From Corallococcus sp. EGB (GTDB taxonomy: Bacteria > Myxococcota > Myxococcia > Myxococcales > Myxococcaceae), in the NCBI RefSeq assembly GCF_019968905.1, contig NZ_CP079946.1, positions 5,332,001-5,396,000 of the forward strand: a DNA stretch of 64,000 nucleotides, read 5' to 3'. The position numbers were made by a program, and so were the translations under genes. Below are positions 1 through 64,000 of the stretch, in pieces (within the stretch, counting starts at the first letter, position 1; each line of letters opens with the position of its first letter). Below the pieces are notes generated by a model that searched no databases, was not told the DNA's origin, and saw only the letters and a program-made list of their open reading frames with translations.

Positions 1-2
1 CG

Positions 3-614
3 GGCGGGGGCGTGTCACTGGGGAAGGAGCAGAAAGGGATTGCGACGTTCTACGACGCCACCGGCGCCGGCAACTGCTCGTTCGACAAGGGCGGCGACCT
101 GATGGTGGCCGCGATGAACCGCGAGCAGTACGACAACAGCGCCGTCTGCGGCGAGTGCGTGGACATCGTCGGGCCCAAGGGCAGCGTGCGCGTGCGCATC
201 GTGGACCAGTGCCCGGATTGCGACCGGGGCCACCTGGACCTGTCGCGTGAGGCCTTCGCCAGGGTGGCGGAGATGAAGGACGGGCGGGTGGACATCACCT
301 GGACCCCGGTGTCCTGCGACGTGGCGGGCCCCGTGGAGTACCACTTCAAGGAAGGCAGCAACCCGTGGTGGACGGCCATCCAGGTTCGCAACCACCGGCT
401 GCCCATCCAGAAGCTGGAGTGGAAGCGAGACGGCGATTGGAAGGCCCTCCGCCGCGAGAGCTACAACTACTTCGTCACCGACTCCGGCGTGGGCGAGGGC
501 CGCTTCCAGCTGCGCGTCACGGCCAGTGACGGCCAGCAGCTGGTGGACACCGTGGAGAAGGTGCTGGACGACGGCAGCGTGGACGGGGCGGAGCAGTTCG
601 CACCCCAGAAGTAG
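3..614 (+). CDS. Bacterial expansin (EXLX1-like), 5' end outside the window
   Basis: Expansins loosen cellulose and other wall polysaccharides without hydrolysis and are normally secreted. The reading frame is open to the left edge, so the signal peptide and true start are missing. Residues 1 to about 100 (counted from the GTG at 12) form a double-psi beta-barrel with paired cysteines (VCGECVD, CPDCDRG) and the GHLDLS motif carrying the conserved Asp. The C-terminal 90 residues look like the CBM63 binding domain, with exposed aromatics in NPWWTAI and SYNYF. The total matches the roughly 200-residue mature bacterial expansins. The neighbour on the other strand is an unrelated lipoprotein. Function is inferred from the family. 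Confidence 0.85.
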   Translation, partial: GGGVSLGKEQKGIATFYDATGAGNCSFDKGGDLMVAAMNREQYDNSAVCGECVDIVGPKGSVRVRIVDQCPDCDRGHLDLSREAFARVAEMKDGRVDITWTPVSCDVAGPVEYHFKEGSNPWWTAIQVRNHRLPIQKLEWKRDGDWKALRRESYNYFVTDSGVGEGRFQLRVTASDGQQLVDTVEKVLDDGSVDGAEQFAPQK

Positions 615-646
615 GCGCGCCCTCCGCCGCCCCGCCCGTCAGCGCA

Positions 647-1243
647 TCAGTACGTCATGACGGTCCGGGGCGTCTCGCTGGTGAAGAAGTCCAGGTAGGT
701 GGCCACGTAGTTGTTCCCGGTGCCCGTCTGCCCGGAGATGGTGCCGTTCTTCGTGCCGGACACGGTCAGCGTCGTCCCGTCGGAGCCGATGGACAGGTTG
801 CCCGAGTAGATGGAGCCCTTGCCCAGGAACACGGCCAGCCCCTCGGAGCGGACGGTGTCCAGCGTGTCCGGCGCCAGGTGCTTGATGCCCAGGGACTGGG
901 GCGCGCTACCGCTGACGCTGCTCTTGGACGTGTAGCTCACGGCCACGCCCAGGTCGTTGGCCGCCAGCGACAGCAGGGGCGCGGTGCCCGTGGAGGAGCC
1001 CACCGCGACGCTGCCCGCGCCGAACGCGCAGGTGTCGCCCGCCGCGCGCGTGACCGTGACGTCGTAGATGGGGGGCAGCGTTCCCGGCCGCGCCGCGGAC
1101 GACACCGTGAAGGTGCAGCCCCGGGACGTCCCCGTCACCAGCGCGGACTCCTGGGTGGCGAGACCGCCCTGCTCTTCCACTCCACCACACGCCATGACCA
1201 TGGCGATCGCACTCAGGGAAACGACGGACTTGAAGAGATGCAT
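647..1243 (-). CDS. Small secreted lipoprotein of unknown function
   Basis: I do not recognise the family. The start is placed at the ATG at 1243, which has GAGG about 8 nt upstream and opens a typical lipoprotein signal: MHLFKSVVSLSAIAM, then VMAC with the lipobox cysteine. An upstream in-frame ATG at 1291 would put 16 charged residues before the signal and is less likely. The mature part, about 180 residues, is rich in Thr, Ser and Gly with short repeats of beta-type sequence and one Cys pair, suggesting a beta-rich outer-membrane or periplasmic protein. It is convergent with the expansin gene (32 bp gap). Confidence 0.7.
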   Translation of the reverse strand: MHLFKSVVSLSAIAMVMACGGVEEQGGLATQESALVTGTSRGCTFTVSSAARPGTLPPIYDVTVTRAAGDTCAFGAGSVAVGSSTGTAPLLSLAANDLGVAVSYTSKSSVSGSAPQSLGIKHLAPDTLDTVRSEGLAVFLGKGSIYSGNLSIGSDGTTLTVSGTKNGTISGQTGTGNNYVATYLDFFTSETPRTVMTY

Positions 1244-1363
1244 GACATTGACCTCGGGGGTTGGAGCAGCGCCGTCCCCCTTAAAGGCCAATGCCAGACA
1301 AGAAAAACGCCATTCCCTGGACGCCGCGGGGGTTCGAAATCATCCGCGACGTTCGTCCAACCC

Positions 1364-4300
1364 CTAGCGCCGCAGCATGCCGCGCAGCAACTCCAGGGCC
1401 TCGGTGACCCCCTGCCAGACCTGGAGCGCCTTGATGCCTTCGCCTTCCCCCTGCACGTTGCGGCGTGCGGCGCGCTCCAGGGGCAGCAGCGCGCCCTCCA
1501 CCAGCTCGATCTGCCGGCTGAGCTCCGCCGGTGACGGGCCGTTCGCGGCGCGATGGAGCCCCTCCGCCGGTGAAGGCATGGATACCGACACGGGCCGGTC
1601 CGCCAGGGCCGTGATGGCCTTGGCGAGCTGCGCCATGTACGGGCCGAAGTCCGGCGCGGGCGCCTGCGGCATGGGCGCGTTGATCAGCGTGGGCGCTTCC
1701 GCCGCGGTGGCCACGCGCTCCGTGAGCGCCTTGAGCAGCTGCGCCAGGTGCTTGAGGTATGGGGTCAGGTCCGTGGCCGGAGCCTGGGCGGCCACCGGAG
1801 CCGGGGGCGCGGCCGGGAGCGACACCTGCACGGGGGCGGGCGGCTTCCGGGCGGCCTCACGGCCCACGCGGGCCACCTCCAGCACGGCCTCGCGCAGGGC
1901 CTCCAGCTGCGGGGCGATTGGCGTGTCGTCGCTGGGGGCGTTCACCTGCGCGACGGCCTGCACCACCGCGTCGCGCACGGAGCCCAGCTGCTCCTCGATG
2001 GCGCCCAGCTGGCCGGTGACTCGCGCCACGGGGTCGTCCTCCTTGCCCCCCATGCGCTTCACGCGGGCGAAGCCCTGCTTGATCTCCTCCCAGCGCTTCG
2101 CCTTCTCCGGCGTCAGGCGCCCGCGCATCTCCTGGAGCTTGAGCAGGTTCTGCTCCGCCGCCGTGGTGAGCGTCTGGGATTCACCCTGGTAGTGGTCGTC
2201 GATGCGGCGCTCCAGCTCGTCGTCCGTCATCGCGGAGACGACCTTCTCCGCCAGCTTGCCCATGTTGCGGTAGCTGCCCTGCAGCTTGAACGGAGGCTCC
2301 GTGCGGAAGCGCTCGTCCTGCGCGGCGGACGCGATGTACTGGAGGTTCACCTTGAGCAGCACCTGCTGCACGCGGAAGAGGCGCTGGAAGACGGCGATGA
2401 TCTCCTGGAGCTCCGCCGCCGCGTAGCCGTGCTTCAGCTCGCCGGAGGGGACGTCCTCGCCCTTCGCCATCCGGATGAGGCGGTGCACGTCCTGCGGGTC
2501 GCGCGTGGCCAGCGGCGCCAGCACCGGGTTGGAGGTGAGCGCGTTCTCCAGGTAGCTGAGGGCGAACAGCTCCTCCTTGCCGTCCAGGATGTCACCCAGG
2601 TTGTAGGTGTCCGCGCGGTTGGCGAGCATGTCCGGGATGCGGAAGCGCTCGCCCGTCTCCGTGTACGGGTTGCCCGCCATCACCACGCAGAACTTCTTGC
2701 CGCGCAGGTCGTACGTGCGCGTCTGGCCGTTCCAGACACCCTCCACGCGGCGCTGGCCGTCGCACAGGGAGATGAACTTCTGGAGCAGCTCCGGATCCGT
2801 GTGCTGGATGTCGTCGAGGTAGAGCATCACGTTGTTGCCCATCTCGAAGGACAGGTTGATGCGCTCCACCTCCTGCCGCGCGGTGGCGTTGGGCGCCTCC
2901 GCGGGATCCAGCGACTTCACGGAGTGGCCCAGCGCCGGTCCGTTCACCTTCACGAAGGTGAGGCCCAAGCGGCTGGCCACGTACTCCATCAGCGTCGTCT
3001 TGCCGTAGCCCGGCGGCGACATGAGCAGCAGCATGCCCATGCGGTCCGTGCGCTTGCCCTCGCCCGCCGCGCCCAGCTGCTTGGCCAGGTTCGCGCCGAT
3101 GAGCGGCAGGTACACCTCGTCGATGAGCCGGTTGCGCACGAAGCTCGTGAGCACCTTGGGCGTCAGCTCCTCCAGCCGCAGCTTGCGCCGCTCCCGGTCG
3201 AGCAGATCCCTCAGGTACGCGCGATATGCCGAGTACGCGGGCACGCGCACCTGGCGGAACTCCCCCAGGCGGGCCAGGAACTCGTCCAGGCGCAGGGACA
3301 GCTTGCGGTCCTGGATGCGCGGGTGGCTGCCCAACAGGCCCGTGGCCTCCGTGGCGGTAAGGGCGCCCGCGGTCTCGCGGTCCAGCTTGCGCTCGGTGAG
3401 CAGCACCACCGCCGTCTCCAGCGCGACGTGGGCCGCTTCACCCGGGCCGCCCTCGCGCCGGGCGAGGAACGCGTCCACCCAGGCGCGAGCGATGCGCAGG
3501 CGCTCCGGCAGGTTCTTCTCCAGGCCGCGCAGGTCTTCGTCGAACGCGGTGCGCGAACCGTGGCGGTCCAGGTGCGCAAGGAACGCGTCCTTCAGTGCCA
3601 GCGCCTCGCGGCTGGTGGTGAAGCGCGGGCGGTCCACCGCCAGCTCCTCCACGAGGTAGCGCCCCGCCTGCCGACCCTCCGCGGGTGAAGCGGTGAGGCC
3701 ATGGCCGTGGAGGAACGCGAGCACGCGCTCGCCCAGCTCATCGCCCAGCGCCACCAGGTCCGACCCGATGTCGAACGCCTGCCGCAGCCGCGCGAGGCTC
3801 CGCGCGCGTCGGTGGAACACCCCCCGGAGCGCGTCGTCCGTGTCGAAGGCCCAGTACAGCGCGGCCCAGGCGCGAGGCACCGGGGCGAAGCGCAGCAGGC
3901 CCGCGCCCTGGTGCAGCGCGAGCAGCTTCTCGAGGATCGCCGCCGCGTCCGCGTCGTGCACGCCGCGCTCGTAGCCCTCGTCGAAGCGGTCCGCCGCGTA
4001 CGCGCGCACGCGCTCCAGGAGCTGCTCCTGCGCGCGGGCCTCGTACAGCGCCGCGAGCGTGAGGCCGCCCTTGCCCTCCTCCGCGTCCATCAGCAGGCCC
4101 GCGGCCAGGTACTCCGCGCGATAGACGTCGCGCGTCTCGGAGACCAGGTGCTGCTCCCAGAGCTCGCGGTACTTGAGCAGCTCCGGGTCCTCCACCTTCT
4201 GCGCGTAGTCGGAGCCGGTGAGCTGGAGGTACAGCGCGCCGTCGCGCGGCACCAGGGTCAGCTCCAGCGGCTGGGTGTTCACGTGGAAGCGGTAGGCCCC

Positions 4301-6907
4301 CAGCTTGATGAGCCCCTCGCCGCCCTCGAACAGGTCCTGCTTGTCGCGCAGGGCGCGCAGGGCGTCCTGCTTCGCGGACTTCACCCGCGACATCACCTCG
4401 TCCGCGCGGACGCTGTCCTGGAGCGCCAGCAGCTGTTCGGACAGCTGCCGCAGCTTGAGGATCATCGCGTCGGACGCGAAGTAGGCGTTGAGCTCGTCGT
4501 CCGCCTTGAACGACTTCGCCCGGCGCTGCACGCCCTGGAGGATGCGCTCCGCCGCGCCGAAGAGGCCCGAGGCCCGGCGCTGCCGCTCGTCCACCAGCGC
4601 CTGCTTGCGCGCGCCGAAGGCCTCCAGCAGCTCCTCGCGCTTCTGGGTGATCTGCCCCAGGAACTCGTCGAACTCGCCGAAGCGGCCCTCCAGCTCCTCC
4701 AGCAGCACGGTGAGCTTGGAGAGCGCCTCATCGCACTTCTCCGGCAGGTCCGCCTGCGACAGCGCGTTCTCGATGCTCTGGCCCAGCAGCTTGAACTGCG
4801 CGCCGAACTCCGCGCGCTTCTCCTTGCCGGACAGCTCCTTGCGCTTCGCCTGGAGCCCCGCGCGCACGCGGTTCAGCCGGCTGAACAGCTCGGAGATGCC
4901 TTCGAGGATCCGGGCCCGGGCCAGCGGGTCGCCCACCTGGAGCCCGCCCACCACCTCACCCAGGACCTCCAGGCCCTGGCCGGTGCGCTCCACGTCCTCG
5001 CCCAGCGGAGCCAGCTCCGCCGTCGTCGTCACGGGCTCCAGCCGCTCCAGCAGCCCGTCCAGCCGCGAGGCCAGGGGCTGCAGCGCTTCGCCCTTCTGGA
5101 GGAAGTCCACGCACGCGGTGCTCACCGCGTCGGACGCGGCCACTACCGCCTGCTCCAGGGCGTCCACGCGCCCCAGGTCCATGTAGCGGACGTCCTTCAG
5201 CGTGATCAGATGTCCGCGGTGCCGGCGCAGGTCCGCCAACGCGCGCATGAAGCCCTCCGCGTCGTTGAGCCCCTCCGGCTGCGCGTTGAGCAGCAGCGTC
5301 TCCTGCGCCTGCGTGGCCTGCGCGAGCGACTCCTCCGCGCGCTTGCGCATCGCGAGGACCTTCTCGAACTCGTCGATGATGAGCTCGGAGGTCCGGCGCA
5401 GCTGTTCAATGGGCTCCTGGAGCCCCACTTCCGCGTGGGACAGCCAGTAGTACGCGTCCAGGGCGCGCGTGGCCGCGGAGACCAGGTCCTCGTAGGTGCG
5501 GCGCGTGGGCTTGTCCGTCTTCGCCACGCGCGGCAGCGTCAGCGCGTCGCTGATTCCGCGCACCAGCTCCGCGTTGCCCACCTTGCCCAGGTAGCCCGGC
5601 GCGGGAGGCAGCTGCGCCGCGTGCTCGTCGGAGACGAACGGCGTCTGCCACACCTGCATGGGGTGCACGCGCGTGGGCTCTTGCGACGTGGCGCGGAACA
5701 CCACCAGCCCGCCGTCCGCGAAGAGGCTCATGCCGTGCGCCTGGAGCGGCGTCTGCACCTCCTTGCGCACCAGGTTGTACGGGAAGAGCACGTAGGCGCC
5801 CTCGTCCCGGCGGTGGAAGACGTAGAGCACGTCCTCCCCGTTGGGCGACCGCACCGCCTGGTGGAACTCCATCCCCTCCGAAGCGCCGTCGAAGACCTTG
5901 TAGTCGCCCGTCTGGAGGTAGTAGCCGCCCGGGAAGACGATGCCCTGGTCCTCGGGCAGCCGCACGCAGGACTGGCCAATGGCGTCGATGCGCACCACGT
6001 GCTGGGTGCGCGAGTTGAAGACGAGGTAGCGGTACGCCTTCTCCCGGAACGGCAGCACGCGCAGCAGGATGAGCCCGCCCACCTGCGTCCAGGCGAACTC
6101 CGCGTCGTCCAGCGATTGATCCGGATCATCCACCGGCTCGCTGTAGATGCCCAGGCCGGTGGCGGTGTTGTTCTCCACCTTCACGGTGAGGTCGCCCTTC
6201 ACCGTCTCCACGAAGACCTGATCCAACACGTTGACGTGCGGGTGCTGGCCCAGGACGTACTGCTCGCGCGTGGCCACCGTCCACTCGAAGTCGTGCGACG
6301 GCGGGTAGACGTGGTCGCGCTCGCCCTGGTTGTCCACGTAGGTGGCGCGGCCCTCCACGTCCACGTTGAAGCGGAAGACCTTGAGGTCGCGCGCGGACTG
6401 GCCCGTCTGGAACACCGCGAGCAGCCGCGAGTCCCGCCGCCGCAGCTGCAAGAGCTTCGCGTCCTTGTAGTACTTGTACAGCTCGCCGAAGTCCTTCACG
6501 AACCGGGGGTCCGCGAGGAAGCCGCCGGCCTCCGTGGGAGGCACGGCGGACAGATCAAACCCCTCGGCCGTCTTCTCGAAGCGGTGCAGCGAGAAGACGT
6601 CCGAGACGTTCGTCTCCTTCTTCAGGCCGATGAAGACGTTGTAGCCGAAGAGGAGGTACTTCCCGACGCTGACGATGTCGCGGGGGACGCAGTTGTTCTC
6701 CGTGCGAACCCGCTCATTGCCGATGACGGTGAGCTCCGTGCCGCCGAACAGCGCCTTGCGCCGGGCGTTGAGGTCGTTCGCCTGGGTCGCCAGCGCGTCC
6801 GCCTGGGAGAGGAGGCGCGCACGGATGACCTCGTAGCTGCCGCCCTCCAGCGTCGCCTCGCCCCCGGGCGCCTGGGCGCCCGGGGTCTTGGTGCTGTCAG
6901 TTGCCAT
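1364..6907 (-). CDS. Very large AAA ATPase with N-terminal DUF3686-type region
   Basis: A protein of 1847 residues. The first 400 residues resemble the DUF3686 family, often labelled 'DNA repair ATPase'; the experimental basis for that label is thin as far as I know. Residues about 450 to 850 are long helical, coiled-coil-like segments. A AAA domain lies near residues 1260 to 1500, with Walker A PPGYGKTTLMEY (about 1297) and Walker B NVMLYLDDIQ (about 1360), followed by MoxR-like sequence (VVMAGNPYTETGERFRIPD). The C-terminus is Pro/Ala-rich with short coiled coils. It is the last gene of a three-gene minus-strand set after a YqiJ-like protein and a flotillin, with a 39-bp gap to the flotillin, so a role in membrane-associated stress or remodelling is as likely as DNA repair. 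The exact function is unknown. Confidence 0.85.
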   Translation of the reverse strand: MATDSTKTPGAQAPGGEATLEGGSYEVIRARLLSQADALATQANDLNARRKALFGGTELTVIGNERVRTENNCVPRDIVSVGKYLLFGYNVFIGLKKETNVSDVFSLHRFEKTAEGFDLSAVPPTEAGGFLADPRFVKDFGELYKYYKDAKLLQLRRRDSRLLAVFQTGQSARDLKVFRFNVDVEGRATYVDNQGERDHVYPPSHDFEWTVATREQYVLGQHPHVNVLDQVFVETVKGDLTVKVENNTATGLGIYSEPVDDPDQSLDDAEFAWTQVGGLILLRVLPFREKAYRYLVFNSRTQHVVRIDAIGQSCVRLPEDQGIVFPGGYYLQTGDYKVFDGASEGMEFHQAVRSPNGEDVLYVFHRRDEGAYVLFPYNLVRKEVQTPLQAHGMSLFADGGLVVFRATSQEPTRVHPMQVWQTPFVSDEHAAQLPPAPGYLGKVGNAELVRGISDALTLPRVAKTDKPTRRTYEDLVSAATRALDAYYWLSHAEVGLQEPIEQLRRTSELIIDEFEKVLAMRKRAEESLAQATQAQETLLLNAQPEGLNDAEGFMRALADLRRHRGHLITLKDVRYMDLGRVDALEQAVVAASDAVSTACVDFLQKGEALQPLASRLDGLLERLEPVTTTAELAPLGEDVERTGQGLEVLGEVVGGLQVGDPLARARILEGISELFSRLNRVRAGLQAKRKELSGKEKRAEFGAQFKLLGQSIENALSQADLPEKCDEALSKLTVLLEELEGRFGEFDEFLGQITQKREELLEAFGARKQALVDERQRRASGLFGAAERILQGVQRRAKSFKADDELNAYFASDAMILKLRQLSEQLLALQDSVRADEVMSRVKSAKQDALRALRDKQDLFEGGEGLIKLGAYRFHVNTQPLELTLVPRDGALYLQLTGSDYAQKVEDPELLKYRELWEQHLVSETRDVYRAEYLAAGLLMDAEEGKGGLTLAALYEARAQEQLLERVRAYAADRFDEGYERGVHDADAAAILEKLLALHQGAGLLRFAPVPRAWAALYWAFDTDDALRGVFHRRARSLARLRQAFDIGSDLVALGDELGERVLAFLHGHGLTASPAEGRQAGRYLVEELAVDRPRFTTSREALALKDAFLAHLDRHGSRTAFDEDLRGLEKNLPERLRIARAWVDAFLARREGGPGEAAHVALETAVVLLTERKLDRETAGALTATEATGLLGSHPRIQDRKLSLRLDEFLARLGEFRQVRVPAYSAYRAYLRDLLDRERRKLRLEELTPKVLTSFVRNRLIDEVYLPLIGANLAKQLGAAGEGKRTDRMGMLLLMSPPGYGKTTLMEYVASRLGLTFVKVNGPALGHSVKSLDPAEAPNATARQEVERINLSFEMGNNVMLYLDDIQHTDPELLQKFISLCDGQRRVEGVWNGQTRTYDLRGKKFCVVMAGNPYTETGERFRIPDMLANRADTYNLGDILDGKEELFALSYLENALTSNPVLAPLATRDPQDVHRLIRMAKGEDVPSGELKHGYAAAELQEIIAVFQRLFRVQQVLLKVNLQYIASAAQDERFRTEPPFKLQGSYRNMGKLAEKVVSAMTDDELERRIDDHYQGESQTLTTAAEQNLLKLQEMRGRLTPEKAKRWEEIKQGFARVKRMGGKEDDPVARVTGQLGAIEEQLGSVRDAVVQAVAQVNAPSDDTPIAPQLEALREAVLEVARVGREAARKPPAPVQVSLPAAPPAPVAAQAPATDLTPYLKHLAQLLKALTERVATAAEAPTLINAPMPQAPAPDFGPYMAQLAKAITALADRPVSVSMPSPAEGLHRAANGPSPAELSRQIELVEGALLPLERAARRNVQGEGEGIKALQVWQGVTEALELLRGMLRR

Positions 6908-6946
6908 GGATGTTCACCGAAAGGAGGTTGCGATTGGCGGGACGCT

Positions 6947-9109
6947 TCAGCCCTGCTGCTTCTGCGCGAGGGCCGCGGCTTCCGACTGCACCAGCGCCTT
7001 GATGCCGGCGGCGGTGGTCTCCGTGGGGCTCACCGACATCCGGTTGAGGAGCGCCGCGACGGCCAGGTTCTGCGCGTCGTTGCTGAGGCCCGGCTTGGAG
7101 AGGATCTCCTTCAGGTCCGCCGGCAGGTCCTTCTCACCGTTGAGGTAGCCACCGAGCGCCTTCTTCAGCGACTCGCCGTGCTCCAGCGCGCCGTCCACCG
7201 AGCTGCCGATGGACACGGCCTTGATGAAGTTCTCGAAGAACTTCCCGTCGCCGCCGACGATCTGGAACTTCGCGTTGCTGAACGCCTGGGCCAGGACGCT
7301 GGCCTGGGCCTGGGCGATCTCCTTGCGGACGTTGATGGCCGCCAGCTCCACGTCGCGCTCCTTCTGGAGGCGCAGGCGGTACTCCTCGTGCTCGCGGCCC
7401 ACGCCGTCCAGGGCCTTCATCGCGGCGGCCTTCTCCGACAGGCCCCGGGCCTCGGCCATCAGCTTCTCCTGGATGGCGGCGGCCTCGGCCAGCTGCTTCT
7501 CGCGCGTGGCGAACGCTTCAGCCTCGCCGCGCTTGTGGATGGCGGTGGCTTCGGCCTCCTGCACGCGGGCGTTGGCCAGGCCCTTCTGCTCGGCGCCGGC
7601 GGCCTCGGCGAGCAGCTTCTCGCGCACCGCGGCGGCCTGCGCCTGGCCCTGCTTCTCGATGACGGAGGCCTCGGCCTCCTTCACGCGCACCTGCGCCATG
7701 CCCAGCTTCTCCGTGGCGGCCGCGTCGGCCTCACGCACGCGCGCGTTGGCGAGGCCCGCGGCGGCGGACTCGGCCTGGATTCCCTCGGCCAGCCGCATCT
7801 TCGCCTTGGCCTGCTTGTCCGCGGCCTCCAGGTCCGCCTCGGCCAGGGTCAGCTTCTCCTTGGCGTGGAACACGGCGATCTTCGCGCTCGCGTCCGCGGC
7901 CTGGATGTCCTTCACGGACGCCTCTTCCGCGTGCGCCTGGGCGGTGATGATGACCGCCTCCTTGGTGCGCTTGGCCTCCGCCGTCACGCGCAGGTCCTTG
8001 ATGTTCTCCTCTTCCTGGGCGACGGTCTTCTCCACCGCGATGCGGGAGCGGATCACGTCGGCGATGGCCTTCTTCTCCGACTCCAGCGCCTTCTCCTTCG
8101 CGATGCGCTGCAGCTCCGTCTCGCGCTCGCGGTTGATGGCCTCCAGGGCGCGGTCCTTCTCCACGCGCTCGGTCTCCACGCCCACCACGCGCTCGCGGTT
8201 CTTCTGGGCCACCTGCACCTGGCGCTGCTTGTTCTCCTCGTTGATGGCGATCTCTTCCTCGGCCTTGATGCGCGCCAGCTGGGCCTTGGCGAACTCCTCG
8301 CTCTTCACGCGGTCGGCCTCGGCCGTCTCGCGCGCCTGGATGCTGTCGATTTCACGGCGCTGCTTGGCGGCGGCCTCCTCGCGCTGACGCTCCAGGGCGA
8401 AGATGGCCTCGTCCGCCTCCACGTTGCGCTTGGTCACCGCCATGCGCTCGGACTGGCGCAGCTCGTTGGTGAAGACGTTCTGCTCGGTGGTGAGCTGGGT
8501 GATCTTCCGGATGCCCTGGGCGTCCAGGATGTTGTCCTTGTCGAGCATCTCCACCGGGGTCTGCTCGAGGAAGTCGATGGCGCAGTCCTCCAGCATGTAG
8601 CCGTTCAAGTCACGGCCGATGGTCTCCACCACCTTGTCCTTGATCTCCTCGCGCTGGGTGTAGAGCTGCTCGAAGTTGAAGGACTTGCCCACCGTCTTGA
8701 GGGCCTCGGAGAACTTGGCCTCGAAGAGGTTCTCCAGGGTCTCATGGTCGGAGGCGCGCGCGCAGCCGATGGACTGGGCCACCTTGAGCACGTCCTCACG
8801 CGTCTTGTTCACGCGCACGAAGAAGGTGACCTTGATGTCCGCGCGGATGTTGTCCTGGCAGATGAGGCCTTCCTTGCCGCGGCGGTCGATCTCAACCGTC
8901 TTCAGCGAGATGTCCATCACCTCCGCGCGGTGGACGATGGGGAGCACCACGGCGCCGGTGAAGGTGACCGTGGGCTCGGTCTTCATGGTGTTGACGATGA
9001 GCACCTTGCCCTGATCCACCTGTCGGTAGAACTTGGCCACGCTGACGAAGATGCCGAAGAGGATGATGACGCCGCCGCCGATGATTGCTGCAAGGCTGAT
9101 GGGATCCAT
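6947..9109 (-). CDS. Flotillin-family (SPFH/band 7) membrane scaffold protein, YqiK-like
   Basis: Flotillins oligomerise at the inner membrane and organise membrane microdomains. Residues 5 to 25 form one transmembrane helix (LAAIIGGGVIILFGIFVSV). Residues about 30 to 210 are the SPFH domain, with typical text such as GKEGLICQDNIRADIKVTFF. Residues 220 to 620 are an Ala/Glu/Lys-rich coiled coil containing at least three similar 17-18-residue units near residues 440 to 530. At 720 residues it is longer than the roughly 500-residue Bacillus FloT, but within the range of YqiK-type proteins. It sits between a YqiJ-like gene (115 bp upstream) and the large AAA ATPase, so the three probably act together. 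Confidence 0.9.
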   Translation of the reverse strand: MDPISLAAIIGGGVIILFGIFVSVAKFYRQVDQGKVLIVNTMKTEPTVTFTGAVVLPIVHRAEVMDISLKTVEIDRRGKEGLICQDNIRADIKVTFFVRVNKTREDVLKVAQSIGCARASDHETLENLFEAKFSEALKTVGKSFNFEQLYTQREEIKDKVVETIGRDLNGYMLEDCAIDFLEQTPVEMLDKDNILDAQGIRKITQLTTEQNVFTNELRQSERMAVTKRNVEADEAIFALERQREEAAAKQRREIDSIQARETAEADRVKSEEFAKAQLARIKAEEEIAINEENKQRQVQVAQKNRERVVGVETERVEKDRALEAINRERETELQRIAKEKALESEKKAIADVIRSRIAVEKTVAQEEENIKDLRVTAEAKRTKEAVIITAQAHAEEASVKDIQAADASAKIAVFHAKEKLTLAEADLEAADKQAKAKMRLAEGIQAESAAAGLANARVREADAAATEKLGMAQVRVKEAEASVIEKQGQAQAAAVREKLLAEAAGAEQKGLANARVQEAEATAIHKRGEAEAFATREKQLAEAAAIQEKLMAEARGLSEKAAAMKALDGVGREHEEYRLRLQKERDVELAAINVRKEIAQAQASVLAQAFSNAKFQIVGGDGKFFENFIKAVSIGSSVDGALEHGESLKKALGGYLNGEKDLPADLKEILSKPGLSNDAQNLAVAALLNRMSVSPTETTAAGIKALVQSEAAALAQKQQG

Positions 9110-9224
9110 GGCCTATCCTGTGAAGTCCGTTGGGCGGGCCTTGTTCCAAGCACTCGGGGTCCCCCGCGAAAGCCACCCGGTGCCGATTGTCGCGTCCGTC
9201 CGGAGGAGCCCGGAGGACGCCAAT

Positions 9225-10037
9225 TCATCGCTGGGCGCGGGCTCGCGCGAGGGCCGCGGCCTTCAGCGGATCACGCAGCTGCTCCATTTCCTGCGGCAGG
9301 AGCCAGTCCACCGGCTCCACCTCGTATACGCCCCGCTCCGCGTCGTAGCCGAGGATCAACGCCGGCTGGCCGCGCTTGAGCTGGTTGGGCTTGTCACAGA
9401 AGACATTGAGGATGAGGCCCGCGCCCCCATCGTCGAAGGTGGCGTGGCCATCCCTGGCCGTCACGCTGCCGCTGGAGATGGTGCACACGCGGCCCATCAG
9501 CGCTTCGCGGCCCGGGGCCTTCTTGGCGATGAAGATGGGGCGCAGCGGCCGCACCGCGAGCCCGCCCACCACCGTCCCCACCGCCGCGCAGAGCAGGCCC
9601 AGGCCCGTGCTCACCAGCCACGAGGGCAGCACGGAGAGCGCCGCGTGCGTGGCCTGTCCACTGAGCAGTGACAAGGACCAGGAGAGGAACACCACCAGGC
9701 TCACCGACACGGTGACGGGGATGCCGCCGAAGCCCAGCGCCGCGAGCAGGCCCGTGGCGGCCTCCGCGTCGTGCAGGTGCGAGTGGCCCCCGTGGTCGAC
9801 CCCATGCCCCGCGACGGCCTTCGCGCCGCCCTCCAGCAGCCCCGACGTCGCCTTGGCGCCGCCCTCGAAGGCGCCGCTCACCGCCTTGGCGCCGCCCTCC
9901 AGGTCCACGTCGCCATCCAGCAGGTCGATGCCCGCCGCGCCGATGATCACGCACAGCCAGTACGCCAGCACCACCCCCAGGAGGATGGTGAAGAGGGCGG
10001 TCGGAAACGCCAGCAGTGCGTCGAGGAAGGTCGTCAT
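9225..10037 (-). CDS. YqiJ/NfeD-like membrane protein with OB-fold, flotillin partner
   Basis: Proteins of the YqiJ/NfeD group are encoded beside flotillins and are thought to anchor or regulate them. The ATG at 10037 opens a hydrophobic N-terminus (residues 5 to 33, two close membrane segments). A Gly/Ala/His-rich linker (residues 45 to 90) carries three repeats of the type GGAKAxxG. Two more membrane helices follow (about 100 to 155). The C-terminal 90 residues resemble the OB-fold of this family (GREALMGRVCTISSG, RGQPALILGYD). Length is 270 residues. The gene precedes the flotillin in the same direction. Start choice is moderately sure; a longer upstream frame exists but lacks a plausible signal. 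Confidence 0.8.
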   Translation of the reverse strand: MTTFLDALLAFPTALFTILLGVVLAYWLCVIIGAAGIDLLDGDVDLEGGAKAVSGAFEGGAKATSGLLEGGAKAVAGHGVDHGGHSHLHDAEAATGLLAALGFGGIPVTVSVSLVVFLSWSLSLLSGQATHAALSVLPSWLVSTGLGLLCAAVGTVVGGLAVRPLRPIFIAKKAPGREALMGRVCTISSGSVTARDGHATFDDGGAGLILNVFCDKPNQLKRGQPALILGYDAERGVYEVEPVDWLLPQEMEQLRDPLKAAALARARAQR

Positions 10038-10198
10038 GCCTCGGGAATAAATTCGGAGGTGGGAGTCGCAACGAACTCTAAGCGACTGCACCGCCATCCG
10101 AAAATGCCACCCCGGGCTTTTCTGCCCGGCCACCCTCCGTGCCACCAGGGGGCAACCGGATTGCCGCCCCGGCGTGGGCTGCGCACTACAGGGAGGCG

Positions 10199-11320
10199 AT
10201 GCCCTCCCATGCCGCCGTCTCAGATTCCGAGCGCATTCCTCCGCCCTTGAGCCGTCGGAGGATGACGCAGCTGGAGCGGCTGCGGCTGGGCGGCCACCGG
10301 CGGCTGGGGACGATGAAGCGCGGGTTCCGCTACGTGGACGCGCGAGGCCGCGCGGTGTCCCACGCGGAGCGCGAGCGCATCGCCGCGCTGCGGCTGCCCC
10401 CTGCATGGACGGACGTGTTCATCTCACCGAAGGCCTCCGCGCGGCTCCAGGCGGTGGGCCGGGATGGCGCGGGCCGGTGGCAGTACCGCTACAGCGAGGC
10501 GCACACGCAGAAGCAGCGGGATGCGAAGTACCGGCGGATCGTGAGCTTCGCGCAGGCGCTGCCGAAGATGCGGCGCCAGGTGAACAAGGATCTGCGCAAG
10601 CGGGGGCTGGGCCGGGAACGCGTGCTCGCGGGGATGCTGCGCATCCTGGGCACGTGCTTCATCCGTCCCGGCAGCGAGCGCTACGCGGAGGAGCACGGCA
10701 GCTTCGGCCTCGCCACGCTGCGCTCGCGCCACGTGAAGGTGCATGGCGACACGTTGGTGTTCGACTACCCGGGCAAGTCCGGCGTGCGGCAGCACCGCGA
10801 GCTGAGGGACCGGCGCGTGGCGACGCTCGTGCGGCAGTTGCTGAAGGTGCCCGGGCGAGACGTCTTCAAGTTCGTGCTCGACGACGGCGCGGTGGTGGAC
10901 GTGCGCCGCCGGCACATCAACGAATACATCCAGCAGGTGATGGGCCCGGGCTACAGCGCGAAGGACTTCCGCACCTGGGCGGGCACGCTCATCTGCGCCT
11001 GCGCGCTGGCACGCGCTCGCGAGCGGGTGAAGGCGGACGGCGACGGCGGCCCGGTGAAGAAGACCGTGCTCAAGAAGAGCATGGTGGCCGCTGTGCGCGA
11101 GGCGTCCGAACAGCTGGGCAACACGCCCGCGGTGGCGAAGGCGTCGTACATCTACCCGTCCGTGCTCGTCATGTTCGAGCGCGGCCAGGTGGTGGACCGC
11201 TACTTCGAATCCGTGGACGAGCTGGCAGCGCACGCGGGTGAGGGCATGCACTGCTCGGAGGAGGCCCTGCTGCACATGCTGGACAAGGCGAAGGGCGCCG
11301 CGAGGCAGGCCTCCGTGTAG
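10199..11320 (+). CDS. DNA topoisomerase IB
   Basis: Type IB topoisomerases relax supercoils by nicking one strand through a 3'-phosphotyrosine and need no ATP. The protein has 373 residues from the ATG at 10199 (GGGAGG just upstream, tight spacing). It contains family-typical text: RPGSERYAEEHGSFGLATLR with a catalytic Arg, YPGKSGVRQH with the catalytic Lys, DFRTWAGT with the second Arg, and KASYIYPSV near the C-terminus with the nucleophilic Tyr. All active-site residues appear present. The size fits the poxvirus/bacterial short form. It is divergent from the YqiJ-like gene with a 161-bp intergenic space, and no partner gene is evident. Confidence 0.93.
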   Translation: MPSHAAVSDSERIPPPLSRRRMTQLERLRLGGHRRLGTMKRGFRYVDARGRAVSHAERERIAALRLPPAWTDVFISPKASARLQAVGRDGAGRWQYRYSEAHTQKQRDAKYRRIVSFAQALPKMRRQVNKDLRKRGLGRERVLAGMLRILGTCFIRPGSERYAEEHGSFGLATLRSRHVKVHGDTLVFDYPGKSGVRQHRELRDRRVATLVRQLLKVPGRDVFKFVLDDGAVVDVRRRHINEYIQQVMGPGYSAKDFRTWAGTLICACALARARERVKADGDGGPVKKTVLKKSMVAAVREASEQLGNTPAVAKASYIYPSVLVMFERGQVVDRYFESVDELAAHAGEGMHCSEEALLHMLDKAKGAARQASV

Positions 11321-11399
11321 CCACGGGCCTGGCCGGGAGGGAGGCGAGCGGTGGCGGTTCCCCTCTCGCGCGCGCCGGGAAGGCGCTAGCGTCCGGTTC

Positions 11400-12131
11400 G
11401 TGCCCGAGTACGTCACCCACCCCGACGCCCTGCCCCACTCCGAGCTGGAGTCGCTGGGAGATGCCCTGCTCGGTTCGAGGTTCGTCGCGCGCAGCCCGCT
11501 GATGGGGACGTTCCGCGCGAGCCGGGGCTTCGCGTTCATCTTCACGCGCGAGGGCCGTGCGACACTGGAGGCCCGATTCCCGTTCCTGTCCGTCTACCTG
11601 CGCCGCGTCCTCGAAGACGCCGCCGCGCAAGAGGTGGTGCCGGTGAAGCGGCGGTGGTTCGGCGGCCGTGAGACGCGTCCGCGTCCCAACGCGTTCTATC
11701 TGAACCTGCTGCTGCTGGACGCGGGCACGCCGGTGGGCCGCCACATCGACGCGACACTGCAGGAGCCGAGCGGCGTGGCCGGCGCGACCCCTGAGTACGT
11801 CAGCGTCCTGTACCTGCGGGTCCCGGAAGGAGCGCAGGGAGGCGCGCTGCGGCTGCTGCGCGACAACCAACTCCAGGGCGAGGTGCGACCCCAGCCGGGC
11901 CTGCTGGTCCACTTCCGAGGCAATCTCCAGCACGAGGTCCAGCCCTTCACCGGAGGCCCCGAAGGAGCCCTGCGCGCGAGCCTCGTCTGCGAGCAGTACG
12001 CCTTCGCGGACCACGTGCTCCCCCGGCTGCCGGTGTTCCGCATCCATTCCAAGGCGGGCTTCTCCGCCTACCTGGAGGCCCAGCGCGAGCGCGACGGCGC
12101 GCCCCCTTCCGTGGGGATCCTGGAGGATTGA
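11400..12131 (+). CDS. 2OG-Fe(II)-dependent oxygenase-like protein
   Basis: The 243-residue frame beginning with the GTG at 11400 has the double-stranded beta-helix pattern of 2-oxoglutarate/Fe(II) oxygenases. The HxD motif is in GRHIDATL (about residue 115), the distal iron His in NLQHEVQPF (about 177), and a following Arg in LRASLVCEQ (about 190) may hold 2-oxoglutarate. The frame extends further upstream but overlaps the topoisomerase end with poor codon sense. No good ribosome site precedes the GTG; a TAGCGT element at 11387 suggests a short or absent leader. The substrate is unknown. Confidence 0.75.
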   Translation: MPEYVTHPDALPHSELESLGDALLGSRFVARSPLMGTFRASRGFAFIFTREGRATLEARFPFLSVYLRRVLEDAAAQEVVPVKRRWFGGRETRPRPNAFYLNLLLLDAGTPVGRHIDATLQEPSGVAGATPEYVSVLYLRVPEGAQGGALRLLRDNQLQGEVRPQPGLLVHFRGNLQHEVQPFTGGPEGALRASLVCEQYAFADHVLPRLPVFRIHSKAGFSAYLEAQRERDGAPPSVGILED

Positions 12132-12236
12132 GCGCACCCGCTCCTGGAGCGTGCGGCCGCCCGTGCTGACCACCGCTTGCGCCCACCGGACACCATCCCA
12201 AGGCTTGGGGTTCACCTTTCGGATGCGAGGACGACC

Positions 12237-12431
12237 ATGGCGAGCAAGAAGCTGGAGGGTTACGGCGAGACCAGTGAGCAGCGCCAGCGTCACCTGGAGA
12301 ACGACGAGTTCTCCGAGCGGGCGCCCCAGACCCCCGAGGAGCTGGAAGAGGCGCGCTCCGAGCCGGAGGACGGTCACCAGGTGGTGACACTCCATCCGCT
12401 GGATTCGGAACGTCCGGACGACGAGCGCTGA
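12237..12431 (+). CDS. Small hydrophilic protein of unknown function (64 aa)
   Basis: The ATG at 12237 is preceded by GCGAGG at proper spacing and opens a 64-residue, strongly charged protein (MASKKLEGYGETSEQRQ at the start, Glu-rich middle). It has no hydrophobic segment, cysteines or recognisable motif and is probably disordered. It lies between the oxygenase and the phospholipase on the same strand. Coding is supported by the ribosome site, by high third-position GC, and by the lack of a better frame; no function is proposed. Confidence 0.6.
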   Translation: MASKKLEGYGETSEQRQRHLENDEFSERAPQTPEELEEARSEPEDGHQVVTLHPLDSERPDDER

Positions 12432-12469
12432 GCGCCCTCGGTGGCGGACTGCTAGGGTCCGCGCCCGCG

Positions 12470-13534
12470 ATGAGCCAGAGCCTGACGTTGCTTGCGGGAC
12501 CCGACGCCCTGCGCATCCTCCGGGAGCGCGGACTGCGTGCGGAGGACGTGGACATCCTTCCGGGCGCTTCCGGTGGTCCGAAGTGGCTGGGCCTGGAGGG
12601 GATCGACCGCGTGCTGTTCGGCGAGTTCCTCCAGCAGCCGCGCACCCGGCCGCTGCACCTCATTGGCAGCTCCATTGGGAGCTGGCGGCTCGCGTGCCTG
12701 GCGCAGAAGGACCCGGTGGCCGCGCTCCGGCGCTTCGCGGATGCGTACGTGGAGCAGCGCTACCCGCCGAAGCCTCCGCCCGCGCTGGTCAGCAAGCTGA
12801 GCTCGACGATCCTGGACACCCTCCTGGGGCCGGGCGGCGTGGAGGAGATCCTCACGCACCCCTGGGCGCGGCTGCACGTGGTGACGGCCCGGTGCAAGGG
12901 GCTGCTGGGGGTGGAGCAGTCCAGCGTGCAGCTCGCGGGCTTCGTGCTGGGCGCACTGGCGAACGTGGTGAGCCGCCGGACGCTCGGGCTCCACATGGAG
13001 CGCGTCATCTTCCATACCGCTGGGGACTCAAGCCCGTTCGCCGGACTCAAGGACCTGCCGTCGGTCCACCGTCCCCTCAGCCGCGACAACCTGCGCCCGG
13101 CGCTCATCGCGTCGGGATCCATTCCGATGGTGCTCGCGGGCGTCCAGGACATCCCGGGTGCTCCGCCCGGAATGTACCGGGACGGCGGCGTCGTCGACTA
13201 CCACCTGGACGTCGACTACGGCACGGGCGACGGGCTGGTGCTGTATCCGCACTTCTATCCGTACGTGGTGCCCGGCTGGTTCGACAAGTCGCTCAAGTGG
13301 CGCCGGGCGGGGCCGGTCAACTTCCGGCGAGCGTTGATCATCACGCCGTCGCCCGCGCACCTGGCGCGGTTGCCCGGGGGACGCATCCCGGACCGCTCGG
13401 ACTTCACGGACATGCAGGCCGACGACCGCGTCCGCGCGTGGAAGCAGGTGCTGACCGAGGGCGACCGCATGGCCGACGAGCTGAGGGAGCTGCTGGCCTC
13501 GGGCCGCATCGCGGATCACGTCCAGCCGTTGTAG
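12470..13534 (+). CDS. Patatin-like phospholipase
   Basis: Patatin-like enzymes are lipid acyl hydrolases with a Ser-Asp dyad. The 354-residue protein has the glycine-rich oxyanion loop (GASGGPKW, about residue 33), the nucleophile motif GxSxG as GSSIGSW (about residue 67), and the Asp motif as YRDGGVVDYH (about residue 240). There is no signal peptide, so it is probably cytosolic or exported by another route. No Shine-Dalgarno is clear at the ATG at 12470; GCTAGGGTCC ending about 12 nt before it could be a -10 element giving a nearly leaderless mRNA. The physiological lipid is unknown. Confidence 0.85.
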   Translation: MSQSLTLLAGPDALRILRERGLRAEDVDILPGASGGPKWLGLEGIDRVLFGEFLQQPRTRPLHLIGSSIGSWRLACLAQKDPVAALRRFADAYVEQRYPPKPPPALVSKLSSTILDTLLGPGGVEEILTHPWARLHVVTARCKGLLGVEQSSVQLAGFVLGALANVVSRRTLGLHMERVIFHTAGDSSPFAGLKDLPSVHRPLSRDNLRPALIASGSIPMVLAGVQDIPGAPPGMYRDGGVVDYHLDVDYGTGDGLVLYPHFYPYVVPGWFDKSLKWRRAGPVNFRRALIITPSPAHLARLPGGRIPDRSDFTDMQADDRVRAWKQVLTEGDRMADELRELLASGRIADHVQPL

Positions 13535-13551
13535 CCCGCGAACCCACGCGG

Positions 13552-14079
13552 TTACTTCGCGCGTCTCCACTTCACCTCGCCGACGGTCCCCGTCCCACCG
13601 GTCGTCGGCGCGGGGACGATGTATTTCAGCTCGTCGCCCGTCAGCGTGAAGGTGCGCCGCTGCTCCGTTCCCTCCCAGTTCGGGAACGAGGCGTGGTCGA
13701 TGTGGAAGGTGAGCGTGCGCTCCTTCTCGTTCACCGAGTACCGGCCGAAGTGCGAGTTGGTCCCCCGCACGGTGGCCTGGTTCTCCTCCGGCGTTCCCTG
13801 GCTCTTGTCGCTGGACGCGAACCGGACCCGACCCGCGCGGAGGATGTGGAGGGAGTAGCGCCCCTGGCCATCAAACATGAGCAGGCCCTGGGGCTCCGCA
13901 CCGTAGAGCTGCACCCGCGTCCCATCCGGAAGCACGTTGTCCACCAGGACCAGCGTCCAGGTACCCACGAGCTGATCCGCGAGGGACCTCTCTCGGGCGC
14001 TCGCCTCGCGAGGGGTGAGGAGGACCGCCAGGAGCAGCAGGGACCCGGCCGTGAGCGCGCACCAATGGGAGCGCTTCAT
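13552..14079 (-). CDS. Secreted lipocalin-like domain protein
   Basis: The chosen start at 14079 gives a clean signal peptide (MKRSHWCALTAGSLLLLAVLL, cleavage after AREASA or nearby). A GTG at 14097 overlapping the upstream stop is possible. The mature part of about 140 residues resembles the bacterial lipocalin-like family (PF13924 type), with QLVGTWTLVLVDN at the start of the barrel, a central GRYSLHILR segment and TFTLTGDELKYIVP near the end. Such proteins are small beta-barrels of unclear ligand. It lies directly downstream of the SDR gene and is probably co-transcribed with it; it is convergent with the phospholipase gene. Confidence 0.75.
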   Translation of the reverse strand: MKRSHWCALTAGSLLLLAVLLTPREASARERSLADQLVGTWTLVLVDNVLPDGTRVQLYGAEPQGLLMFDGQGRYSLHILRAGRVRFASSDKSQGTPEENQATVRGTNSHFGRYSVNEKERTLTFHIDHASFPNWEGTEQRRTFTLTGDELKYIVPAPTTGGTGTVGEVKWRRAK

Positions 14080-14093
14080 CGCGTCGCCCCCGC

Positions 14094-14813
14094 TCACATC
14101 AGCACCCCACCGCCGTCCACGGAGAGGACGGTGCCGGTGAGGAAGGGGTTGGTCATGGCGAAGAGGGTGGCGGCGGCCAGGTCCTCCGTCTTCCCCACGC
14201 GGCGGGCAGGGGCTTTGTTGGCGTAGTCCGCGAAGAGCCGCTCGCGAGCCTCGGCGCCGAGCCGGTCCCAGAAGGAGCCGGAGTCCACCACGCCCGGAGA
14301 GATGGCGTTGAGCCGCACCGGCGCGAGCTCCAAGGCCATCGCCCTGGTGAAGGCTTCGAGCCCTCCATTGACCAGGCTGGTGATGGAAGTGCCGACGGCG
14401 GGCTTCCAGGCCCGGAAGCCGGAGAAGAAGGTGAAGGAGCCCTCCGGGGAGATGCGCGGCGAGGCGTGCTTCACCAGGAAGATGGGCGCCCAGAGCTTGG
14501 CGGCGAAGGCCCGCTCGATGGCCGCGGAGCCTATCCCGGTGAGGGGCCCTGCGGCCCCCTGACTCACGGTGCTCACCAGGTGGTCGAAGGGGCCCACCGC
14601 TTCACAGAAGGCCGCCACCTCGGCTTCCACGGAAGCGTCCAGGACGCGCACCTCGCGGGGGCCCTTCATGAGCTCCGAGGTGGCCTCCAGCGTCTCCCGC
14701 GTACGGCCCGCCAGCACCACGTGGGCACCCGCCTCCGATGCGGCGATGGCCACGCCCCTGCCGATGCCCGAGCCAGCCCCAACGACAATCACCTTCCTGC
14801 CTTCCAACTGCAT
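14094..14813 (-). CDS. Short-chain dehydrogenase/reductase with degenerate catalytic motif
   Basis: A 239-residue SDR fold starting at the ATG at 14813 (GGAGG 7 nt upstream). The nucleotide motif VVGAGSGIGRG is intact, and the C-terminal text (ISPGVVDSG, FLTGTVLSVDGGG) is typical. Where classical SDRs carry YxxxK, this one reads TSLVNGGLEA by my alignment, so neither the catalytic Tyr nor the Lys is evident; the Ser region (FFSGFRAW) is present. It may be a non-classical or binding-only member. It is divergent from a CGNR regulator with two palindromic sites between them, so regulation by that neighbour is likely. Confidence 0.85.
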   Translation of the reverse strand: MQLEGRKVIVVGAGSGIGRGVAIAASEAGAHVVLAGRTRETLEATSELMKGPREVRVLDASVEAEVAAFCEAVGPFDHLVSTVSQGAAGPLTGIGSAAIERAFAAKLWAPIFLVKHASPRISPEGSFTFFSGFRAWKPAVGTSITSLVNGGLEAFTRAMALELAPVRLNAISPGVVDSGSFWDRLGAEARERLFADYANKAPARRVGKTEDLAAATLFAMTNPFLTGTVLSVDGGGVLM

Positions 14814-14842
14814 GGGTACGCCTCCGCGACGGATGGAATCCA

Positions 14843-14908
14843 GTAACCTCACGAACAGGTTACAAGCGGAGATATGTTTGAATTTTCGTAACCTGTCAAT
14901 CCGGTTTC
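14843..14908. promoter_or_regulatory. Paired inverted-repeat operator between SDR and CGNR regulator
   Basis: GTAACCT (14843-14849) and AGGTTAC (14857-14863) form a perfect palindrome with a 7-bp spacer. A second GTAACCT (14888-14894) is followed at the same spacing by CGGTTTC (14902-14908), a 5 of 7 match. The two sites are 45 bp apart centre to centre. The sites lie in the divergent promoter of the SDR and the CGNR zinc-finger gene, so the regulator itself is the obvious candidate ligand. The repeats are seen directly; binding is inferred. Confidence 0.65.
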
Positions 14909-14928
14909 ATGCTTTCCTGTGGAGTGTC

Positions 14929-15516
14929 ATGGCACCCAGAAAAAACCAGGCACCTGCCGGCGAGCTGCGGGACGGGTTCAAGTTCCGCTCGGGCCGGCTC
15001 TGCCTGGACCTGCCTGCGTCGTTGGCCGCGCGGCTGAAGGCCGAGCCGAAGGACCTGCTGGAGACGCCGCACGACCTGGGCCGCTGGCTGGTCGCCGCCG
15101 GGCTGGCGGCGAAGGATCCAAAGCCCACCGACGAGGACCTGCGGCACGCGCGCGAGCTGCGCGAAGCCCTCTACCAGCTGGCGGTGGCCCGCTTGCGAAA
15201 CCAGGGCCTGGACTCCAAGGCCAGGGCGCTGGTGAACCGGTGGGCGGCGGAGCCTCCTCTAGCGCCGCAGCTGGGCCCCGAGGGACTGACGTGGACGCGC
15301 GGTGGCGTGCACTCCCTGTTGGCGGCCGTGGCGCGGGACGGTGTGGAGCTGCTGGGGGGGCCGCTGGCGGAGCGCATCCGCAACTGCGAGGGAGAGGGCT
15401 GCGCGCTCCTCTTCGTGGACACCTCGCGTTCCGGACAGCGGCGCTGGTGCTCCATGTCGGGCTGCGGCAACAAGGCGAAGGTGGAGGAGTTCCGCCGACG
15501 CCAGCGGGGAGAGTGA
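14929..15516 (+). CDS. CGNR zinc-finger transcriptional regulator (ABATE domain)
   Basis: A 195-residue protein starting at the ATG at 14929 (GGAG 6 nt upstream). Residues about 15 to 140 match the ABATE-type N-terminal domain (RSGRLCLDLPAS, ARELREALYQLAVARL). The C-terminus holds the CGNR zinc finger, with Cys in NCEGEGCALLFVD and in RRWCSMSGCGNKAKV; the name-giving motif reads CGNK here. Such proteins are presumed one-component stress regulators. The gene diverges from the SDR across a paired palindromic operator and probably controls both transcripts. Confidence 0.85.
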   Translation: MAPRKNQAPAGELRDGFKFRSGRLCLDLPASLAARLKAEPKDLLETPHDLGRWLVAAGLAAKDPKPTDEDLRHARELREALYQLAVARLRNQGLDSKARALVNRWAAEPPLAPQLGPEGLTWTRGGVHSLLAAVARDGVELLGGPLAERIRNCEGEGCALLFVDTSRSGQRRWCSMSGCGNKAKVEEFRRRQRGE

Positions 15517-15534
15517 TGCGGTCGTTGGAACCAC

Positions 15535-16746
15535 TCAGGAAACGAGCCACGTGCGAAGCGTGGCGTAGACCTCCGGGTGGTCAAGCAGGTCCAGGTGGTT
15601 CGCGCCCGGGATGATGCGCTGGTTCGCTTCCGGGAACCGCAGCGTCAGCTCAGGCAGGGCATGCCGCCCGAGCGCGCTGTCCACCGGGACCAGCCCGTCA
15701 CCGGGCAGCCGCTCCGCCAACGTCTTCGCGGTGGTCGCCGCGATCGCGTAGCAGGCCACGCCCTCCGGCAGCGCGAGGCCGCGACGGGCATCCCCACCCC
15801 ACCCGAAGCGCTCCCGCCCCTCCCAGTGCGAGTCGAGTACGTTGCCGAAGCGCAGGTCGGTGACCCCGGCACCGCGGATCCGTCCCAGGCGCGCGAACGG
15901 CGCGCTGTACGGACTGAGCTCCAGCAGCACGTCCACCCAGCTTCCACCGCGCTCCAGCGGCGAACCGTGATGGGGCGACCCCAGGCAGACCAGCCCGCGC
16001 AACAAGGGACGCCAGGCCAGGCCCTCGGACTCCGCCGCGAGGCATGCGCTCCGCGCCACGAGTCCACCCATGCTGTGGCCCATGAGCGTCAGAGATTCGA
16101 GCGGCACGGGCCAGCAGGCCACGAGCTGTTCCAACAACCCGGAGAGCGCACGCCCGTTCCGGGAGATGTGCAGGCCGCTGTTGTAGTGGAGATAGACCGG
16201 CGTGTAGCCGAGATCGCGAGCCAGTGCCGCGCCATGATCATGCCCCCGCCGGCTCCACTGCAGGTCGTTCATCGAGGAGCCATGGACCAGCACGAGCAGC
16301 CGGCGCCCTGCTTGAGGAAGGGCGTCGCGCAGGGCCTCGGGCGCCAGGCGCAACGGCTGCCCGTGGACCCGGAATGCCATTGGAATCGCGAGCGGGTTGC
16401 CCTGCGCCTCCAGCGCATCCCCCAGCACGCCGTTCAGCACGGAGACCACCGCCTCTCGCTGAGGCCCCGGAGCACCATCCCCCAGCCACGGCGAGAGCGC
16501 CGCAAGCACGGCATCGAGCCCCGCGCCGACGTGCCGCGTGGCCTCCTGGAGTCTCGAATAGATCCACCCCGTCACGGCTCGCGCCGGGCGCTCCAATGGC
16601 CTGCCCAGGAGGGACGGCCCGCTGGCGATGGTGCAGTGCACCTCTTCGACGAGCCCCATCACGCCCCGGGTGGCCTGCACCGCGAGGCGGCTGGCACCCC
16701 GCAGGGCCTCCGCGTTGTTCCATACGCCTGGCGACTGGCTGTTCAT
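15535..16746 (-). CDS. Alpha/beta hydrolase, lipase-like
   Basis: A 403-residue protein from the ATG at 16746 (GGAGGCG upstream). The first 140 residues are a helical lead without a clear signal peptide. The hydrolase core begins at RRLLVLVHGSSMNDLQW (oxyanion His-Gly), carries the nucleophile motif LMGHSMGGLVARSA (GxSxG), and later shows LPGDGLVPVDSALG with an Asp, and GANHLDLLDHP with the catalytic His. The pattern resembles PGAP1-like or lipase class proteins acting on lipid esters. The promoter is strong, with overlapping repeats, suggesting controlled expression. The end lies close to, and convergent with, the CGNR regulator gene. Confidence 0.85.
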   Translation of the reverse strand: MNSQSPGVWNNAEALRGASRLAVQATRGVMGLVEEVHCTIASGPSLLGRPLERPARAVTGWIYSRLQEATRHVGAGLDAVLAALSPWLGDGAPGPQREAVVSVLNGVLGDALEAQGNPLAIPMAFRVHGQPLRLAPEALRDALPQAGRRLLVLVHGSSMNDLQWSRRGHDHGAALARDLGYTPVYLHYNSGLHISRNGRALSGLLEQLVACWPVPLESLTLMGHSMGGLVARSACLAAESEGLAWRPLLRGLVCLGSPHHGSPLERGGSWVDVLLELSPYSAPFARLGRIRGAGVTDLRFGNVLDSHWEGRERFGWGGDARRGLALPEGVACYAIAATTAKTLAERLPGDGLVPVDSALGRHALPELTLRFPEANQRIIPGANHLDLLDHPEVYATLRTWLVS

Positions 16747-16767
16747 GGCTCACGCCTCCACGGCCAA

Positions 16768-16810
16768 ACCTACTTGACCGTAACCTACCCAGCCGTAGGT
16801 CCAGGGTCAA
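16768..16810 (-). promoter_or_regulatory. Sigma-70-type promoter of the lipase gene with overlapping repeats
   Basis: Reading the minus strand, TTGACC (16810-16805), a 17-bp spacer and TAGGTT (16787-16782) form a good sigma-70 promoter. The same stretch contains ACCTAC (16800-16795), GTAGGT (16788-16783) and GTAGGT again (16773-16768): one palindrome straddling the -10 box and spacer, plus a direct repeat 15 bp further on. Nearly concentric TTGACC/GGTCAA arms flank it. The layout suits a repressor that covers the -10 region. Confidence 0.6.
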
Positions 16811-16986
16811 ACCGGTGACCGCTTCAGGCGCTCCAGTTCCTCGCGCAGGGACCGGTTCTCCGCGCGGAGCGTCTGGAGCTCGGTCCCCACCGGGCGCAGC
16901 AGCTCATCGAGCTCCGCCTCCGGGCCGCCGGAGTGCCTCCGCGAACGTGGGCGCGTTCGTCCGCACGGCGCGCAACCACTTCGATC
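16807..16986 (-). pseudogene. Possible gene remnant encoding a short coiled-coil tail
   Basis: The minus frame ending at 16807 has a convincing protein-like tail (EAELDELLRPVGTELQTLRA, followed by a heptad-patterned Glu/Leu/Arg segment) but no start with a ribosome site and no domain before it. Upstream of about 16986 the frame loses sense and runs into the terminator repeat at 17024. It could be the 3' end of a regulator whose front was lost when the MarR-GNAT segment arrived, or a chance frame. The 324 bp between the lipase start and the GNAT stop hold only this, the lipase promoter and the terminator. Confidence 0.3.
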
Positions 16987-17023
16987 AGCACCCGCTGCTA
17001 CCCGTCGAGGCGTGGTGTCCGTC

Positions 17024-17072
17024 CAGACGCTGAAAAGCGAAAGGGCCCCGGCAGTTCCACCGGGGCCCTCTC
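17024..17072 (-). terminator. Rho-independent-type terminator after GNAT gene, copy 1 of a repeated element
   Basis: AGGGCCCCGG (17042-17051) and CCGGGGCCCT (17060-17069) form a perfect 10-bp stem with an 8-nt loop. Reading the minus strand, the stem is followed by TTTCGCTTTTC. The 49-bp block is repeated with three differences at 18415-18463. It follows the GNAT stop codon directly. Confidence 0.75.
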
Positions 17073-17764
17073 TAGCCCGATCGGCCGTGGGGCTCCCGCT
17101 CCAGAACCGCCACGTTGACCTCCGCACGCACCTCGAAACCAAGGCTGCGATAGAGCGCAATCGCAGGAGTATTGGTCGCCCACGCATGCAGGAAGGCACG
17201 CTCACCGCGCCGCTGAATGGCTGCGACGACGGCTGTCGAGAGTCGGCGTGCCAGGCCCTGCCCCCGGACGTCCGGGTGGGCGCAGACTCCGCTCACCTCC
17301 GTGTGGCCGGGGAAACGCATGCGCTCCCCAGCCATGGCGACGAGCCTGCCGCCACGCCGGATGCCCAGAAAGCGACCCATCTGATGGGTTCGCGCCAGGA
17401 AGGGACCGGGCTCGGTAAGCAAGGCCAGCGCGAGCATCTCGGGCGCATCGGCGTCGGTGAGCGGTTGGATGTCGTCCTCGCGCTCCTCCGTGAGCTGCCG
17501 CGTAGCGACCATCTGCACACCGCCGGCGGTCTTGGTGGCACGCAGACCCGATGGCACCACGACAGGAGGCACCTGCAGGACGTAGACCCGTTCGCCGGGA
17601 CGCACGAGCGCCGCGAGCGCCGCCTGGGATTCGGGCGCGTCATCCCGCGTCGAGGCGAAGAGGTTGATGTCTGGAACGAACCGCCTGGCACGCTCGTCGC
17701 CTTCGGCCACCGAGACGTGGAAGGTGGTGAGGGAGGCCCAGACAGGGCGGTCGAGCTCAGACAT
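17072..17764 (-). CDS. GNAT-family N-acetyltransferase
   Basis: A 230-residue protein starting at the ATG at 17764, which overlaps the end of the MarR gene by 8 bp and shows translational coupling. The C-terminal half is a clear GNAT domain: VSGVCAHPDVRGQGLARRLS carries the acetyl-CoA loop (RGQGLA), and ATNTPAIALYRSLGFEVRA is the usual motif B. The N-terminal 90 residues are less conserved and may be a second, degenerate GNAT fold. The substrate is unknown. Pairing with a MarR regulator suggests a role in resistance to or modification of a small molecule. The gene ends at a strong terminator. Confidence 0.85.
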   Translation of the reverse strand: MSELDRPVWASLTTFHVSVAEGDERARRFVPDINLFASTRDDAPESQAALAALVRPGERVYVLQVPPVVVPSGLRATKTAGGVQMVATRQLTEEREDDIQPLTDADAPEMLALALLTEPGPFLARTHQMGRFLGIRRGGRLVAMAGERMRFPGHTEVSGVCAHPDVRGQGLARRLSTAVVAAIQRRGERAFLHAWATNTPAIALYRSLGFEVRAEVNVAVLEREPHGRSG

Positions 17765-18269
17765 GACGACGCGCTCCTTGAGCGAGCCGGGTTGCACGGG
17801 CGGCAAGTGGCAGCTCCTCCAGCGCGTCCTCCAAGACGGCCAGCTGTCCGAGGAAGCGACCCGACTCATCGTCGCAAGCCTCGCGCACCGCGGCCTCGAT
17901 GAGCGGAAACGTGTGCCGCTTCAGGCGTGCCAACAGGCTCCTACCGGCCGAGGTCAGCACGATGACGCGCGCGCGCCCGTCGTCCTCGGCAGCACCCGAG
18001 CGAACCAACCCCGCGGCCTCCAGCGCCCCCGTCATGCGCGACACACCTGGCTGCGTCACACCGAGGGCTCGCGAGAGGTCGCCAACGGTCATCGCCCCAC
18101 CGCTGTCCAGCGCCGCCAGCGGCGGCAGGTGCGAGGCGGGCACCGGCACCTTGGCCTCATCGAGAATGACCTGGGTGTGCGCCTGAAGCCGATCTCCCAG
18201 GCGCTTGAGACGGGTGCCGAGCGCAAGGTGGCCGAGCCCCCTCAGGACATCTTCGTCCGGATCTTGCAT
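17757..18269 (-). CDS. MarR-family transcriptional regulator
   Basis: A 170-residue winged-helix protein. Recognition features are MTVGDLSRALGVTQPGVSRM (helix-turn-helix, about residues 60 to 80), the wing with EDDGRARVIVLTSAGRSLL (about 93 to 113), and dimerisation helices at both ends. MarR proteins usually repress their own operon and respond to small phenolic or lipid ligands. The gene is followed by the overlapping GNAT gene. An AT-rich palindrome sits right before its ATG and is the likely operator, giving autorepression. Confidence 0.9.
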   Translation of the reverse strand: MQDPDEDVLRGLGHLALGTRLKRLGDRLQAHTQVILDEAKVPVPASHLPPLAALDSGGAMTVGDLSRALGVTQPGVSRMTGALEAAGLVRSGAAEDDGRARVIVLTSAGRSLLARLKRHTFPLIEAAVREACDDESGRFLGQLAVLEDALEELPLAARATRLAQGARRHV

Positions 18270-18292
18270 AAGGGGTTATATAACACGTTATC
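18270..18292 (-). promoter_or_regulatory. MarR operator/promoter candidate
   Basis: GTTATATAAC (18275-18284) is a perfect 10-bp palindrome, and a further GTTAT lies at 18287-18291. On the minus strand it contains an extended -10 type TGTTATATA, ending about 7 nt before the MarR start codon, so transcription may begin at or near the ATG (leaderless). No convincing -35 box is visible. In this GC-rich window such an AT island is conspicuous. Confidence 0.5.
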
Positions 18293-18414
18293 CAAACCAT
18301 GGCGGGGCGCGAACGCGGTGCTCGCGGGGCGGCTCGTCCTGGTGAGCGTCATCCACCCTGGCCGCAGCGCCTCCACCAACGCGGGCGCGCACCCAAGCCC
18401 CTGAGCGGCAAGAA

Positions 18415-18463
18415 CAGACGCTGAAAAGCGAAAGGGCCCCGGTGTTTCCACCGGGGCCCTCTC
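18415..18463 (-). terminator. Terminator after tRNA-fMet genes, copy 2 of a repeated element
   Basis: AGGGCCCCGGTG (18433-18444), loop TTTC, CACCGGGGCCCT (18449-18460): a perfect 12-bp stem with a GAAA loop on the minus strand, followed by TTTCGCTTTTC. It begins 4 bp past the 3' end of the first tRNA and clearly terminates the tRNA transcript. The block is a near-identical copy of that at 17024-17072. Confidence 0.85.
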
Positions 18464-18466
18464 AGA

Positions 18467-18541
<75 letters not shown>

Positions 18542-18570
18542 TCACCGTGCTGCGATTCTCGATTTGAACA

Positions 18571-18602
18571 CCCGGGATCGAAACTTTCATTTCGACCCCG
18601 GG
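18571..18602 (-). other. Strong hairpin between the two initiator tRNA genes
   Basis: CCCGGG (18571-18576) with CCCGGG (18597-18602), and TCGAAA (18578-18583) with TTTCGA (18590-18595), give a 12-bp stem with one mismatch and a 6-nt loop. It lies in the 70-bp spacer of the tRNA transcript. It may be an RNase processing site or a partial terminator; no T-run follows. Confidence 0.55.
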
Positions 18603-18610
18603 CTCTTCAA

Positions 18611-18685
<75 letters not shown>

Positions 18686-18700
18686 GCGAGAACGAGAGGC

Positions 18701-18729
18701 TAAGTACCGAAGCCCCTCGCTACCGTCAA
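18701..18729 (-). promoter_or_regulatory. Promoter of the tandem tRNA-fMet genes
   Basis: On the minus strand TTGACG (18729-18724), a 17-bp spacer and TACTTA (18706-18701) precede the first tRNA by 15 bp. Spacing and position are right for a strong sigma-70 promoter of a stable RNA. Confidence 0.65.
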
Positions 18730-18734
18730 CACCT

Positions 18735-18775
18735 ATCTCGGCGCCCGCTCGCATTGTCGCGAGGCGCGCCGAGAT
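18735..18775 (-). terminator. Long hairpin after the S1-domain gene
   Basis: ATCTCGGCGC (18735-18744) and GCGCCGAGAT (18766-18775) pair perfectly, with an inner CTCGC/GCGAG stem. It starts 12 nt after the stop codon of the S1-domain gene. There is no T-run, so termination may be weak or Rho-assisted; the tRNA promoter starts just beyond it. Confidence 0.55.
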
Positions 18776-18787
18776 GGCGTGACGTCA

Positions 18788-20791
18788 CTACTTGCCCAAC
18801 TTGCTGAGCAGATCCGCGAAGGTGCCGAAGCCCTTCTTGCCACCGCCCTGCGGCTGCTGCGTCTTCTGCCACGCCTCCACCTCGGCGCGCTCCTCCGCAC
18901 GGATGGCCGCGGGGATGGACAGACGGATCTTCCCGGAGGCGTCGATGTCGATGATCGCCACCTTCAGCTCCTGGCCGATGGAGAAGTGCTTGCGCATGTC
19001 CGTGCCGCGGTCCGTGCCCGTCTCGCTGGCCGGGATGAGCCCCTTGCCGCCCGGGAACGCGAGGAACACGCCGTAGGGCTCCAGCCGGTCCACCTTGCCG
19101 ACGACGACCGCGCCCACCTTGGGACGGGGCGCCGCGGGCTCCTTGGGAGCCGCCGGGGACTGAGCCTCCTTCGCAGGACGCTCCTCGGGAGGACGCTGCG
19201 CCTCCTCCTCGGAGATGCGGCGCAGGCCGATGCGCTTCTCGTTCGCGTCGATCTTCTCGACGGAGACCCAGATGGTCTCGCCTTCCTTCACCGCGTCGCG
19301 CGGGTGCGCGATGCGCCGGTCGCTCAGCGCGGAGATGTGCACCAGGCCGTCCACGCCCGGACGCAGCTCCACGAACGCGCCGAAGGGCTGGAGCCGGACG
19401 ACCTTGCCCTGCATCCGGTCGCCTTCCTTGATCTCCTCCAGCGCCTTCTTGAACGGATCCTCCTGGCGCGAACGCAGCGACAGGGTGATGCGCTCCTTCT
19501 GCTTGGACTTGTCCGGGGAGTTGGGCTGGCCCTCCTCCATGCGGAGGATCTCCACCTCGACCTCGTCCCCCTGCTTCACCACGTCGCTGGGGTGACCCAC
19601 GCGGGTGTAGGAGAGCTCGGAGACGGGGATCATGCCCTCCACGCCGCCCAGGTCCACGAACACGCCGAAGTCGCGCACGCCGGAGACCTTGCCCTTGACC
19701 GTCTTGCCCACGGCCAGGTTCTTGCGCGTCTCCGCGGCCAGCTTGCGCTGCTCGTCCTCCAGCAGCGACCGGCGCGACAGCACGACGTTGCGGTCGCGCA
19801 CCTCCGTCACGCGGAACTGGAGCTTCTCGCCGATGAACTGATCCGGCTTCTCCACGAAGCGGATGTCCAGCTGGCTGATGGGGCAGAAGGCGCGCGTCTC
19901 ACCGATCGCCACCTCCACGCCGCCCTTGTTCACGCTGAGGACCAGGCCCTCCACCGGCATGCCGGAGGCGCGGGCCTCCGCGAGCATCGCGAAGGACGCG
20001 TTGCCCTTGGCCAGCGCGCGGCTGAGCATGATGCCCTTGGCGCCCATCTCCACGACGTGCGCCTCCAGGCGGTCCCCCACGCCGAAGCGCAGGATGCCCT
20101 CGTCGTCCTTGAGCTCGCGCAGCTCGATCATCGCCTCGGACTTGGCGGCGCCGTCCAGCGACACGAACGCGGTGTCCGCGCCCAGTTGGAAGATGGTGCC
20201 GGAGACCTTCTCGCCCACGCGCACGCTGCGGCGGCCGGGAGCGCCACCGTCCTTGACCTGCGCCTCGAACATGTCCGCGAAGGACTCGGTCTCCGGGACC
20301 TCGTCGTACAGCGGGCTGGACGGGGCCGGAGCCGGCGTCACCTGACGCGGCGTCGGGGCCGGCGAGGGAGCCGCGGAGGCCTGCGCGTCGGCGCCGGTCT
20401 GCTCGGCCGTCGCCGTCGCCTCGGCGGGCTTCTCACCCTCCAGGGCGCGCGTCTCGATGGAGCCCGAGGCCCGCTTCACGACCACCATGGGGCCGGACGG
20501 ACGGCGCTCGCCGCCACCGCCCCGGCGCTCGCCGCCACGGCCACCGCCGCGCTCGCCGCCACCGCGGGGCGCTTCGCCCTGGGGACGGGACTGCGACTGC
20601 GCGTCGCGAGGCCCGCGGTCACCGCGGCCCGGACCGCTCTTCTCATCGCGGCCGCCACGGCCACCGCCGCGCTCGTTGCCCTGGCCCCCCGAAGGGATGC
20701 CCAGCATCACGTCGCCAAACGTGGCCTTCGGCTTCTTGGGACCGAAACCGCCAGGACCGCCCGAATTTCCGCCGCTCTTCTCGTCGCTCAC
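18788..20791 (-). CDS. S1 RNA-binding domain protein with five S1 repeats
   Basis: A 667-residue protein starting at the GTG at 20791 (GGAAGG 8 nt upstream). The first 180 residues are low-complexity Gly/Arg/Glu-rich text resembling RGG-type RNA-binding tails. Five S1 domains follow, recognisable from G-x-V-x-G-x-V openings: GEKVSGTIFQLG, GMPVEGLVLSVNKG, GKTVKGKVSGVRDFGVFVDL, GDRMQGKVVRLQPFGAFVEL and GAVVVGKVDRLEPYGVFLAF. It resembles ribosomal protein S1 but has a different domain layout, so it may be an S1 paralogue acting in translation or RNA turnover. It stands alone and ends in a hairpin beside the initiator tRNA genes. Confidence 0.85.
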   Translation of the reverse strand: MSDEKSGGNSGGPGGFGPKKPKATFGDVMLGIPSGGQGNERGGGRGGRDEKSGPGRGDRGPRDAQSQSRPQGEAPRGGGERGGGRGGERRGGGGERRPSGPMVVVKRASGSIETRALEGEKPAEATATAEQTGADAQASAAPSPAPTPRQVTPAPAPSSPLYDEVPETESFADMFEAQVKDGGAPGRRSVRVGEKVSGTIFQLGADTAFVSLDGAAKSEAMIELRELKDDEGILRFGVGDRLEAHVVEMGAKGIMLSRALAKGNASFAMLAEARASGMPVEGLVLSVNKGGVEVAIGETRAFCPISQLDIRFVEKPDQFIGEKLQFRVTEVRDRNVVLSRRSLLEDEQRKLAAETRKNLAVGKTVKGKVSGVRDFGVFVDLGGVEGMIPVSELSYTRVGHPSDVVKQGDEVEVEILRMEEGQPNSPDKSKQKERITLSLRSRQEDPFKKALEEIKEGDRMQGKVVRLQPFGAFVELRPGVDGLVHISALSDRRIAHPRDAVKEGETIWVSVEKIDANEKRIGLRRISEEEAQRPPEERPAKEAQSPAAPKEPAAPRPKVGAVVVGKVDRLEPYGVFLAFPGGKGLIPASETGTDRGTDMRKHFSIGQELKVAIIDIDASGKIRLSIPAAIRAEERAEVEAWQKTQQPQGGGKKGFGTFADLLSKLGK

Positions 20792-20968
20792 TGCCGAGAC
20801 CTTCCGTTGACGATTCCGGCCCGGGACTTCCTTGAAGTCAGGGCCTCTTGAAAAAGGCGGCGCACTCTACACGCGCGCCACGCCCGGAGGAAGCCGCATG
20901 CGGCCATCCCCTGCACAAAGGGCCTCCTATCGCAACGGAAAGGGGCCTGTCCTGCATTCCGTTTGAGC

Positions 20969-20987
20969 CCCCAGGCATTGCCTGGAG
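20969..20987 (-). terminator. Weak hairpin after murJ
   Basis: CCAGGC (20971-20976), loop ATT, GCCTGG (20980-20985), extended by two further pairs including G-U. It lies about 30 nt beyond the murJ stop. No T-run follows. The remaining 227 bp up to the S1-domain start hold no gene I can support. Confidence 0.35.
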
Positions 20988-21018
20988 GGCAGCCATGCCG
21001 CCATGCGCCGCGCCGCGT

Positions 21019-22788
21019 CTACCGGGCGAGCCCCAGCCGCCGGCCCACCTTGCGGAACACCGCCCCCGCCTCCGGGATGCCCAGCGCGGCGGCCACCGCG
21101 AAGTAGACGACCCCGAAGGGCACCGCCGTGGCCAGCAGGCCCACCACCGGGTGCAGGCGCGGCGGCACGAGCAGCGCCCCGCCCCACTCCGCGGCCACTC
21201 CGGGCATGGGGCCCAGCAGGCCGGTGAGGCCCTGTTTGACGGCCAACGCCACGAGCCCGCCCACCACCGCCGCGCCGTACAACCTGGGCAGCAGGCCCGA
21301 CGGCAGGCCCACAGGACCCACCATGGAGCGCAGCTTGCGGCGCAGGAGCGTGGTCTCCACCCAGGCCACGACGCCGCTGGACAGGGTGAGGAACGCCGCC
21401 CCCAGCTCCCGGGGCAGCCCCAACCGCTCCGGCAGCCACAGCGCCAGGAACCAGGCCTTCACGGTGCCCAGGGCCACGCGCACGATGGCGTAGCGCAGGG
21501 GCGTCTTGGGGTCCTTCAGCGCGTAGAAGGCGGAGGCGTAGAGCCGGCCCACGGTGGACGCGACCAGGCCCACCGCCGCGCCCATCAGCAGGTACCAGAG
21601 GTAGCGCGAGTCCGCCGCGCCGAAGCGGCCCGTCTGCAGGAGCGCCCCGCTCACCAGGTCCCCCAGGAAGAGGAGCGCGGCGGCGGACGGCACCACCCAG
21701 AAGGCGATGCGGCGCGAGCCCGCGTCGATGCGGCTTCGCAGCTTCGCGTGCGCCTGGGTCTCCCCCTCCGCCGTGGCGCGCGCCATCTCCGGCAGCTCCG
21801 CGGCGGACACCGCCATGCCGAAGAGGCTCACCGGGATGAGGTAGATGGTCTGCGCGTAGAGCAGCGAGGACAGCGCCCGGTTGGAGATGAGCGACGCGAA
21901 GGCGGTGTCCACCCACGCGCTGAACTGCACCACGCCGCGCCCCAGCACCACCGGCCCGAAGTTCTTCAGCACCTGACGCACGGAGGCGCTGGCCAGGGAC
22001 AGCACCGGGCGGAAGTGGCCCAGCAGGCGCATCACCGTGGGCACCTGCACCGCGAACTGGAGGAAGCTGCCCAGCACCACGCCGTAGGCCAGCCACTCCG
22101 TCACGGCCTCTTCCGCGGCGCGGCCGCCGGCGCCCCCATGCACGCTGCCCACCGTCAGCAGCGTGGCGATGATGACGACGTTCCAGACCACGGGCGCCAG
22201 GTAGGACAGCAGGAAGCGCCGGTGGCTGTTGAGGATGCCCAGGCACCACGCGCTCAAGACGAGGAAGCCCGTGCCGGGGAAGAGGATGCGCACCAGGCGC
22301 ACCGCCAGGTCGCGCTCGCCGCCTTCGAAGCCCGGCGCGATGAGGTCCACGAACAGCGGCGTGGCCAGCATGCCCAGCGCCACCATCACGCCCGTGGCCA
22401 GGGCCAGCAGCCCGAACACCGCGCCCGCGACCCGGTCCGCCTCGTCCGTGTCCTTCTTGCCCAGCAGCTGGGCGTAGACGGGGATGAAGGAGCCCGACAG
22501 CACGCCCTCCCCGAAGAGGTTCTGGAGGAAGTTGGGGATGCGCAGCGCGGCCTTGAAGACGGCGGCGGCCTCCGCGTTGCCCAGGTAGTGCGCGAAGACC
22601 CGCTCGCGCACCAGGCCCATCAGCCGCGACGCCAGGATGCCGATGGCCACCAGCATGGCGCCCCGGCCTCCCGCGCTGCGTTCAGGGACGGACGGCGGGG
22701 GGACGGCCGGAGAGGCGGGCTGGGACGGTGAAGCAGGCGCGGGGGCGGTCACGAAGGGGCGGACTCTACGTCCGGCGTTCTTCGGCAT
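21019..22788 (-). CDS. murJ: Lipid II flippase MurJ (MviN family)
   Basis: MurJ moves lipid II across the inner membrane for peptidoglycan synthesis. The protein has about 589 residues from the ATG at 22788; a GTG at 22752 is an alternative. After a Pro/Ala-rich lead of 45 residues the family core begins (AIGILASRLMGLVRERVFAH, with the conserved Arg pair), followed by NFLQNLFGEGVLSGSFIPVY, a hallmark of the family. About 14 hydrophobic segments follow, as expected. The essential Arg/Asp-rich cavity motifs are present in the first half. It stands alone and diverges from the encapsulin operon with a 68-bp spacer. Confidence 0.93.
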   Translation of the reverse strand: MPKNAGRRVRPFVTAPAPASPSQPASPAVPPPSVPERSAGGRGAMLVAIGILASRLMGLVRERVFAHYLGNAEAAAVFKAALRIPNFLQNLFGEGVLSGSFIPVYAQLLGKKDTDEADRVAGAVFGLLALATGVMVALGMLATPLFVDLIAPGFEGGERDLAVRLVRILFPGTGFLVLSAWCLGILNSHRRFLLSYLAPVVWNVVIIATLLTVGSVHGGAGGRAAEEAVTEWLAYGVVLGSFLQFAVQVPTVMRLLGHFRPVLSLASASVRQVLKNFGPVVLGRGVVQFSAWVDTAFASLISNRALSSLLYAQTIYLIPVSLFGMAVSAAELPEMARATAEGETQAHAKLRSRIDAGSRRIAFWVVPSAAALLFLGDLVSGALLQTGRFGAADSRYLWYLLMGAAVGLVASTVGRLYASAFYALKDPKTPLRYAIVRVALGTVKAWFLALWLPERLGLPRELGAAFLTLSSGVVAWVETTLLRRKLRSMVGPVGLPSGLLPRLYGAAVVGGLVALAVKQGLTGLLGPMPGVAAEWGGALLVPPRLHPVVGLLATAVPFGVVYFAVAAALGIPEAGAVFRKVGRRLGLAR

Positions 22789-22856
22789 GCAGCAGGAAAC
22801 CCTTCGACCGCTGTTTCTCTTGACGCTCACCCCACAGGTTGCGAGGTTCCGCCCCA

Positions 22857-23336
22857 ATGGCCGGAAAGTCCGACACCGAGCGGTCCGACGTCGCGAGAAT
22901 CCGCGCCGTGCTGGCACGCGAACTCGAGACGATCAACGAGTACGAGGCGTACGCCGAGGACTCCTCCCATCCGGAGGTGAAGGCCTTCTTCCTCCACCTG
23001 GCGGCGGAGGAGAAGGAGCACGTGTCCGAGGCCACCCACATGCTCCGGATGCTCGACAAGGGACAGGACGCACACTTCGCCAAACCCTTCGTCCCGGGCC
23101 ACTTCCAGGCCGCCGCGGGGGGGGCCCCCGCCGCGGAGCCCACCGTGGCCCCTCCGCCCGCGCCGCCACCGGCCCCGCCCTCGGTGGGCCGCCTGGCGAA
23201 CGAACCCCTGACGTCCCTGCCGCCCCAGCGCCTCATCTATGGCGTCCCCGCGCCGCCGCCTTCCGCCAACGGCCATCCCCTCACCATCGGCAGCCTGCGC
23301 CGCGGCGGTGGAGGCGGTGGCGGTTCCGGTCGTTGA
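22857..23336 (+). CDS. encB: Encapsulin cargo EncB, ferritin-like protein
   Basis: EncB-type proteins are iron-oxidising ferritin-like cargo packed in encapsulin shells. The 159-residue protein starts at the ATG at 22857. Helices at residues 14 to 66 carry E22, E52 and H55, whose spacing matches the Glu/Glu/His iron site described for encapsulated ferritins. A Pro/Ala-rich linker (85 to 115) leads to C-terminal targeting motifs: LTIGSLRR at 142-149 closely matches the known myxobacterial targeting peptide LTVGSLRR, and LTSLPPQR at 118-125 and SVGRLAN at 109-115 may be weaker copies. It ends in a Gly run. The shell gene follows 60 bp downstream. Confidence 0.92.
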   Translation: MAGKSDTERSDVARIRAVLARELETINEYEAYAEDSSHPEVKAFFLHLAAEEKEHVSEATHMLRMLDKGQDAHFAKPFVPGHFQAAAGGAPAAEPTVAPPPAPPPAPPSVGRLANEPLTSLPPQRLIYGVPAPPPSANGHPLTIGSLRRGGGGGGGSGR

Positions 23337-23396
23337 CAAGCCTTCCGTTGCCTTTCCTCCTCCCCTCCTCTGCCGCCGCTCGTGACGGAGACACAG

Positions 23397-24269
23397 ATGC
23401 CTGACTTCCTTGGACATGCCGAGAACCCGCTGCGCGAAGAGGAATGGGCGCGCCTCAACGAGACGGTGATCCAGGTGGCGCGCCGTTCACTGGTGGGCCG
23501 CCGCATCCTGGACATCTACGGGCCGCTGGGCGCGGGCGTGCAGACCGTGGCCTACGACGAGTTCCAGGGCGTGTCCCCGGGCGCGGTGGACATCGTCGGT
23601 GAGCAGGAGACCGCCATGGTCTTCACCGACGTCCGCAAGTTCAAGACCATCCCCATCATCTACAAGGACTTCCTGCTGCACTGGCGGGACATCGAGGCGG
23701 CGCGCACGCACAACATGCCGCTGGACGTGTCCGCCGCCGCCGGCGCCGCGGCGCTGTGCGCCCAGCAGGAGGACGAGCTCATCTTCTACGGCGATCAGCG
23801 CCTGGGCTACGAGGGCCTGATGACGGCCAACGGCCGCCTCACCGCCACGCTGGGGGATTGGACGGCGCCGGGCGGCGGCTTCCAGACCATCGTGGAGGCC
23901 ACGCGCAAGCTCAACGAGGCCGGCCACTTCGGGCCCTACGCCGTGGTGCTGTCGCCGCGCCTGTACTCGCAGCTGCACCGCATCTACGAGAAGACGGGCG
24001 TGCTGGAGATCCAGACCATCAGCCAGCTCGCGTCCGACGGTGTCTACCAGTCCAACCGCCTGCGCGGCGAGTCGGGCGTGGTGGTGTCCACGGGCCGGGA
24101 GAACATGGACCTGGCGGTGGCCATGGACATGGTCGCGGCATACCTGGGCGCCAGCAAGATGAACCACCCGTTCCGCGTGCTGGAGTCGCTGCTGCTGCGC
24201 ATCAAGCACCCGGACGCCATCTGCACGCTGGAAGGCGCCGTCCCCTCCGCGCCCCCGGCGCGCCGCTAG
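23397..24269 (+). CDS. encA: Encapsulin shell protein EncA
   Basis: EncA has the HK97 phage capsid fold and self-assembles into an iron-storing compartment. The 290-residue protein starts at the ATG at 23397 (GGAG 7 nt upstream); an upstream in-frame ATG at 23382 lacks a site and adds five residues. Family text is clear throughout (MPDFLGHAENPLREEEWARL, YGPLGAGVQTV, VYQSNRLRGESG, LRIKHPDAICTLEGA). It agrees almost residue for residue with the M. xanthus shell as I remember it. Its gene follows the EncB cargo gene and is followed 24 bp later by a sigma-54 activator. Iron sequestration under stress is the expected role. Confidence 0.95.
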   Translation: MPDFLGHAENPLREEEWARLNETVIQVARRSLVGRRILDIYGPLGAGVQTVAYDEFQGVSPGAVDIVGEQETAMVFTDVRKFKTIPIIYKDFLLHWRDIEAARTHNMPLDVSAAAGAAALCAQQEDELIFYGDQRLGYEGLMTANGRLTATLGDWTAPGGGFQTIVEATRKLNEAGHFGPYAVVLSPRLYSQLHRIYEKTGVLEIQTISQLASDGVYQSNRLRGESGVVVSTGRENMDLAVAMDMVAAYLGASKMNHPFRVLESLLLRIKHPDAICTLEGAVPSAPPARR

Positions 24270-24293
24270 GTCGCGTTCCTCGCGCGGAGGCTT

Positions 24294-25718
24294 ATGGCGA
24301 AGGTCCTGGTCATCGACGACGAGACGAACCTGCGCAAGGTGCTGGCCGCCCTGCTGCGCCGCGACGGGTTCGACGTCACCGTGGCGGAGAACGGCGAGCA
24401 GGGCCTGGCCGAGTTCCACAAGAACGGCGCGGACATCGTCGTCACCGACCTGGTGATGCCGAAGCTGGGCGGCATGGAGGTGCTGTCCGCCGTGCGCGCC
24501 GCCAACCCGGACGTGCCGGTGATCATCATCACCGCGCACGGCACCGTGGACTCCGCCGTGGAGGCCATCAAGGCGGGCGCGTTCGACTACATCACCAAGC
24601 CCTTCGACCAGGCGGAGCTGTCCTCCGTCGTGGCCAAGGCCGCCAAGACAAACGAGAGCGCCAAGCGCTCCGTGCGCGCGGACCACAAGGCCCGCTCCGC
24701 CATCATCGGCGAGTCGCCGCAGATCCAGGACGTCTACAAGATCATCGACAAGGTGGCGGACACGCCGTCCACGGTGCTGATCACGGGTGAGAGCGGCACG
24801 GGCAAGGAGCTCATCGCCACCGCGCTCCACGGCGAGTCCAGCCGCCGCGACAAGCCGTTCATCAAGATCAACTGCGCCGCCATCCCCGCCACGCTCCTGG
24901 AGAGCGAGCTGTTCGGCTACGAGAAGGGCGCCTTCACCGGCGCCGTCACCTCCAAGCCAGGCCGCTTCGAGCTGGCCGACGAAGGCACCCTCTTCCTGGA
25001 CGAGATCGGCGAGATCCCCGTCGAGATGCAGGTGAAGCTCCTGCGTGCCCTCCAGGAGGGCGAGTTCGAGCGCGTGGGCGGCATCAAGACGACGCGGGTG
25101 AACGTGCGCCTGGTGGCCGCCACCAACCGCGACCTCCAGGCGGAGATCGAAGCGGGCCGCTTCCGCAAGGACCTCTACTACCGGCTGGCGGTGGTGCCCA
25201 TCGTGCTGCCCGCGCTGCGCGAGCGCCGCGGCGACATCCCGATGCTCGCCCAGCACTTCGTGGACAAGTACAACCGGCGCCTCCACAAGAAGATCGAAGG
25301 CATCGCCGACGACGCGCTCGCGCTGCTCCAGGCGTACGCGTGGCCGGGCAACATCCGCGAGTTGGAGAACCTCATCGAGCGCGTGCTGCTCTTCGCGGAC
25401 GGCCCCCTCATCACCGCCAGGGATCTGCCGGAGCCGGTGCGCGGAGGAGCGGGCGTACAGGCGGGGGCACCGGTCGCCGCCTCGCTGGGCACGCTGGATG
25501 TCCCCGTGGGCGAGGTAGGCCTCAAGGACATCGTGCGCATGAAGGCCGCCGAGCTCGAGCGGGACCTCATCGTCAAGAAGCTGGAGGAGACGGGCGGCAA
25601 CGTCACGCGCGCCGCGCGCCTCCTGCAGATCAGCCGCAAGTCGCTCCAGACGAAGATGAAGGAGTTCGGCCTGCGCGACACCACCCCGGACGGTCAGGAA
25701 GACGGCCCGGACGAGTAG
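24294..25718 (+). CDS. NtrC-type sigma-54-dependent response regulator
   Basis: A 474-residue activator with three domains. Residues 1-120 form a receiver (VLVIDDE, phospho-acceptor Asp in [10 protein letters not shown], Lys in ITKPFD). Residues about 140-375 form an AAA+ domain with Walker A GESGTGKE, the sigma-54 contact loop [14 protein letters not shown], and Walker [11 protein letters not shown]. The C-terminal Fis-type helix-turn-helix ends in [20 protein letters not shown]. All phosphorylation and ATPase residues are present. No partner kinase gene is in this window. The 24-bp gap to encA suggests co-transcription with the encapsulin genes, though it may act elsewhere. Confidence 0.95.
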
Positions 25719-25721
25719 CCT

Positions 25722-25763
25722 GGGGGCCGAAATATCGCCTTTTTGCCGGCGGTTTCGGCCCCC
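25722..25763. terminator. Perfect 11-bp inverted repeat after the sigma-54 activator gene
   Basis: GGGGGCCGAAA (25722-25732) and TTTCGGCCCCC (25753-25763) pair without mismatch around a 20-nt loop containing TTTTT. It starts 3 bp after the stop codon and ends 29 bp before the next start. A terminator or attenuator for the M23 gene is likely; a protein-binding palindrome is possible. Confidence 0.55.
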
Positions 25764-25792
25764 GCGTACCTTCTTACCCTCAGGGAGCCTGA

Positions 25793-26827
25793 ATGCGGCC
25801 GAATCTTCCCACCCTCGGTGGACCACCGAAGCGCAATCCCTTCGGACCGGTGGTTGCCGTCTCCGTCATCCTCGGCGCGGCCGCGGGTGGCGTGTGGTGG
25901 TGGAAACAGCGCATGGCGGACGTCCCCATGGACGTCGCCTCTCAACCGGCGTCCCCGCAGGACGCCGGCACCATCGCCGCGGCCCCCGTGGCCCCACCCG
26001 CGCCCACCAACGACCCCGTGAAGGCCGCGGGCCTGGAGCGCGCGTCCATCCGCATCGAGGGTCCGCTGGAGACCGCCCTCATCCAGGCCTCCGACGCCAC
26101 CGTGGGGCCCGCCCTGGCCCAGGTGGTGACGCGCACCCTGGTGTGGTGGGTGCGCGTACCCGGCGAAATCCTCCGGGGAGACACCCTGGACGTGCTCTAC
26201 CAGCGCCGCCCCAACGAGGAGCCGCTGGTGTACGCGGTGCGCTTCGTGAGCGGCAAGACGGGCCAGACGCACCGCGCCTACCGCTTCACGCCCGCGGGTG
26301 AGCAGAACGCCCACTATTACCTCCCCAACGGCGACGAGCTGGAGCTGCGGATGGAGAAGTCCCCCATCGACAGCTACGAGCAGATCACCTCGCTCCTGCG
26401 CGACGGCCGTGGCCACAAGGGCGTGGACTTCCGCGCCCCGGTGGGCACCAGCGTCCGGGCCCCCTTCGCGGGTGTCATCAAGCGCAAGAACTGGAACTTC
26501 GGCAGCAACGGCAACTGCTTCGAGCTGGTGGAGTCCGGAGGCAAGGGCCGCAGCGCCCTCTTCCTGCACCTGTCGGAGCTGCCCAAGACGATCCAGCCCG
26601 GGCTGCGCGTGTCCGCCGGCCAGGTGCTGGCCCAGAGCGGCAACACGGGCCACTCCTTCGCCCCCCACCTGCACTACCAGCTCATGTCGGGCGATGGCCG
26701 GGTCCTGGACCCCTTCGACCAGCACAAGACCTACCGCGCGTCGCTCGTGGCCACCCAGAAGGGCGCCTTCGACGCCGAGGTCCAGCGGCTGGACGGCCTG
26801 CTCGGCACCCCCGTCGCGGGGAAGTAA
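25793..26827 (+). CDS. M23 (LytM) family metallopeptidase, membrane-anchored
   Basis: M23 proteins cut or regulate cutting of peptidoglycan cross-links. The 344-residue protein starts at the ATG at 25793 (GGGAG upstream). Residues 18 to 37 form an N-terminal membrane anchor (FGPVVAVSVILGAAAGGVWWW). The first 200 residues after a Pro/Ala linker form an accessory domain with LysM/opacity-like text (RVPGEILRGDTLDVLYQRR). The catalytic domain has HKGVDFRAPVGTSV (zinc His and Asp), then HSFAPHLHYQL with the HxH pair. All zinc ligands are present, so it is probably active in the periplasm. It follows a hairpin and stands alone. Confidence 0.9.
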   Translation: MRPNLPTLGGPPKRNPFGPVVAVSVILGAAAGGVWWWKQRMADVPMDVASQPASPQDAGTIAAAPVAPPAPTNDPVKAAGLERASIRIEGPLETALIQASDATVGPALAQVVTRTLVWWVRVPGEILRGDTLDVLYQRRPNEEPLVYAVRFVSGKTGQTHRAYRFTPAGEQNAHYYLPNGDELELRMEKSPIDSYEQITSLLRDGRGHKGVDFRAPVGTSVRAPFAGVIKRKNWNFGSNGNCFELVESGGKGRSALFLHLSELPKTIQPGLRVSAGQVLAQSGNTGHSFAPHLHYQLMSGDGRVLDPFDQHKTYRASLVATQKGAFDAEVQRLDGLLGTPVAGK

Positions 26828-26842
26828 AGCTCCACCCATTTC

Positions 26843-26872
26843 TTGACACTCCTCCGACGGCACGGCTAGCTG
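26843..26872 (+). promoter_or_regulatory. Sigma-70 promoter of the outer-membrane protein gene
   Basis: TTGACA (26843-26848), an 18-bp spacer and TAGCTG (26867-26872). The -35 box is a perfect consensus match. The start codon lies 33 bp downstream of the -10 box, behind GGAGGTAG at a suitable distance. Confidence 0.6.
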
Positions 26873-26905
26873 GCAGGCCTGGGCCGTGGTCGTCGGAGGT
26901 AGTGG

Positions 26906-28189
26906 ATGCACAGGTTTCGCGCCGTCATCGCCGCGCTGACGCTGGGCGTGCCGTTCGCCGCCAGCGCGGCGGAGATCACCCGGATCGCTTCCGCCTTCGA
27001 GGAGGATGATCCGTTCGATCTCTTCCTCGACGTGGGCTTCGAGCGCACGCAGACGCGAGCGAAGATCGTCCGCGAGCAGCTCACCGGCGGCGACGTCACC
27101 AACGTCCCGGAGGTGAACGAGCTCTGGTACAAGGGCGTGGACGCGCGGCTGAACCTGGCCGTGGCCTTCGGCCTGTGGAAGGACCTGGAGTTCAGCTTCA
27201 AGCTGCCCATCGTCTTCCAGCAGAACGAGACCTGGAACTTCGTGTCCGGCACGAACCAGCGCAACTCCACCATCACCAACAGCTGCTTCAACGCGGACGG
27301 CTCGCCCTACTCCTCCGAGGGCTGCGTGGGCCGGCTGTTCCAGGTGCCCCAGGAGAGCTACCGCGGCGGCCTGGGCAACGTGCACTTCGGGCTGGCGTAT
27401 GCCTTCTTCAACCAGAAGAAGGACGACACCAAGCCCACGTGGATCGTCGGCATCGACTACGAGGCGCCCACCGCCAAGCAGCGCGACCCGAGCCTGGACA
27501 ACACCGACCCGGACGGCGACCGCGGCAACGTGGGCGACCGCGTGCACAAGTACCAGCTCTACACGACCTTCTCGCGCAAGATGGGCGTGGCGGAGCCGTA
27601 CTTCAAGGCGTCCCACACCATCCCGGTGCGGGGCCCCGGCGCATACTCGAACTGCGACCAGTCCGGCGCCAACCCGCCCAACCTGGGGGCGCCGGGCAAC
27701 TGCTACAAGGAGCCGTGGACCCGCAACGAGACGGGCATTCACGCCCCCTCGCAGACGGCGCTCACCTTCGGCATGGAGCTGGTGCCCTTCGAGAACGCGA
27801 CGAAGTCCCAGAAGCTCATCCTGGACCTGCGCATGTTGGGCAACTACGTGGGCCGCGGCCGGTACTACAACGAGCTGACCTCCGCGCTGCGCAAGCTGCT
27901 CACCTCGGACGACTACTTCCAGGTGGGTGGACAGGTGGGCATCACCGCCCGCGCCGCGCAGGCCTTCACCATCCACGCCTCCGGCAAGTTCCTCTACAAC
28001 ACGGACCACCTGCTCACGACCGAGGCCATTGGCCAGGACCTGAACGGCGACGGCACCGTGGACACCGCCGTGGGCTCGCCGGAGCTGAACCCCACGTTCG
28101 ACTGGCGCTACGACCTGGTGTCCCGGCGTTTCCGGGCCATCCAGAGCACCACGTTCCGCTTCGACCTGGGCGCGACCTTCAACTTCTGA
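26906..28189 (+). CDS. Probable outer-membrane beta-barrel protein
   Basis: A 427-residue protein with a clear signal peptide (MHRFRAVIAALTLGVPFAASA, cut about residue 21). The mature part alternates hydrophobic and polar residues in short strands, has few long helices, contains aromatic girdle-like positions, and ends in Phe (DLGATFNF), as outer-membrane barrels do. Cysteines occur in the extracellular-like loops (NSCFNADG, EGCVG, NCDQSG). I recognise no named family; a transport or structural role is possible. A strong sigma-70 promoter and its own ribosome site suggest a single-gene unit. It is convergent with rsmI. Confidence 0.75.
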   Translation: MHRFRAVIAALTLGVPFAASAAEITRIASAFEEDDPFDLFLDVGFERTQTRAKIVREQLTGGDVTNVPEVNELWYKGVDARLNLAVAFGLWKDLEFSFKLPIVFQQNETWNFVSGTNQRNSTITNSCFNADGSPYSSEGCVGRLFQVPQESYRGGLGNVHFGLAYAFFNQKKDDTKPTWIVGIDYEAPTAKQRDPSLDNTDPDGDRGNVGDRVHKYQLYTTFSRKMGVAEPYFKASHTIPVRGPGAYSNCDQSGANPPNLGAPGNCYKEPWTRNETGIHAPSQTALTFGMELVPFENATKSQKLILDLRMLGNYVGRGRYYNELTSALRKLLTSDDYFQVGGQVGITARAAQAFTIHASGKFLYNTDHLLTTEAIGQDLNGDGTVDTAVGSPELNPTFDWRYDLVSRRFRAIQSTTFRFDLGATFNF

Positions 28190-28230
28190 AGGCCCGCCCC
28201 TGACGACGACGCGGCAGCGGCGGGGCTCCC

Positions 28231-29064
28231 CTACCGCTGCTTCAGCCCCAGGCCCAGCCGGTACACCTCCTGGCCGGGCCACCCCGCGCGCCGGGCCAGC
28301 TCCGTGCTCAGCGGCTTGAGCTTCTCCCCGCGAGCCAGGCCCGACTCCAGCGCCCGGCGCACCTCGTCCTCGCTCCAGCGCTGCTCGCCGGTGCGGCCCT
28401 CCACCAGCACCACCACCTCGCCCCGGGTCTCCTCGGCCGCGTAGCGCGCCACGAGCGTGGACAGCGGGCCCCGGACGAACTCCTCGTGCAGCTTGGTCAG
28501 CTCGCGCGCCACGCACGCGCGGCGGTCGCCCCAGGCCTCCTGGAGGTCCACCAGCGTCTCCGCCAGGCGGCGCGGGGATTCGTAGAGGACGCAGGTGGCG
28601 GACAGGGGGGCCACCTCGTCCAGCATGGCGCGGCGCTCCGGCCCCTTGCGCGGCAGGAAGCCCAGGAAGTGGAAGCGCCCGGTGGGCAGCCCCGACGCGC
28701 TCAGCGCGGCCACCAGCGCCGTGGGCCCGGGCACCGGCTCCACCTTCAGGCCGCGCTCCAGCGCCTCCGCCACCAGCTTCTCCCCGGGGTCGCTGATGCC
28801 GGGGCTGCCCGCGTCGGTGACGAGCGCGCAGTCCTCCCCCGCCTCGATGCGGTCCAGGATGCGCCCGGCGCGCTGCCCCTCCGCGAAGGCAGGCAGGCTC
28901 ACCAGGTCCTTCCCGGTGATGCCGAAGTGGTCCAGCAGGATGCGCGAGTGCCGGGTGTCCTCGCACGCGAGGAAGCCCACGGTGCGCAGCGTCTCCAGGG
29001 CCCGGGCGGTGACATCCCCCAGGTTCCCGATGGGCGTGGCCACGAGGTAGAGCGTTCCAGCCAA
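28231..29064 (-). CDS. rsmI: 16S rRNA (cytidine-1402-2'-O)-methyltransferase RsmI
   Basis: RsmI methylates the ribose of C1402 in 16S rRNA to tune decoding. The 277-residue protein has the tetrapyrrole-methylase fold with family text LYLVATPIGNLGDVTARAL, CEDTRHSRILLDHFGI, VTDAGSPGISDPG and EPVPGPTALVAALSASGLP. It starts with TTG at 29064 (AAGGA 9 nt upstream); no better start fits. It is the last gene of a unit with an SMC-like protein and yraN, 13 bp after yraN. This yraN-rsmI pairing is common in bacteria. Confidence 0.95.
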   Translation of the reverse strand: MAGTLYLVATPIGNLGDVTARALETLRTVGFLACEDTRHSRILLDHFGITGKDLVSLPAFAEGQRAGRILDRIEAGEDCALVTDAGSPGISDPGEKLVAEALERGLKVEPVPGPTALVAALSASGLPTGRFHFLGFLPRKGPERRAMLDEVAPLSATCVLYESPRRLAETLVDLQEAWGDRRACVARELTKLHEEFVRGPLSTLVARYAAEETRGEVVVLVEGRTGEQRWSEDEVRRALESGLARGEKLKPLSTELARRAGWPGQEVYRLGLGLKQR

Positions 29065-29077
29065 GGGACGGATTCCT

Positions 29078-29464
29078 TTACATGCCAGCGTCGAAGGCGG
29101 CGGGCAGGTGCTCCACCCGGGCGTGTTCGCCCTGCCCCACGACGGAGATGACGTCGAAGCGCACCATGCGCCCGTCGATGCCGTTCTGGAAGAGATAGTG
29201 CAGCGCGGCCTTCACCACCCGGCGCTGCTTGGCGAAGGACACGGTGTGCGACGGGTCACCCCAGGCCGCGGAGGAGCGCATGCGCACCTCCACGAAGCAC
29301 ATGAGTTCGCCCTGCTCCGCCACGATGTCCAACTCTCCGTAGCGGCACGTCCAGTTGCGCGCCACCACCCGGAAGCCCTGCGACTCCAGCAGGCGCACGC
29401 CCTCCGCCTCCGCCACGTCCCCCACGTCCCGCCGCGTTCCCATTCCCGTCCCCCGCCGCCCCAC
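29078..29464 (-). CDS. yraN: YraN family (UPF0102) nuclease-like protein
   Basis: UPF0102 proteins have a restriction-endonuclease-like fold; their role is unknown, although a Holliday-junction resolvase-like function is often suggested. The 128-residue protein shows the core residues: Glu in GDVAEAEGVRLLESQGF, the ELDIVAEQGELMCFVEVRMR segment with the E/D-x(n)-E-x-K-like site (here VEVRMR), and SFAKQRRVVKAA. The GTG at 29464 sits just behind AGGAGG with short spacing; the ATG at 29443 is an alternative. It lies 17 bp after the SMC-like gene and 13 bp before rsmI. Confidence 0.88.
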   Translation of the reverse strand: MGRRGTGMGTRRDVGDVAEAEGVRLLESQGFRVVARNWTCRYGELDIVAEQGELMCFVEVRMRSSAAWGDPSHTVSFAKQRRVVKAALHYLFQNGIDGRMVRFDVISVVGQGEHARVEHLPAAFDAGM

Positions 29465-29481
29465 GTACCTCCTGGCGGCGG

Positions 29482-31398
29482 CTAGACGTTAACGGTGCCG
29501 TCCGACATCTGTCCGAAGCCGGGGTGGGCGGTGACGTGCAGCACCTGCGTGAGCGTGCCCAGGTGCTTGAGCATGCGGGCCACGAGGGGCAGCTTCGCCT
29601 CGTCCACGCCCGTCAGCACGTCGTCCAGGAGGAAGGGGCGCTTCACCCGGGCGCACGTCTTCTCCACCACCGTCAGGCGCAGCGCCAGGTAGTAGAGGTC
29701 GATGTCCTTCGGGGGCAGCTCGCCCACGGGGATGCGCTGGTTCTGCGTGAGCAGGAACGCGTTGCCCTCGCGGTCCCACTCCACGCCCTGGTAGCGCCGG
29801 TCCGTCAGCGCGGTGAGGTACTGCACGCAGCGGTCCTTCAGGAGCGCCTGCACGTTCAGCATGTCGGACGTGAGCACGTCCGCGGCCTGCGACAGCACCA
29901 GGGGAGATGGGTCCTCCAGCGGATCCACCGGGGCGGGCGTCTGGCCGGGGGCCGCGGCCACCTGCACCGGCGGCGCCTTCGCCAGCGCGATGGACTCCTT
30001 CAGCCGGGACAGCTCGCGCTCCACCTCGCGCAGGTCGCGCACGTAGGTGCCCTTGGCGGACAGCTCCGCGTTGAGCGCCTCCTGCTGCGCGCGCAGGTCC
30101 TGCGCGTCGCGCAGGGCTCCCTGGTACTCGGCGGAGGCCTCGAACTCCTCCAGCTGCGTCTGCAGCTCTCCCAGCCGGATGCCGAGCAGATCCTTCTGCT
30201 CCAGCGCGGCGGGGATCTCCGTGTAGCTCTCCAGGTTGAGCGCCTTGACCGCCATGCGCACCGGCGCGTCCTCGAGCTCGAACTCGTCGAGGATCTTCTT
30301 CTGCCGCGCGTCCTTGCGGTTGTCCTTGGAGCCCCGCTTCGTGGCCTTCTGCAGGTCGTCCACGTAGCGCAGCGCCGTCCACGCGGCCGTGCCGAAGGCG
30401 GGGATGTTGATCAGCGCCAGGTAGCGCCACAGGGGCTGCGCCGCGGCGATGCCCAGCCCCACGCTCAGGCCCATGAAGAGCACGCCCGCGCCCAGCCCGC
30501 CCCAGAAGACGCGGTTCTGCGTGAGCGGCGGCACCCTCAGCGACGCGTCCTCCAGCTCCGGATCGCGGTCCGTCTCCAGCCGCGCCAACGCCTCGTCCCG
30601 CCGCGCCACCGCCTTCGGGTAGCGCTTCACGCGCGAGAGGATGTCCAGCGGCAGGCCCAGCGACTCCGGCGAGGGCGCCGCGCGCCAGGCAGCCTCCGCG
30701 TCCGCGATGGCGGACTTGAGCCCCTCGCCGCCCTTGAGCTTCGCGTCCGCCTCGAAGATGAGCGACGCGAGCTCGTCCACCTTGAACTGGAGCTGATCCA
30801 CCTCTCTCGCGGTGACGAGCTCCTTCTCCAGCACCTTCACCTTCGCCTCGGCGGCCGGGACGTCCTCCGCTGGCAGCACCTGGGCGGCGACCGCCAGAGA
30901 CGGGGTGGCCCCGGAGGCCTTTCCACCCGCGGCCGCGGCCGCCGCGGCCTTGGCCACGCTCTTGCGGGGCCGGCGCGACGGCAGCATCACCAGCTGGAGG
31001 CAGTACACCTGTTCGAAGGTGGTGCGCGGAGGCAGGCCCGCCTGGCCGCGCAGGTACTGGTTGATCTCCGAAACGTCCGTGGACACCAGCTCCGGCTGAT
31101 TCGTGGCGGGGTTGAGCCGGTGCAGCGATCCGGAACCGCCCAGCTCGCGCAACACCCGGTACGTCATCCCGTCCTGGCCCACGAACGTCAGCGCGGCCTT
31201 GCCCGAGCGCCCCGCCGAGCCCACGAGGCTCGCGTCCCCGCCCCGGCCGTCCGCGAACAGCAGCGACAGCACCAGGTTCGCCATGGGCAGTACGTCCGCC
31301 GTGGGCGGCTTGAGGATGACGTAGCCGGTCTTCAGCGGGAAGCGTCCGGAGGGAGAGAACCCGCGGACGTTCTGGATGGCGACCTCGACGAAGTGCAT
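29482..31398 (-). CDS. SMC/YhaN-like ATPase-fold protein with membrane segments and altered P-loop
   Basis: A 638-residue protein with an ABC/SMC-like ATPase layout. The N-terminal part reads like an AAA_23 or YhaN head (MHFVEVAIQNVRGFSP), but the P-loop position reads LKPPTADVLPMANLVLSLLF with no GKS/GKT. Coiled coil runs from about 165 to 300 and 360 to 460, interrupted by two membrane helices at about 290 to 340 (WGGLGAGVLFMGLSVGLGIA and a second). The C-terminal head carries FLLDDVLTGVD, a Walker-B and D-loop-like motif in which the catalytic Glu is Asp. ATP hydrolysis is therefore doubtful. It is co-directional with yraN and rsmI. A DNA- or envelope-linked scaffold is one guess; the function is unknown. 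Confidence 0.7.
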   Translation of the reverse strand: MHFVEVAIQNVRGFSPSGRFPLKTGYVILKPPTADVLPMANLVLSLLFADGRGGDASLVGSAGRSGKAALTFVGQDGMTYRVLRELGGSGSLHRLNPATNQPELVSTDVSEINQYLRGQAGLPPRTTFEQVYCLQLVMLPSRRPRKSVAKAAAAAAAGGKASGATPSLAVAAQVLPAEDVPAAEAKVKVLEKELVTAREVDQLQFKVDELASLIFEADAKLKGGEGLKSAIADAEAAWRAAPSPESLGLPLDILSRVKRYPKAVARRDEALARLETDRDPELEDASLRVPPLTQNRVFWGGLGAGVLFMGLSVGLGIAAAQPLWRYLALINIPAFGTAAWTALRYVDDLQKATKRGSKDNRKDARQKKILDEFELEDAPVRMAVKALNLESYTEIPAALEQKDLLGIRLGELQTQLEEFEASAEYQGALRDAQDLRAQQEALNAELSAKGTYVRDLREVERELSRLKESIALAKAPPVQVAAAPGQTPAPVDPLEDPSPLVLSQAADVLTSDMLNVQALLKDRCVQYLTALTDRRYQGVEWDREGNAFLLTQNQRIPVGELPPKDIDLYYLALRLTVVEKTCARVKRPFLLDDVLTGVDEAKLPLVARMLKHLGTLTQVLHVTAHPGFGQMSDGTVNV

Positions 31399-31422
31399 GG
31401 CGAGCGCAGTCTAGCCCGAACG

Positions 31423-31454
31423 AAAAAAGGAGCGTCCACTGATGGACGCTCCTT
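31423..31454 (-). terminator. Rho-independent terminator of the rpsP-rplS operon
   Basis: GGAGCGTCCA (31429-31438), loop CTGA, TGGACGCTCC (31443-31452): a perfect 10-bp stem which, on the minus strand, runs straight into a T6 tract (complement of 31423-31428). This is the most canonical terminator in the window. It lies 45 bp after the rplS stop. Confidence 0.92.
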
Positions 31455-31499
31455 CTCGCACGCGGCCGCGAAGGCCGCGAGAGGGTTTCTGAAGACCTA

Positions 31500-31889
31500 C
31501 TAGCCCTGAGCCGCGGCGGACTTGGCGGACGCCTTCTCCGTGTCCACCTGCACGTCCACGCGCGAGGCCTTGCCCTTCAGCTCGCGGAGGTAGAACAGGC
31601 GCTTGCGGTTCACGTCACCGCGGGTGAGGACCTCGATCTTCTCGTAGCGGGGGCTGTGGATGGGGAAGATGCGCTCCACGCCGACGCCGAAGGACATCTT
31701 GCGCACCGTGAAGGTCGCGCGGTTCGTGCCCTTGGTCTTGCGGATGACCACGCCCTCGAAGGCCTGCACGCGCTCCTTCTCGCCTTCCTTGACCTTCCAG
31801 TGGACGCGAACGGAATCACCCGTGCGGAACGCGGTGATGTCCTTGCGCAGGAACTTGTTTTCGACGTGCTCGATGAGGCTGCGGCGCAT
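31500..31889 (-). CDS. rplS: 50S ribosomal protein L19
   Basis: L19 sits at the subunit interface of the ribosome. The 129-residue protein starts at the ATG at 31889 (GGAG 7 nt upstream); the in-frame ATG at 31901 is unlikely. Family text is clear: [55 protein letters not shown] and [19 protein letters not shown]. The C-terminal 20 residues form an Ala/Lys-rich extension. It is the last gene of the conserved rpsP-khpA-rimM-trmD-rplS order, separated from trmD by 118 bp, which hold a small hairpin, and followed by a strong terminator. Confidence 0.97.
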
Positions 31890-31984
31890 GACGGACTCCA
31901 AAAGCGGAACTTGACGCGTAGGACGCGTGGAAAAGAGCGGGCCGTCCTAGCAGAGTCAGCCGGGACGAACAAGCCTGCAACGAA

Positions 31985-32001
31985 GTGTTCCGCGAGAACA
32001 C
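31985..32001 (-). promoter_or_regulatory. Hairpin in the trmD-rplS spacer
   Basis: GTGTTC (31985-31990) and GAACAC (31996-32001) pair around CGCGA. It lies 6 bp after the trmD stop codon and about 95 bp before the rplS start. It may mark partial termination or RNA processing within the operon. No other signal is evident in the 118-bp spacer. Confidence 0.35.
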
Positions 32002-32007
32002 GCAGGG

Positions 32008-32745
32008 TTACAACGCTTCTTCTTCCCTGGCGAGCAGTTTCTGATCCGCCTTGCTGAACTCCAGCCGCGCGAACAGGTCCGGCCGCCGCTCCTGCGTGAG
32101 CTTGAGGGCCTTCCACCGGCGCCACCGGGCGATGCGGGCGTGATCGCCGGACTGGAGGACGGCCGGCACCTCGGCCCCCCGGAAGACGGGCGGCCGGGTG
32201 TAGTGCGGGTGCTCCAGGACGCCGTCCTCGAAGCTCTCCGACACGGAGGACGCCTCGTTGCCCAGGACCCCTGGCACCAGCCGCGCCACGGCGTCCACCA
32301 CCGCCAAGGCTGCGACCTCCCCACCCGTGAGGACGAAGTCGCCGAGGGACAGCTCCCCGTCCAGGAAGGGCATCACCCGCTCGTCCACGCCTTCGTACCG
32401 GCCGCAGACGAGGATCAGCCCGGCCTCGTGCCGCGCCAGCTCGCGCGCCGTCGCCTGGGTGAACGTAGGCCCCCGGGGGCTCATCAAGAGCGCCTTCGCT
32501 CCGGGCATGCGGGCGCGGGCGGCCTCGATGGCGGCCACCAGGGGTTCAGGCTTCATCACCATGCCGGCGCCGCCGCCGTAGGGCGCGTCGTCGGTGACGC
32601 GGTGCTTGCCCTCGGCGTACTCACGCACGTCCGTGAGCGTGACGGAGAGCAGCCCCTTCTCCTGGGCCTTCCCGAGGATGCTCGCGCCCAGGTAGCCGGA
32701 CACCATCCCGGGGAACAGCGTGAGCAGCTCCACGCGGTAGCTCAC
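32008..32745 (-). CDS. trmD: tRNA (guanine-37-N1)-methyltransferase TrmD
   Basis: TrmD methylates G37 next to the anticodon and prevents frameshifting. The 245-residue SPOUT enzyme has family text [53 protein letters not shown] (part of the trefoil knot), and [20 protein letters not shown] with the conserved catalytic Asp region (EHPHYTRP follows). It starts with GTG at 32745, overlapping the rimM stop (GTGA), so the two are translationally coupled. Confidence 0.97.
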
Positions 32746-33281
32746 CCGCCGTCTCCCGAGTCGTCCGCCTCCAGGTACTCCGGGGGCCGGATGACGATGC
32801 GCCTCGCGGGCAGGTCCACCGTCGGCACGAACTCATCCGCGAAGGGCACCACCAGCTCCGGCCGGCCCTTCGCGCGGATCACCAGGTTGGGCACCTCGCC
32901 GGTGGACCAGATCTCCTCCACCGTGCCCAGGGGGGCGCCCTTCTCATCCACGGCGTCGAGCCCCACGAGGTCGCCCTGGAAGAACTCGCCCTCCTCGGGC
33001 GGCTCCAGGTCCTCGCGGTAGACGAACACCTTCGCGCCCACCAGCGCCTCCGCGGCCGTGCGGGACTCCACGCCCTCGAAGGCCACGAGGTCCTCCTTGT
33101 TGGCGGGCCGGAAGGACTCCAGGGCGTACTCGCGCTCCTCACCGGAGCGCAGGCGCAGACGGACGCGCTCGACGAGGCCGAGCGTCTCCGAGGCGGGGTC
33201 GAAGCTCTTGACCGCCACCTCGCCACGCAGCCCGTGCGCACGGGCCACGTATCCCAGCTCCAGACACGCCTGCGCGCTCAC
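32742..33281 (-). CDS. rimM: Ribosome maturation factor RimM
   Basis: RimM assists 30S head assembly and binds S19. The 179-residue protein has the N-terminal RimM domain ([20 protein letters not shown]) and the C-terminal PRC-barrel ([34 protein letters not shown]). It starts with GTG at 33281, overlapping the khpA stop codon, and overlaps trmD at its other end. Both overlaps are four bases, which is typical for this operon. Confidence 0.96.
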
Positions 33282-33562
33282 CGCGCGGCGTCCGGAGCGG
33301 GCGGCGCCGGGGGAGAACCCGGGGTGCGCCGATCGTCGAGAATCTCCAGGCGGACCTTCTGGCCCTGCTTCTGGGCAGCGGCATTGAGCAGCGTCCGGAG
33401 GGCGTTCACGGTGCGCCCATCACGGCCAATGACCTTGCCGACGTCCTCGGGGGCGACCTTCAGCTCATAGAGCCGGCCGCCATCCGCCTCGGAGATGCGC
33501 AAGGTGACCTGGTCGGGTTGATCAACCAGGGCCTTCGCCAGATACGTGAGCAGCGGCTCCAC
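33278..33562 (-). CDS. khpA: KH domain RNA-binding protein KhpA
   Basis: KhpA-like proteins are small KH-domain RNA binders, often encoded between rpsP and rimM. The 94-residue protein starts with GTG at 33562 (MEPLLTYLAKALVDQPDQV). The KH core is VAPEDVGKVIGRDGRTVNAL, with the GxxG loop as GRDG. The tail (residues 77 to 94) is Pro/Ala-rich and disordered. The gap to rpsP is 23 bp, and the gene overlaps rimM by 4 bp. Confidence 0.93.
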   Translation of the reverse strand: MEPLLTYLAKALVDQPDQVTLRISEADGGRLYELKVAPEDVGKVIGRDGRTVNALRTLLNAAAQKQGQKVRLEILDDRRTPGSPPAPPAPDAAR

Positions 33563-33585
33563 GTCTTGTCCAGACGGGGGCGTGC

Positions 33586-33846
33586 TCAGGCGGTGGTCGC
33601 CGGGGCCTGCTTCTTCGCCGTCTTGATCAGGTCCGCGACCGTCTCGGAGGGCAGCGCGCCGCTCTTGAGCCAGTAGTTCAGCCGCTCCTCGTTGAACTGC
33701 ACCTTCGCGGGGCTGTGGTTGGGGTCGTAGGAACCGACCTGCTCCAGGAACTTGCCGTCACGCGGGCTGCGCGAGTCGGTGGCAACCACGTGGTAGTACG
33801 GCATCTTCTTGGCGCCCGCGCGGGCAAGACGGAGGACAACGGCCAT
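33586..33846 (-). CDS. rpsP: 30S ribosomal protein S16
   Basis: S16 is an early assembly protein of the 30S subunit. The 86-residue protein has clear family text: MAVVLRLARAGAKKMPYYHV, VATDSRSPRDGKFLEQVGSY, VQFNEERLNYWLKSGALPSE. It is the first gene of the rpsP-khpA-rimM-trmD-rplS operon. The usual upstream partner ffh is absent here, since rlmN lies upstream instead. A sigma-70-type promoter is visible 55 to 85 bp upstream of its ATG. Confidence 0.97.
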   Translation of the reverse strand: MAVVLRLARAGAKKMPYYHVVATDSRSPRDGKFLEQVGSYDPNHSPAKVQFNEERLNYWLKSGALPSETVADLIKTAKKQAPATTA

Positions 33847-33900
33847 GGAACGCTCCAGCGAAATCGTGTGACTTCTACGGTAACAGTGCGGAGGGGGGCG

Positions 33901-33930
33901 CTCTTAGCGCCCTGCCGACTGGATTGTCAA
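33901..33930 (-). promoter_or_regulatory. Promoter of the rpsP operon
   Basis: On the minus strand TTGACA (33930-33925), an 18-bp spacer and TAAGAG (33906-33901). A perfect 7-bp hairpin GGGCGCT/AGCGCCC (33896-33912, 3-nt loop) overlaps the -10 box. It may end the upstream rlmN transcript or affect the 5' end of the operon mRNA. Confidence 0.55.
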
Positions 33931-33949
33931 GGAAGCTCGGGTGCTTATC

Positions 33950-35080
33950 TCACACCGGGGCTTGCGCGGCCGTCTCGTCGCGATTGGCGAGCTGACCACA
34001 GGCCCCGGCGATGTCCCGGCCCCGGTTCTTCCGGATGTACGCCGCGACGTGCGCCTCGGCAAGGATGGCCCGGAACTCCTCGGCCCGCTGCTCGCCCGTC
34101 GTCTGGAAGCCCAGCCCGGGGTTCTCGTTGTACGGGATCAGGTTCACCTTCGCGGGAATGTCGCGCAACAGCTCCCTCAGCCGGTGCGCGTCCTCGTCGG
34201 TGTCGTTGAACCCTTTGAGCAGCACATACTCGAAGGTGATGCGGCGGCCCTGGCGCAGGGGGAACTTGCGGCAGGCATCCAGCAACGCCTGGATGTTCCA
34301 CTTGCGGTTGACCGGCATCGTCTTGCTGCGCTGCTCGTCCGTGCTGGCGTTGAGCGAGATGGCCAGCTTGACGTCCGTCTCCTGGCCGAAGCGCTCGATC
34401 ATGGGCACCAGGCCCACGGTGGAGACGGTGATGTGCCGGTGGCTGAAGTTGGGCCCCTCCTCCGACTGGAGGATGGAGAGCGCCGTCTTGAGGTTCTCGA
34501 AGTTGTGGAGCGGCTCGCCCATGCCCATGAACACCAGGTTCGTGAGCGGGCGCAGCGTCTCCAGGCCCTCGTTGGCGCGCACCTCGCGGTTCACCGCGTG
34601 CACCTGGGCGACGATCTCCCCGGGCGTGAGGTTGCGCTTCAAACCCAGCGTGCCCGTCATGCAGAACGAGCACGCCATGGCGCAGCCCACCTGCGTGGAC
34701 ACGCAGAGCGTCTTGCGGTCCTCCGCGGGCATGTAGACGGACTCGATGAAGCGCCCGTCGCGCGTCTTGAAGCGGTACTTGATGGTGCCGTCGATGCTGC
34801 GCTGCTCCAGGTCCTTCACCAGCGGGACGATCTCCGCCTTGGCCTTGAGCTTCTCGCGCAGGGCCTTGGACAGGTCGGTCATCTCGTCGAACGTCGTGGC
34901 GCCGCGCTGGTGCAGCCAGCGGTAGAGCTGCGTGGCGCGGAACGGGCGCTCGCCCAGCTGCTCGCTCAGGAACTGGGTGAGCTTCTCACGCGACAGGCTG
35001 GCCACGTCGGTCAGCTTCGCGGGGGCCGGCGCCGGCAGGGGCTCGGTGACTGGGAGGGCTGTGGCGGTGGACTCGGACAT
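33950..35080 (-). CDS. rlmN: 23S rRNA (A2503-C2)/tRNA (A37-C2) methyltransferase RlmN
   Basis: RlmN is a radical SAM enzyme that methylates A2503 of 23S rRNA and A37 of some tRNAs. The 376-residue protein has an Ala/Pro-rich lead, the RNA-binding text RATQLYRWLHQRGATTFDEM, the radical SAM cluster CAMACSFC (CxxxCxxC, about residue 125 to 132), the LTNLVFMGMGEPLHNF segment, and the C-terminal catalytic Cys in IAGACGQLA. The length is normal. It lies between the SIP gene and rpsP on the same strand; a hairpin and the rpsP promoter follow it. Confidence 0.96.
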   Translation of the reverse strand: MSESTATALPVTEPLPAPAPAKLTDVASLSREKLTQFLSEQLGERPFRATQLYRWLHQRGATTFDEMTDLSKALREKLKAKAEIVPLVKDLEQRSIDGTIKYRFKTRDGRFIESVYMPAEDRKTLCVSTQVGCAMACSFCMTGTLGLKRNLTPGEIVAQVHAVNREVRANEGLETLRPLTNLVFMGMGEPLHNFENLKTALSILQSEEGPNFSHRHITVSTVGLVPMIERFGQETDVKLAISLNASTDEQRSKTMPVNRKWNIQALLDACRKFPLRQGRRITFEYVLLKGFNDTDEDAHRLRELLRDIPAKVNLIPYNENPGLGFQTTGEQRAEEFRAILAEAHVAAYIRKNRGRDIAGACGQLANRDETAAQAPV

Positions 35081-35168
35081 CGTTCAGTCGGGGCTAACGA
35101 CGGGCAATGGGGCGTGCTTCCCACAAGAAGGCACGGCAAGTCAAAGGAGAGCCCGCCCCCTTCCCTGC

Positions 35169-35984
35169 CTACCCCTTCGAGTCGTGGTGCTCGGCGACGC
35201 CGCGCTTCCAGTACCCCGTCACCCGCATCCAGTGCTTGTTCAGACCGCGCTCCTCCACCAGGTGTTCCCGGATGGGCTTGAGCGACGTGGCCTCGCCTGC
35301 CACGAACACGAACCCATCCCCGGGGGGCGGGTTCCAGGCCCGGAGCGCGTCCTCCAGGTGCTTCGTCGTGCCGGCCTCCGCGCTTCCGCGGTGCAGCCAG
35401 GTGACCGTCACGTCCGCCTTGCTGACGATGGGCTGCTCCTCCGCCGCGTCCGAGACCTCGATGAAGGCGAAGGCGCGCCGGCCCGCCGGCAGCCCCTCCA
35501 GCCGCCGCGCGATGGCCGGCAGCGCGCTCTGGTCCCCCGCGAGCAGGTACCAGGCGAAGTCGTCCGCCACGTCATGCGTGCTGCGCGGGCCGCCAATGCC
35601 CATGAAGTCGCCGGGCTTCGCCTGCTGCGCCCACAGCGACGCGGGCCCTTCCCCGTGCAGCACGAAGTCGATGTCCAGCTCGTTGGCCCTCGCGTCGAAG
35701 CGGCGCGGCGTGTAGTCGCGCGACGCGGGCTTCGCGAGCCCCTCCGGCATGGACAGGCCGTGGGGCCCCACCACCGGCATGTTCGGCTTCTTCACGCCCG
35801 GCTCCGCGAAGAAGCACTTCACGTGATCATCCGCGCCGGGGGACGAGAAGCCCTCCAGCTCCGGACCACCCAACGTGATGCGGACCATGTGCGGCGACAG
35901 CCGCGTCACGCGGAGGACCTCCAGCAACCGCAACTTCACCGGGAACGGCCCCCGCCGGGCCACGCGCTCCGAATCGCCACTCAT
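35169..35984 (-). CDS. Siderophore-interacting protein (SIP/ViuB family) ferric reductase
   Basis: SIP proteins are FAD-containing reductases that release iron from ferric siderophores in the cytosol. The 271-residue protein has the FAD motif in ASRDYTPRRFDA (RxYTxR), the flavin-domain opening LLEVLRVTRLSPHMVRITLG, and the C-terminal SIP domain (WYLLAGDQSALPAIARRLEG, FVFVAGEATSLKPIREHLVE, HWMRVTGYWKRG). The length is typical. A ferric-uptake-regulator-like box lies 16 to 35 bp upstream of the start codon, so the gene should be induced by iron starvation. No siderophore biosynthesis or receptor gene is in the window. Confidence 0.93.
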   Translation of the reverse strand: MSGDSERVARRGPFPVKLRLLEVLRVTRLSPHMVRITLGGPELEGFSSPGADDHVKCFFAEPGVKKPNMPVVGPHGLSMPEGLAKPASRDYTPRRFDARANELDIDFVLHGEGPASLWAQQAKPGDFMGIGGPRSTHDVADDFAWYLLAGDQSALPAIARRLEGLPAGRRAFAFIEVSDAAEEQPIVSKADVTVTWLHRGSAEAGTTKHLEDALRAWNPPPGDGFVFVAGEATSLKPIREHLVEERGLNKHWMRVTGYWKRGVAEHHDSKG

Positions 35985-36000
35985 GCATGAGTCCCTTGTC

Positions 36001-36019
36001 GATAGTGATTTGCATTATC
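36001..36019. promoter_or_regulatory. Fur box upstream of the SIP gene
   Basis: GATAGTGATTTGCATTATC matches 15 of 19 positions of the classical Fur consensus GATAATGATAATCATTATC. It lies immediately upstream of the siderophore-interacting protein gene, where Fur repression is expected biologically. The match is seen; binding is inferred. Confidence 0.75.
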
Positions 36020-36062
36020 GCTAGCAAGGAGCACCGGAGAGGGCAACTGGATACGGAGCCGG

Positions 36063-36112
36063 AAAAGACGACGGCCCGGGTCCGCGCCGCGAGGGGCGTG
36101 GACACCGGGCCG
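36063..36112 (-). terminator. Terminator after ndk
   Basis: CGGCCCGGGTCC (36072-36083) pairs with GGACACCGGGCCG (36100-36112) with one bulge, over a 16-nt loop. On the minus strand the stem is followed by CGTCTTTTCC. It ends the sucC-sucD-ndk transcript and isolates the SIP gene. Confidence 0.7.
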
Positions 36113-36134
36113 CTGTCACCAGGCTGGAAGCTGC

Positions 36135-36557
36135 TCAGCTGTGGATTTCGGTCTCGCGGAAGAAGTACGCGACCTCGTTCTTCGCGTTCTCCAGGCTGTC
36201 CGAGCCGTGGACCGTGTTCGCGTCGATGCTCTGGGCGAAGTCCGCGCGGATGGTGCCCTTGTCGGCCTTCTTCGGGTCCGTGGCGCCCATCAGGTCGCGG
36301 TTCTTCTGGACGGCGTTCTCGCCCTCCAGGGCCATCAGGACCACCGGGCCGGAGATCATGAAGGACACCAGGTCCTTGAAGAACGGCCGGGCCTTGTGGA
36401 CGGCGTAGAAGCCCTCGGCCTCCGCCTGGGACAGCTGCTGCCGGCGGATGGCGACGGGCTTCAGGCCCGCCTTCTCGAACCGGGCGATGATCTCGCCGAC
36501 GTGGTTGTTCTTCACTCCGTCGGGCTTGATGATGGACAGCGTGCGCTCGATGGCCAT
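36135..36557 (-). CDS. ndk: Nucleoside diphosphate kinase
   Basis: Ndk balances nucleoside triphosphates by phosphate exchange through a phospho-histidine. The 140-residue protein has the expected length, opens with [20 protein letters not shown], and carries the catalytic His in [13 protein letters not shown]. It starts at the ATG at 36557 with AGGAG 7 nt upstream. It lies 52 bp downstream of sucD in the same direction. This neighbourhood fits, since succinyl-CoA synthetase and Ndk both handle nucleoside triphosphates. Confidence 0.97.
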
Positions 36558-36609
36558 GGTTTGGCTCCTCGTGTGTGTGTCGCGGGGATGAATGCGTGTG
36601 CGGTTCGTC

Positions 36610-37506
<897 letters not shown>

Positions 37507-37538
37507 GGCGTTCTTTCAGGAAAGAGGGAGCGAAGGCC

Positions 37539-38699
37539 CTACTTGATGGCCGCCACGGCCTTCTCGGCCGCCTGGCGCAGGTTGTCCGCGGGGGTGATGG
37601 CGAGGCCCGAGTTGCGGAGCAGTTCCTTGCCCTGCTCCACGTTGGTGCCTTCCAGGCGCACGACGAGCGGGATCTTCAGCTGCACTTCCTTCGCCGCCGC
37701 GATGATGCCTTCCGCGATGACGTCACACTTCATGATGCCGCCGAAGATGTTGACGAGCACCGCCTTGACCTGCGGATCCGCGAGGATGAGCTTGAAGGCC
37801 GCCGTCACCTTCTCCTTGCTCGCGCCGCCGCCCACGTCCAGGAAGTTGGCCGGGTTGCCGCCCACCAGCTTGATGGTGTCCATGGTGGCCATGGCCAGAC
37901 CCGCGCCGTTCACCATGCAGCCGATGTTGCCATCCAGCGCGATGTAGGCCAGGTCGTGCTCCTTGGCCTGCGTCTCGCGGGGCTCCTCCTCCGCCAGGTC
38001 GCGGTACTCCAGCAGATCCTTGTGCCGGTAGAGCGCGTTCTCGTCGAAGTTCACCTTCGCGTCGAGCGCCACCACGCCGCCGCTCTTGCGGATGACCAGC
38101 GGGTTGATCTCCACCAGGGACGCGTCCGTCTCCACGTACATCTTGTAGAGCGCGCTGCAGAACTGGACGAACTTGTTCACCGTGGGGCCCGTCAGGCCCA
38201 GCCCGAAGGCCAGCTCGCGGCCCTGGAAGTCCGCGAAGCCAATCGCAGGGTCCACGGAGGCGCGGAGGATCTTCTCCGGGTGCTTCTCCGCCACTTCTTC
38301 AATCTCCACGCCGCCCTCGGTGGACGCCATGAAGGTGATGCGGCTGGTGGCGCGGTCGAGCGTCACGCCCAGGTAGAGCTCCTGACCGATGTCCAGGCCC
38401 TCTTCGATGTAGACCTTGTTGACCTTCTGCCCTTCCGGGCCGGTCTGGATGGTCTTGAGCATCATGCCCAGCATCTGCTGGGTGAGCTCCTTGGCCTCCG
38501 CGGGGCTTTTGGCCAGCTTCACGCCGCCGCCCTTGCCACGGCCACCCGCGTGGATCTGCGCCTTCACGACGACGACGGGCGTGGCGAGCTCCTTCGCCGC
38601 GGCCTCCGCCTCGTTGGGAGAGAGCGCGAGGATGCCGCGCGGCGTGGGCACGCCATACTTCCGGAAGAGTTCCTTGCCCTGGTACTCGTGGATCTTCAT
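37539..38699 (-). CDS. sucC: Succinyl-CoA synthetase beta subunit
   Basis: The ATP-grasp subunit of the TCA enzyme. The 386-residue protein begins [20 protein letters not shown], carries [20 protein letters not shown] in the nucleotide-binding domain and [19 protein letters not shown] in the CoA-ligase domain. First gene of the sucC-sucD-ndk set. Upstream (38700-38967) there is a perfect TTGACA on the minus strand near 38752 but no convincing -10 box, plus a GC-rich 7-bp hairpin (38903-38924) behind sdhB; nothing else is seen in that spacer. Confidence 0.98.
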
Positions 38700-38967
38700 C
38701 GAATCTCCGGGTGGGACGAGGGGAGACGAGGACAGCCCCTACACGGGGTGTCAACGCGGGCCCTCATTGCGCAGAAAACGACGGATGGCAAGGCCGTTTG
38801 GCCCCCAGCGTCGCGACGGGACACAGGCTCCGCCTCTGGGAATAACACCCGATTTCCGGGCGGATGAGGCGGCCTTCACCCTAACGGCCGCGACCCCGCC
38901 CGGCGCCCCACCAGCAGGGGGCGCACGCACGGGGCCGCGAGGAAGTCAGGACGGCGTTCGCAGAGGA

Positions 38968-39774
38968 CTAGCCCGGACCGGCGGAGGCCTTCTGCTCCTC
39001 TTCCTTGAAGAAGATGTCCTTGATCAGCAGCTTGCTCACCTCGCGGTTCATCACCGCGATGGAGGTCGTGAGGGGGATCTCCTTCGGGCAGACCTTCACG
39101 CAGTTCTGCGCCTTGCCGCAGTCCTGGATGCCGCCGGGGCCCATCAGGGCGCGCGTGCGCTCCTCCGCGTTCAGCTTGCCCGTGGGGTGCATGTTGAACA
39201 GGCGGGCCTGGCTGATGGGGGCGGCGCCCATGAACTCGTTGTCCAGCGTCACCTGGGGGCACGCCTCCAGGCAGCTGCCGCAGGTGATGCACGTGGACAG
39301 CACGTACATCACGGACTGATCCTTCTGCGACTGGCGCGGGCCGGGGCCCAGGTTGTACGTGCCGTCGACGGGGATCCACCCCTTCACGCGCTTGAGCGAC
39401 TCGAACATGCGGTCGCGATCCACGGTGAGGTCACGCACCACCGGGAACTTCTTCATCGGCTCCAGGGTGATGGGCTGCTGGAGCTTGTCCACCAGGGCGG
39501 AGCACGCCATGCGCACCCGGCCGTTGATGTTCATGGCGCAGCTGCCGCACACCTCCTCGAGGCACGCGGAGTCCCACACCACGGGGGCCACCTTCTTGCC
39601 CTCCACGGTGACGGGGTTGCGCTGGATCTCCATCAGGCAGGAGATGACGTTGGCGCCCTTCGTATAGGGAACCTTGAACTCGTCGAAGTGCCCGGGCTTG
39701 TTCGGATCATCCTGCCGCCAGATGCGGAAGGAGATGGTCTTCGAGCTGACGGCGCTGGCCTGTGCGGTGTCCAT
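38968..39774 (-). CDS. sdhB: Succinate dehydrogenase/fumarate reductase iron-sulfur subunit
   Basis: SdhB passes electrons from the flavoprotein to the quinone site through three iron-sulfur clusters. The 268-residue protein has the [2Fe-2S] ligands in ACLEEVCGSCAMNINGRVRM with the following Cys, and the [4Fe-4S] and [3Fe-4S] ligands in STCITCGSCLEACPQV and QNCVKVCPKEIPL. It starts at the ATG at 39774, 99 bp after sdhA. Sequence style is that of the type-B (menaquinone-linked) enzymes, which agrees with the menaquinone genes later in the window. No membrane-anchor gene lies beside it. Confidence 0.97.
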   Translation of the reverse strand: MDTAQASAVSSKTISFRIWRQDDPNKPGHFDEFKVPYTKGANVISCLMEIQRNPVTVEGKKVAPVVWDSACLEEVCGSCAMNINGRVRMACSALVDKLQQPITLEPMKKFPVVRDLTVDRDRMFESLKRVKGWIPVDGTYNLGPGPRQSQKDQSVMYVLSTCITCGSCLEACPQVTLDNEFMGAAPISQARLFNMHPTGKLNAEERTRALMGPGGIQDCGKAQNCVKVCPKEIPLTTSIAVMNREVSKLLIKDIFFKEEEQKASAGPG

Positions 39775-39873
39775 GGTGCGGCTGCCCTTCCCTTCACTGC
39801 CAAATCAGGTGGCGGTGCCCGCGTGCGCCGGAGAGGACGCGCGCGGGACCGGAAAACGGAGGCCTCGCGCTGC

Positions 39874-41751
39874 TTACGCGTACCAGCGGGGCTCGGGGTC
39901 CAGCACCGGCGTGGGCAGGTCCTGGTAGGAGATCTGCGGGCCCTGGGCCGAGTACGTGGCGATGGTCGTCTTCGCCCACTTCTCGTGGCGCGCGCGCCAC
40001 AGGGCCATCCACTCCGGATCCTCGCGCGGGTCCTTCGTCTTGGGCTCCGGCAGGGAGAAGTCCGGCTTGTAGTGGGCGCCGCGGCTCTCGTCGCGCAGGA
40101 GCGCGCTGGTGGCGATGACTTCGCCCAGCTCCAGCATGTTCCAAAGCTGGTTGGTGTACGACAGCGCGCGGTTCGCGACGACGCCCGTGTCCAGCACGTT
40201 GACGCGGCTCCAGCGGTCCTTCAGGTCGCGCACGCGCTCGATGGTCTTCTTCAGGCGGTCGTTGTAGCGGACCACCGTGCAGTTCTCCGTCATCACCTCG
40301 CCCAGCTCCTTGGCGAGCTGATACGGGTTCTCCGGACCGTTCATCTTCTTGATGGTGGCGAAGCGGTCCTCCCAGTACTTCTTCGCGTCCGCGAAGTACT
40401 TCTCCGGCATCGCCGCCGCGCTGGTCTGCTGGTTCTTGGCGAAGGCCACCATCGCCGGGCCGCCAATCATGCCGGAGTAGATGCAGGACAGCAGGGAGTT
40501 GGCGCCCAGGCGGTTCGCGCCGTGGAAGGCGTAGTCCGCCTCGCCGGCCGCGTACAGGCCGGGGATGCGCGTGCTCTGGTTCACCGGGCTGCCGTCCAGC
40601 GGCGTCTGCGTGCGCGGGTCGGCCTCGAAGGAGACGTGCAGGCCGCCCATCGAGTAGTGCATGCCCGGGAAGATGACCATGGGCGTGTGGCGCGGATCAT
40701 CTCCGACGAACTTCTCGTAGATCTCCATCACGCCCTTGATCTTCGCGTCGAGCGTCTTGGCCGGGATGTGCGTCACGTCCAGGTAGACGCCGTCGCGGCC
40801 GCCCAGGCCCATGCCCAGGTCGCGGCAGACCATGAAGATCTCGCGCGTCGCCACGTCGCGCGGCACCAGGTTCTTGTACTTGGGGTACTTCTCCTCCAGG
40901 AAGTACCAGCGCTCGCTCTCCGGGATGTCCCGGGGGTTGCGCGTGTCACCCTTCTTCTTGGGCACCCAGACGCGGCCGCCCTCGCCGCGCACCGACTCGC
41001 TCATCAGGCGCAGCTTGTCCTCGCCCGGGATGGAGGTGGGGTGCACCTGGATGAACTCGCCGTTGGCGTACAGCGCGCCTTCCATGTACGCGCGGCCCGC
41101 GGCGGTGCCGGTGTTGATGATGGAGTTGGTGGAGCGCCCGAAGACGATGCCCGGGCCACCCGTGGCCAGGCACACCGCCTCCGCCGGGAAGGTGCGGATC
41201 TCCATGGTGCGCAGGTCCATGGCCACGCTGCCGATGCAGCGGCCGGACTCGTCCTTCACCATGCCGAGCCACTCCCAGTACTCGTACTTGGTGACCTTGC
41301 CCTCCGCCTCGTAGCGGCGGACCTGCTCATCCAGCGCGTAGAGCAGCTGCTGGCCGGTGGTGGCGCCCGCGAACGCGGTGCGGTTGTGCAGCGTGCCGCC
41401 GAAGCGGCGGAAGTCCAGCAGGCCTTCCGGCGTGCGGTTGAACGTCACGCCCATGCGGTCCAGCAGGTAGATGATGCCGGGCGCCGCGTAGCACATGCCC
41501 TTCACGGACACCTGCTCCGCGAGGAAGTCGCCGCCGCGCAGCGTGTCCTTCACATGGATGTCCGGGTGGTCGCCCTCACCCTTCGTGTTCACCGCGCCGT
41601 TGATGCCGCCCTGGGCGCAGACCGAGTGGGACCGCTTGACGGGGACGAGCGAGAGCACGTCCACCTGGTGACCCGCCTCCGCCAGCTTGATCGTCGTCAT
41701 CAGCCCGGCCAGACCGCCGCCCACCACCGTGAATCGCGCTGCTGCCGCCAT
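39874..41751 (-). CDS. sdhA: Succinate dehydrogenase/fumarate reductase flavoprotein subunit
   Basis: SdhA oxidises succinate with covalently bound FAD. The protein has about 625 residues from the ATG at 41751, chosen because AGGAG lies 6 nt upstream; ATG at 41754 and 41793 are alternatives. FAD motif FTVVGGGLAGLMTTIKLAEA, the FAD-linking His region in KRSHSVCAQGGINGA, and active-site text (NRTAFAGATTGQQLLYALDE, HPTSIPGEDKLRLMSESVRG) are present. The type resembles the Bacillus/Bacteroidota enzymes. It is followed by sdhB; no sdhC is found in the 226 bp upstream or elsewhere nearby. Confidence 0.97.
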   Translation of the reverse strand: MAAAARFTVVGGGLAGLMTTIKLAEAGHQVDVLSLVPVKRSHSVCAQGGINGAVNTKGEGDHPDIHVKDTLRGGDFLAEQVSVKGMCYAAPGIIYLLDRMGVTFNRTPEGLLDFRRFGGTLHNRTAFAGATTGQQLLYALDEQVRRYEAEGKVTKYEYWEWLGMVKDESGRCIGSVAMDLRTMEIRTFPAEAVCLATGGPGIVFGRSTNSIINTGTAAGRAYMEGALYANGEFIQVHPTSIPGEDKLRLMSESVRGEGGRVWVPKKKGDTRNPRDIPESERWYFLEEKYPKYKNLVPRDVATREIFMVCRDLGMGLGGRDGVYLDVTHIPAKTLDAKIKGVMEIYEKFVGDDPRHTPMVIFPGMHYSMGGLHVSFEADPRTQTPLDGSPVNQSTRIPGLYAAGEADYAFHGANRLGANSLLSCIYSGMIGGPAMVAFAKNQQTSAAAMPEKYFADAKKYWEDRFATIKKMNGPENPYQLAKELGEVMTENCTVVRYNDRLKKTIERVRDLKDRWSRVNVLDTGVVANRALSYTNQLWNMLELGEVIATSALLRDESRGAHYKPDFSLPEPKTKDPREDPEWMALWRARHEKWAKTTIATYSAQGPQISYQDLPTPVLDPEPRWYA

Positions 41752-41933
41752 CATCGTCTCCTTGGGCACCGGAAGCCGGGGGGGTGCCTTCACGGGGGGC
41801 CGCTGAAGTCCTGCTTCGCGACGCTGCCCCGCACCCGTGCCAGTGCGAGTCCAACACGCTAGTTAACTTGGAAAAATACCGCCGCAAGGACGGTGGGCCG
41901 GGGGATAAGTCCGGATCATTCACGGCATCAGGC

Positions 41934-41962
41934 GGGCCCGCCAGCAGCATTCCGGCGGACCC
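41934..41962 (-). terminator. Terminator-like hairpin after mdh
   Basis: GGGCCCGCC (41934-41942) pairs with GGCGGACCC (41954-41962) in a 9-bp stem with one G-T pair and an 11-nt loop, 15 bp beyond the mdh stop. No T-run follows. The neighbouring GGCGGGCCCGCC (41931-41942) is itself a perfect 12-bp palindrome. Confidence 0.45.
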
Positions 41963-41977
41963 GACCTGGAGCCGAAA

Positions 41978-44244
<2,267 letters not shown>

Positions 44245-44288
44245 GAACGCAAACTCCTGATTGAGACCGGGGTATTGAGAGGCGGCGG

Positions 44289-44317
44289 ATAGTCGGGAAC
44301 CCGCCCCCGGTCGTCAA
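44289..44317 (-). promoter_or_regulatory. Promoter of icd-mdh
   Basis: On the minus strand TTGACG (44317-44312), a 17-bp spacer and GACTAT (44294-44289), 44 bp upstream of the icd ATG. The -10 box is imperfect. No operator-like repeat was noticed. Confidence 0.5.
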
Positions 44318-44384
44318 GGAGTTTGGCCGCACGTTTCCCTGGTTCGACGCACCCGGGGCGTGCCGCGCTTATCGCAGCCAATGG

Positions 44385-44410
44385 TCCGGAAGCAGGATCG
44401 TTTTTCCGGA
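44385..44410 (-). terminator. Weak hairpin after the HATPase-like gene
   Basis: TCCGGAA (44385-44391) pairs with TTCCGGA (44404-44410) around a 12-nt loop, just beyond the stop at 44423. Reading the minus strand there is no T-run after the stem. Confidence 0.35.
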
Positions 44411-44422
44411 TTCGGACGCGGA

Positions 44423-44965
44423 CTAGAAGCTCGCGAGCCCCGGCGCGGGCAGGAGGACGCGCACCGCCATCCCCTCCTCCAGGCGCTCCAGCGCAAGCTC
44501 GCCGCCCATGGCATCCACCAGCTCCCGGGCCCGGGCGAGCCGCCGCTGGGGGCTGCCCACGCGCAGCGGCGACAGCGCCACCGAGCGCGTCTCCCGTTCG
44601 GACAGGCTCACGCCCGGCATCACCACCTGGAAGCGCGGGCCCTCCTCCCCGAAGTCATCCGGCGGCTCCACCACCACCCGCACGGCGGCCGCGTCCGGCG
44701 GTGCCACGTCCGCCGCGTGGGCGACGAGCAGCAGCAGGACCTGCTCCAGGCGGCGGCGGCTGACCCGGGCGGGCACCGGGTCGTCGGGGAGCTCCACCGC
44801 CACCTCCACGCCGCGCAGCCGCCGCGTCGCGCCGAGCAGCCCCAGCGCGTCGCGCACGCAGGCCGTCACGTCCACCTGGAAGACGTCCGGAAGGTCCACG
44901 GGCTCCAGCCCCTGGCCACCGGAAGCGGAACCCGGCGACCCCTTCACATCCAGTGCTGCGCTCAT
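44423..44965 (-). CDS. HATPase-like (GHKL) domain protein, degenerate
   Basis: A 180-residue protein from the ATG at 44965 (GGGAG 7 nt upstream). Residues about 30 to 175 resemble the ATP-binding domain of histidine kinases. RRRLEQVLLLLVAHAADVA aligns with the N-box helix but lacks the usual Asn, and the tail ARARELVDAMGGELALERLE resembles the G2-box region followed by the last strands. No phospho-acceptor His or clear G1 box (DxGxG) is visible, so ATP binding is doubtful. It might be an anti-sigma-like or partner-binding remnant. It diverges from the PilZ gene. Confidence 0.55.
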   Translation of the reverse strand: MSAALDVKGSPGSASGGQGLEPVDLPDVFQVDVTACVRDALGLLGATRRLRGVEVAVELPDDPVPARVSRRRLEQVLLLLVAHAADVAPPDAAAVRVVVEPPDDFGEEGPRFQVVMPGVSLSERETRSVALSPLRVGSPQRRLARARELVDAMGGELALERLEEGMAVRVLLPAPGLASF

Positions 44966-45305
44966 TCGCGGCTCCCTTCCCCCAAGCCCAGAAGGGCCGA
45001 CCATAACGGCCACTTCTGACAGCCGTCCATTGCCTCGCCGCACCGGGTCTTCGCCACTTTTTCGTACTTCGGAGGGTTACAGCACTGCGCCACTTTGCTG
45101 ATAAGGATGTGCACGCAGGGTCCGTCTTGCTCCTCGGAAAACCCGTATACGTCCGGTCAAATGAGACCCAGGGTGAGTCAGGGCCAGGGACGAAAAAACA
45201 GCCCAGGCATATAAATTCGATTTGACTGTTACGGGCGAGTTCCCCAATATGTGGTCCCAGAATCCAGAGCCGTCAGCGTCTCCAGTGAATCAGGGAGGAA
45301 GTGTT
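44966..45305 (+). promoter_or_regulatory. 340-bp divergent intergenic region with PilZ-gene promoter
   Basis: This space separates the HATPase-like gene from the PilZ gene. TTGACT (45222-45227), a 17-bp spacer and CAATAT (45245-45250) form a plausible sigma-70 promoter about 56 bp before the GTG at 45306. The region from 45195 to 45225 is AT-rich for this genome. A TTG at 45222 that begins an in-frame extension coincides with the -35 box and is therefore unlikely to be the real start. No RNA gene or repeat was recognised. Confidence 0.5.
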
Positions 45306-47513
45306 GTGCTCGCAACATCGCCGACCACCAACGGTACCGCTGCCCGCAAGAGGGGAGTCCTGACGATGGACGGAGGGATCCCGGCATCCTCGAAGTTCCG
45401 GCATGCGATTGAATTCGGCAGTGGCGACGCGCTGCGCAACGTGATTCCTCTTCCTCCTGCTGAAGCGGCCCTGGACGACTCGGGCTATTCGCTGCACGGC
45501 AGCGGTCCCACGGCGATCACCTGCGCGGTGGGCCGGCCGGACGCGGTGCTGGGTGACGTGACGCGGCTGTCCCCGACGGTGGTGTGGGTGGCCCCGCGGC
45601 AGCCGCTGGCGGACATGAGCGAGTCGCGCACGTTCCCGGTGTACCTGGCCTGCAACGGCGCCACGATTGGCCCGCTCAACGGCGCCCTCATCCGGACGGA
45701 CATGGACGTCCCGAACGCGCCGGTGGGGCTGCAGCTGGTGGGCGTGACGCTGGAGCAGGGCCGGCAGATCCTGGGCTTCCTGGCGGACGCGTTGCGCCAG
45801 GGCGTGGCGGTGCCGGCGGCCTCCGCGCTGCCCGTGCAGGACATCATCACGGACGCGGAGCGGATCCGCTCCATCTTCACCGCCATCTGCGCGTCCGGGA
45901 ACAAGGGCGTGCTGCGCCGCCAGGGCCGGGTGGTGCGCATGGTGCTGGAGCGCTTCCACTCCGCCGCGGGCCAGCTGGAGTGGCGCACGGAGGAGTCCAC
46001 CCCGGACTTCGGCGAGCCGGCGTACGACATCGACGTCATTGGCTACAACTCCGCGCACCGCCTGCGCGTGGAGTCGGGCCGGATTGAAGGGGACCGCCTC
46101 TTCACTCCCCTGCCCGAGCAGCTGTTCCGCATCCGTCACCGCTGGCACCGCCGCGTCCCCGCCCCCGCGGGCGTGCACGCCCGGTTCCACCACCCGCTGT
46201 GGCGGGAGCAGGGCCTGATGCGCCGCGAGGTGCTGGACCTGTCCTTCTCCGGCCTGTGCATGCGCTGCCAGCCCCAGGACCTGCTCTTCCCCGGCCTGCT
46301 GCCGCCCCTCATCGAGCTGGAGCTGGGCGACGGCCAGCGGGTGAGCGTGCGCGGGGAGATCCGCTACGTCAGCAGCATGCGCGAGGACGGCACGGTGCTG
46401 TGCGGCCTGAGCGTGCTGCCCTACTCCTCCGACGAGGCGCGCTGGGTGCGCTTCGTGTCCCAGACGCTGTCCCCGGCCACGCGCACCAGCGAGGGCCTGG
46501 TGGATCAGCTGTGGGATCTGTTCAACCGCTCCGGCTTCTTCAGCCTGGGCGGCAGCACCCCGGCGGAGTTCGAGGAGCTGAAGCAGAACTTCGCGTCGCT
46601 CGCGAAGCGCGCCGCGGAGGTGCCGCAGCTGTTCTGCAACGCGGTGTGGCCGTCCGAGCGCGGCATCGAAGCGACGCTGTCCTTCACCAAGCCGTACCGC
46701 CACGCGTGGCTGGGCCACCAGGTGGCGAAGCGGCCTGGAAAGCCGCCGCCGGGCGTGCAGGAGGCGGGCACCATCATGCGCGACCTCTACCTGCGCACCT
46801 TCGAGCACCCGCAGAGCGACCCGGACTTCCACTGGGTGGTGGCCTACGTGGAGGCCCTCAACCCGTGGATCAACAAGGCGCACGTGAAGTACGCGCAGCG
46901 GCAGATGGAGGCCGGTTCGTCCCTGGCCTACACGCGGAAGATCCAGAAGATGAAGGCCTTCAGCCACGAGCTGACCGGCCGCGTGCACCCGTACAGCGTG
47001 GGCCCCGCAACCGCGAGCGAGCTGAGCCTGCTGGCGGCGACCGTCTCGCAGCGCTTCCCCGAGTGCTACGTGCAGTCGTTGGACCTCACGCGGGACCGGC
47101 TGGACATGGGTCCCGTGACGGCGAAGTGGAAGAGCCACGGCATGGAGCGCGAGCGCACCGTCCTGGTCGCGCGCCGCGATGGCGTCCCCTGCGCCGCCGC
47201 CGTGGTGGAGCTGGGCCAGCTGGGCGCGAACCTCTTCCGCCTGCTGGACAACACGCGCCTGTTCCCCCTGCTGGAGGATGGGACGCGCGCGTACTCGGCG
47301 CTCCTGGACGCGGCCCGCCGCTGGTACGCCGAGCGCAACCGCCCCTCCTTCCTCTACCTGCGCGAGGACGAGGGCGGCGACTACATCCAGGAGTGCGGCC
47401 TGCACGACGGCCCGGATCCCTACCTGTGGATCATCTCCTCCAAGCTCGTCCCGGACTTCCTGGAGCACATCAGCGAACTCACCATCGGGCGCCGTGGTGC
47501 CCACTCCCGTTGA
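45306..47513 (+). CDS. PilZ-domain protein with acyltransferase-like C-terminal region
   Basis: A 735-residue protein; the GTG at 45306 is chosen because GGAGG lies 7 nt upstream and a promoter precedes it. Residues about 60 to 180 look like a first PilZ-like or YcgR-N barrel. Residues about 290 to 400 form a better PilZ domain with DLSFSG (the D/NxSxxG motif) preceded by RRE, so cyclic di-GMP binding is possible, though the RxxxR spacing is not classical. The second half (about 430 to 730) has GNAT-like features, with VLVARRDGVPCAAAVVELGQ, RAYSALLDAARRWYAERNRP and YIQECGLHDGP, as in N-acyl amino acid synthases. It overlaps no gene and is followed 10 bp later by the HDO-like gene. The function is unknown. 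Confidence 0.75.
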   Translation: MLATSPTTNGTAARKRGVLTMDGGIPASSKFRHAIEFGSGDALRNVIPLPPAEAALDDSGYSLHGSGPTAITCAVGRPDAVLGDVTRLSPTVVWVAPRQPLADMSESRTFPVYLACNGATIGPLNGALIRTDMDVPNAPVGLQLVGVTLEQGRQILGFLADALRQGVAVPAASALPVQDIITDAERIRSIFTAICASGNKGVLRRQGRVVRMVLERFHSAAGQLEWRTEESTPDFGEPAYDIDVIGYNSAHRLRVESGRIEGDRLFTPLPEQLFRIRHRWHRRVPAPAGVHARFHHPLWREQGLMRREVLDLSFSGLCMRCQPQDLLFPGLLPPLIELELGDGQRVSVRGEIRYVSSMREDGTVLCGLSVLPYSSDEARWVRFVSQTLSPATRTSEGLVDQLWDLFNRSGFFSLGGSTPAEFEELKQNFASLAKRAAEVPQLFCNAVWPSERGIEATLSFTKPYRHAWLGHQVAKRPGKPPPGVQEAGTIMRDLYLRTFEHPQSDPDFHWVVAYVEALNPWINKAHVKYAQRQMEAGSSLAYTRKIQKMKAFSHELTGRVHPYSVGPATASELSLLAATVSQRFPECYVQSLDLTRDRLDMGPVTAKWKSHGMERERTVLVARRDGVPCAAAVVELGQLGANLFRLLDNTRLFPLLEDGTRAYSALLDAARRWYAERNRPSFLYLREDEGGDYIQECGLHDGPDPYLWIISSKLVPDFLEHISELTIGRRGAHSR

Positions 47514-47523
47514 GGATCCCCCC

Positions 47524-48267
47524 ATGACCAAGCCCCTCGTCGAAGAGCAGTATCTCCCCCACGTCACCGACGTCCGTCACCTGCTGGCCACCGGCCCCCA
47601 CGTCTCGACGCTGCTGGATCCGAACGTCGACCCCGCCTTGCTGGAGGCCTTCCTCATCGAGCTGTGTGCCCTGGGCGTCTACATGACGGAGCCCGTGGAC
47701 GGGTGGATCCGCCGCGCCGGTGAGGCCTGTGTGAAGATTGGGATGGTGGAGGTGGGCGAGAAGCTGATCACCCACTCCAAGCACGAGGCCGGGCACCACC
47801 TGATGATGGTGGAGGACACGAAGAACCTGGTGGCCAGCTGGAACGCGCGCCGCTTTCCCAAGCTGGACGCGGAGGCCCTGATGGCGCAGGCCCCCACCCA
47901 GGCCATGCAGGAGTACCGGCAGATCCACGAGGAGACCATCGCCGGCCCCATGCCGGGCGGCCAGGTCGCCATCGAGTATGAGATCGAGAACCTGTCGGTG
48001 GTGTTCGCGCCGCGGCTCATCGAGCAGTGCAAGCGCGTGCTGGGCCCGGAGGTGATGAACTCGCTGTCGTTCATCAAGGAGCACGTGGAGCTGGACGTGG
48101 GCCACACGGCGCTCAACGAGGTCATGCTCAACAAGCTGCTGGGCCAGAAGCCCGAGCACGCGGCGACCATCGCGAAGACGGGCGCCCGTGCCCTGGACAT
48201 CTACCTGCGCTTCTACGGCGACTGCATGGCGAAGGCCAAGCAGCTGCTCCAGTCCGCCGCGGCCTGA
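47524..48267 (+). CDS. Haem-oxygenase-like di-iron oxidase (HDO) family candidate
   Basis: A 247-residue all-helical protein. THSKHEAGHHLMMVEDT (residues 83 to 99) and KEHVELDVGHTALNE (185 to 199) carry clustered His, Glu and Asp. The motif H187-x3-D191-x2-H194 has the spacing of the third metal helix of HDO enzymes such as SznF, and E153/E155 could supply the bridging Glu. HDO enzymes oxidise amines, fatty acids or amino acids with dioxygen. Alternatives are a TenA/PqqC-like fold without metal. It begins 10 bp after the PilZ gene, so the two form an operon, and it ends 4 bp from the convergent monooxygenase gene. The substrate is unknown. Confidence 0.7.
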   Translation: MTKPLVEEQYLPHVTDVRHLLATGPHVSTLLDPNVDPALLEAFLIELCALGVYMTEPVDGWIRRAGEACVKIGMVEVGEKLITHSKHEAGHHLMMVEDTKNLVASWNARRFPKLDAEALMAQAPTQAMQEYRQIHEETIAGPMPGGQVAIEYEIENLSVVFAPRLIEQCKRVLGPEVMNSLSFIKEHVELDVGHTALNEVMLNKLLGQKPEHAATIAKTGARALDIYLRFYGDCMAKAKQLLQSAAA

Positions 48268-48271
48268 GGCC

Positions 48272-49912
48272 TCAGGCCCCCAGCTGCGCCGCGCGGCGCG
48301 AACCCCGGCTGCCCCACCGCGTGAGCGGACGGACGCCCTGCTTCAGCGCCGCGTGGACCTGCGCGACCCCCGCCTGATTCGTGGCCGCGTAGACGTAGCG
48401 GTCCGGGCGGAGGACGACCAGGTCCGAGCCGTGCTGGGCGAACCACTCGCCCAGCTTGCCCTCCAGGTCCACCACCTCGCCGGAGCGGCCCGCGCCCGAG
48501 CGCGCCGCCGGCGCCACGGACAGCCACACGCCACCGACGTCCTCCGCCATCGCCTTGGCCGCCTGCTGGACCTCCGCGGGCGCCCCCGGCCGCGTCAGCA
48601 CGGCGAAGCGGTGGCCGATGACGTCATCCAGCGGGCGCTCCCCTTCCTCGCCGTGCTCCACGCGCGGCTGCGGGAAGTACGCGCCCTCCGCGGCCTGCTT
48701 GGACTTGCCGCGCTTGCCGCCGAAGAGGAAGCCCTCCGCGTGGAAGAGGTTCGGCTTCATCTTGTACTCGCGGATGAAGGGGCCGGTGACGGGCATGTGG
48801 TACAGCAGCTTGATGAAGGCGTTGCGCGCGCGGGCCATGAACGGGCCGCCCGACGACAGCATCGCGCCCAGCGAATCCGACAGGCGCATCATCTCCGCGG
48901 CGTGCGGCCGGCGCTCCACCTCGTAGGTGTCCAGGAGCGACGCGTCCGCCGCGCCGCCCAGCACGTACGCCAGCTTCCAGGTGAGGTTCGCCGCGTCGCG
49001 CAGGCCGGAGCACAGGCCCTGCCCCAGGAACGGCGGCATCAGGTGCGCCGCGTCGCCGAGCAGGAACACCCGGCCCACCCGCCACTTCTCCGCCATGCGG
49101 CTGTGGTAGGCGTAGAGGTTGACGCTCTTCACCTTCACGGTGTCCGGGTCGATGAACGGCGCGATGATGCTGCGCACGTACTCGGGCGTCTTCACGTACT
49201 CCAGGTCCTGGCCCGGCTTCACCACCGTGTCGAAGCGCATCTCGTCGTGCGCGGTGCGCGTCACGATGCCCACGCGCTCCGGGCCGCAGGGGTAGTACGT
49301 GAAGTCCGGCGCGGACGACGGCGTCTCCACGGACACGGCCAGCGCGTGCTCCAGCGCCGTGGTGCCCTCCAGCTTCAGGCCCAGCCGGCGGCGGATGCTG
49401 CTCTTGGCGCCGTCGCACGCCAGCAGGTAGCGCGCGCGCACCGTCATGGTGCGGCCATTGACGTTGTCCTTCACGCGCACGGACACGCCGTCGTCGTCCT
49501 GCATGAAGGATTCGACTTCATGGCCGCGCCACATGCTCACGTGCGCGAAGCGCTCCAGGCCGCGGTGCAGCGACGCCTCCAGGCGCGGCTGGTTGAAGAG
49601 CGCGCCGATGTAGTGGCCGTTGGGGCGCTCCACCTTGGTGAAGTCCACCTCCGCGAGCACCCGCATCTCATCGTCCACGTAGGTCATCTTCAGGCACGGG
49701 TGGAAGCCCGGCCCCAGCTCGCCCGTGAGACCGACGGCCTGGAAGATGCGCTGCGCTTCATCGTCCGCGTTGATGGCGCGGGACTGGGTGTGCGCGGTGG
49801 TCTCCTTCTCGATGACCACGGTGCGCAGCCCGTACTGCCCCAGCAGGTTCGCCGCCATGGCACCCACCGGGCCGCTTCCGACGACGATCACATCAACAGA
49901 TTCCGGAGCCAT
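48272..49912 (-). CDS. FAD-dependent aromatic-type monooxygenase (PHBH/UbiH fold)
   Basis: A 546-residue flavoprotein from the ATG at 49912 (GGGAG upstream). FAD motif DVIVVGSGPVGAMAANLLG at the N-terminus, the DG motif in RARYLLACDGAKSSIRRRLG (about residue 160), and the second FAD motif VGRVFLLGDAAHLMPPFLGQ (about 290) are all intact. It resembles the PheA/TfdB hydroxylases, and the C-terminal 170 residues match their thioredoxin-like tail (GSDLVVLRPDRYVYA). It may hydroxylate a phenolic or polyketide substrate. It is convergent with the HDO-like gene and divergent from the methyltransferase gene across 444 bp. Confidence 0.88.
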   Translation of the reverse strand: MAPESVDVIVVGSGPVGAMAANLLGQYGLRTVVIEKETTAHTQSRAINADDEAQRIFQAVGLTGELGPGFHPCLKMTYVDDEMRVLAEVDFTKVERPNGHYIGALFNQPRLEASLHRGLERFAHVSMWRGHEVESFMQDDDGVSVRVKDNVNGRTMTVRARYLLACDGAKSSIRRRLGLKLEGTTALEHALAVSVETPSSAPDFTYYPCGPERVGIVTRTAHDEMRFDTVVKPGQDLEYVKTPEYVRSIIAPFIDPDTVKVKSVNLYAYHSRMAEKWRVGRVFLLGDAAHLMPPFLGQGLCSGLRDAANLTWKLAYVLGGAADASLLDTYEVERRPHAAEMMRLSDSLGAMLSSGGPFMARARNAFIKLLYHMPVTGPFIREYKMKPNLFHAEGFLFGGKRGKSKQAAEGAYFPQPRVEHGEEGERPLDDVIGHRFAVLTRPGAPAEVQQAAKAMAEDVGGVWLSVAPAARSGAGRSGEVVDLEGKLGEWFAQHGSDLVVLRPDRYVYAATNQAGVAQVHAALKQGVRPLTRWGSRGSRRAAQLGA

Positions 49913-50356
49913 TACTCCCTCCCGTTGTGTGCGAGCTGATCCGTTTTGAACCGTGCGACCGGACGACCGAAGCCCCCCCCGGTCGTAAGTAATAATACCT
50001 ATAAACACCGGCAACCCCACTCCGGAAACGCTGTTTTCAGCGTGATCCTGTTTGCCGCCCCCCGAGTCAGAATCACCCGATCCGCGCCCTTCCGGCCGCC
50101 TGTAAATCAAACGCACCCCTCCAGAAACCTTGCGCCCGCGGCTCATTCTTCACGGCGCATGTCTGGCTTTCGGGCAGTGATTTCCTGCAACGCTTCAAAG
50201 TTTCGCGACAGCCGCAGGGAATCGGGATCTGAGCTGGATTCCGGGGCGCTCGGATGTGTGCCAATGCCCCTGGAAGGCGCCCCTTGTACGTCGCGCGGGA
50301 CTGGGCGACAGTGCTGGAGTTTCCTTCCCCCGAGCCCCTTGGAGCGCCCAGCGATT
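49913..50356. other. 444-bp divergent intergenic region
   Basis: Between the monooxygenase (minus) and methyltransferase (plus) genes. An AT-rich patch at 49984-50010 contains TATTAT on the minus strand and is a plausible promoter for the monooxygenase. CGCTG/CAGCG around TTTT (50029-50042) forms a 5-bp inverted repeat. I see no good sigma-54 site and no RNA gene. The right half reads open in the frame of the methyltransferase, but without a ribosome site or conserved text. Confidence 0.4.
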
Positions 50357-51151
50357 ATGCCCAGACTGCAACTTTTTGAATTGGAGGATCAGCCCTGGTT
50401 CCCGAAGGTACTTCGCCGGGGCGTGACGGACTTCCTGGCGTTCGTGTGGAGCCTGTCGGACGACCGCTATTCGGAGTTCGTGAAGCGGCTCAAGGGCGCG
50501 ATGGAGGCGATGGGAGAGACACAGCTGCTGGACATGGCGTCGGGCAGCGCGGGGCCGGTGCCGAAGCTGATTGAGATGCTGGAGACGCAGGAGGGCTACA
50601 AGGCGACGGCGCTCCTGACGGACCTGTACCCGGAGGTCTCCGCGTTCGAGAAGGCGAAGGCGGCGAACCCGGGCCGCATCGACTACGTGACGACGCCGGT
50701 GGACGCGACGGCGGTGCCCGCGACGTACAAGGGCTTCCGCATCATGTGCAATTCGTTCCACCACCTGCCGCCGGACATGGCGCGCAAGGTGCTGGCGGAC
50801 GCCGTGGCCCAGCGCCGGGGCATCGCCATCATGGAGCTGGTGGAGCGGCGAGGGCCGGCCATCGCGATGACGGCGGCGGCGCTGATCAACGTGCCGCTGA
50901 CGACGCCGTTCATCCGCCCCGTGCGCGCGGATCGGCTCGCCCTCACCTACCTGATGCCGCTCATCCCCATCGCGGCGGCGTTCGACGGCGTGGTGTCCTG
51001 TCTGCGCACGTACTCCGTGGAGGAGATGCGCGAGCTCACCCAGGGCCTGAGCGACGACTACGTCTGGGAAATCGACCGGCTCACCAACCCGGGGAACCCC
51101 TTCGGCCTGATGATGCTCATTGGCCGACCCGCCAATGCCTCGCAGGCTTGA
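50357..51151 (+). CDS. Class I SAM-dependent methyltransferase-like protein
   Basis: A 264-residue protein starting at the ATG at 50357 (the ribosome site GGAG is distant, so the start is uncertain). The SAM motif is LLDMASGSAGPVPKLIEML (motif I, about residues 56 to 74), followed by an acidic strand end in ALLTDLYPEV and FRIMCNSFHHLPP, which resembles motif II/post-I text. The C-terminus holds a hydrophobic stretch (about 170 to 215) that could touch a membrane. The substrate is unknown. It is followed by a strong terminator and lies between oxidative genes of the same neighbourhood. Confidence 0.75.
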   Translation: MPRLQLFELEDQPWFPKVLRRGVTDFLAFVWSLSDDRYSEFVKRLKGAMEAMGETQLLDMASGSAGPVPKLIEMLETQEGYKATALLTDLYPEVSAFEKAKAANPGRIDYVTTPVDATAVPATYKGFRIMCNSFHHLPPDMARKVLADAVAQRRGIAIMELVERRGPAIAMTAAALINVPLTTPFIRPVRADRLALTYLMPLIPIAAAFDGVVSCLRTYSVEEMRELTQGLSDDYVWEIDRLTNPGNPFGLMMLIGRPANASQA

Positions 51152-51170
51152 GTGGCCTGTCAGCAGGAGG

Positions 51171-51205
51171 TCACTGACGCCCCGGGCCGACGCGGGGCGT
51201 CGTGA
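51171..51205 (+). terminator. Terminator after the methyltransferase gene
   Basis: GACGCCCCG (51176-51184) and CGGGGCGTC (51193-51201) form a perfect 9-bp stem with an 8-nt loop. TCAC/GTGA extends the stem past a one-base bulge, and a short ATTT follows. Confidence 0.7.
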
Positions 51206-51258
51206 TTTCCGGGATTGAAGGGGGTTCAATGGCCGCTCCATCAAGGAGGAGCAGGCTC

Positions 51259-51459
51259 ATGGAATGGCTCGAATTCAAGCGCTGGTCACCCGAGGTCCAG
51301 CACGCGCTGGCACTACAGGCGGCCCGGTTGGGCCAGACGGCGATGCACGCCGAGCCGCCGCGGCCGTCCGCGACGATGGTCGCCGCGCACCGCCTGTGCA
51401 CGCTGCTGCGGCAGTACCCGCGAAGCAACCCCTGGGGACACCCGGCGTCGGAGTGCTGA
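51259..51459 (+). CDS. Small basic protein of unknown function (66 aa)
   Basis: The ATG at 51259 lies behind AAGGAGGAGC, a very strong ribosome site, and opens a 66-residue protein (MEWLEFKRWSPEVQHALAL, ending HPASEC). It is rich in Ala, Arg and His with a single terminal Cys and no membrane segment. I recognise no family. It lies between the methyltransferase terminator and the P450 gene, which is on the opposite strand. The ribosome site is the main support for coding. Confidence 0.6.
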   Translation: MEWLEFKRWSPEVQHALALQAARLGQTAMHAEPPRPSATMVAAHRLCTLLRQYPRSNPWGHPASEC

Positions 51460-51527
51460 GGCACGGATGAAGTGCCCGCCCCGTCCGTGGGAGCCCCACG
51501 GGCGGGACGGGAGCGTGCGGGTGGCGC

Positions 51528-52853
51528 TCAGGTCCCGGTAGGGGTCCAGGTCACGCGCAGGTGCTGGATGGAGCGGATGGTCAGCGACTGCGTGGTGCCG
51601 AAGTCCGGGGTCTCCTCCAGGCGCAGGTCCGCGAGCTGATCCAGCAGCAGGTTGGTGGCGATCTGCGCCTCCAGCCGGGCCAGCGGCGCCCCGATGCAGA
51701 AGTGGATGCCCCGCCCGAAGCCCAGGTGCGTCGGGTGGCTGCGGTTGATGTCGAAGTGGTCCCCGTCCGGCAGCAGCGCGGGGTCACGGCTTCCGGACGC
51801 GTAGAGCAGCAGCAGCCGCGAGCCCTTGGGCAGCGCGACGCCCGCCAGCTCCACGTCCTCCGTGGTGGTGCGGATCATCCCGTGCGCCACCGAGTCGAAG
51901 CGCAGCGTCTCCTCGATGAGGTGCGGCACCAGCGAGCGGTCCTCGCGCAGCCGCTGCCAGAGGCCGGGCTGGAGCAGGGCCTGCTTCCAGCACTGGGCGA
52001 GCAGCGCCGTGGTGGTCTCATGGCCCGCGGCCAGCATGCTGCCGGCGATGGCGATGATCAGCTCCGGCAGCGTGAGCGCCTCGCCGTCCGCGTCGGTGGT
52101 GACCAGGTAGCTGATCAGGTCGTCGCGGGGCTCGTCCTCGCGGGCGCGGATGAGGCGGGCGACGTAGTGCTGGAAGGTGACCCAGCTGCGCGCCAGCGGC
52201 GGCTGCTCCTCCGCGGGGACGCGGGTGAAGATCATCCGGAAGAAGTCGTCGCACCAGCGCTTGATGTCCGCCATGTCCTCCTGGGGCACGCCCACCATGC
52301 CCAGGATGACCCGCACGGGCAGCGGGTACGCGAACTCCGTCACCAGGTCCGCGTGTCCCCGGCGCGCGAATGCCTGGACGAGCTCCTCGGAGACGGCGCG
52401 GATGGGGCCCTCCTGCGCGGCGATGCGCTGGGCGGAGAAGCCCCGTCCCAGCAGCTTGCGCAAGCGGGTGTGCGCGGGCGGATCCGAGTTGATCAGGCTG
52501 TCCGCCAGGGGATAGCCCTCGGCGAGCACCGAGAGCGTCTGGGGCGACAGCACCGAGCCCATGTTGCCCAGGTCCGAGGACGAGTAGCGCGCTGGATCCT
52601 TCAGCACGTGGCAGATGTCGTCGTAACGGCTCACCAGCCACATCCCCAGCATGGGGTTGTAGCTGACGGGCGCGTCCTGCCTCAGCTGCGCGTAGAACGG
52701 ATGGGGGTCTTCGACGTGCGGTCCCGCGAACGGGTTGTACTGGGCGCCCAGATGGGGGCACTTCATGGCGCCAAGAGCCGCGTTGGCGCGCGCGTCGACC
52801 TGGCTCGCTTCGGACGGCCCTTCCACCTTCACTGCTTCCACTGCGGTACTCAC
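51528..52853 (-). CDS. Cytochrome P450
   Basis: A soluble bacterial P450 of 441 residues starting at the GTG at 52853 (GAGAGGAAG upstream, 7-nt spacing). The I-helix reads LAAGHETTTALLAQ (about residue 272), the K-helix ExxR is EETLR (about 316), and the haem loop is FGRGIHFCIGAPLA with the ligand Cys (about 385). All signature residues are intact. No ferredoxin or reductase gene is next to it. It is transcribed towards the small protein and the methyltransferase and lies downstream of menE behind a terminator, so it is a separate unit. The substrate is unknown. Confidence 0.95.
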   Translation of the reverse strand: MSTAVEAVKVEGPSEASQVDARANAALGAMKCPHLGAQYNPFAGPHVEDPHPFYAQLRQDAPVSYNPMLGMWLVSRYDDICHVLKDPARYSSSDLGNMGSVLSPQTLSVLAEGYPLADSLINSDPPAHTRLRKLLGRGFSAQRIAAQEGPIRAVSEELVQAFARRGHADLVTEFAYPLPVRVILGMVGVPQEDMADIKRWCDDFFRMIFTRVPAEEQPPLARSWVTFQHYVARLIRAREDEPRDDLISYLVTTDADGEALTLPELIIAIAGSMLAAGHETTTALLAQCWKQALLQPGLWQRLREDRSLVPHLIEETLRFDSVAHGMIRTTTEDVELAGVALPKGSRLLLLYASGSRDPALLPDGDHFDINRSHPTHLGFGRGIHFCIGAPLARLEAQIATNLLLDQLADLRLEETPDFGTTQSLTIRSIQHLRVTWTPTGT

Positions 52854-52889
52854 CGGTAGCTTCCTCTCAGGATCCCCCCACAGTGGAAT

Positions 52890-52911
52890 ATTATAACCCA
52901 ACCTGACAGGT
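52890..52911 (-). promoter_or_regulatory. P450 promoter with palindrome
   Basis: On the minus strand TATAAT (52895-52890) is a perfect -10 box 36 bp upstream of the GTG. ACCTG-A-CAGGT (52901-52911) is an 11-bp palindrome just upstream of it, within the promoter spacer. No good -35 box is visible, which suggests an activated or repressor-controlled promoter. Confidence 0.5.
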
Positions 52912-52944
52912 CTACTCAGCGAGTCCTGAGAGCCCCACCCATCC

Positions 52945-52970
52945 AGAAAACAGGGTTCTCACGACCCTGG
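52945..52970 (-). terminator. Terminator of the men operon
   Basis: CAGGGT (52951-52956) and ACCCTG (52964-52969) pair around a loop that contains the menE stop codon. On the minus strand the stem is followed by TTTTC. Short but well placed. Confidence 0.55.
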
Positions 52971-54422
52971 CTGATGTGGAGGATGAGGCAGGGCGTGCAT
53001 TCGTAGAACGGGGCGCTCCACCTTGCTCATGGCATTGCGAGGCAATGTTTCAATTACAACAAAGCGGGTGGGCACCTTGAAGCGCGCGAGCGACTGGCGG
53101 CACCACGCGTCCAGGTCCTCGGGCAGGGCGTGGCCGGGGCGCAGGACGACGAAGGCGACGGGGACCTCGCCCCAGTGTGCGTCTGGCACGCCGACGACGG
53201 CGGACTCGAGGATGGCCGGGTGGTTGGCGAGGACGGCTTCGATCTCCGCCGGGTAGAGGTTCTCCCCTCCCCGCACGATGAGGTCCGTGCGGCGCGACAG
53301 GAGCGTGAGGCGCCCCTTCGCGTCAAGGGCGCCCACGTCACGGGTGCGCAGCCAGCCGTCGTGGACGGCGTCGCGCGTGGCGTCGGGCTGGTTCCAGTAG
53401 CCGGCCATCAGCGTGGGGCCTCGGACCTCCACGTCCCCTTCCTGTCCTTCACCGAGCGGCGCGCCGTCCGTCCCGACGATGCGGATCTCCAGCCCTGGCA
53501 ACGGCGGCCCCGCGGTGCGGCCGTCCGCGTCGCTGGGGCGCTCGGTGGTGACCTGGGAGCAGGCCTCGGTGAGACCATAGGTCTGGAGGGCCAGGAGTCC
53601 CGCGGCCCGGGCTCGCGTGAGCAGCGCCGTGGGGACGGGGCCGCCGCCGATCAGCGCGCACCGGAAGGTGCCGGGCAGCTTGCGGTCCTGCCTTGCGTCG
53701 AGCACGCGCTCCAGCGTGGTGGCGACGAAGCTGGCGTGTGACGCGCCCTCCGTGTCGATGGCGCGGTTGACAGCGTCCGCGTCGAATCGCTCGTGCAGCA
53801 GGAGGCAGCCACCGTCGTAAGCGGTGCGCGTGAGCATGGCCAGGCCGCCGACGTGGAAGAGGGGCAGCGTACCCAACCAGCGCGGCGCGGGGTGCGCGCC
53901 CAGGTTCGCGGCGGAGGCCCGGCACGAGGCGCGGAAGGCGCCCTCCGTGAGCACCGCGCCCTTGGGCCGTCCCGTCGTTCCGCTGGTGAAGAGGATGACC
54001 CGGGGCGTGGCCGCGTCCCAGGTGCGGGCGGGCACGGAGCGAGCAGCGACACCCGCGGGGAGGGATTCGAGGTCCTCCGCTTCGGGGAGCCGGTCGCGCA
54101 GTGTGCCGAGTGCCAGCGTGAGCCGGGGCTCCACGGCCTCCAACAGGGGCCGCAGCTCCGCCGGGGTGAGCCTTGCATTGAGCGGCGCGAACACCGCGCC
54201 CAGCCGGCCGAGGGCCCAGAAGAGGAACGTCACCGCCGGGTGGCTCGTGGACAGCAGCGCCACACGGTCGCCCTGCCCCACGCCTCGCGCGGCCAGCGCT
54301 CCGGTCCAGCGCGCCACCGCTTCGTCCAGCGCGCGGAAGGTCCACGTCTGACCCGTGAAGCGGAGCGCCTCCGCTTCGGGATGCTGGCTCGCGCCTTCAC
54401 GGATGGGGCAGTCGTAGGTCAT
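52959..54422 (-). CDS. menE: O-succinylbenzoate-CoA ligase MenE (acyl-CoA synthetase family)
   Basis: MenE activates o-succinylbenzoate with CoA in menaquinone synthesis. The 487-residue ANL-superfamily protein starts at the ATG at 54422 (GGAGG upstream). The P-loop is RVILFTSGTTGRPKGAVL (about 165 to 182), A5 is LQTYGLTEACSQVT, A8 is LTLLSRRTDLIVRGGENLYP, and the catalytic Lys is in LPRNAMSKVERP near the end. The fold alone could suit other acids; its place at the end of menF-D-H-A-C supports MenE. It lies 87 bp after menC. Confidence 0.9.
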   Translation of the reverse strand: MTYDCPIREGASQHPEAEALRFTGQTWTFRALDEAVARWTGALAARGVGQGDRVALLSTSHPAVTFLFWALGRLGAVFAPLNARLTPAELRPLLEAVEPRLTLALGTLRDRLPEAEDLESLPAGVAARSVPARTWDAATPRVILFTSGTTGRPKGAVLTEGAFRASCRASAANLGAHPAPRWLGTLPLFHVGGLAMLTRTAYDGGCLLLHERFDADAVNRAIDTEGASHASFVATTLERVLDARQDRKLPGTFRCALIGGGPVPTALLTRARAAGLLALQTYGLTEACSQVTTERPSDADGRTAGPPLPGLEIRIVGTDGAPLGEGQEGDVEVRGPTLMAGYWNQPDATRDAVHDGWLRTRDVGALDAKGRLTLLSRRTDLIVRGGENLYPAEIEAVLANHPAILESAVVGVPDAHWGEVPVAFVVLRPGHALPEDLDAWCRQSLARFKVPTRFVVIETLPRNAMSKVERPVLRMHALPHPPHQPGS

Positions 54423-54509
54423 GGCCTCGTTCCTCCGAGGAGATGTGTCCGCCGTGGCCATCGCTCGCGTTCGCACACCGTCAGGGATGCGAAGGCCCGA
54501 GCGCATGAC

Positions 54510-55664
54510 TCAGTGTTCCCGGCCGGGGTCCGGGCTCAGTCCCAGCCCGGGTAGATCGCGCAAGCGCACGAGTCCCCGCTGGGGTTGATACGGATGATCC
54601 TTCGGCTCGTCCGCGAAGAGCCGCCCCACGGCGAGTCCGGAGGCCAGCTCTCCCGACGGCAGCGCGGAGGCCAGGTGCGCGGCGCCTGCTCTGGCCACCA
54701 CGCCATCGATGGAGCTGGTGACGTATGCGTGCATGCCCAGGTGGGCCGCTCGCAGCGCCACCACCATGGAGGGCAGCAGCCCCCCGAGCACCATCGGCTT
54801 GATCACCACCGCGCCCACCGCGGGCCCGCCGCCCAGGTCCATCGTGAGGAGCGTGCGCACCGCGGCGGGCATGGCGAGCGTCTCGTCCGCGGCGATGAGG
54901 CACGGCGCACGACGCTGCACCCGCCACAGCGCCTGGAGGTCCTCCGGAGGCGTGGGCTGCTCCACCAGCTCCAGGTCGTACCAGCCCAGCCGATCCAGGG
55001 CGCGATTGGCCTCGGGCTCCGACCAGCCACCGTTCGCGTCCAGGCGCAGGCGCACGCGCGGGCCCACCGCTTCGCGCACGGCGCGGACCCGGGCCTCGTC
55101 CGCGTCCAGCGAGCGGCCCGCGACCTTCAACTTCAGCGTCTGATAGCCCTCGTCCACCGCCGCTCGCGCTTCCTGGGACAGCACCCCGGGGTCCTCCGCG
55201 CTCAGCAGCGCGTTCACGAAGACCTCCTGACGCGCCTCCTCCGCGAGCAGCCAGCACAGGGGCACCCCTTTTCGCTGGGCCACCAGGTCCAGCAGCGCCA
55301 GCTCCAGGGCGTGCTGCGCGGCGGGGATGGGTTCTTCGGTCTCGATGCCCCGGAGCCGCGCGCCGCGCTGGCGCTGCTCCTCGCTGGCCGACGGCACGAG
55401 CGTGGCCTCCACGCCCTCGACGCTGTCCTCCAGCGCCTGGCCCTTGAGGACCCCCAGCCATCCGCGCAGCACCGTGTGTGTCATGGCCAGGGATTCGGTG
55501 CCGAACTCGGGCAGCGGCATCGCCTCGCCCTGCCCCACATGGCCTTCGTCATCCCACAGCCGCACGAGGAATCCGTCGCGCGTGGCGTAGGTGCCCCTCG
55601 CTGTCCTCAGGGGCTGGGCCAGCGCGAGGTGCAGCGGGGTGAGCGTCGCGTCGGTGATGCGCAT
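54510..55664 (-). CDS. menC: o-Succinylbenzoate synthase MenC
   Basis: MenC dehydrates SHCHC to o-succinylbenzoate. The 384-residue enolase-superfamily protein has the catalytic Lys pair in YQTLKLKVAGRS, metal ligands in RLRLDANGGWSEPEA, LELVEQPTPPEDLQ and CLIAADETLAMP, and the second Lys in GAVVIKPMVLGG. All key residues are present. It starts at the ATG at 55664 (AAGGAG upstream), 9 bp after menA. Confidence 0.95.
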   Translation of the reverse strand: MRITDATLTPLHLALAQPLRTARGTYATRDGFLVRLWDDEGHVGQGEAMPLPEFGTESLAMTHTVLRGWLGVLKGQALEDSVEGVEATLVPSASEEQRQRGARLRGIETEEPIPAAQHALELALLDLVAQRKGVPLCWLLAEEARQEVFVNALLSAEDPGVLSQEARAAVDEGYQTLKLKVAGRSLDADEARVRAVREAVGPRVRLRLDANGGWSEPEANRALDRLGWYDLELVEQPTPPEDLQALWRVQRRAPCLIAADETLAMPAAVRTLLTMDLGGGPAVGAVVIKPMVLGGLLPSMVVALRAAHLGMHAYVTSSIDGVVARAGAAHLASALPSGELASGLAVGRLFADEPKDHPYQPQRGLVRLRDLPGLGLSPDPGREH

Positions 55665-55673
55665 GACGCTCCT

Positions 55674-56594
55674 TCAGCGCAGGTACAGGCCCACCGCGAA
55701 CAGCAGCCCGAACACCATCTGCAGCCGCGCCGTCCCGCCCAGCGCGGGGTTGAGCGCCGCGCCCTCCGCCTTCAGCATCAGCTTCAGCGGCGGCGCCACG
55801 AGCGGCAGGCTCAGGAGCGGCAGGAAGACCCAGGCGCTCGCGTAGCCCCTGGCGAACAGCACGAACGGCGTGACGTACGAGGCGACGAGCAGCAGCACAT
55901 ACTCCGCGCGGCCGAAGCCCTTCCCGAAGCGAACCGCCATCGTGCGCTTGCCGGCCTTCACGTCCGTGCTCGCGTCGCGCTGGTTGTTCACCACGATGAG
56001 GCACGTGCCGATGGCGCCCACCGGCACCGACACCCACCAGGCCGCCGGGCCCACGACGCCCGCCTGCACGTAGTACGTGCCGGTCACCGCGACGATGCCG
56101 AAGAAGATGAGCACGAACAGGTCGCCCAGGCCGAGATAGGCCAGCGGAAACGGGCCGCCGGTGTATGCGTAGCCGCAGACCAGCGAGGCCACGCCGATGA
56201 ACACGATGGGCCAGCCCCCCACCGCCACCAGGTACAGGCCGACCAGCGTCGCGAGCGCGAAGCACCCGAGTCCGCCCATCAGCACCGTGCCCGGCGCGAT
56301 GAGCCCGCTCTGCGTCACGCGCTTGGGCCCCAGGCGCTCCTCGGTGTCCGCGCCCTTCTTGAAGTCGTAGAAGTCGTTGATGAAGTTGGTGCCGATCTGG
56401 ATCAGCACCGCGCCCAGCAGCGCCGCGAGCGCGGGCATCAGGCGCCCCACGCCGTCACCGTAGGCGAGCGCCGTGGCCACCAGCACCGGCACCGCGCCCG
56501 CCGTCAGCGTCTTCGGACGCACGGCCATCAGCCACGTCTTCAGCGTGGGCCGGGGAGGAGCCGCGTCAGGGGGAGTGCTCACCAGGGTTGTCAC
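55674..56594 (-). CDS. menA: 1,4-Dihydroxy-2-naphthoate polyprenyltransferase MenA
   Basis: MenA attaches the isoprenoid tail to DHNA in the inner membrane. The 306-residue UbiA-family protein has the first Asp motif NFINDFYDFKKGADTEER (NDxxDxxxD type), the second in VNNQRDASTDVKAGKRTMAV, and about eight membrane helices. It starts with GTG at 56594, overlapping the menH stop (GTGA), so the two are coupled. The length fits the family. Confidence 0.95.
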   Translation of the reverse strand: MTTLVSTPPDAAPPRPTLKTWLMAVRPKTLTAGAVPVLVATALAYGDGVGRLMPALAALLGAVLIQIGTNFINDFYDFKKGADTEERLGPKRVTQSGLIAPGTVLMGGLGCFALATLVGLYLVAVGGWPIVFIGVASLVCGYAYTGGPFPLAYLGLGDLFVLIFFGIVAVTGTYYVQAGVVGPAAWWVSVPVGAIGTCLIVVNNQRDASTDVKAGKRTMAVRFGKGFGRAEYVLLLVASYVTPFVLFARGYASAWVFLPLLSLPLVAPPLKLMLKAEGAALNPALGGTARLQMVFGLLFAVGLYLR

Positions 56595-57442
56595 GAGTGG
56601 GTCGCCTCTCGCGCCAGGATGGCGTGTTCGAACTGCGGCGCTTCGTACCAGGGCGTCTGGAGGAACGAGAGCACTTCGCGCACGTACTCCTCCGGCGCCT
56701 CCAGGTGCGGGGCGTGGGTGACCCCCGCGAACGCGTGGCGCCACACCACTGGAAGCTCCGCCGCCATGCGCCGCGCCAGGTTCGTGAACTTCACGTCCTG
56801 GGCGCCCGTGAGCAGCAGCGTGGGCAGCCGCTGCCGGTGCAGCGCCGGCCAGTAGTCGGGCTGCACCCCCAGGCCCAGGGTCTCCAACGCCCCGGCGAGC
56901 CCCTCCGCCGTGCAGGCCTTGCGGCGCTCGCGCAGCGCGGCCTGCTCCGGCTCCGGCAGGCGGCGCAGACCGTCGAAGAGGGGCAGCGCCTCCCACCGCT
57001 CGATGAAGGCATCCACGCCCCGGGCGCGGATGAACTCCACGAGCTTGCCGTCCGCCTCACGCCGCTCGGAGCGCTCCTGGCGGCGGTGCAGGCCGGGCGA
57101 GCCACTCTCCATGATAAGCCGGCCGAAGCAGTCCGGCGCGCGCACCGTGGCGCCCAGCGCCACCCGCGCGCCTTGCGAATAGCCGAGCAGGTCCACGTGG
57201 CCGCCCAGCTCGCGCGCAAGTTGGACCACGGCGTCCACCGTCTCCAGGAAGCCGTCGCGTCCCGTCTTCTCCGGCAGCGGCGTGCGGCCATGGCCGGGCA
57301 GGTCCACCGCCACCACGCGCACGGAGCGGCCCAGCAGCGGACGCAGGTGCGCGAACGAGGCGCCGCTGCCGGTGAAGCCGTGCAGCGCCAGGAGCGTATG
57401 GGGGCCTTCTCCCCACGTGTCGTAAGCGAGCGTCACGCCCAT
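56591..57442 (-). CDS. menH: SHCHC synthase MenH (alpha/beta hydrolase)
   Basis: MenH removes pyruvate from SEPHCHC. The 283-residue alpha/beta-hydrolase has the oxyanion loop LLALHGFTGSGASFAHL, the nucleophile LLGYSQGARVALG (GxSxG with Gln, as in MenH), and the catalytic His in AGVTHAPHLEAPEEY. It starts at the ATG at 57442, overlapping menD by 10 bp. The operon position makes the assignment firm. Confidence 0.93.
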   Translation of the reverse strand: MGVTLAYDTWGEGPHTLLALHGFTGSGASFAHLRPLLGRSVRVVAVDLPGHGRTPLPEKTGRDGFLETVDAVVQLARELGGHVDLLGYSQGARVALGATVRAPDCFGRLIMESGSPGLHRRQERSERREADGKLVEFIRARGVDAFIERWEALPLFDGLRRLPEPEQAALRERRKACTAEGLAGALETLGLGVQPDYWPALHRQRLPTLLLTGAQDVKFTNLARRMAAELPVVWRHAFAGVTHAPHLEAPEEYVREVLSFLQTPWYEAPQFEHAILAREATHS

Positions 57443-59202
57443 GATCCTTCTCCCAGTGCGGCGGCCATCCGCGCGAAGAGGTGTCTGTGCGCATCCACGT
57501 TGGTGGCCCGTTCCACCACGACCTCCACCAGGTGGAGGCCGCCCTCCAGCCCGGTGCGCACCGCCGCACGCAGGGCCGAGGGCGTCGTGGGCCGCTCGAA
57601 GCGAGCACCCGCGAGCGCCGCCGCGTGCGACAGGTCCACGCCATGCGGCGTGCCGAAGAGGGCCTCGAACTCGTCCGGCTTCGCCACCTGCGCCAGCGGC
57701 AGGAAGGAGAAGATGCCGCCGCCGTCGTTGTTCACCACCACGACCGTCAGCGGCACGCGCGCCCGCGCCGCCGTGACGAGCCCGCCCACATCGTGCAGGA
57801 GCGCCAGGTCGCCGGTCAGCAGCACCGCGGGCCGCCCCGCAGCCGCGGCCATGCCCGCCGCGCTGGAAACGATGCCGTCGATGCCGTTGGCGCCGCGGTT
57901 CGCCAGCACGCGCAGCGGCACGCCACCGCCGTGCGCGAACGCGTCCACCGCGCGGATGGGCATGCTGCTGGACACGAAGAAGAGCGCGTTCTGCGGCAGT
58001 GCGGCCACCACCTCGCGCGCCATGCGGGGCTCCGTCAGCGCGTCCTGCTGTTCGCCGAGCGCCGCCTCCAGCGCGTTGCGGGCCACCCGCTCCGCGCCCA
58101 TGAAGTCCTGCGCCCAGCGGCCAGGGCCTCGCGACAGCCCTTCCGTCAGCGCGCGGCACGCGAGGACGGCGTTGCCCTCCACCACGCGCGTGGCCCGGTG
58201 CGCCGGGTCGTACAGCGCGCCCTCGTCGCTGAAGACCGTGATGTCCGCGCCGGAGGTGTCCAACCATTGCTGAGGCGACTTGGGCGTCAGGCCTCCGCCG
58301 AAGCGCAGCACCACCTCCGGCACGTGGCTCCGCGCGAAGGGCTCGTGGCGGAGGAGCGCGTCGTAGAGCGACACGGTCAGCGGGCCGCCGCCATAGCGCG
58401 CCTGCGACGCGGCCTCCGCGAGCACCGGGTAGCCCGTCGCCTGGCTCAGTGCCGCGATGGCCTCCGCGAAGCCGTCGTCCTCGTCACGGGGGCCACACAC
58501 GATGACGCCGCGCTCGGTGGCGGCGATGCGGGCGCGCACGGCATCCAGCGCCTCCGCGTCCGGGGCTCGCGAGGACTGAAGGATGCGGGTGATGGGCGCG
58601 TCCGCGCGGCCTTCCCTCGCGAGCGCCGTCAGCTTCTCCGAGCCGAAGTCCTGCGGAATGGGCGCCAGCGGCTCGCGGAACGGCACGTTGAGCTGCACGG
58701 CGCCTCGGGGCGCGCGGCACGCGGTGCTCACCGCGCGAGCGGCCGTGGCCCGCAGGTGCGCGATGGCGGCGCTGTTCGCCTCGGGCATCCCCACGTCCGC
58801 GAAGAGCCGCGCGAAGTCGCCGTAGAAGCGGGCCTGGGGCACCGTCTGCGGCGCGCCCCAGCCCTGCAGCTCCAGCGGCCGGTCCGCCGTGAGGATGAGC
58901 AGCGGCACCTGGGCCATGGCCGCCTCGATGACGGCCGGGAAGAAGTGCGCTCCCGCGGAGCCGCTCGTCGCCACCAGCACCACCGGCTGGCGCGACTGCT
59001 TCGCAATGCCCAGCGCGAAGAAGCCCGCGCTCCGCTCGTCGATGACCGACCAGACCCGCAGGCCCGGCGTGTGCGCGCACGCGAGCGCCAGCGCCGACGA
59101 ACGGGAGCCCGGACACACCACCGCGTGCCGGACGCCGCCCCGCACCAGCTCCTCCAGCAGCGCTCGCGCCCACAGCACGTTGAGGTTGGCGTCCAGGGAC
59201 AT
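57433..59202 (-). CDS. menD: SEPHCHC synthase MenD
   Basis: MenD is the thiamine-diphosphate enzyme that joins isochorismate and 2-oxoglutarate. The 589-residue protein begins MSLDANLNVLWARALLEELV and has the catalytic Glu/family text HAVVCPGSRSSALALA and SVIDERSAGFFALGIAK. The ThDP/Mg site is LLTGDLALLHDVGGL and VVVVNNDGGGIFSFLP. It overlaps menF by 1 bp (TGATG) and menH by 10 bp, showing translational coupling. Confidence 0.96.
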   Translation of the reverse strand: MSLDANLNVLWARALLEELVRGGVRHAVVCPGSRSSALALACAHTPGLRVWSVIDERSAGFFALGIAKQSRQPVVLVATSGSAGAHFFPAVIEAAMAQVPLLILTADRPLELQGWGAPQTVPQARFYGDFARLFADVGMPEANSAAIAHLRATAARAVSTACRAPRGAVQLNVPFREPLAPIPQDFGSEKLTALAREGRADAPITRILQSSRAPDAEALDAVRARIAATERGVIVCGPRDEDDGFAEAIAALSQATGYPVLAEAASQARYGGGPLTVSLYDALLRHEPFARSHVPEVVLRFGGGLTPKSPQQWLDTSGADITVFSDEGALYDPAHRATRVVEGNAVLACRALTEGLSRGPGRWAQDFMGAERVARNALEAALGEQQDALTEPRMAREVVAALPQNALFFVSSSMPIRAVDAFAHGGGVPLRVLANRGANGIDGIVSSAAGMAAAAGRPAVLLTGDLALLHDVGGLVTAARARVPLTVVVVNNDGGGIFSFLPLAQVAKPDEFEALFGTPHGVDLSHAAALAGARFERPTTPSALRAAVRTGLEGGLHLVEVVVERATNVDAHRHLFARMAAALGEGSWA

Positions 59203-60497
59203 CACCGGCCCCCCAGCGCACGCAGCATGGCCAGACTCTTCATCTCGGTCTCCCGCCATTCGGACTCCGCGCTGGAGCCCGCGACGATGCCCGCGCCCAC
59301 GAAGAGCCGGGCCTTCGCCCCGCGCACCAGCGCCGAGCGCAACGCCACCACCAGGTGCGCCCGCCCGGGGCCCACCCAGCCCACCGGACCCGCATACCAA
59401 CCCCGGTCCAACGACTCGTGCTCCACCAGGAACGACAGCGCACGCTCGCGCGGCGTGCCGCCCACCGCCGGCGTGGGGTGCAGCGCATTGACGACGCGCG
59501 CCGTGTCCACGCCCTCCGCCAGCTCCGCGCGGATGCCCGTGCGCAGGTGCACCACGTTCTTCAACGCCAGCACCGACGGCTGCGCGTCCGCGGTCACGCT
59601 CGCCGCCACCGGCGTCAGCGCCTGGAGGATGTAGCGCACCACCGCTTCATGCTCGCGCCGGTCCTTGTCGCTGGCGTCCAGCGCCTCCGCGCCGCCCGGC
59701 GCCGCGGACCCCGCCAGCGCCTCCGTCTCCAGCCGACGCCCTTCCACCCGGCACAGCGTCTCCGGCGTCGCGCCCAGGAAGCCCGTGCCGTCCGGCGCGC
59801 GGAAGAGGAACGTCGCGCAGCGCGGGTTCTGCTCGCGCAGCCGCGCCAGCACGTCCACCACGTCGAAGGGCTCCGGCCCCTCTGCCTCCAGCGCCCGCGC
59901 CAGCACCACCTTGTGCAGCTGGCCCGCGCCAATGGCCTCCACCGCGCGCTCCACCAGCGCCTCGAAGGCCGGCCGCGACGACTCCGTACGCAGCGTCACC
60001 GGCGCGCCCAGCGGATGCCGGAACGACTGCGGGAAGGAGGCTCGCAAGCGCTCCAGCCGCGAGCGCACCACGTCCTCCGAGCCCCGCCCCTCCGGCGCGA
60101 ACACGGCGGCCGCCAACTCGGGGCCCTCGCGCCACACCAGCAGCTCTGGCAGCGTCCAGCGCGCAAGGCCATGTGAACGCCACGCACCGTCCATTGGCGC
60201 GGTCGGGCTGAAGCGCATGCCTCCGAACCAGGGGCCCGGCATTCCAGGCGACGCCGCGTCCAGCCACCGCACGCTGTCGTGCCCGAGCGCGCCCAGCACC
60301 GCCGGCAGCTCGCCAGGCGCGTGCGCGTCGAGCACGCCCGCCTCGCCCCAACCCGCCACCGCCTCGCGCGCCACCGGCCGCTCCCAGTATACGGAAGGGA
60401 TACCGAGGCTGTTCGCCCCGGCCAGCGGATCCACACCGGGCAGGGGAATCATCCCGGCGACCCAACGAGGGCCCTCAGCGGGACTGAGCGGCGTCAT
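59202..60497 (-). CDS. menF: Isochorismate synthase MenF
   Basis: MenF converts chorismate to isochorismate, the first committed step to menaquinone. The 431-residue chorismate-utilising enzyme has family text QLHKVVLARALEAEGP (with the catalytic Lys), GFLGATPETLCRVEGRRLET, EALAGSAAPGG, LHPTPAVGGTPRERALSFL and RLFVGAGIVAGSSAESEWRE. It is the first gene of the six-gene men operon and starts at the ATG at 60497 with AGGAG 8 nt upstream. It diverges from the DAHP synthase gene. Confidence 0.95.
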   Translation of the reverse strand: MTPLSPAEGPRWVAGMIPLPGVDPLAGANSLGIPSVYWERPVAREAVAGWGEAGVLDAHAPGELPAVLGALGHDSVRWLDAASPGMPGPWFGGMRFSPTAPMDGAWRSHGLARWTLPELLVWREGPELAAAVFAPEGRGSEDVVRSRLERLRASFPQSFRHPLGAPVTLRTESSRPAFEALVERAVEAIGAGQLHKVVLARALEAEGPEPFDVVDVLARLREQNPRCATFLFRAPDGTGFLGATPETLCRVEGRRLETEALAGSAAPGGAEALDASDKDRREHEAVVRYILQALTPVAASVTADAQPSVLALKNVVHLRTGIRAELAEGVDTARVVNALHPTPAVGGTPRERALSFLVEHESLDRGWYAGPVGWVGPGRAHLVVALRSALVRGAKARLFVGAGIVAGSSAESEWRETEMKSLAMLRALGGR

Positions 60498-60543
60498 CAG
60501 CCATTCTCCTGCACCTCGGGGATGCGAGTGACATCACCTTCGA

Positions 60544-60571
60544 TTGTCTTCTAAGCGATCTCGGCTATACA
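60544..60571 (+). promoter_or_regulatory. Promoter of the DAHP synthase-menG-aroK operon
   Basis: TTGTCT (60544-60549), a 16-bp spacer and TATACA (60566-60571). On the opposite strand TATAGC overlaps the same -10 region and may serve the divergent menF gene, so the two promoters would be back to back. Confidence 0.6.
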
Positions 60572-60579
60572 TGCACCAA

Positions 60580-60603
60580 GGAGTTCAAAACCGCTTGAAC
60601 TCC
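60580..60603. promoter_or_regulatory. Perfect 9-bp inverted repeat at the predicted transcription start
   Basis: GGAGTTCAA (60580-60588) and TTGAACTCC (60595-60603) pair around a 6-nt loop, starting about where transcription should begin. It may be an operator for an aromatic-responsive repressor or a 5'-end hairpin in the mRNA. A six-codon frame (ATG at 60604, ending TAA at 60624) follows it. Confidence 0.6.
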
Positions 60604-60646
60604 ATGAAACACGAATTCTCGTAACTTCAGCCAAGAGGGAGCCGCC

Positions 60647-61543
60647 GTGGGAGGCCAGCAAGCAGACGACCCAGCCTCGCGGCGTGACCCGGGCGCACAC
60701 CGCGTGCTTCGCGCGACGCGTCCCGAGGGCACGCGGGTGCGGGTGGGGGCCGTGGAGGTGGGCGGAGCCGGCTTCGTGGTGATGGCGGGGCCGTGCGCGG
60801 TGGAGGGCGCGGAGCAGCTGGAGCTGGCGGCGCGCGCGGTGGCGCAGGCGGGGGCGCACCTCTTGCGAGGCGGCGTGTTCAAGCCGCGCACCAGTCCGTA
60901 CGCGTTCCAGGGCATGGGGGAGCCGGGGCTGAAGCTGTTGGTGGACGCCGGCAGGCGCCACGGTCTGCCCATCATCAGCGAGGTGATGGAGACGGAGCAA
61001 CTGCCCCTCATGGCGCAGCACTCGGACGTCCTCCAGGTGGGCGCCCGGAACATGCAGAACTTCGGGCTGCTGCGCGCGCTGGGGAAGCTGCGCAAGCCGG
61101 TGCTGCTCAAGCGCGGGCTGTCCGCCACGGTGCAGGAGTGGCTCAACGCCGCCGAGTACATCCTGGCGGGCGGCAACGAGCAGGTGATGCTGTGCGAGCG
61201 CGGCATCCGTACCTTCGAGCCCGCGATGCGCAACACGCTGGACCTGGCCGCGGTGGCGTGGGCGAAGGAGCGCACGCACCTGCCGGTCATCGTGGATCCC
61301 TCGCATGCCACGGGCATCCCGTCCCTCATCACGCCCATGTCGCTGGCGGCAGCGGCCTGCGGTGCGGATGGTTTGTTGATTGAAGTCCACCCCCGGCCGG
61401 AGCAGGCGTTGTGCGACGGGCAGCAGGCCATGTCGCCCGGGGATTTCGCTACGTTGATGCAACGGCTGCCGGGCGTGCTCGCCGCGGTGGACCGACACCT
61501 TTGGACGCCGGCGGGACCGGCCCAGATCGCGGAGGCGCGATGA
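60647..61543 (+). CDS. aroF: DAHP synthase, type I-beta (KDO8P-synthase-like)
   Basis: Catalyses the first step of the shikimate pathway, joining PEP and erythrose 4-phosphate. The 298-residue protein starts with GTG at 60647 (GGGAG 6 nt upstream). Family text includes [38 protein letters not shown] (with KPRTS), [31 protein letters not shown] and [13 protein letters not shown]; the metal Cys is in the AGPC motif. It lacks an N-terminal chorismate mutase or long ACT region, so feedback control is likely weak. It overlaps menG by 4 bp. Confidence 0.94.
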
Positions 61544-62229
61544 GCACCGAAGTGCGTCAGATGTTCTCCTCCATCGCCACGCGCTACGACGTGACGAATG
61601 AAGTCCTCTCCTTCGGCGTGCACCGGCTGTGGCGGCGCTCGGCGGTGAAGCTCAGCTGCGCCAGGGAGGGCAGCCAGGTGCTGGACTGCGCCACCGGCAC
61701 CGGCGACCTGGCGCTCACGTTCAAGCGCAAGGTGGGGGCCTCGGGCCGCGTGGTGGGCACGGACTTCTGCCCGGAGATGCTGGAGAGCGCGCCGGCCAAG
61801 GCGGCCAAGGCGGGCCTGGACGTGGAGTTCCAGGTGCAGGACGCCATGGCGCTCACCTTCCCGGACAACACCTTCGACGTGGCGTCCATCTCCTTCGGCA
61901 TCCGCAACGTGGATGATCCGGTGAAGTGCCTCCAGGAGATGGCGCGGGTGGTGCGCCCGGGCGGCCGCGTGGTGGTGCTCGAGTTCGGCCAGCCCACGGG
62001 CGCGTACGGCGCGCTGTTCCGCTTCTACAGCAAGACGGTGATGCCGGCGATTGGCGGCCTGCTCACGGGCAACCGCGCGGCGTACCAGTACCTGCCCCGC
62101 ACCGCCGCGGCCTTCCCCGCCGGTGACCGCTTCCTCGCCCTGATGGACCAGGCCGGCGCCTACAGCGAGCGCGCCGCCCACCCCCTGCTGTTCGGAACCG
62201 CCTACGTCTATGTCGGCATCGTCCGTTGA
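61540..62229 (+). CDS. menG: Demethylmenaquinone methyltransferase MenG (UbiE family)
   Basis: MenG adds the last methyl group to menaquinone. The 229-residue protein opens with [20 protein letters not shown], has SAM motif [16 protein letters not shown], and the family text [20 protein letters not shown] and [12 protein letters not shown]. The ATG at 61540 overlaps the DAHP synthase stop (ATGA), with GGAGG upstream. The menaquinone role is supported by the divergent men operon; no ubiquinone genes are seen. Confidence 0.95.
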
Positions 62230-62809
62230 GGCCCGGCGCGTCCTCGTCTCCCAAGTCGTCGCGTCGGTAGACCCCAGACTCCAGCAGGCGCTCCAGGGGG
62301 CATTGTCGTCCCCGGGGCCCTGCCCCCGCCCGACGGGCGCGCAGACCGTCGTCATCGCGGGACACCGCGCCGCGGGCAAGACACGCCTGTTGCCGCTCGT
62401 CTCGCGGTTGCTCGGCAGGCCCGGGCTGGACCTGGACGCGGAGCTGGAGCGCCGGCACGGGCGCCCGCTCCGCACCTGGGTCGCGGAGTCCCCCACCACC
62501 TTCCGCGCCGCCGAGCGCGAGACGCTGGGCCTGCTGCCCCGGGGCAGCGTGGTGGCGGTGGGCGGCGGCTTCCTGTCGCATCATCCGGAAGCGCTCGCGG
62601 AGCACTTCACGCTCGTCGTCCCCGTCACCTTCGACACGTACCGCGAGCGGCTGATGGCGGACACCACGCGCCCGCGGCTGCGCACGGACGTGTCGCTGGA
62701 GGAGGAGCTCCACTCGCTGTTCCATGAGCGCGAGGCGCTGCACGCCCGCGTCCCCACCATCTCCCTGGCGGACTTCCTCCGGGGCTGTCTTGCCCAGGAG
62801 CCTGCCTGA
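62210..62809 (+). CDS. aroK: Shikimate kinase
   Basis: Phosphorylates shikimate at the 3-OH. The 199-residue protein has Walker A IAGHRAAGKTRLLP, the substrate Asp in GLDLDAELERRHG, FRAAERETLGLL, the GGGF loop (VVAVGGGFLSHHP), and the lid region RPRLRTDVSLEEEL. The first 45 residues precede the P-loop and are longer than usual. The ATG at 62210 lies inside the end of menG (20-bp overlap), and its stop overlaps the next start (TGATG). Confidence 0.9.
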   Translation: MSASSVEARRVLVSQVVASVDPRLQQALQGALSSPGPCPRPTGAQTVVIAGHRAAGKTRLLPLVSRLLGRPGLDLDAELERRHGRPLRTWVAESPTTFRAAERETLGLLPRGSVVAVGGGFLSHHPEALAEHFTLVVPVTFDTYRERLMADTTRPRLRTDVSLEEELHSLFHEREALHARVPTISLADFLRGCLAQEPA

Positions 62810-64000
62810 TGGCCACCCGGCGCATCATCACCCTGCCCCCCACGCTCACCGGCGCGGACGCCGTGGCCTTCGCGCGCGACGGGCTGAAGCGCGGCGCGGA
62901 TGTCATCGAGGTGCGGACGGACCTGCACGCGCCCGGCGACATCGACCCGGAGGCGCTCGCCCGCGTGATGCCGCTGCTCGTCTCCGAGCGGGGCAAGCCG
63001 CTGCCCGCCCCTTGGGTGCGGGCCGCGTGGCGCGTGGACCGCGACGTGGAGCGCGCGCAGGACATGGACGCGCCGCCTGGGAAGCTGCTCGCGTCGCATC
63101 ACGCGGAAGGACCGCTGACGACGGCGGAGGCGCTGAGGCGCTGGTCCCGCCCCCTCCCCGCGGATGCGCTGGTGAAGCACGTGGAGCCCATGGACGGGCC
63201 CGCGCATCTGGAGGTGCTGCTGGAGACGCAGGCGCGGTTGTCCCAGCGCTTCGGCGCCGGGCGCGTCACCGTGCTGGGCATGGGGCCTGTCGCCATCCCG
63301 GCGCGCGCGGTGCTCTCGCGCCGGAACGGTCTGGAGTACGTGGCCATGGGCGGCCCGTGGACGGCGGCCCCGGGACAGCGATTGCTGGACGACGTGGTGC
63401 GCGAGCACCGCAGGGCGAAGGATCTGGACGCGCTCCGCCTGGGCATCCTGGGCACGGCGATTGCGCACTCACGCTCGCCGCGCATCCACCGTCAGCCGTT
63501 CGACCGCATCGACCTGGCGGAGGACGCGCCGGTGGAGGCGGTGGTGGACGCGCTGCTTCCGCACTACGCGGGCTTCGCGGTGACGAGCCCGTTCAAGATG
63601 CGGCTCGCGAAGCACACGGGTTCTTCGCTGGACGCCATCAACACGCTGGTGCGCCGGGGCTCGCGGTGGGAGTCCTTCAACACCGATACGGAAGGTGCCC
63701 GCGCGGTGCTGGAGCGCCTGGGCGCGAAGGATGTCTCGGTGCTGGGCGACGGCGGCTCCACGCAGGCGCTGCGGCTGGTGGCCGCCGAACATGGACTCGC
63801 CCTGCGGGTCGTGAAGCGCGCGGAGATTCAAGCCCCGCTGTCCGGGGATTGGGTCTGGACGTGGCCGGACCGCGTGGCGGCCCCTGAAAACCTGCGATTC
63901 CAGGGGGCACGCGTGGCGGTGATCGCATACGGTGCGCCGGGCCGGCGCGTCGCCGCGGAGATCGTTCGCCGCGGGGGCACCCCTCTCCTGCTCGGTGCGG
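62809..64000 (+). CDS. Fused 3-dehydroquinate dehydratase (type I)/shikimate dehydrogenase, 3' end outside the window
   Basis: The frame from the ATG at 62809 runs off the right edge (397 codons seen). Residues 1 to about 205 resemble type I dehydroquinase: DVIEVRTDLHAPG, the His pair in LLASHHAEGPL, and the Schiff-base Lys in ALVKHVEPMDG. From about residue 215 the shikimate dehydrogenase begins (LGILGTAIAHSRSPRIHR), with the catalytic Lys in AVTSPFKMRLA, SSLDAINTLVRRG, and the substrate Asp in FNTDTEGARAV, then a nucleotide-binding strand in VSVLGDGGSTQALRLV. Both active sites look intact. The AroD-AroE fusion resembles that of plants and Chlamydia. Confidence 0.88.
   Translation, partial: MATRRIITLPPTLTGADAVAFARDGLKRGADVIEVRTDLHAPGDIDPEALARVMPLLVSERGKPLPAPWVRAAWRVDRDVERAQDMDAPPGKLLASHHAEGPLTTAEALRRWSRPLPADALVKHVEPMDGPAHLEVLLETQARLSQRFGAGRVTVLGMGPVAIPARAVLSRRNGLEYVAMGGPWTAAPGQRLLDDVVREHRRAKDLDALRLGILGTAIAHSRSPRIHRQPFDRIDLAEDAPVEAVVDALLPHYAGFAVTSPFKMRLAKHTGSSLDAINTLVRRGSRWESFNTDTEGARAVLERLGAKDVSVLGDGGSTQALRLVAAEHGLALRVVKRAEIQAPLSGDWVWTWPDRVAAPENLRFQGARVAVIAYGAPGRRVAAEIVRRGGTPLLLGA

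Follow-up and report, generated by a model that had tools for sequence, protein, structure and literature searches.

A paired PilZ-acyltransferase-like gene and oxidase-candidate gene in a mosaic gap between icd and menE of Corallococcus

Introduction

Six neighboring genes in 7.5 kb of a Corallococcus genome raise the question of whether they form one biochemical system or came to lie side by side through separate events. They are found in the window analyzed here, a stretch of 64,000 nucleotides at positions 5332001-5396000 of a single-contig 9.43-Mb genome. Among named genomes, those most similar to it at this locus belong to Corallococcus species (92-94% identity for gene A). A first-pass annotation regarded the genes as an oxidative and acyl-transfer neighborhood and suggested a small tailoring route for a lipid or aromatic signal, perhaps linked to the adjacent men genes. 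The features of the locus, in window coordinates, are as follows:

45306..47513, plus strand: gene A, predicted YcgR-N, PilZ and tandem GNAT-like acyltransferase regions, 735 aa
47514..47523, plus strand: spacer between A and B, 10 bp
47524..48267, plus strand: gene B, heme-oxygenase-like dimetal oxidase (HDO) candidate, 247 aa
48272..49912, minus strand: gene C, FAD-dependent aromatic-ring monooxygenase of the MhpA/PRK06183 subfamily, convergent to B
50357..51151, plus strand: gene D, SAM methyltransferase
51259..51459, plus strand: gene E, 66-aa myxobacterial orphan microprotein, MEWLEF...NPWGHPxSEC
51528..52853, minus strand: gene F, cytochrome P450

Gene Content and Constraint

Gene calls across the interval placed all six genes essentially where the first-pass annotation had put them, and its claim that PKS and NRPS genes are absent also holds, as none was found in the 7.5 kb. 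Gene A starts with GTG at 45306 behind the ribosome site AGGGAGGA; both are kept in Corallococcus, Citreicoccus and Myxococcus, and the length changes found downstream of this start among these genera are in frame. An alternative start, ATG at 45366, would give a protein of 715 aa. In comparison with other Corallococcus, the median pN/pS is 0.35 for A, 0.37 for B, 0.26 for C and 0.22 for D, and the pooled pN/pS is 0.41 for F and 0.15 for E. These values indicate six real, constrained genes; judged by them, purifying constraint acts on each gene within Corallococcus, most strongly on E, and the 66-residue protein proposed earlier, which is encoded at all 22 icd-menE loci compared below, is a real one.

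The FAD monooxygenase C (PF01494, E = 4.5e-71) and the P450 F (PF00067, E = 9.7e-22) are clear by Pfam. The SAM methyltransferase D is weak in Pfam (E = 0.018), yet it carries the motif I DxASGSxG. The strand geometry, divergent in part and convergent in part, demands at least three transcription units; a sigma-70-like promoter site was looked for and none was found. Beyond gene F lie menE, menC and menA, all on the minus strand, with a weak terminator-like hairpin after menE (52969-52951).

Stepwise Assembly of the icd-menE Gap

Gene order was compared by tblastn at 22 named loci that have icd beside A-B, from Corallococcus, Citreicoccus, Myxococcus, Pyxidicoccus and one MAG. Genes A, B, C and E are present at all 22 loci, D is present at 11 (nine Corallococcus, Citreicoccus and one MAG) and F at 10 (nine Corallococcus and one MAG). 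In five outgroups (G011, G070, G074, G107 and G031) icd almost touches menE; in G112 and G090 the gap holds only a small gene and E, without A-D and F; and in g38 and g10, which are genomes of Archangium and its kin, it is occupied by several kb of unrelated genes. This order indicates that E is older at the icd-menE junction than A-D and F. Under the simplest history, A, B and C would have joined E in the gap before the split between Myxococcus and Corallococcus, D would have entered before the split between Corallococcus and Citreicoccus, and F within Corallococcus. The pattern of D and F also has a reading of opposite polarity, namely loss of D or F elsewhere. For both B and C the tree agrees with vertical inheritance at the men locus, and the C tree is compatible with a single recruitment that was then passed on vertically. 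The closest Myxococcus homolog of the P450 F sits at another locus.

Gene order across myxobacteria, the check that the first-pass annotation had called for, thus breaks up the six-gene block. A six-gene cluster is ruled out by the partial distribution of D and F and by the occurrence of A-B alone elsewhere, and gene order argues that the six genes are a mosaic assembled stepwise between two housekeeping operons, not one system. The suggested link to the men genes falls as well: because icd and menE are adjacent, or separated by unrelated genes, at the outgroup junctions, nothing ties the men genes in particular to A-D or F, and the hairpin after menE also speaks against such a link. What stands of the supposed oxidative and acyl-transfer neighborhood is that A and B look like acyl-transfer or oxidation genes; the reading of all six as one route does not stand.

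For A, B and C at least, one could still imagine a route that tailors a single lipid or aromatic signal: C would hydroxylate an aromatic ring, the product would be finished by the HDO and the acyltransferase, and D and F would decorate it in Corallococcus. The constant company of A, B and C at the 22 icd-menE loci in four named genera is what such a route would predict, D and F were added to the same gap, and all the genes are of tailoring-enzyme type. However, A-B occurs elsewhere without C, D and F, with no FMO, MT or P450 adjoining the other A-B loci examined, D and F are each missing from half or more of the icd-menE loci, and the strands demand at least three transcripts. Moreover, one insertion followed by inheritance explains the company of A, B and C. 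We therefore regard such a route as improbable. An FMO homolog does lie 26-41 kb from A-B in Archangium-type genomes, but it is not sister to C in the tree, which speaks against an FMO tied to A-B by descent. These comparisons place C as a co-resident of A-B, with D and F not part of the A-B module. The idea that E is a RiPP precursor on which the adjoining oxidases act was set aside, as E occurs at icd-menE without them and is found elsewhere in Archangium-type genomes. The locus illustrates how genes that gather step by step in a permissive gap can pass for a plausible cluster, and how gene order across relatives exposes such cases.

Pairing of Genes A and B

In a scan of 79 genomes, each of the 33 close homologs of B (E < 1e-50) lies less than 100 bp after an A gene, and no close B homolog without A was seen, so the pairing is obligate in this set. 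The pairs occupy several unrelated loci, with two cassettes in one genome (G073), and the genes flanking the cassettes differ from one to another except in close relatives. Many Corallococcus and Myxococcus genomes carry a second A-B cassette, in which the end of A runs into the beginning of B; the paralogous pairs overlap by 4 bp. Together with the 10-bp spacing in the window, these overlaps make it likely, as claimed earlier, that A and B are co-transcribed as one unit. Paralogs of A without a B neighbor (the A3 group) are found in many genomes, which suggests that A can act alone, whereas B apparently cannot.

In a broader search, gene B was found in 59 of 195 genomes of the phylum, 58 of them from the same family and one (G132) from another, with A mapped for only part of the 59. 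In G132, which belongs to this second myxobacterial family, the first 4 bp of B overlap an A-like gene of 509 aa, whose product is 22% identical to A and colinear with it over 450 residues (BLASTP E = 0.011). The presence of a PilZ/AT-like A together with B in this genome rules out the view of A-B as a one-family oddity. In the literature on PilZ proteins paired with a heme-oxygenase-like protein or with a GNAT, we found no description of such a pair. A-B is a conserved, apparently unstudied two-gene unit of fruiting myxobacteria.

Gene A and Its Relationship to PixB

The Pfam PilZ match of gene A (E = 0.0016, 19.2 bits) is under the Pfam cut-off of 22.5 bits; the M. xanthus ortholog, at 23.9 bits, is over it, as are other relatives. 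The predicted model of A, of moderate confidence (mean pLDDT 76) and poor in parts of the first GNAT half, has the domain order YcgR-N, PilZ and a tandem GNAT-like region. In VIA-align comparisons, its YcgR-N part matches 5y6h (Z = 14.0, 102 residues aligned, 2.5 Å) and its PilZ part matches 4xrn_C (Z = 13.3, 104 aligned, 2.1 Å). The GNAT part matches VipF 7wx7 with Z = 12.2 over 236 residues, the rmsd being 6.0 Å across the tandem. The structure matches include PilZ proteins complexed with c-di-GMP as well as tandem GNATs; a PDB profile search found no sequence relative of A. The predicted fold thus confirms the sub-cut-off PilZ domain and bears out the earlier description of a PilZ protein with an acyltransferase-like half. 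The PilZ motifs RxxxR (RIRHR/RWHRR) and D/NxSxxG (DLSFSG) are intact in the window protein, and these c-di-GMP motifs are kept in nearly all full-length relatives, consistent with A being a protein that binds c-di-GMP. The CoA-pyrophosphate motif [QR]xxGx[GA] is absent from A in the window and is unconserved in its relatives and in PixB-like proteins. If A performs acyl transfer, as its modeled fold suggests, its use of acyl-CoA may thus be unusual, and the missing motif leaves room for it to use no acyl-CoA at all.

The nearest studied relative is PixB (MXAN_2604) of M. xanthus, which binds c-di-GMP and whose AT domain is required for motility and development (PMC8316039). PixB without its PilZ domains still restores motility, development requires c-di-GMP binding, and pixB may share an operon with two downstream genes (PMC8316039). 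A profile of gene A aligns with three PixB-like proteins over 446 columns that cover PilZ and AT (hhalign, 99.5%, E = 8.7e-23). The genes of these proteins precede those of a methyltransferase and a hybrid kinase, as do the PixB-like genes of this genome (L191) and of M. xanthus AM003 (L190), and this context, which matches the operon suggested for pixB, makes them probable PixB orthologs. Gene A is not found in that context, as it is followed by the HDO candidate and a separate PixB-like gene is present in the same genome; by profile and gene context, A is PixB-like but not PixB. In the 2021 survey 24 PilZ genes were deleted in M. xanthus, none of them between MXAN_2902 and MXAN_3585 (PMC8316039). 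Because icd is MXAN_3537 (PMC2875238), the icd-adjacent ortholog of A falls outside that survey.

Gene B as an Oxidase Candidate

Gene B is over the cut-off of PF14518 (iron-containing redox enzyme), and its predicted model (pLDDT 90) has the seven-helix heme-oxygenase-like fold. The model matches 3dde (Z = 21.6), CADD 1rcw (Z = 18.6), UndA 4wwj (Z = 18.1) and TenA structures (Z about 18). HrmI is also among the fold matches. The candidate ligands E88xxH91, E151/E153 and H187xxxD191xxH194 were assigned by motif, without a metal-bound structure, and B and 3dde coincide in the alignment at the H/D/H and ExxH sites. H187, D191, H194, E88, H91 and E153 are invariant in all aligned copies from Corallococcus, Citreicoccus and Myxococcus. 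Predicted fold and motif thus agree with the earlier call of an HDO candidate, and they suggest that B is an oxidase with a dimetal center that is probably Fe/Fe. Two Archangium copies lack H194 and one copy in G073 lacks further ligands, so some lineages may be losing activity. No match to B was found among the viral contigs searched.

These ligand losses, and the Z of about 18 that TenA structures also reach, would be expected if B, though of this fold, were TenA-like or regulatory and not a redox enzyme, and A-B a signaling pair. However, the six ligand residues are invariant in the three genera aligned and PF14518 passes its cut-off, which makes a non-redox B unlikely. Another reading is that A is a c-di-GMP-controlled protein acetyltransferase that targets B, or a motility protein, with B regulated by acetylation. 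PixB acts on motility and protein substrates were raised by its authors (PMC8316039), who also cite the cyclic-nucleotide-gated lysine acetylases of mycobacteria. An action of A on B is disfavored, however, because none of the lysines in B is kept in every cassette (K86 comes closest, but one cassette has R there), and the usual GNAT CoA motif is missing from A. We give this reading little credence.

A Proposed Function for the A-B Module

The reading that we favor, with modest confidence, is that A-B is a c-di-GMP-gated acyltransferase and dimetal oxidase module, and that C, D and F reached the insertion-prone icd-menE gap later or separately. A would be a PixB-like c-di-GMP effector in which YcgR-N and PilZ bind c-di-GMP and control the C-terminal tandem GNAT-like acyltransferase. 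B, a dimetal oxidase made from the same transcript, would act on a small molecule, either the acceptor of the acyl group or the product that carries it. In this way the module could answer the level of c-di-GMP, as set in starvation or surface growth, by modifying a metabolite or a component of the envelope. This reading builds on the predicted folds, the motifs, the obligate pairing and the stepwise assembly; from these we infer the binding of c-di-GMP, the acyl transfer, the oxidation, the link between the reactions of A and B, and the substrate. Direct control of the HDO B by c-di-GMP is a tentative idea and rather doubtful; we know of no earlier HDO under such control, and B, if the idea is true, would be the first.

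If the reading of A-B as a gated module is true, the pair joins an obligate oxidase partner to a protein that is probably a c-di-GMP effector and has an enzyme attached. It would bear on how the level of c-di-GMP becomes an output in Myxococcus development, which is largely open, and the presence of an A ortholog in M. xanthus, a standard laboratory species, makes A-B readily testable.

Comparison with Known Systems

To our knowledge, no characterized HDO is paired with a PilZ-acyltransferase, and we know of no HDO partner of HfsK, the effector of Caulobacter crescentus. The model of B shares the heme-oxygenase-like fold with the HDO superfamily (UndA, CADD, BesC, SznF, HrmI, AetD and PolF), and its candidate ligands, in HxxxDxxH, ExxH and the helix glutamates, are consistent with the 3H/3C set (PMC13108848), but its identity to solved members is about 10-18%. 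HfsK, a c-di-GMP effector from the N-acetyltransferase family, modifies an extracellular product (PMC5362036); compared by description, it differs from A in that a C-terminal extension, not PilZ, is essential for its c-di-GMP binding. Gene C resembles the MhpA-type FAD hydroxylases in passing the cut-off of NF004829, the NCBIfam model of the PRK06183 subfamily (436.8 bits against 390), but it falls under the equivalog cut-offs listed.

The closest comparison is with PixB. Identity between the two is about 21%, the PixB-like proteins have an extra N-terminal region, and their genes precede a methyltransferase and a hybrid kinase, whereas A precedes an HDO; PixB, unlike A, has been studied genetically. 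Both belong to fruiting myxobacteria, neither has a conserved canonical GNAT CoA motif, and in both a PilZ-type c-di-GMP module is followed by a GNAT-type AT domain, with profiles that align over about 450 columns.

Gene content between icd and menE

Window 44245-52958: interval between icd and menE

This interval is a site prone to insertions. Its size varies by genus, from about 0.1-0.2 kb in some to about 3-9 kb, filled with unrelated genes, in others. A terminator-like hairpin with a T tail lies at the menE stop (window 52951-52969, - strand). It could set F, the P450 gene, apart from the men genes, and this indication is weak because the region holds 7 terminator-like sites, against a mean of 3.3 in shuffled sequences. 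A record titled Comamonas sp. KCTC 72670 (L115, BNCN01000016.1) contains DNA of Myxococcus type, with the same gene order and 90% identity in icd, and looks mislabelled.

Window 51259-51459, + strand: E, 66-aa orphan microprotein with conserved ends, under strong constraint

The conserved termini of E read MEW[LF][ED]F.RWSPEV at one end and NPWGHP..[ED]C at the other. E occurs in Corallococcus, Citreicoccus, Myxococcus, Pyxidicoccus, Archangium-type genomes and relatives; its position between icd and menE is retained in some outgroups, and in Archangium-type genomes it adjoins a member of a 942-aa gene family.

Divergence of the cassette and its neighbors

L055, L056, L159-L164: FMO homolog and A-B in Archangium-type genomes
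L116:10129-10872, L119:10209-10955, L055:9332-10087: copies of B, the HDO candidate, compared for ligand loss

In several Archangium-type species the FMO homolog and one A-B cassette are 26-41 kb apart, and two M16 peptidase genes adjoin the homolog in the Archangium-type genomes read. Among candidate metal ligands of B, H194 is removed from the Archangium copies by a two-residue gap. H91, H187, D191 and H194 are all missing from the G073 copy (in L055), which is possibly a pseudoenzyme.

Other PilZ-acyltransferase genes in the source genome

G000:C1:41785-43554 (L047:7522-9564): third PilZ-acyltransferase paralog
L191:5368-7812 (G000:C1:6401442-6403811), - strand: PixB-like gene locus

The third paralog shares about 33% identity with A, has no adjoining HDO gene, and is kept throughout the family in a gene context of its own. 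The PixB-like locus, which adjoins a nadA-like gene, is probably the pixB operon, comprising the PixB-like gene, a methyltransferase and a hybrid histidine kinase.
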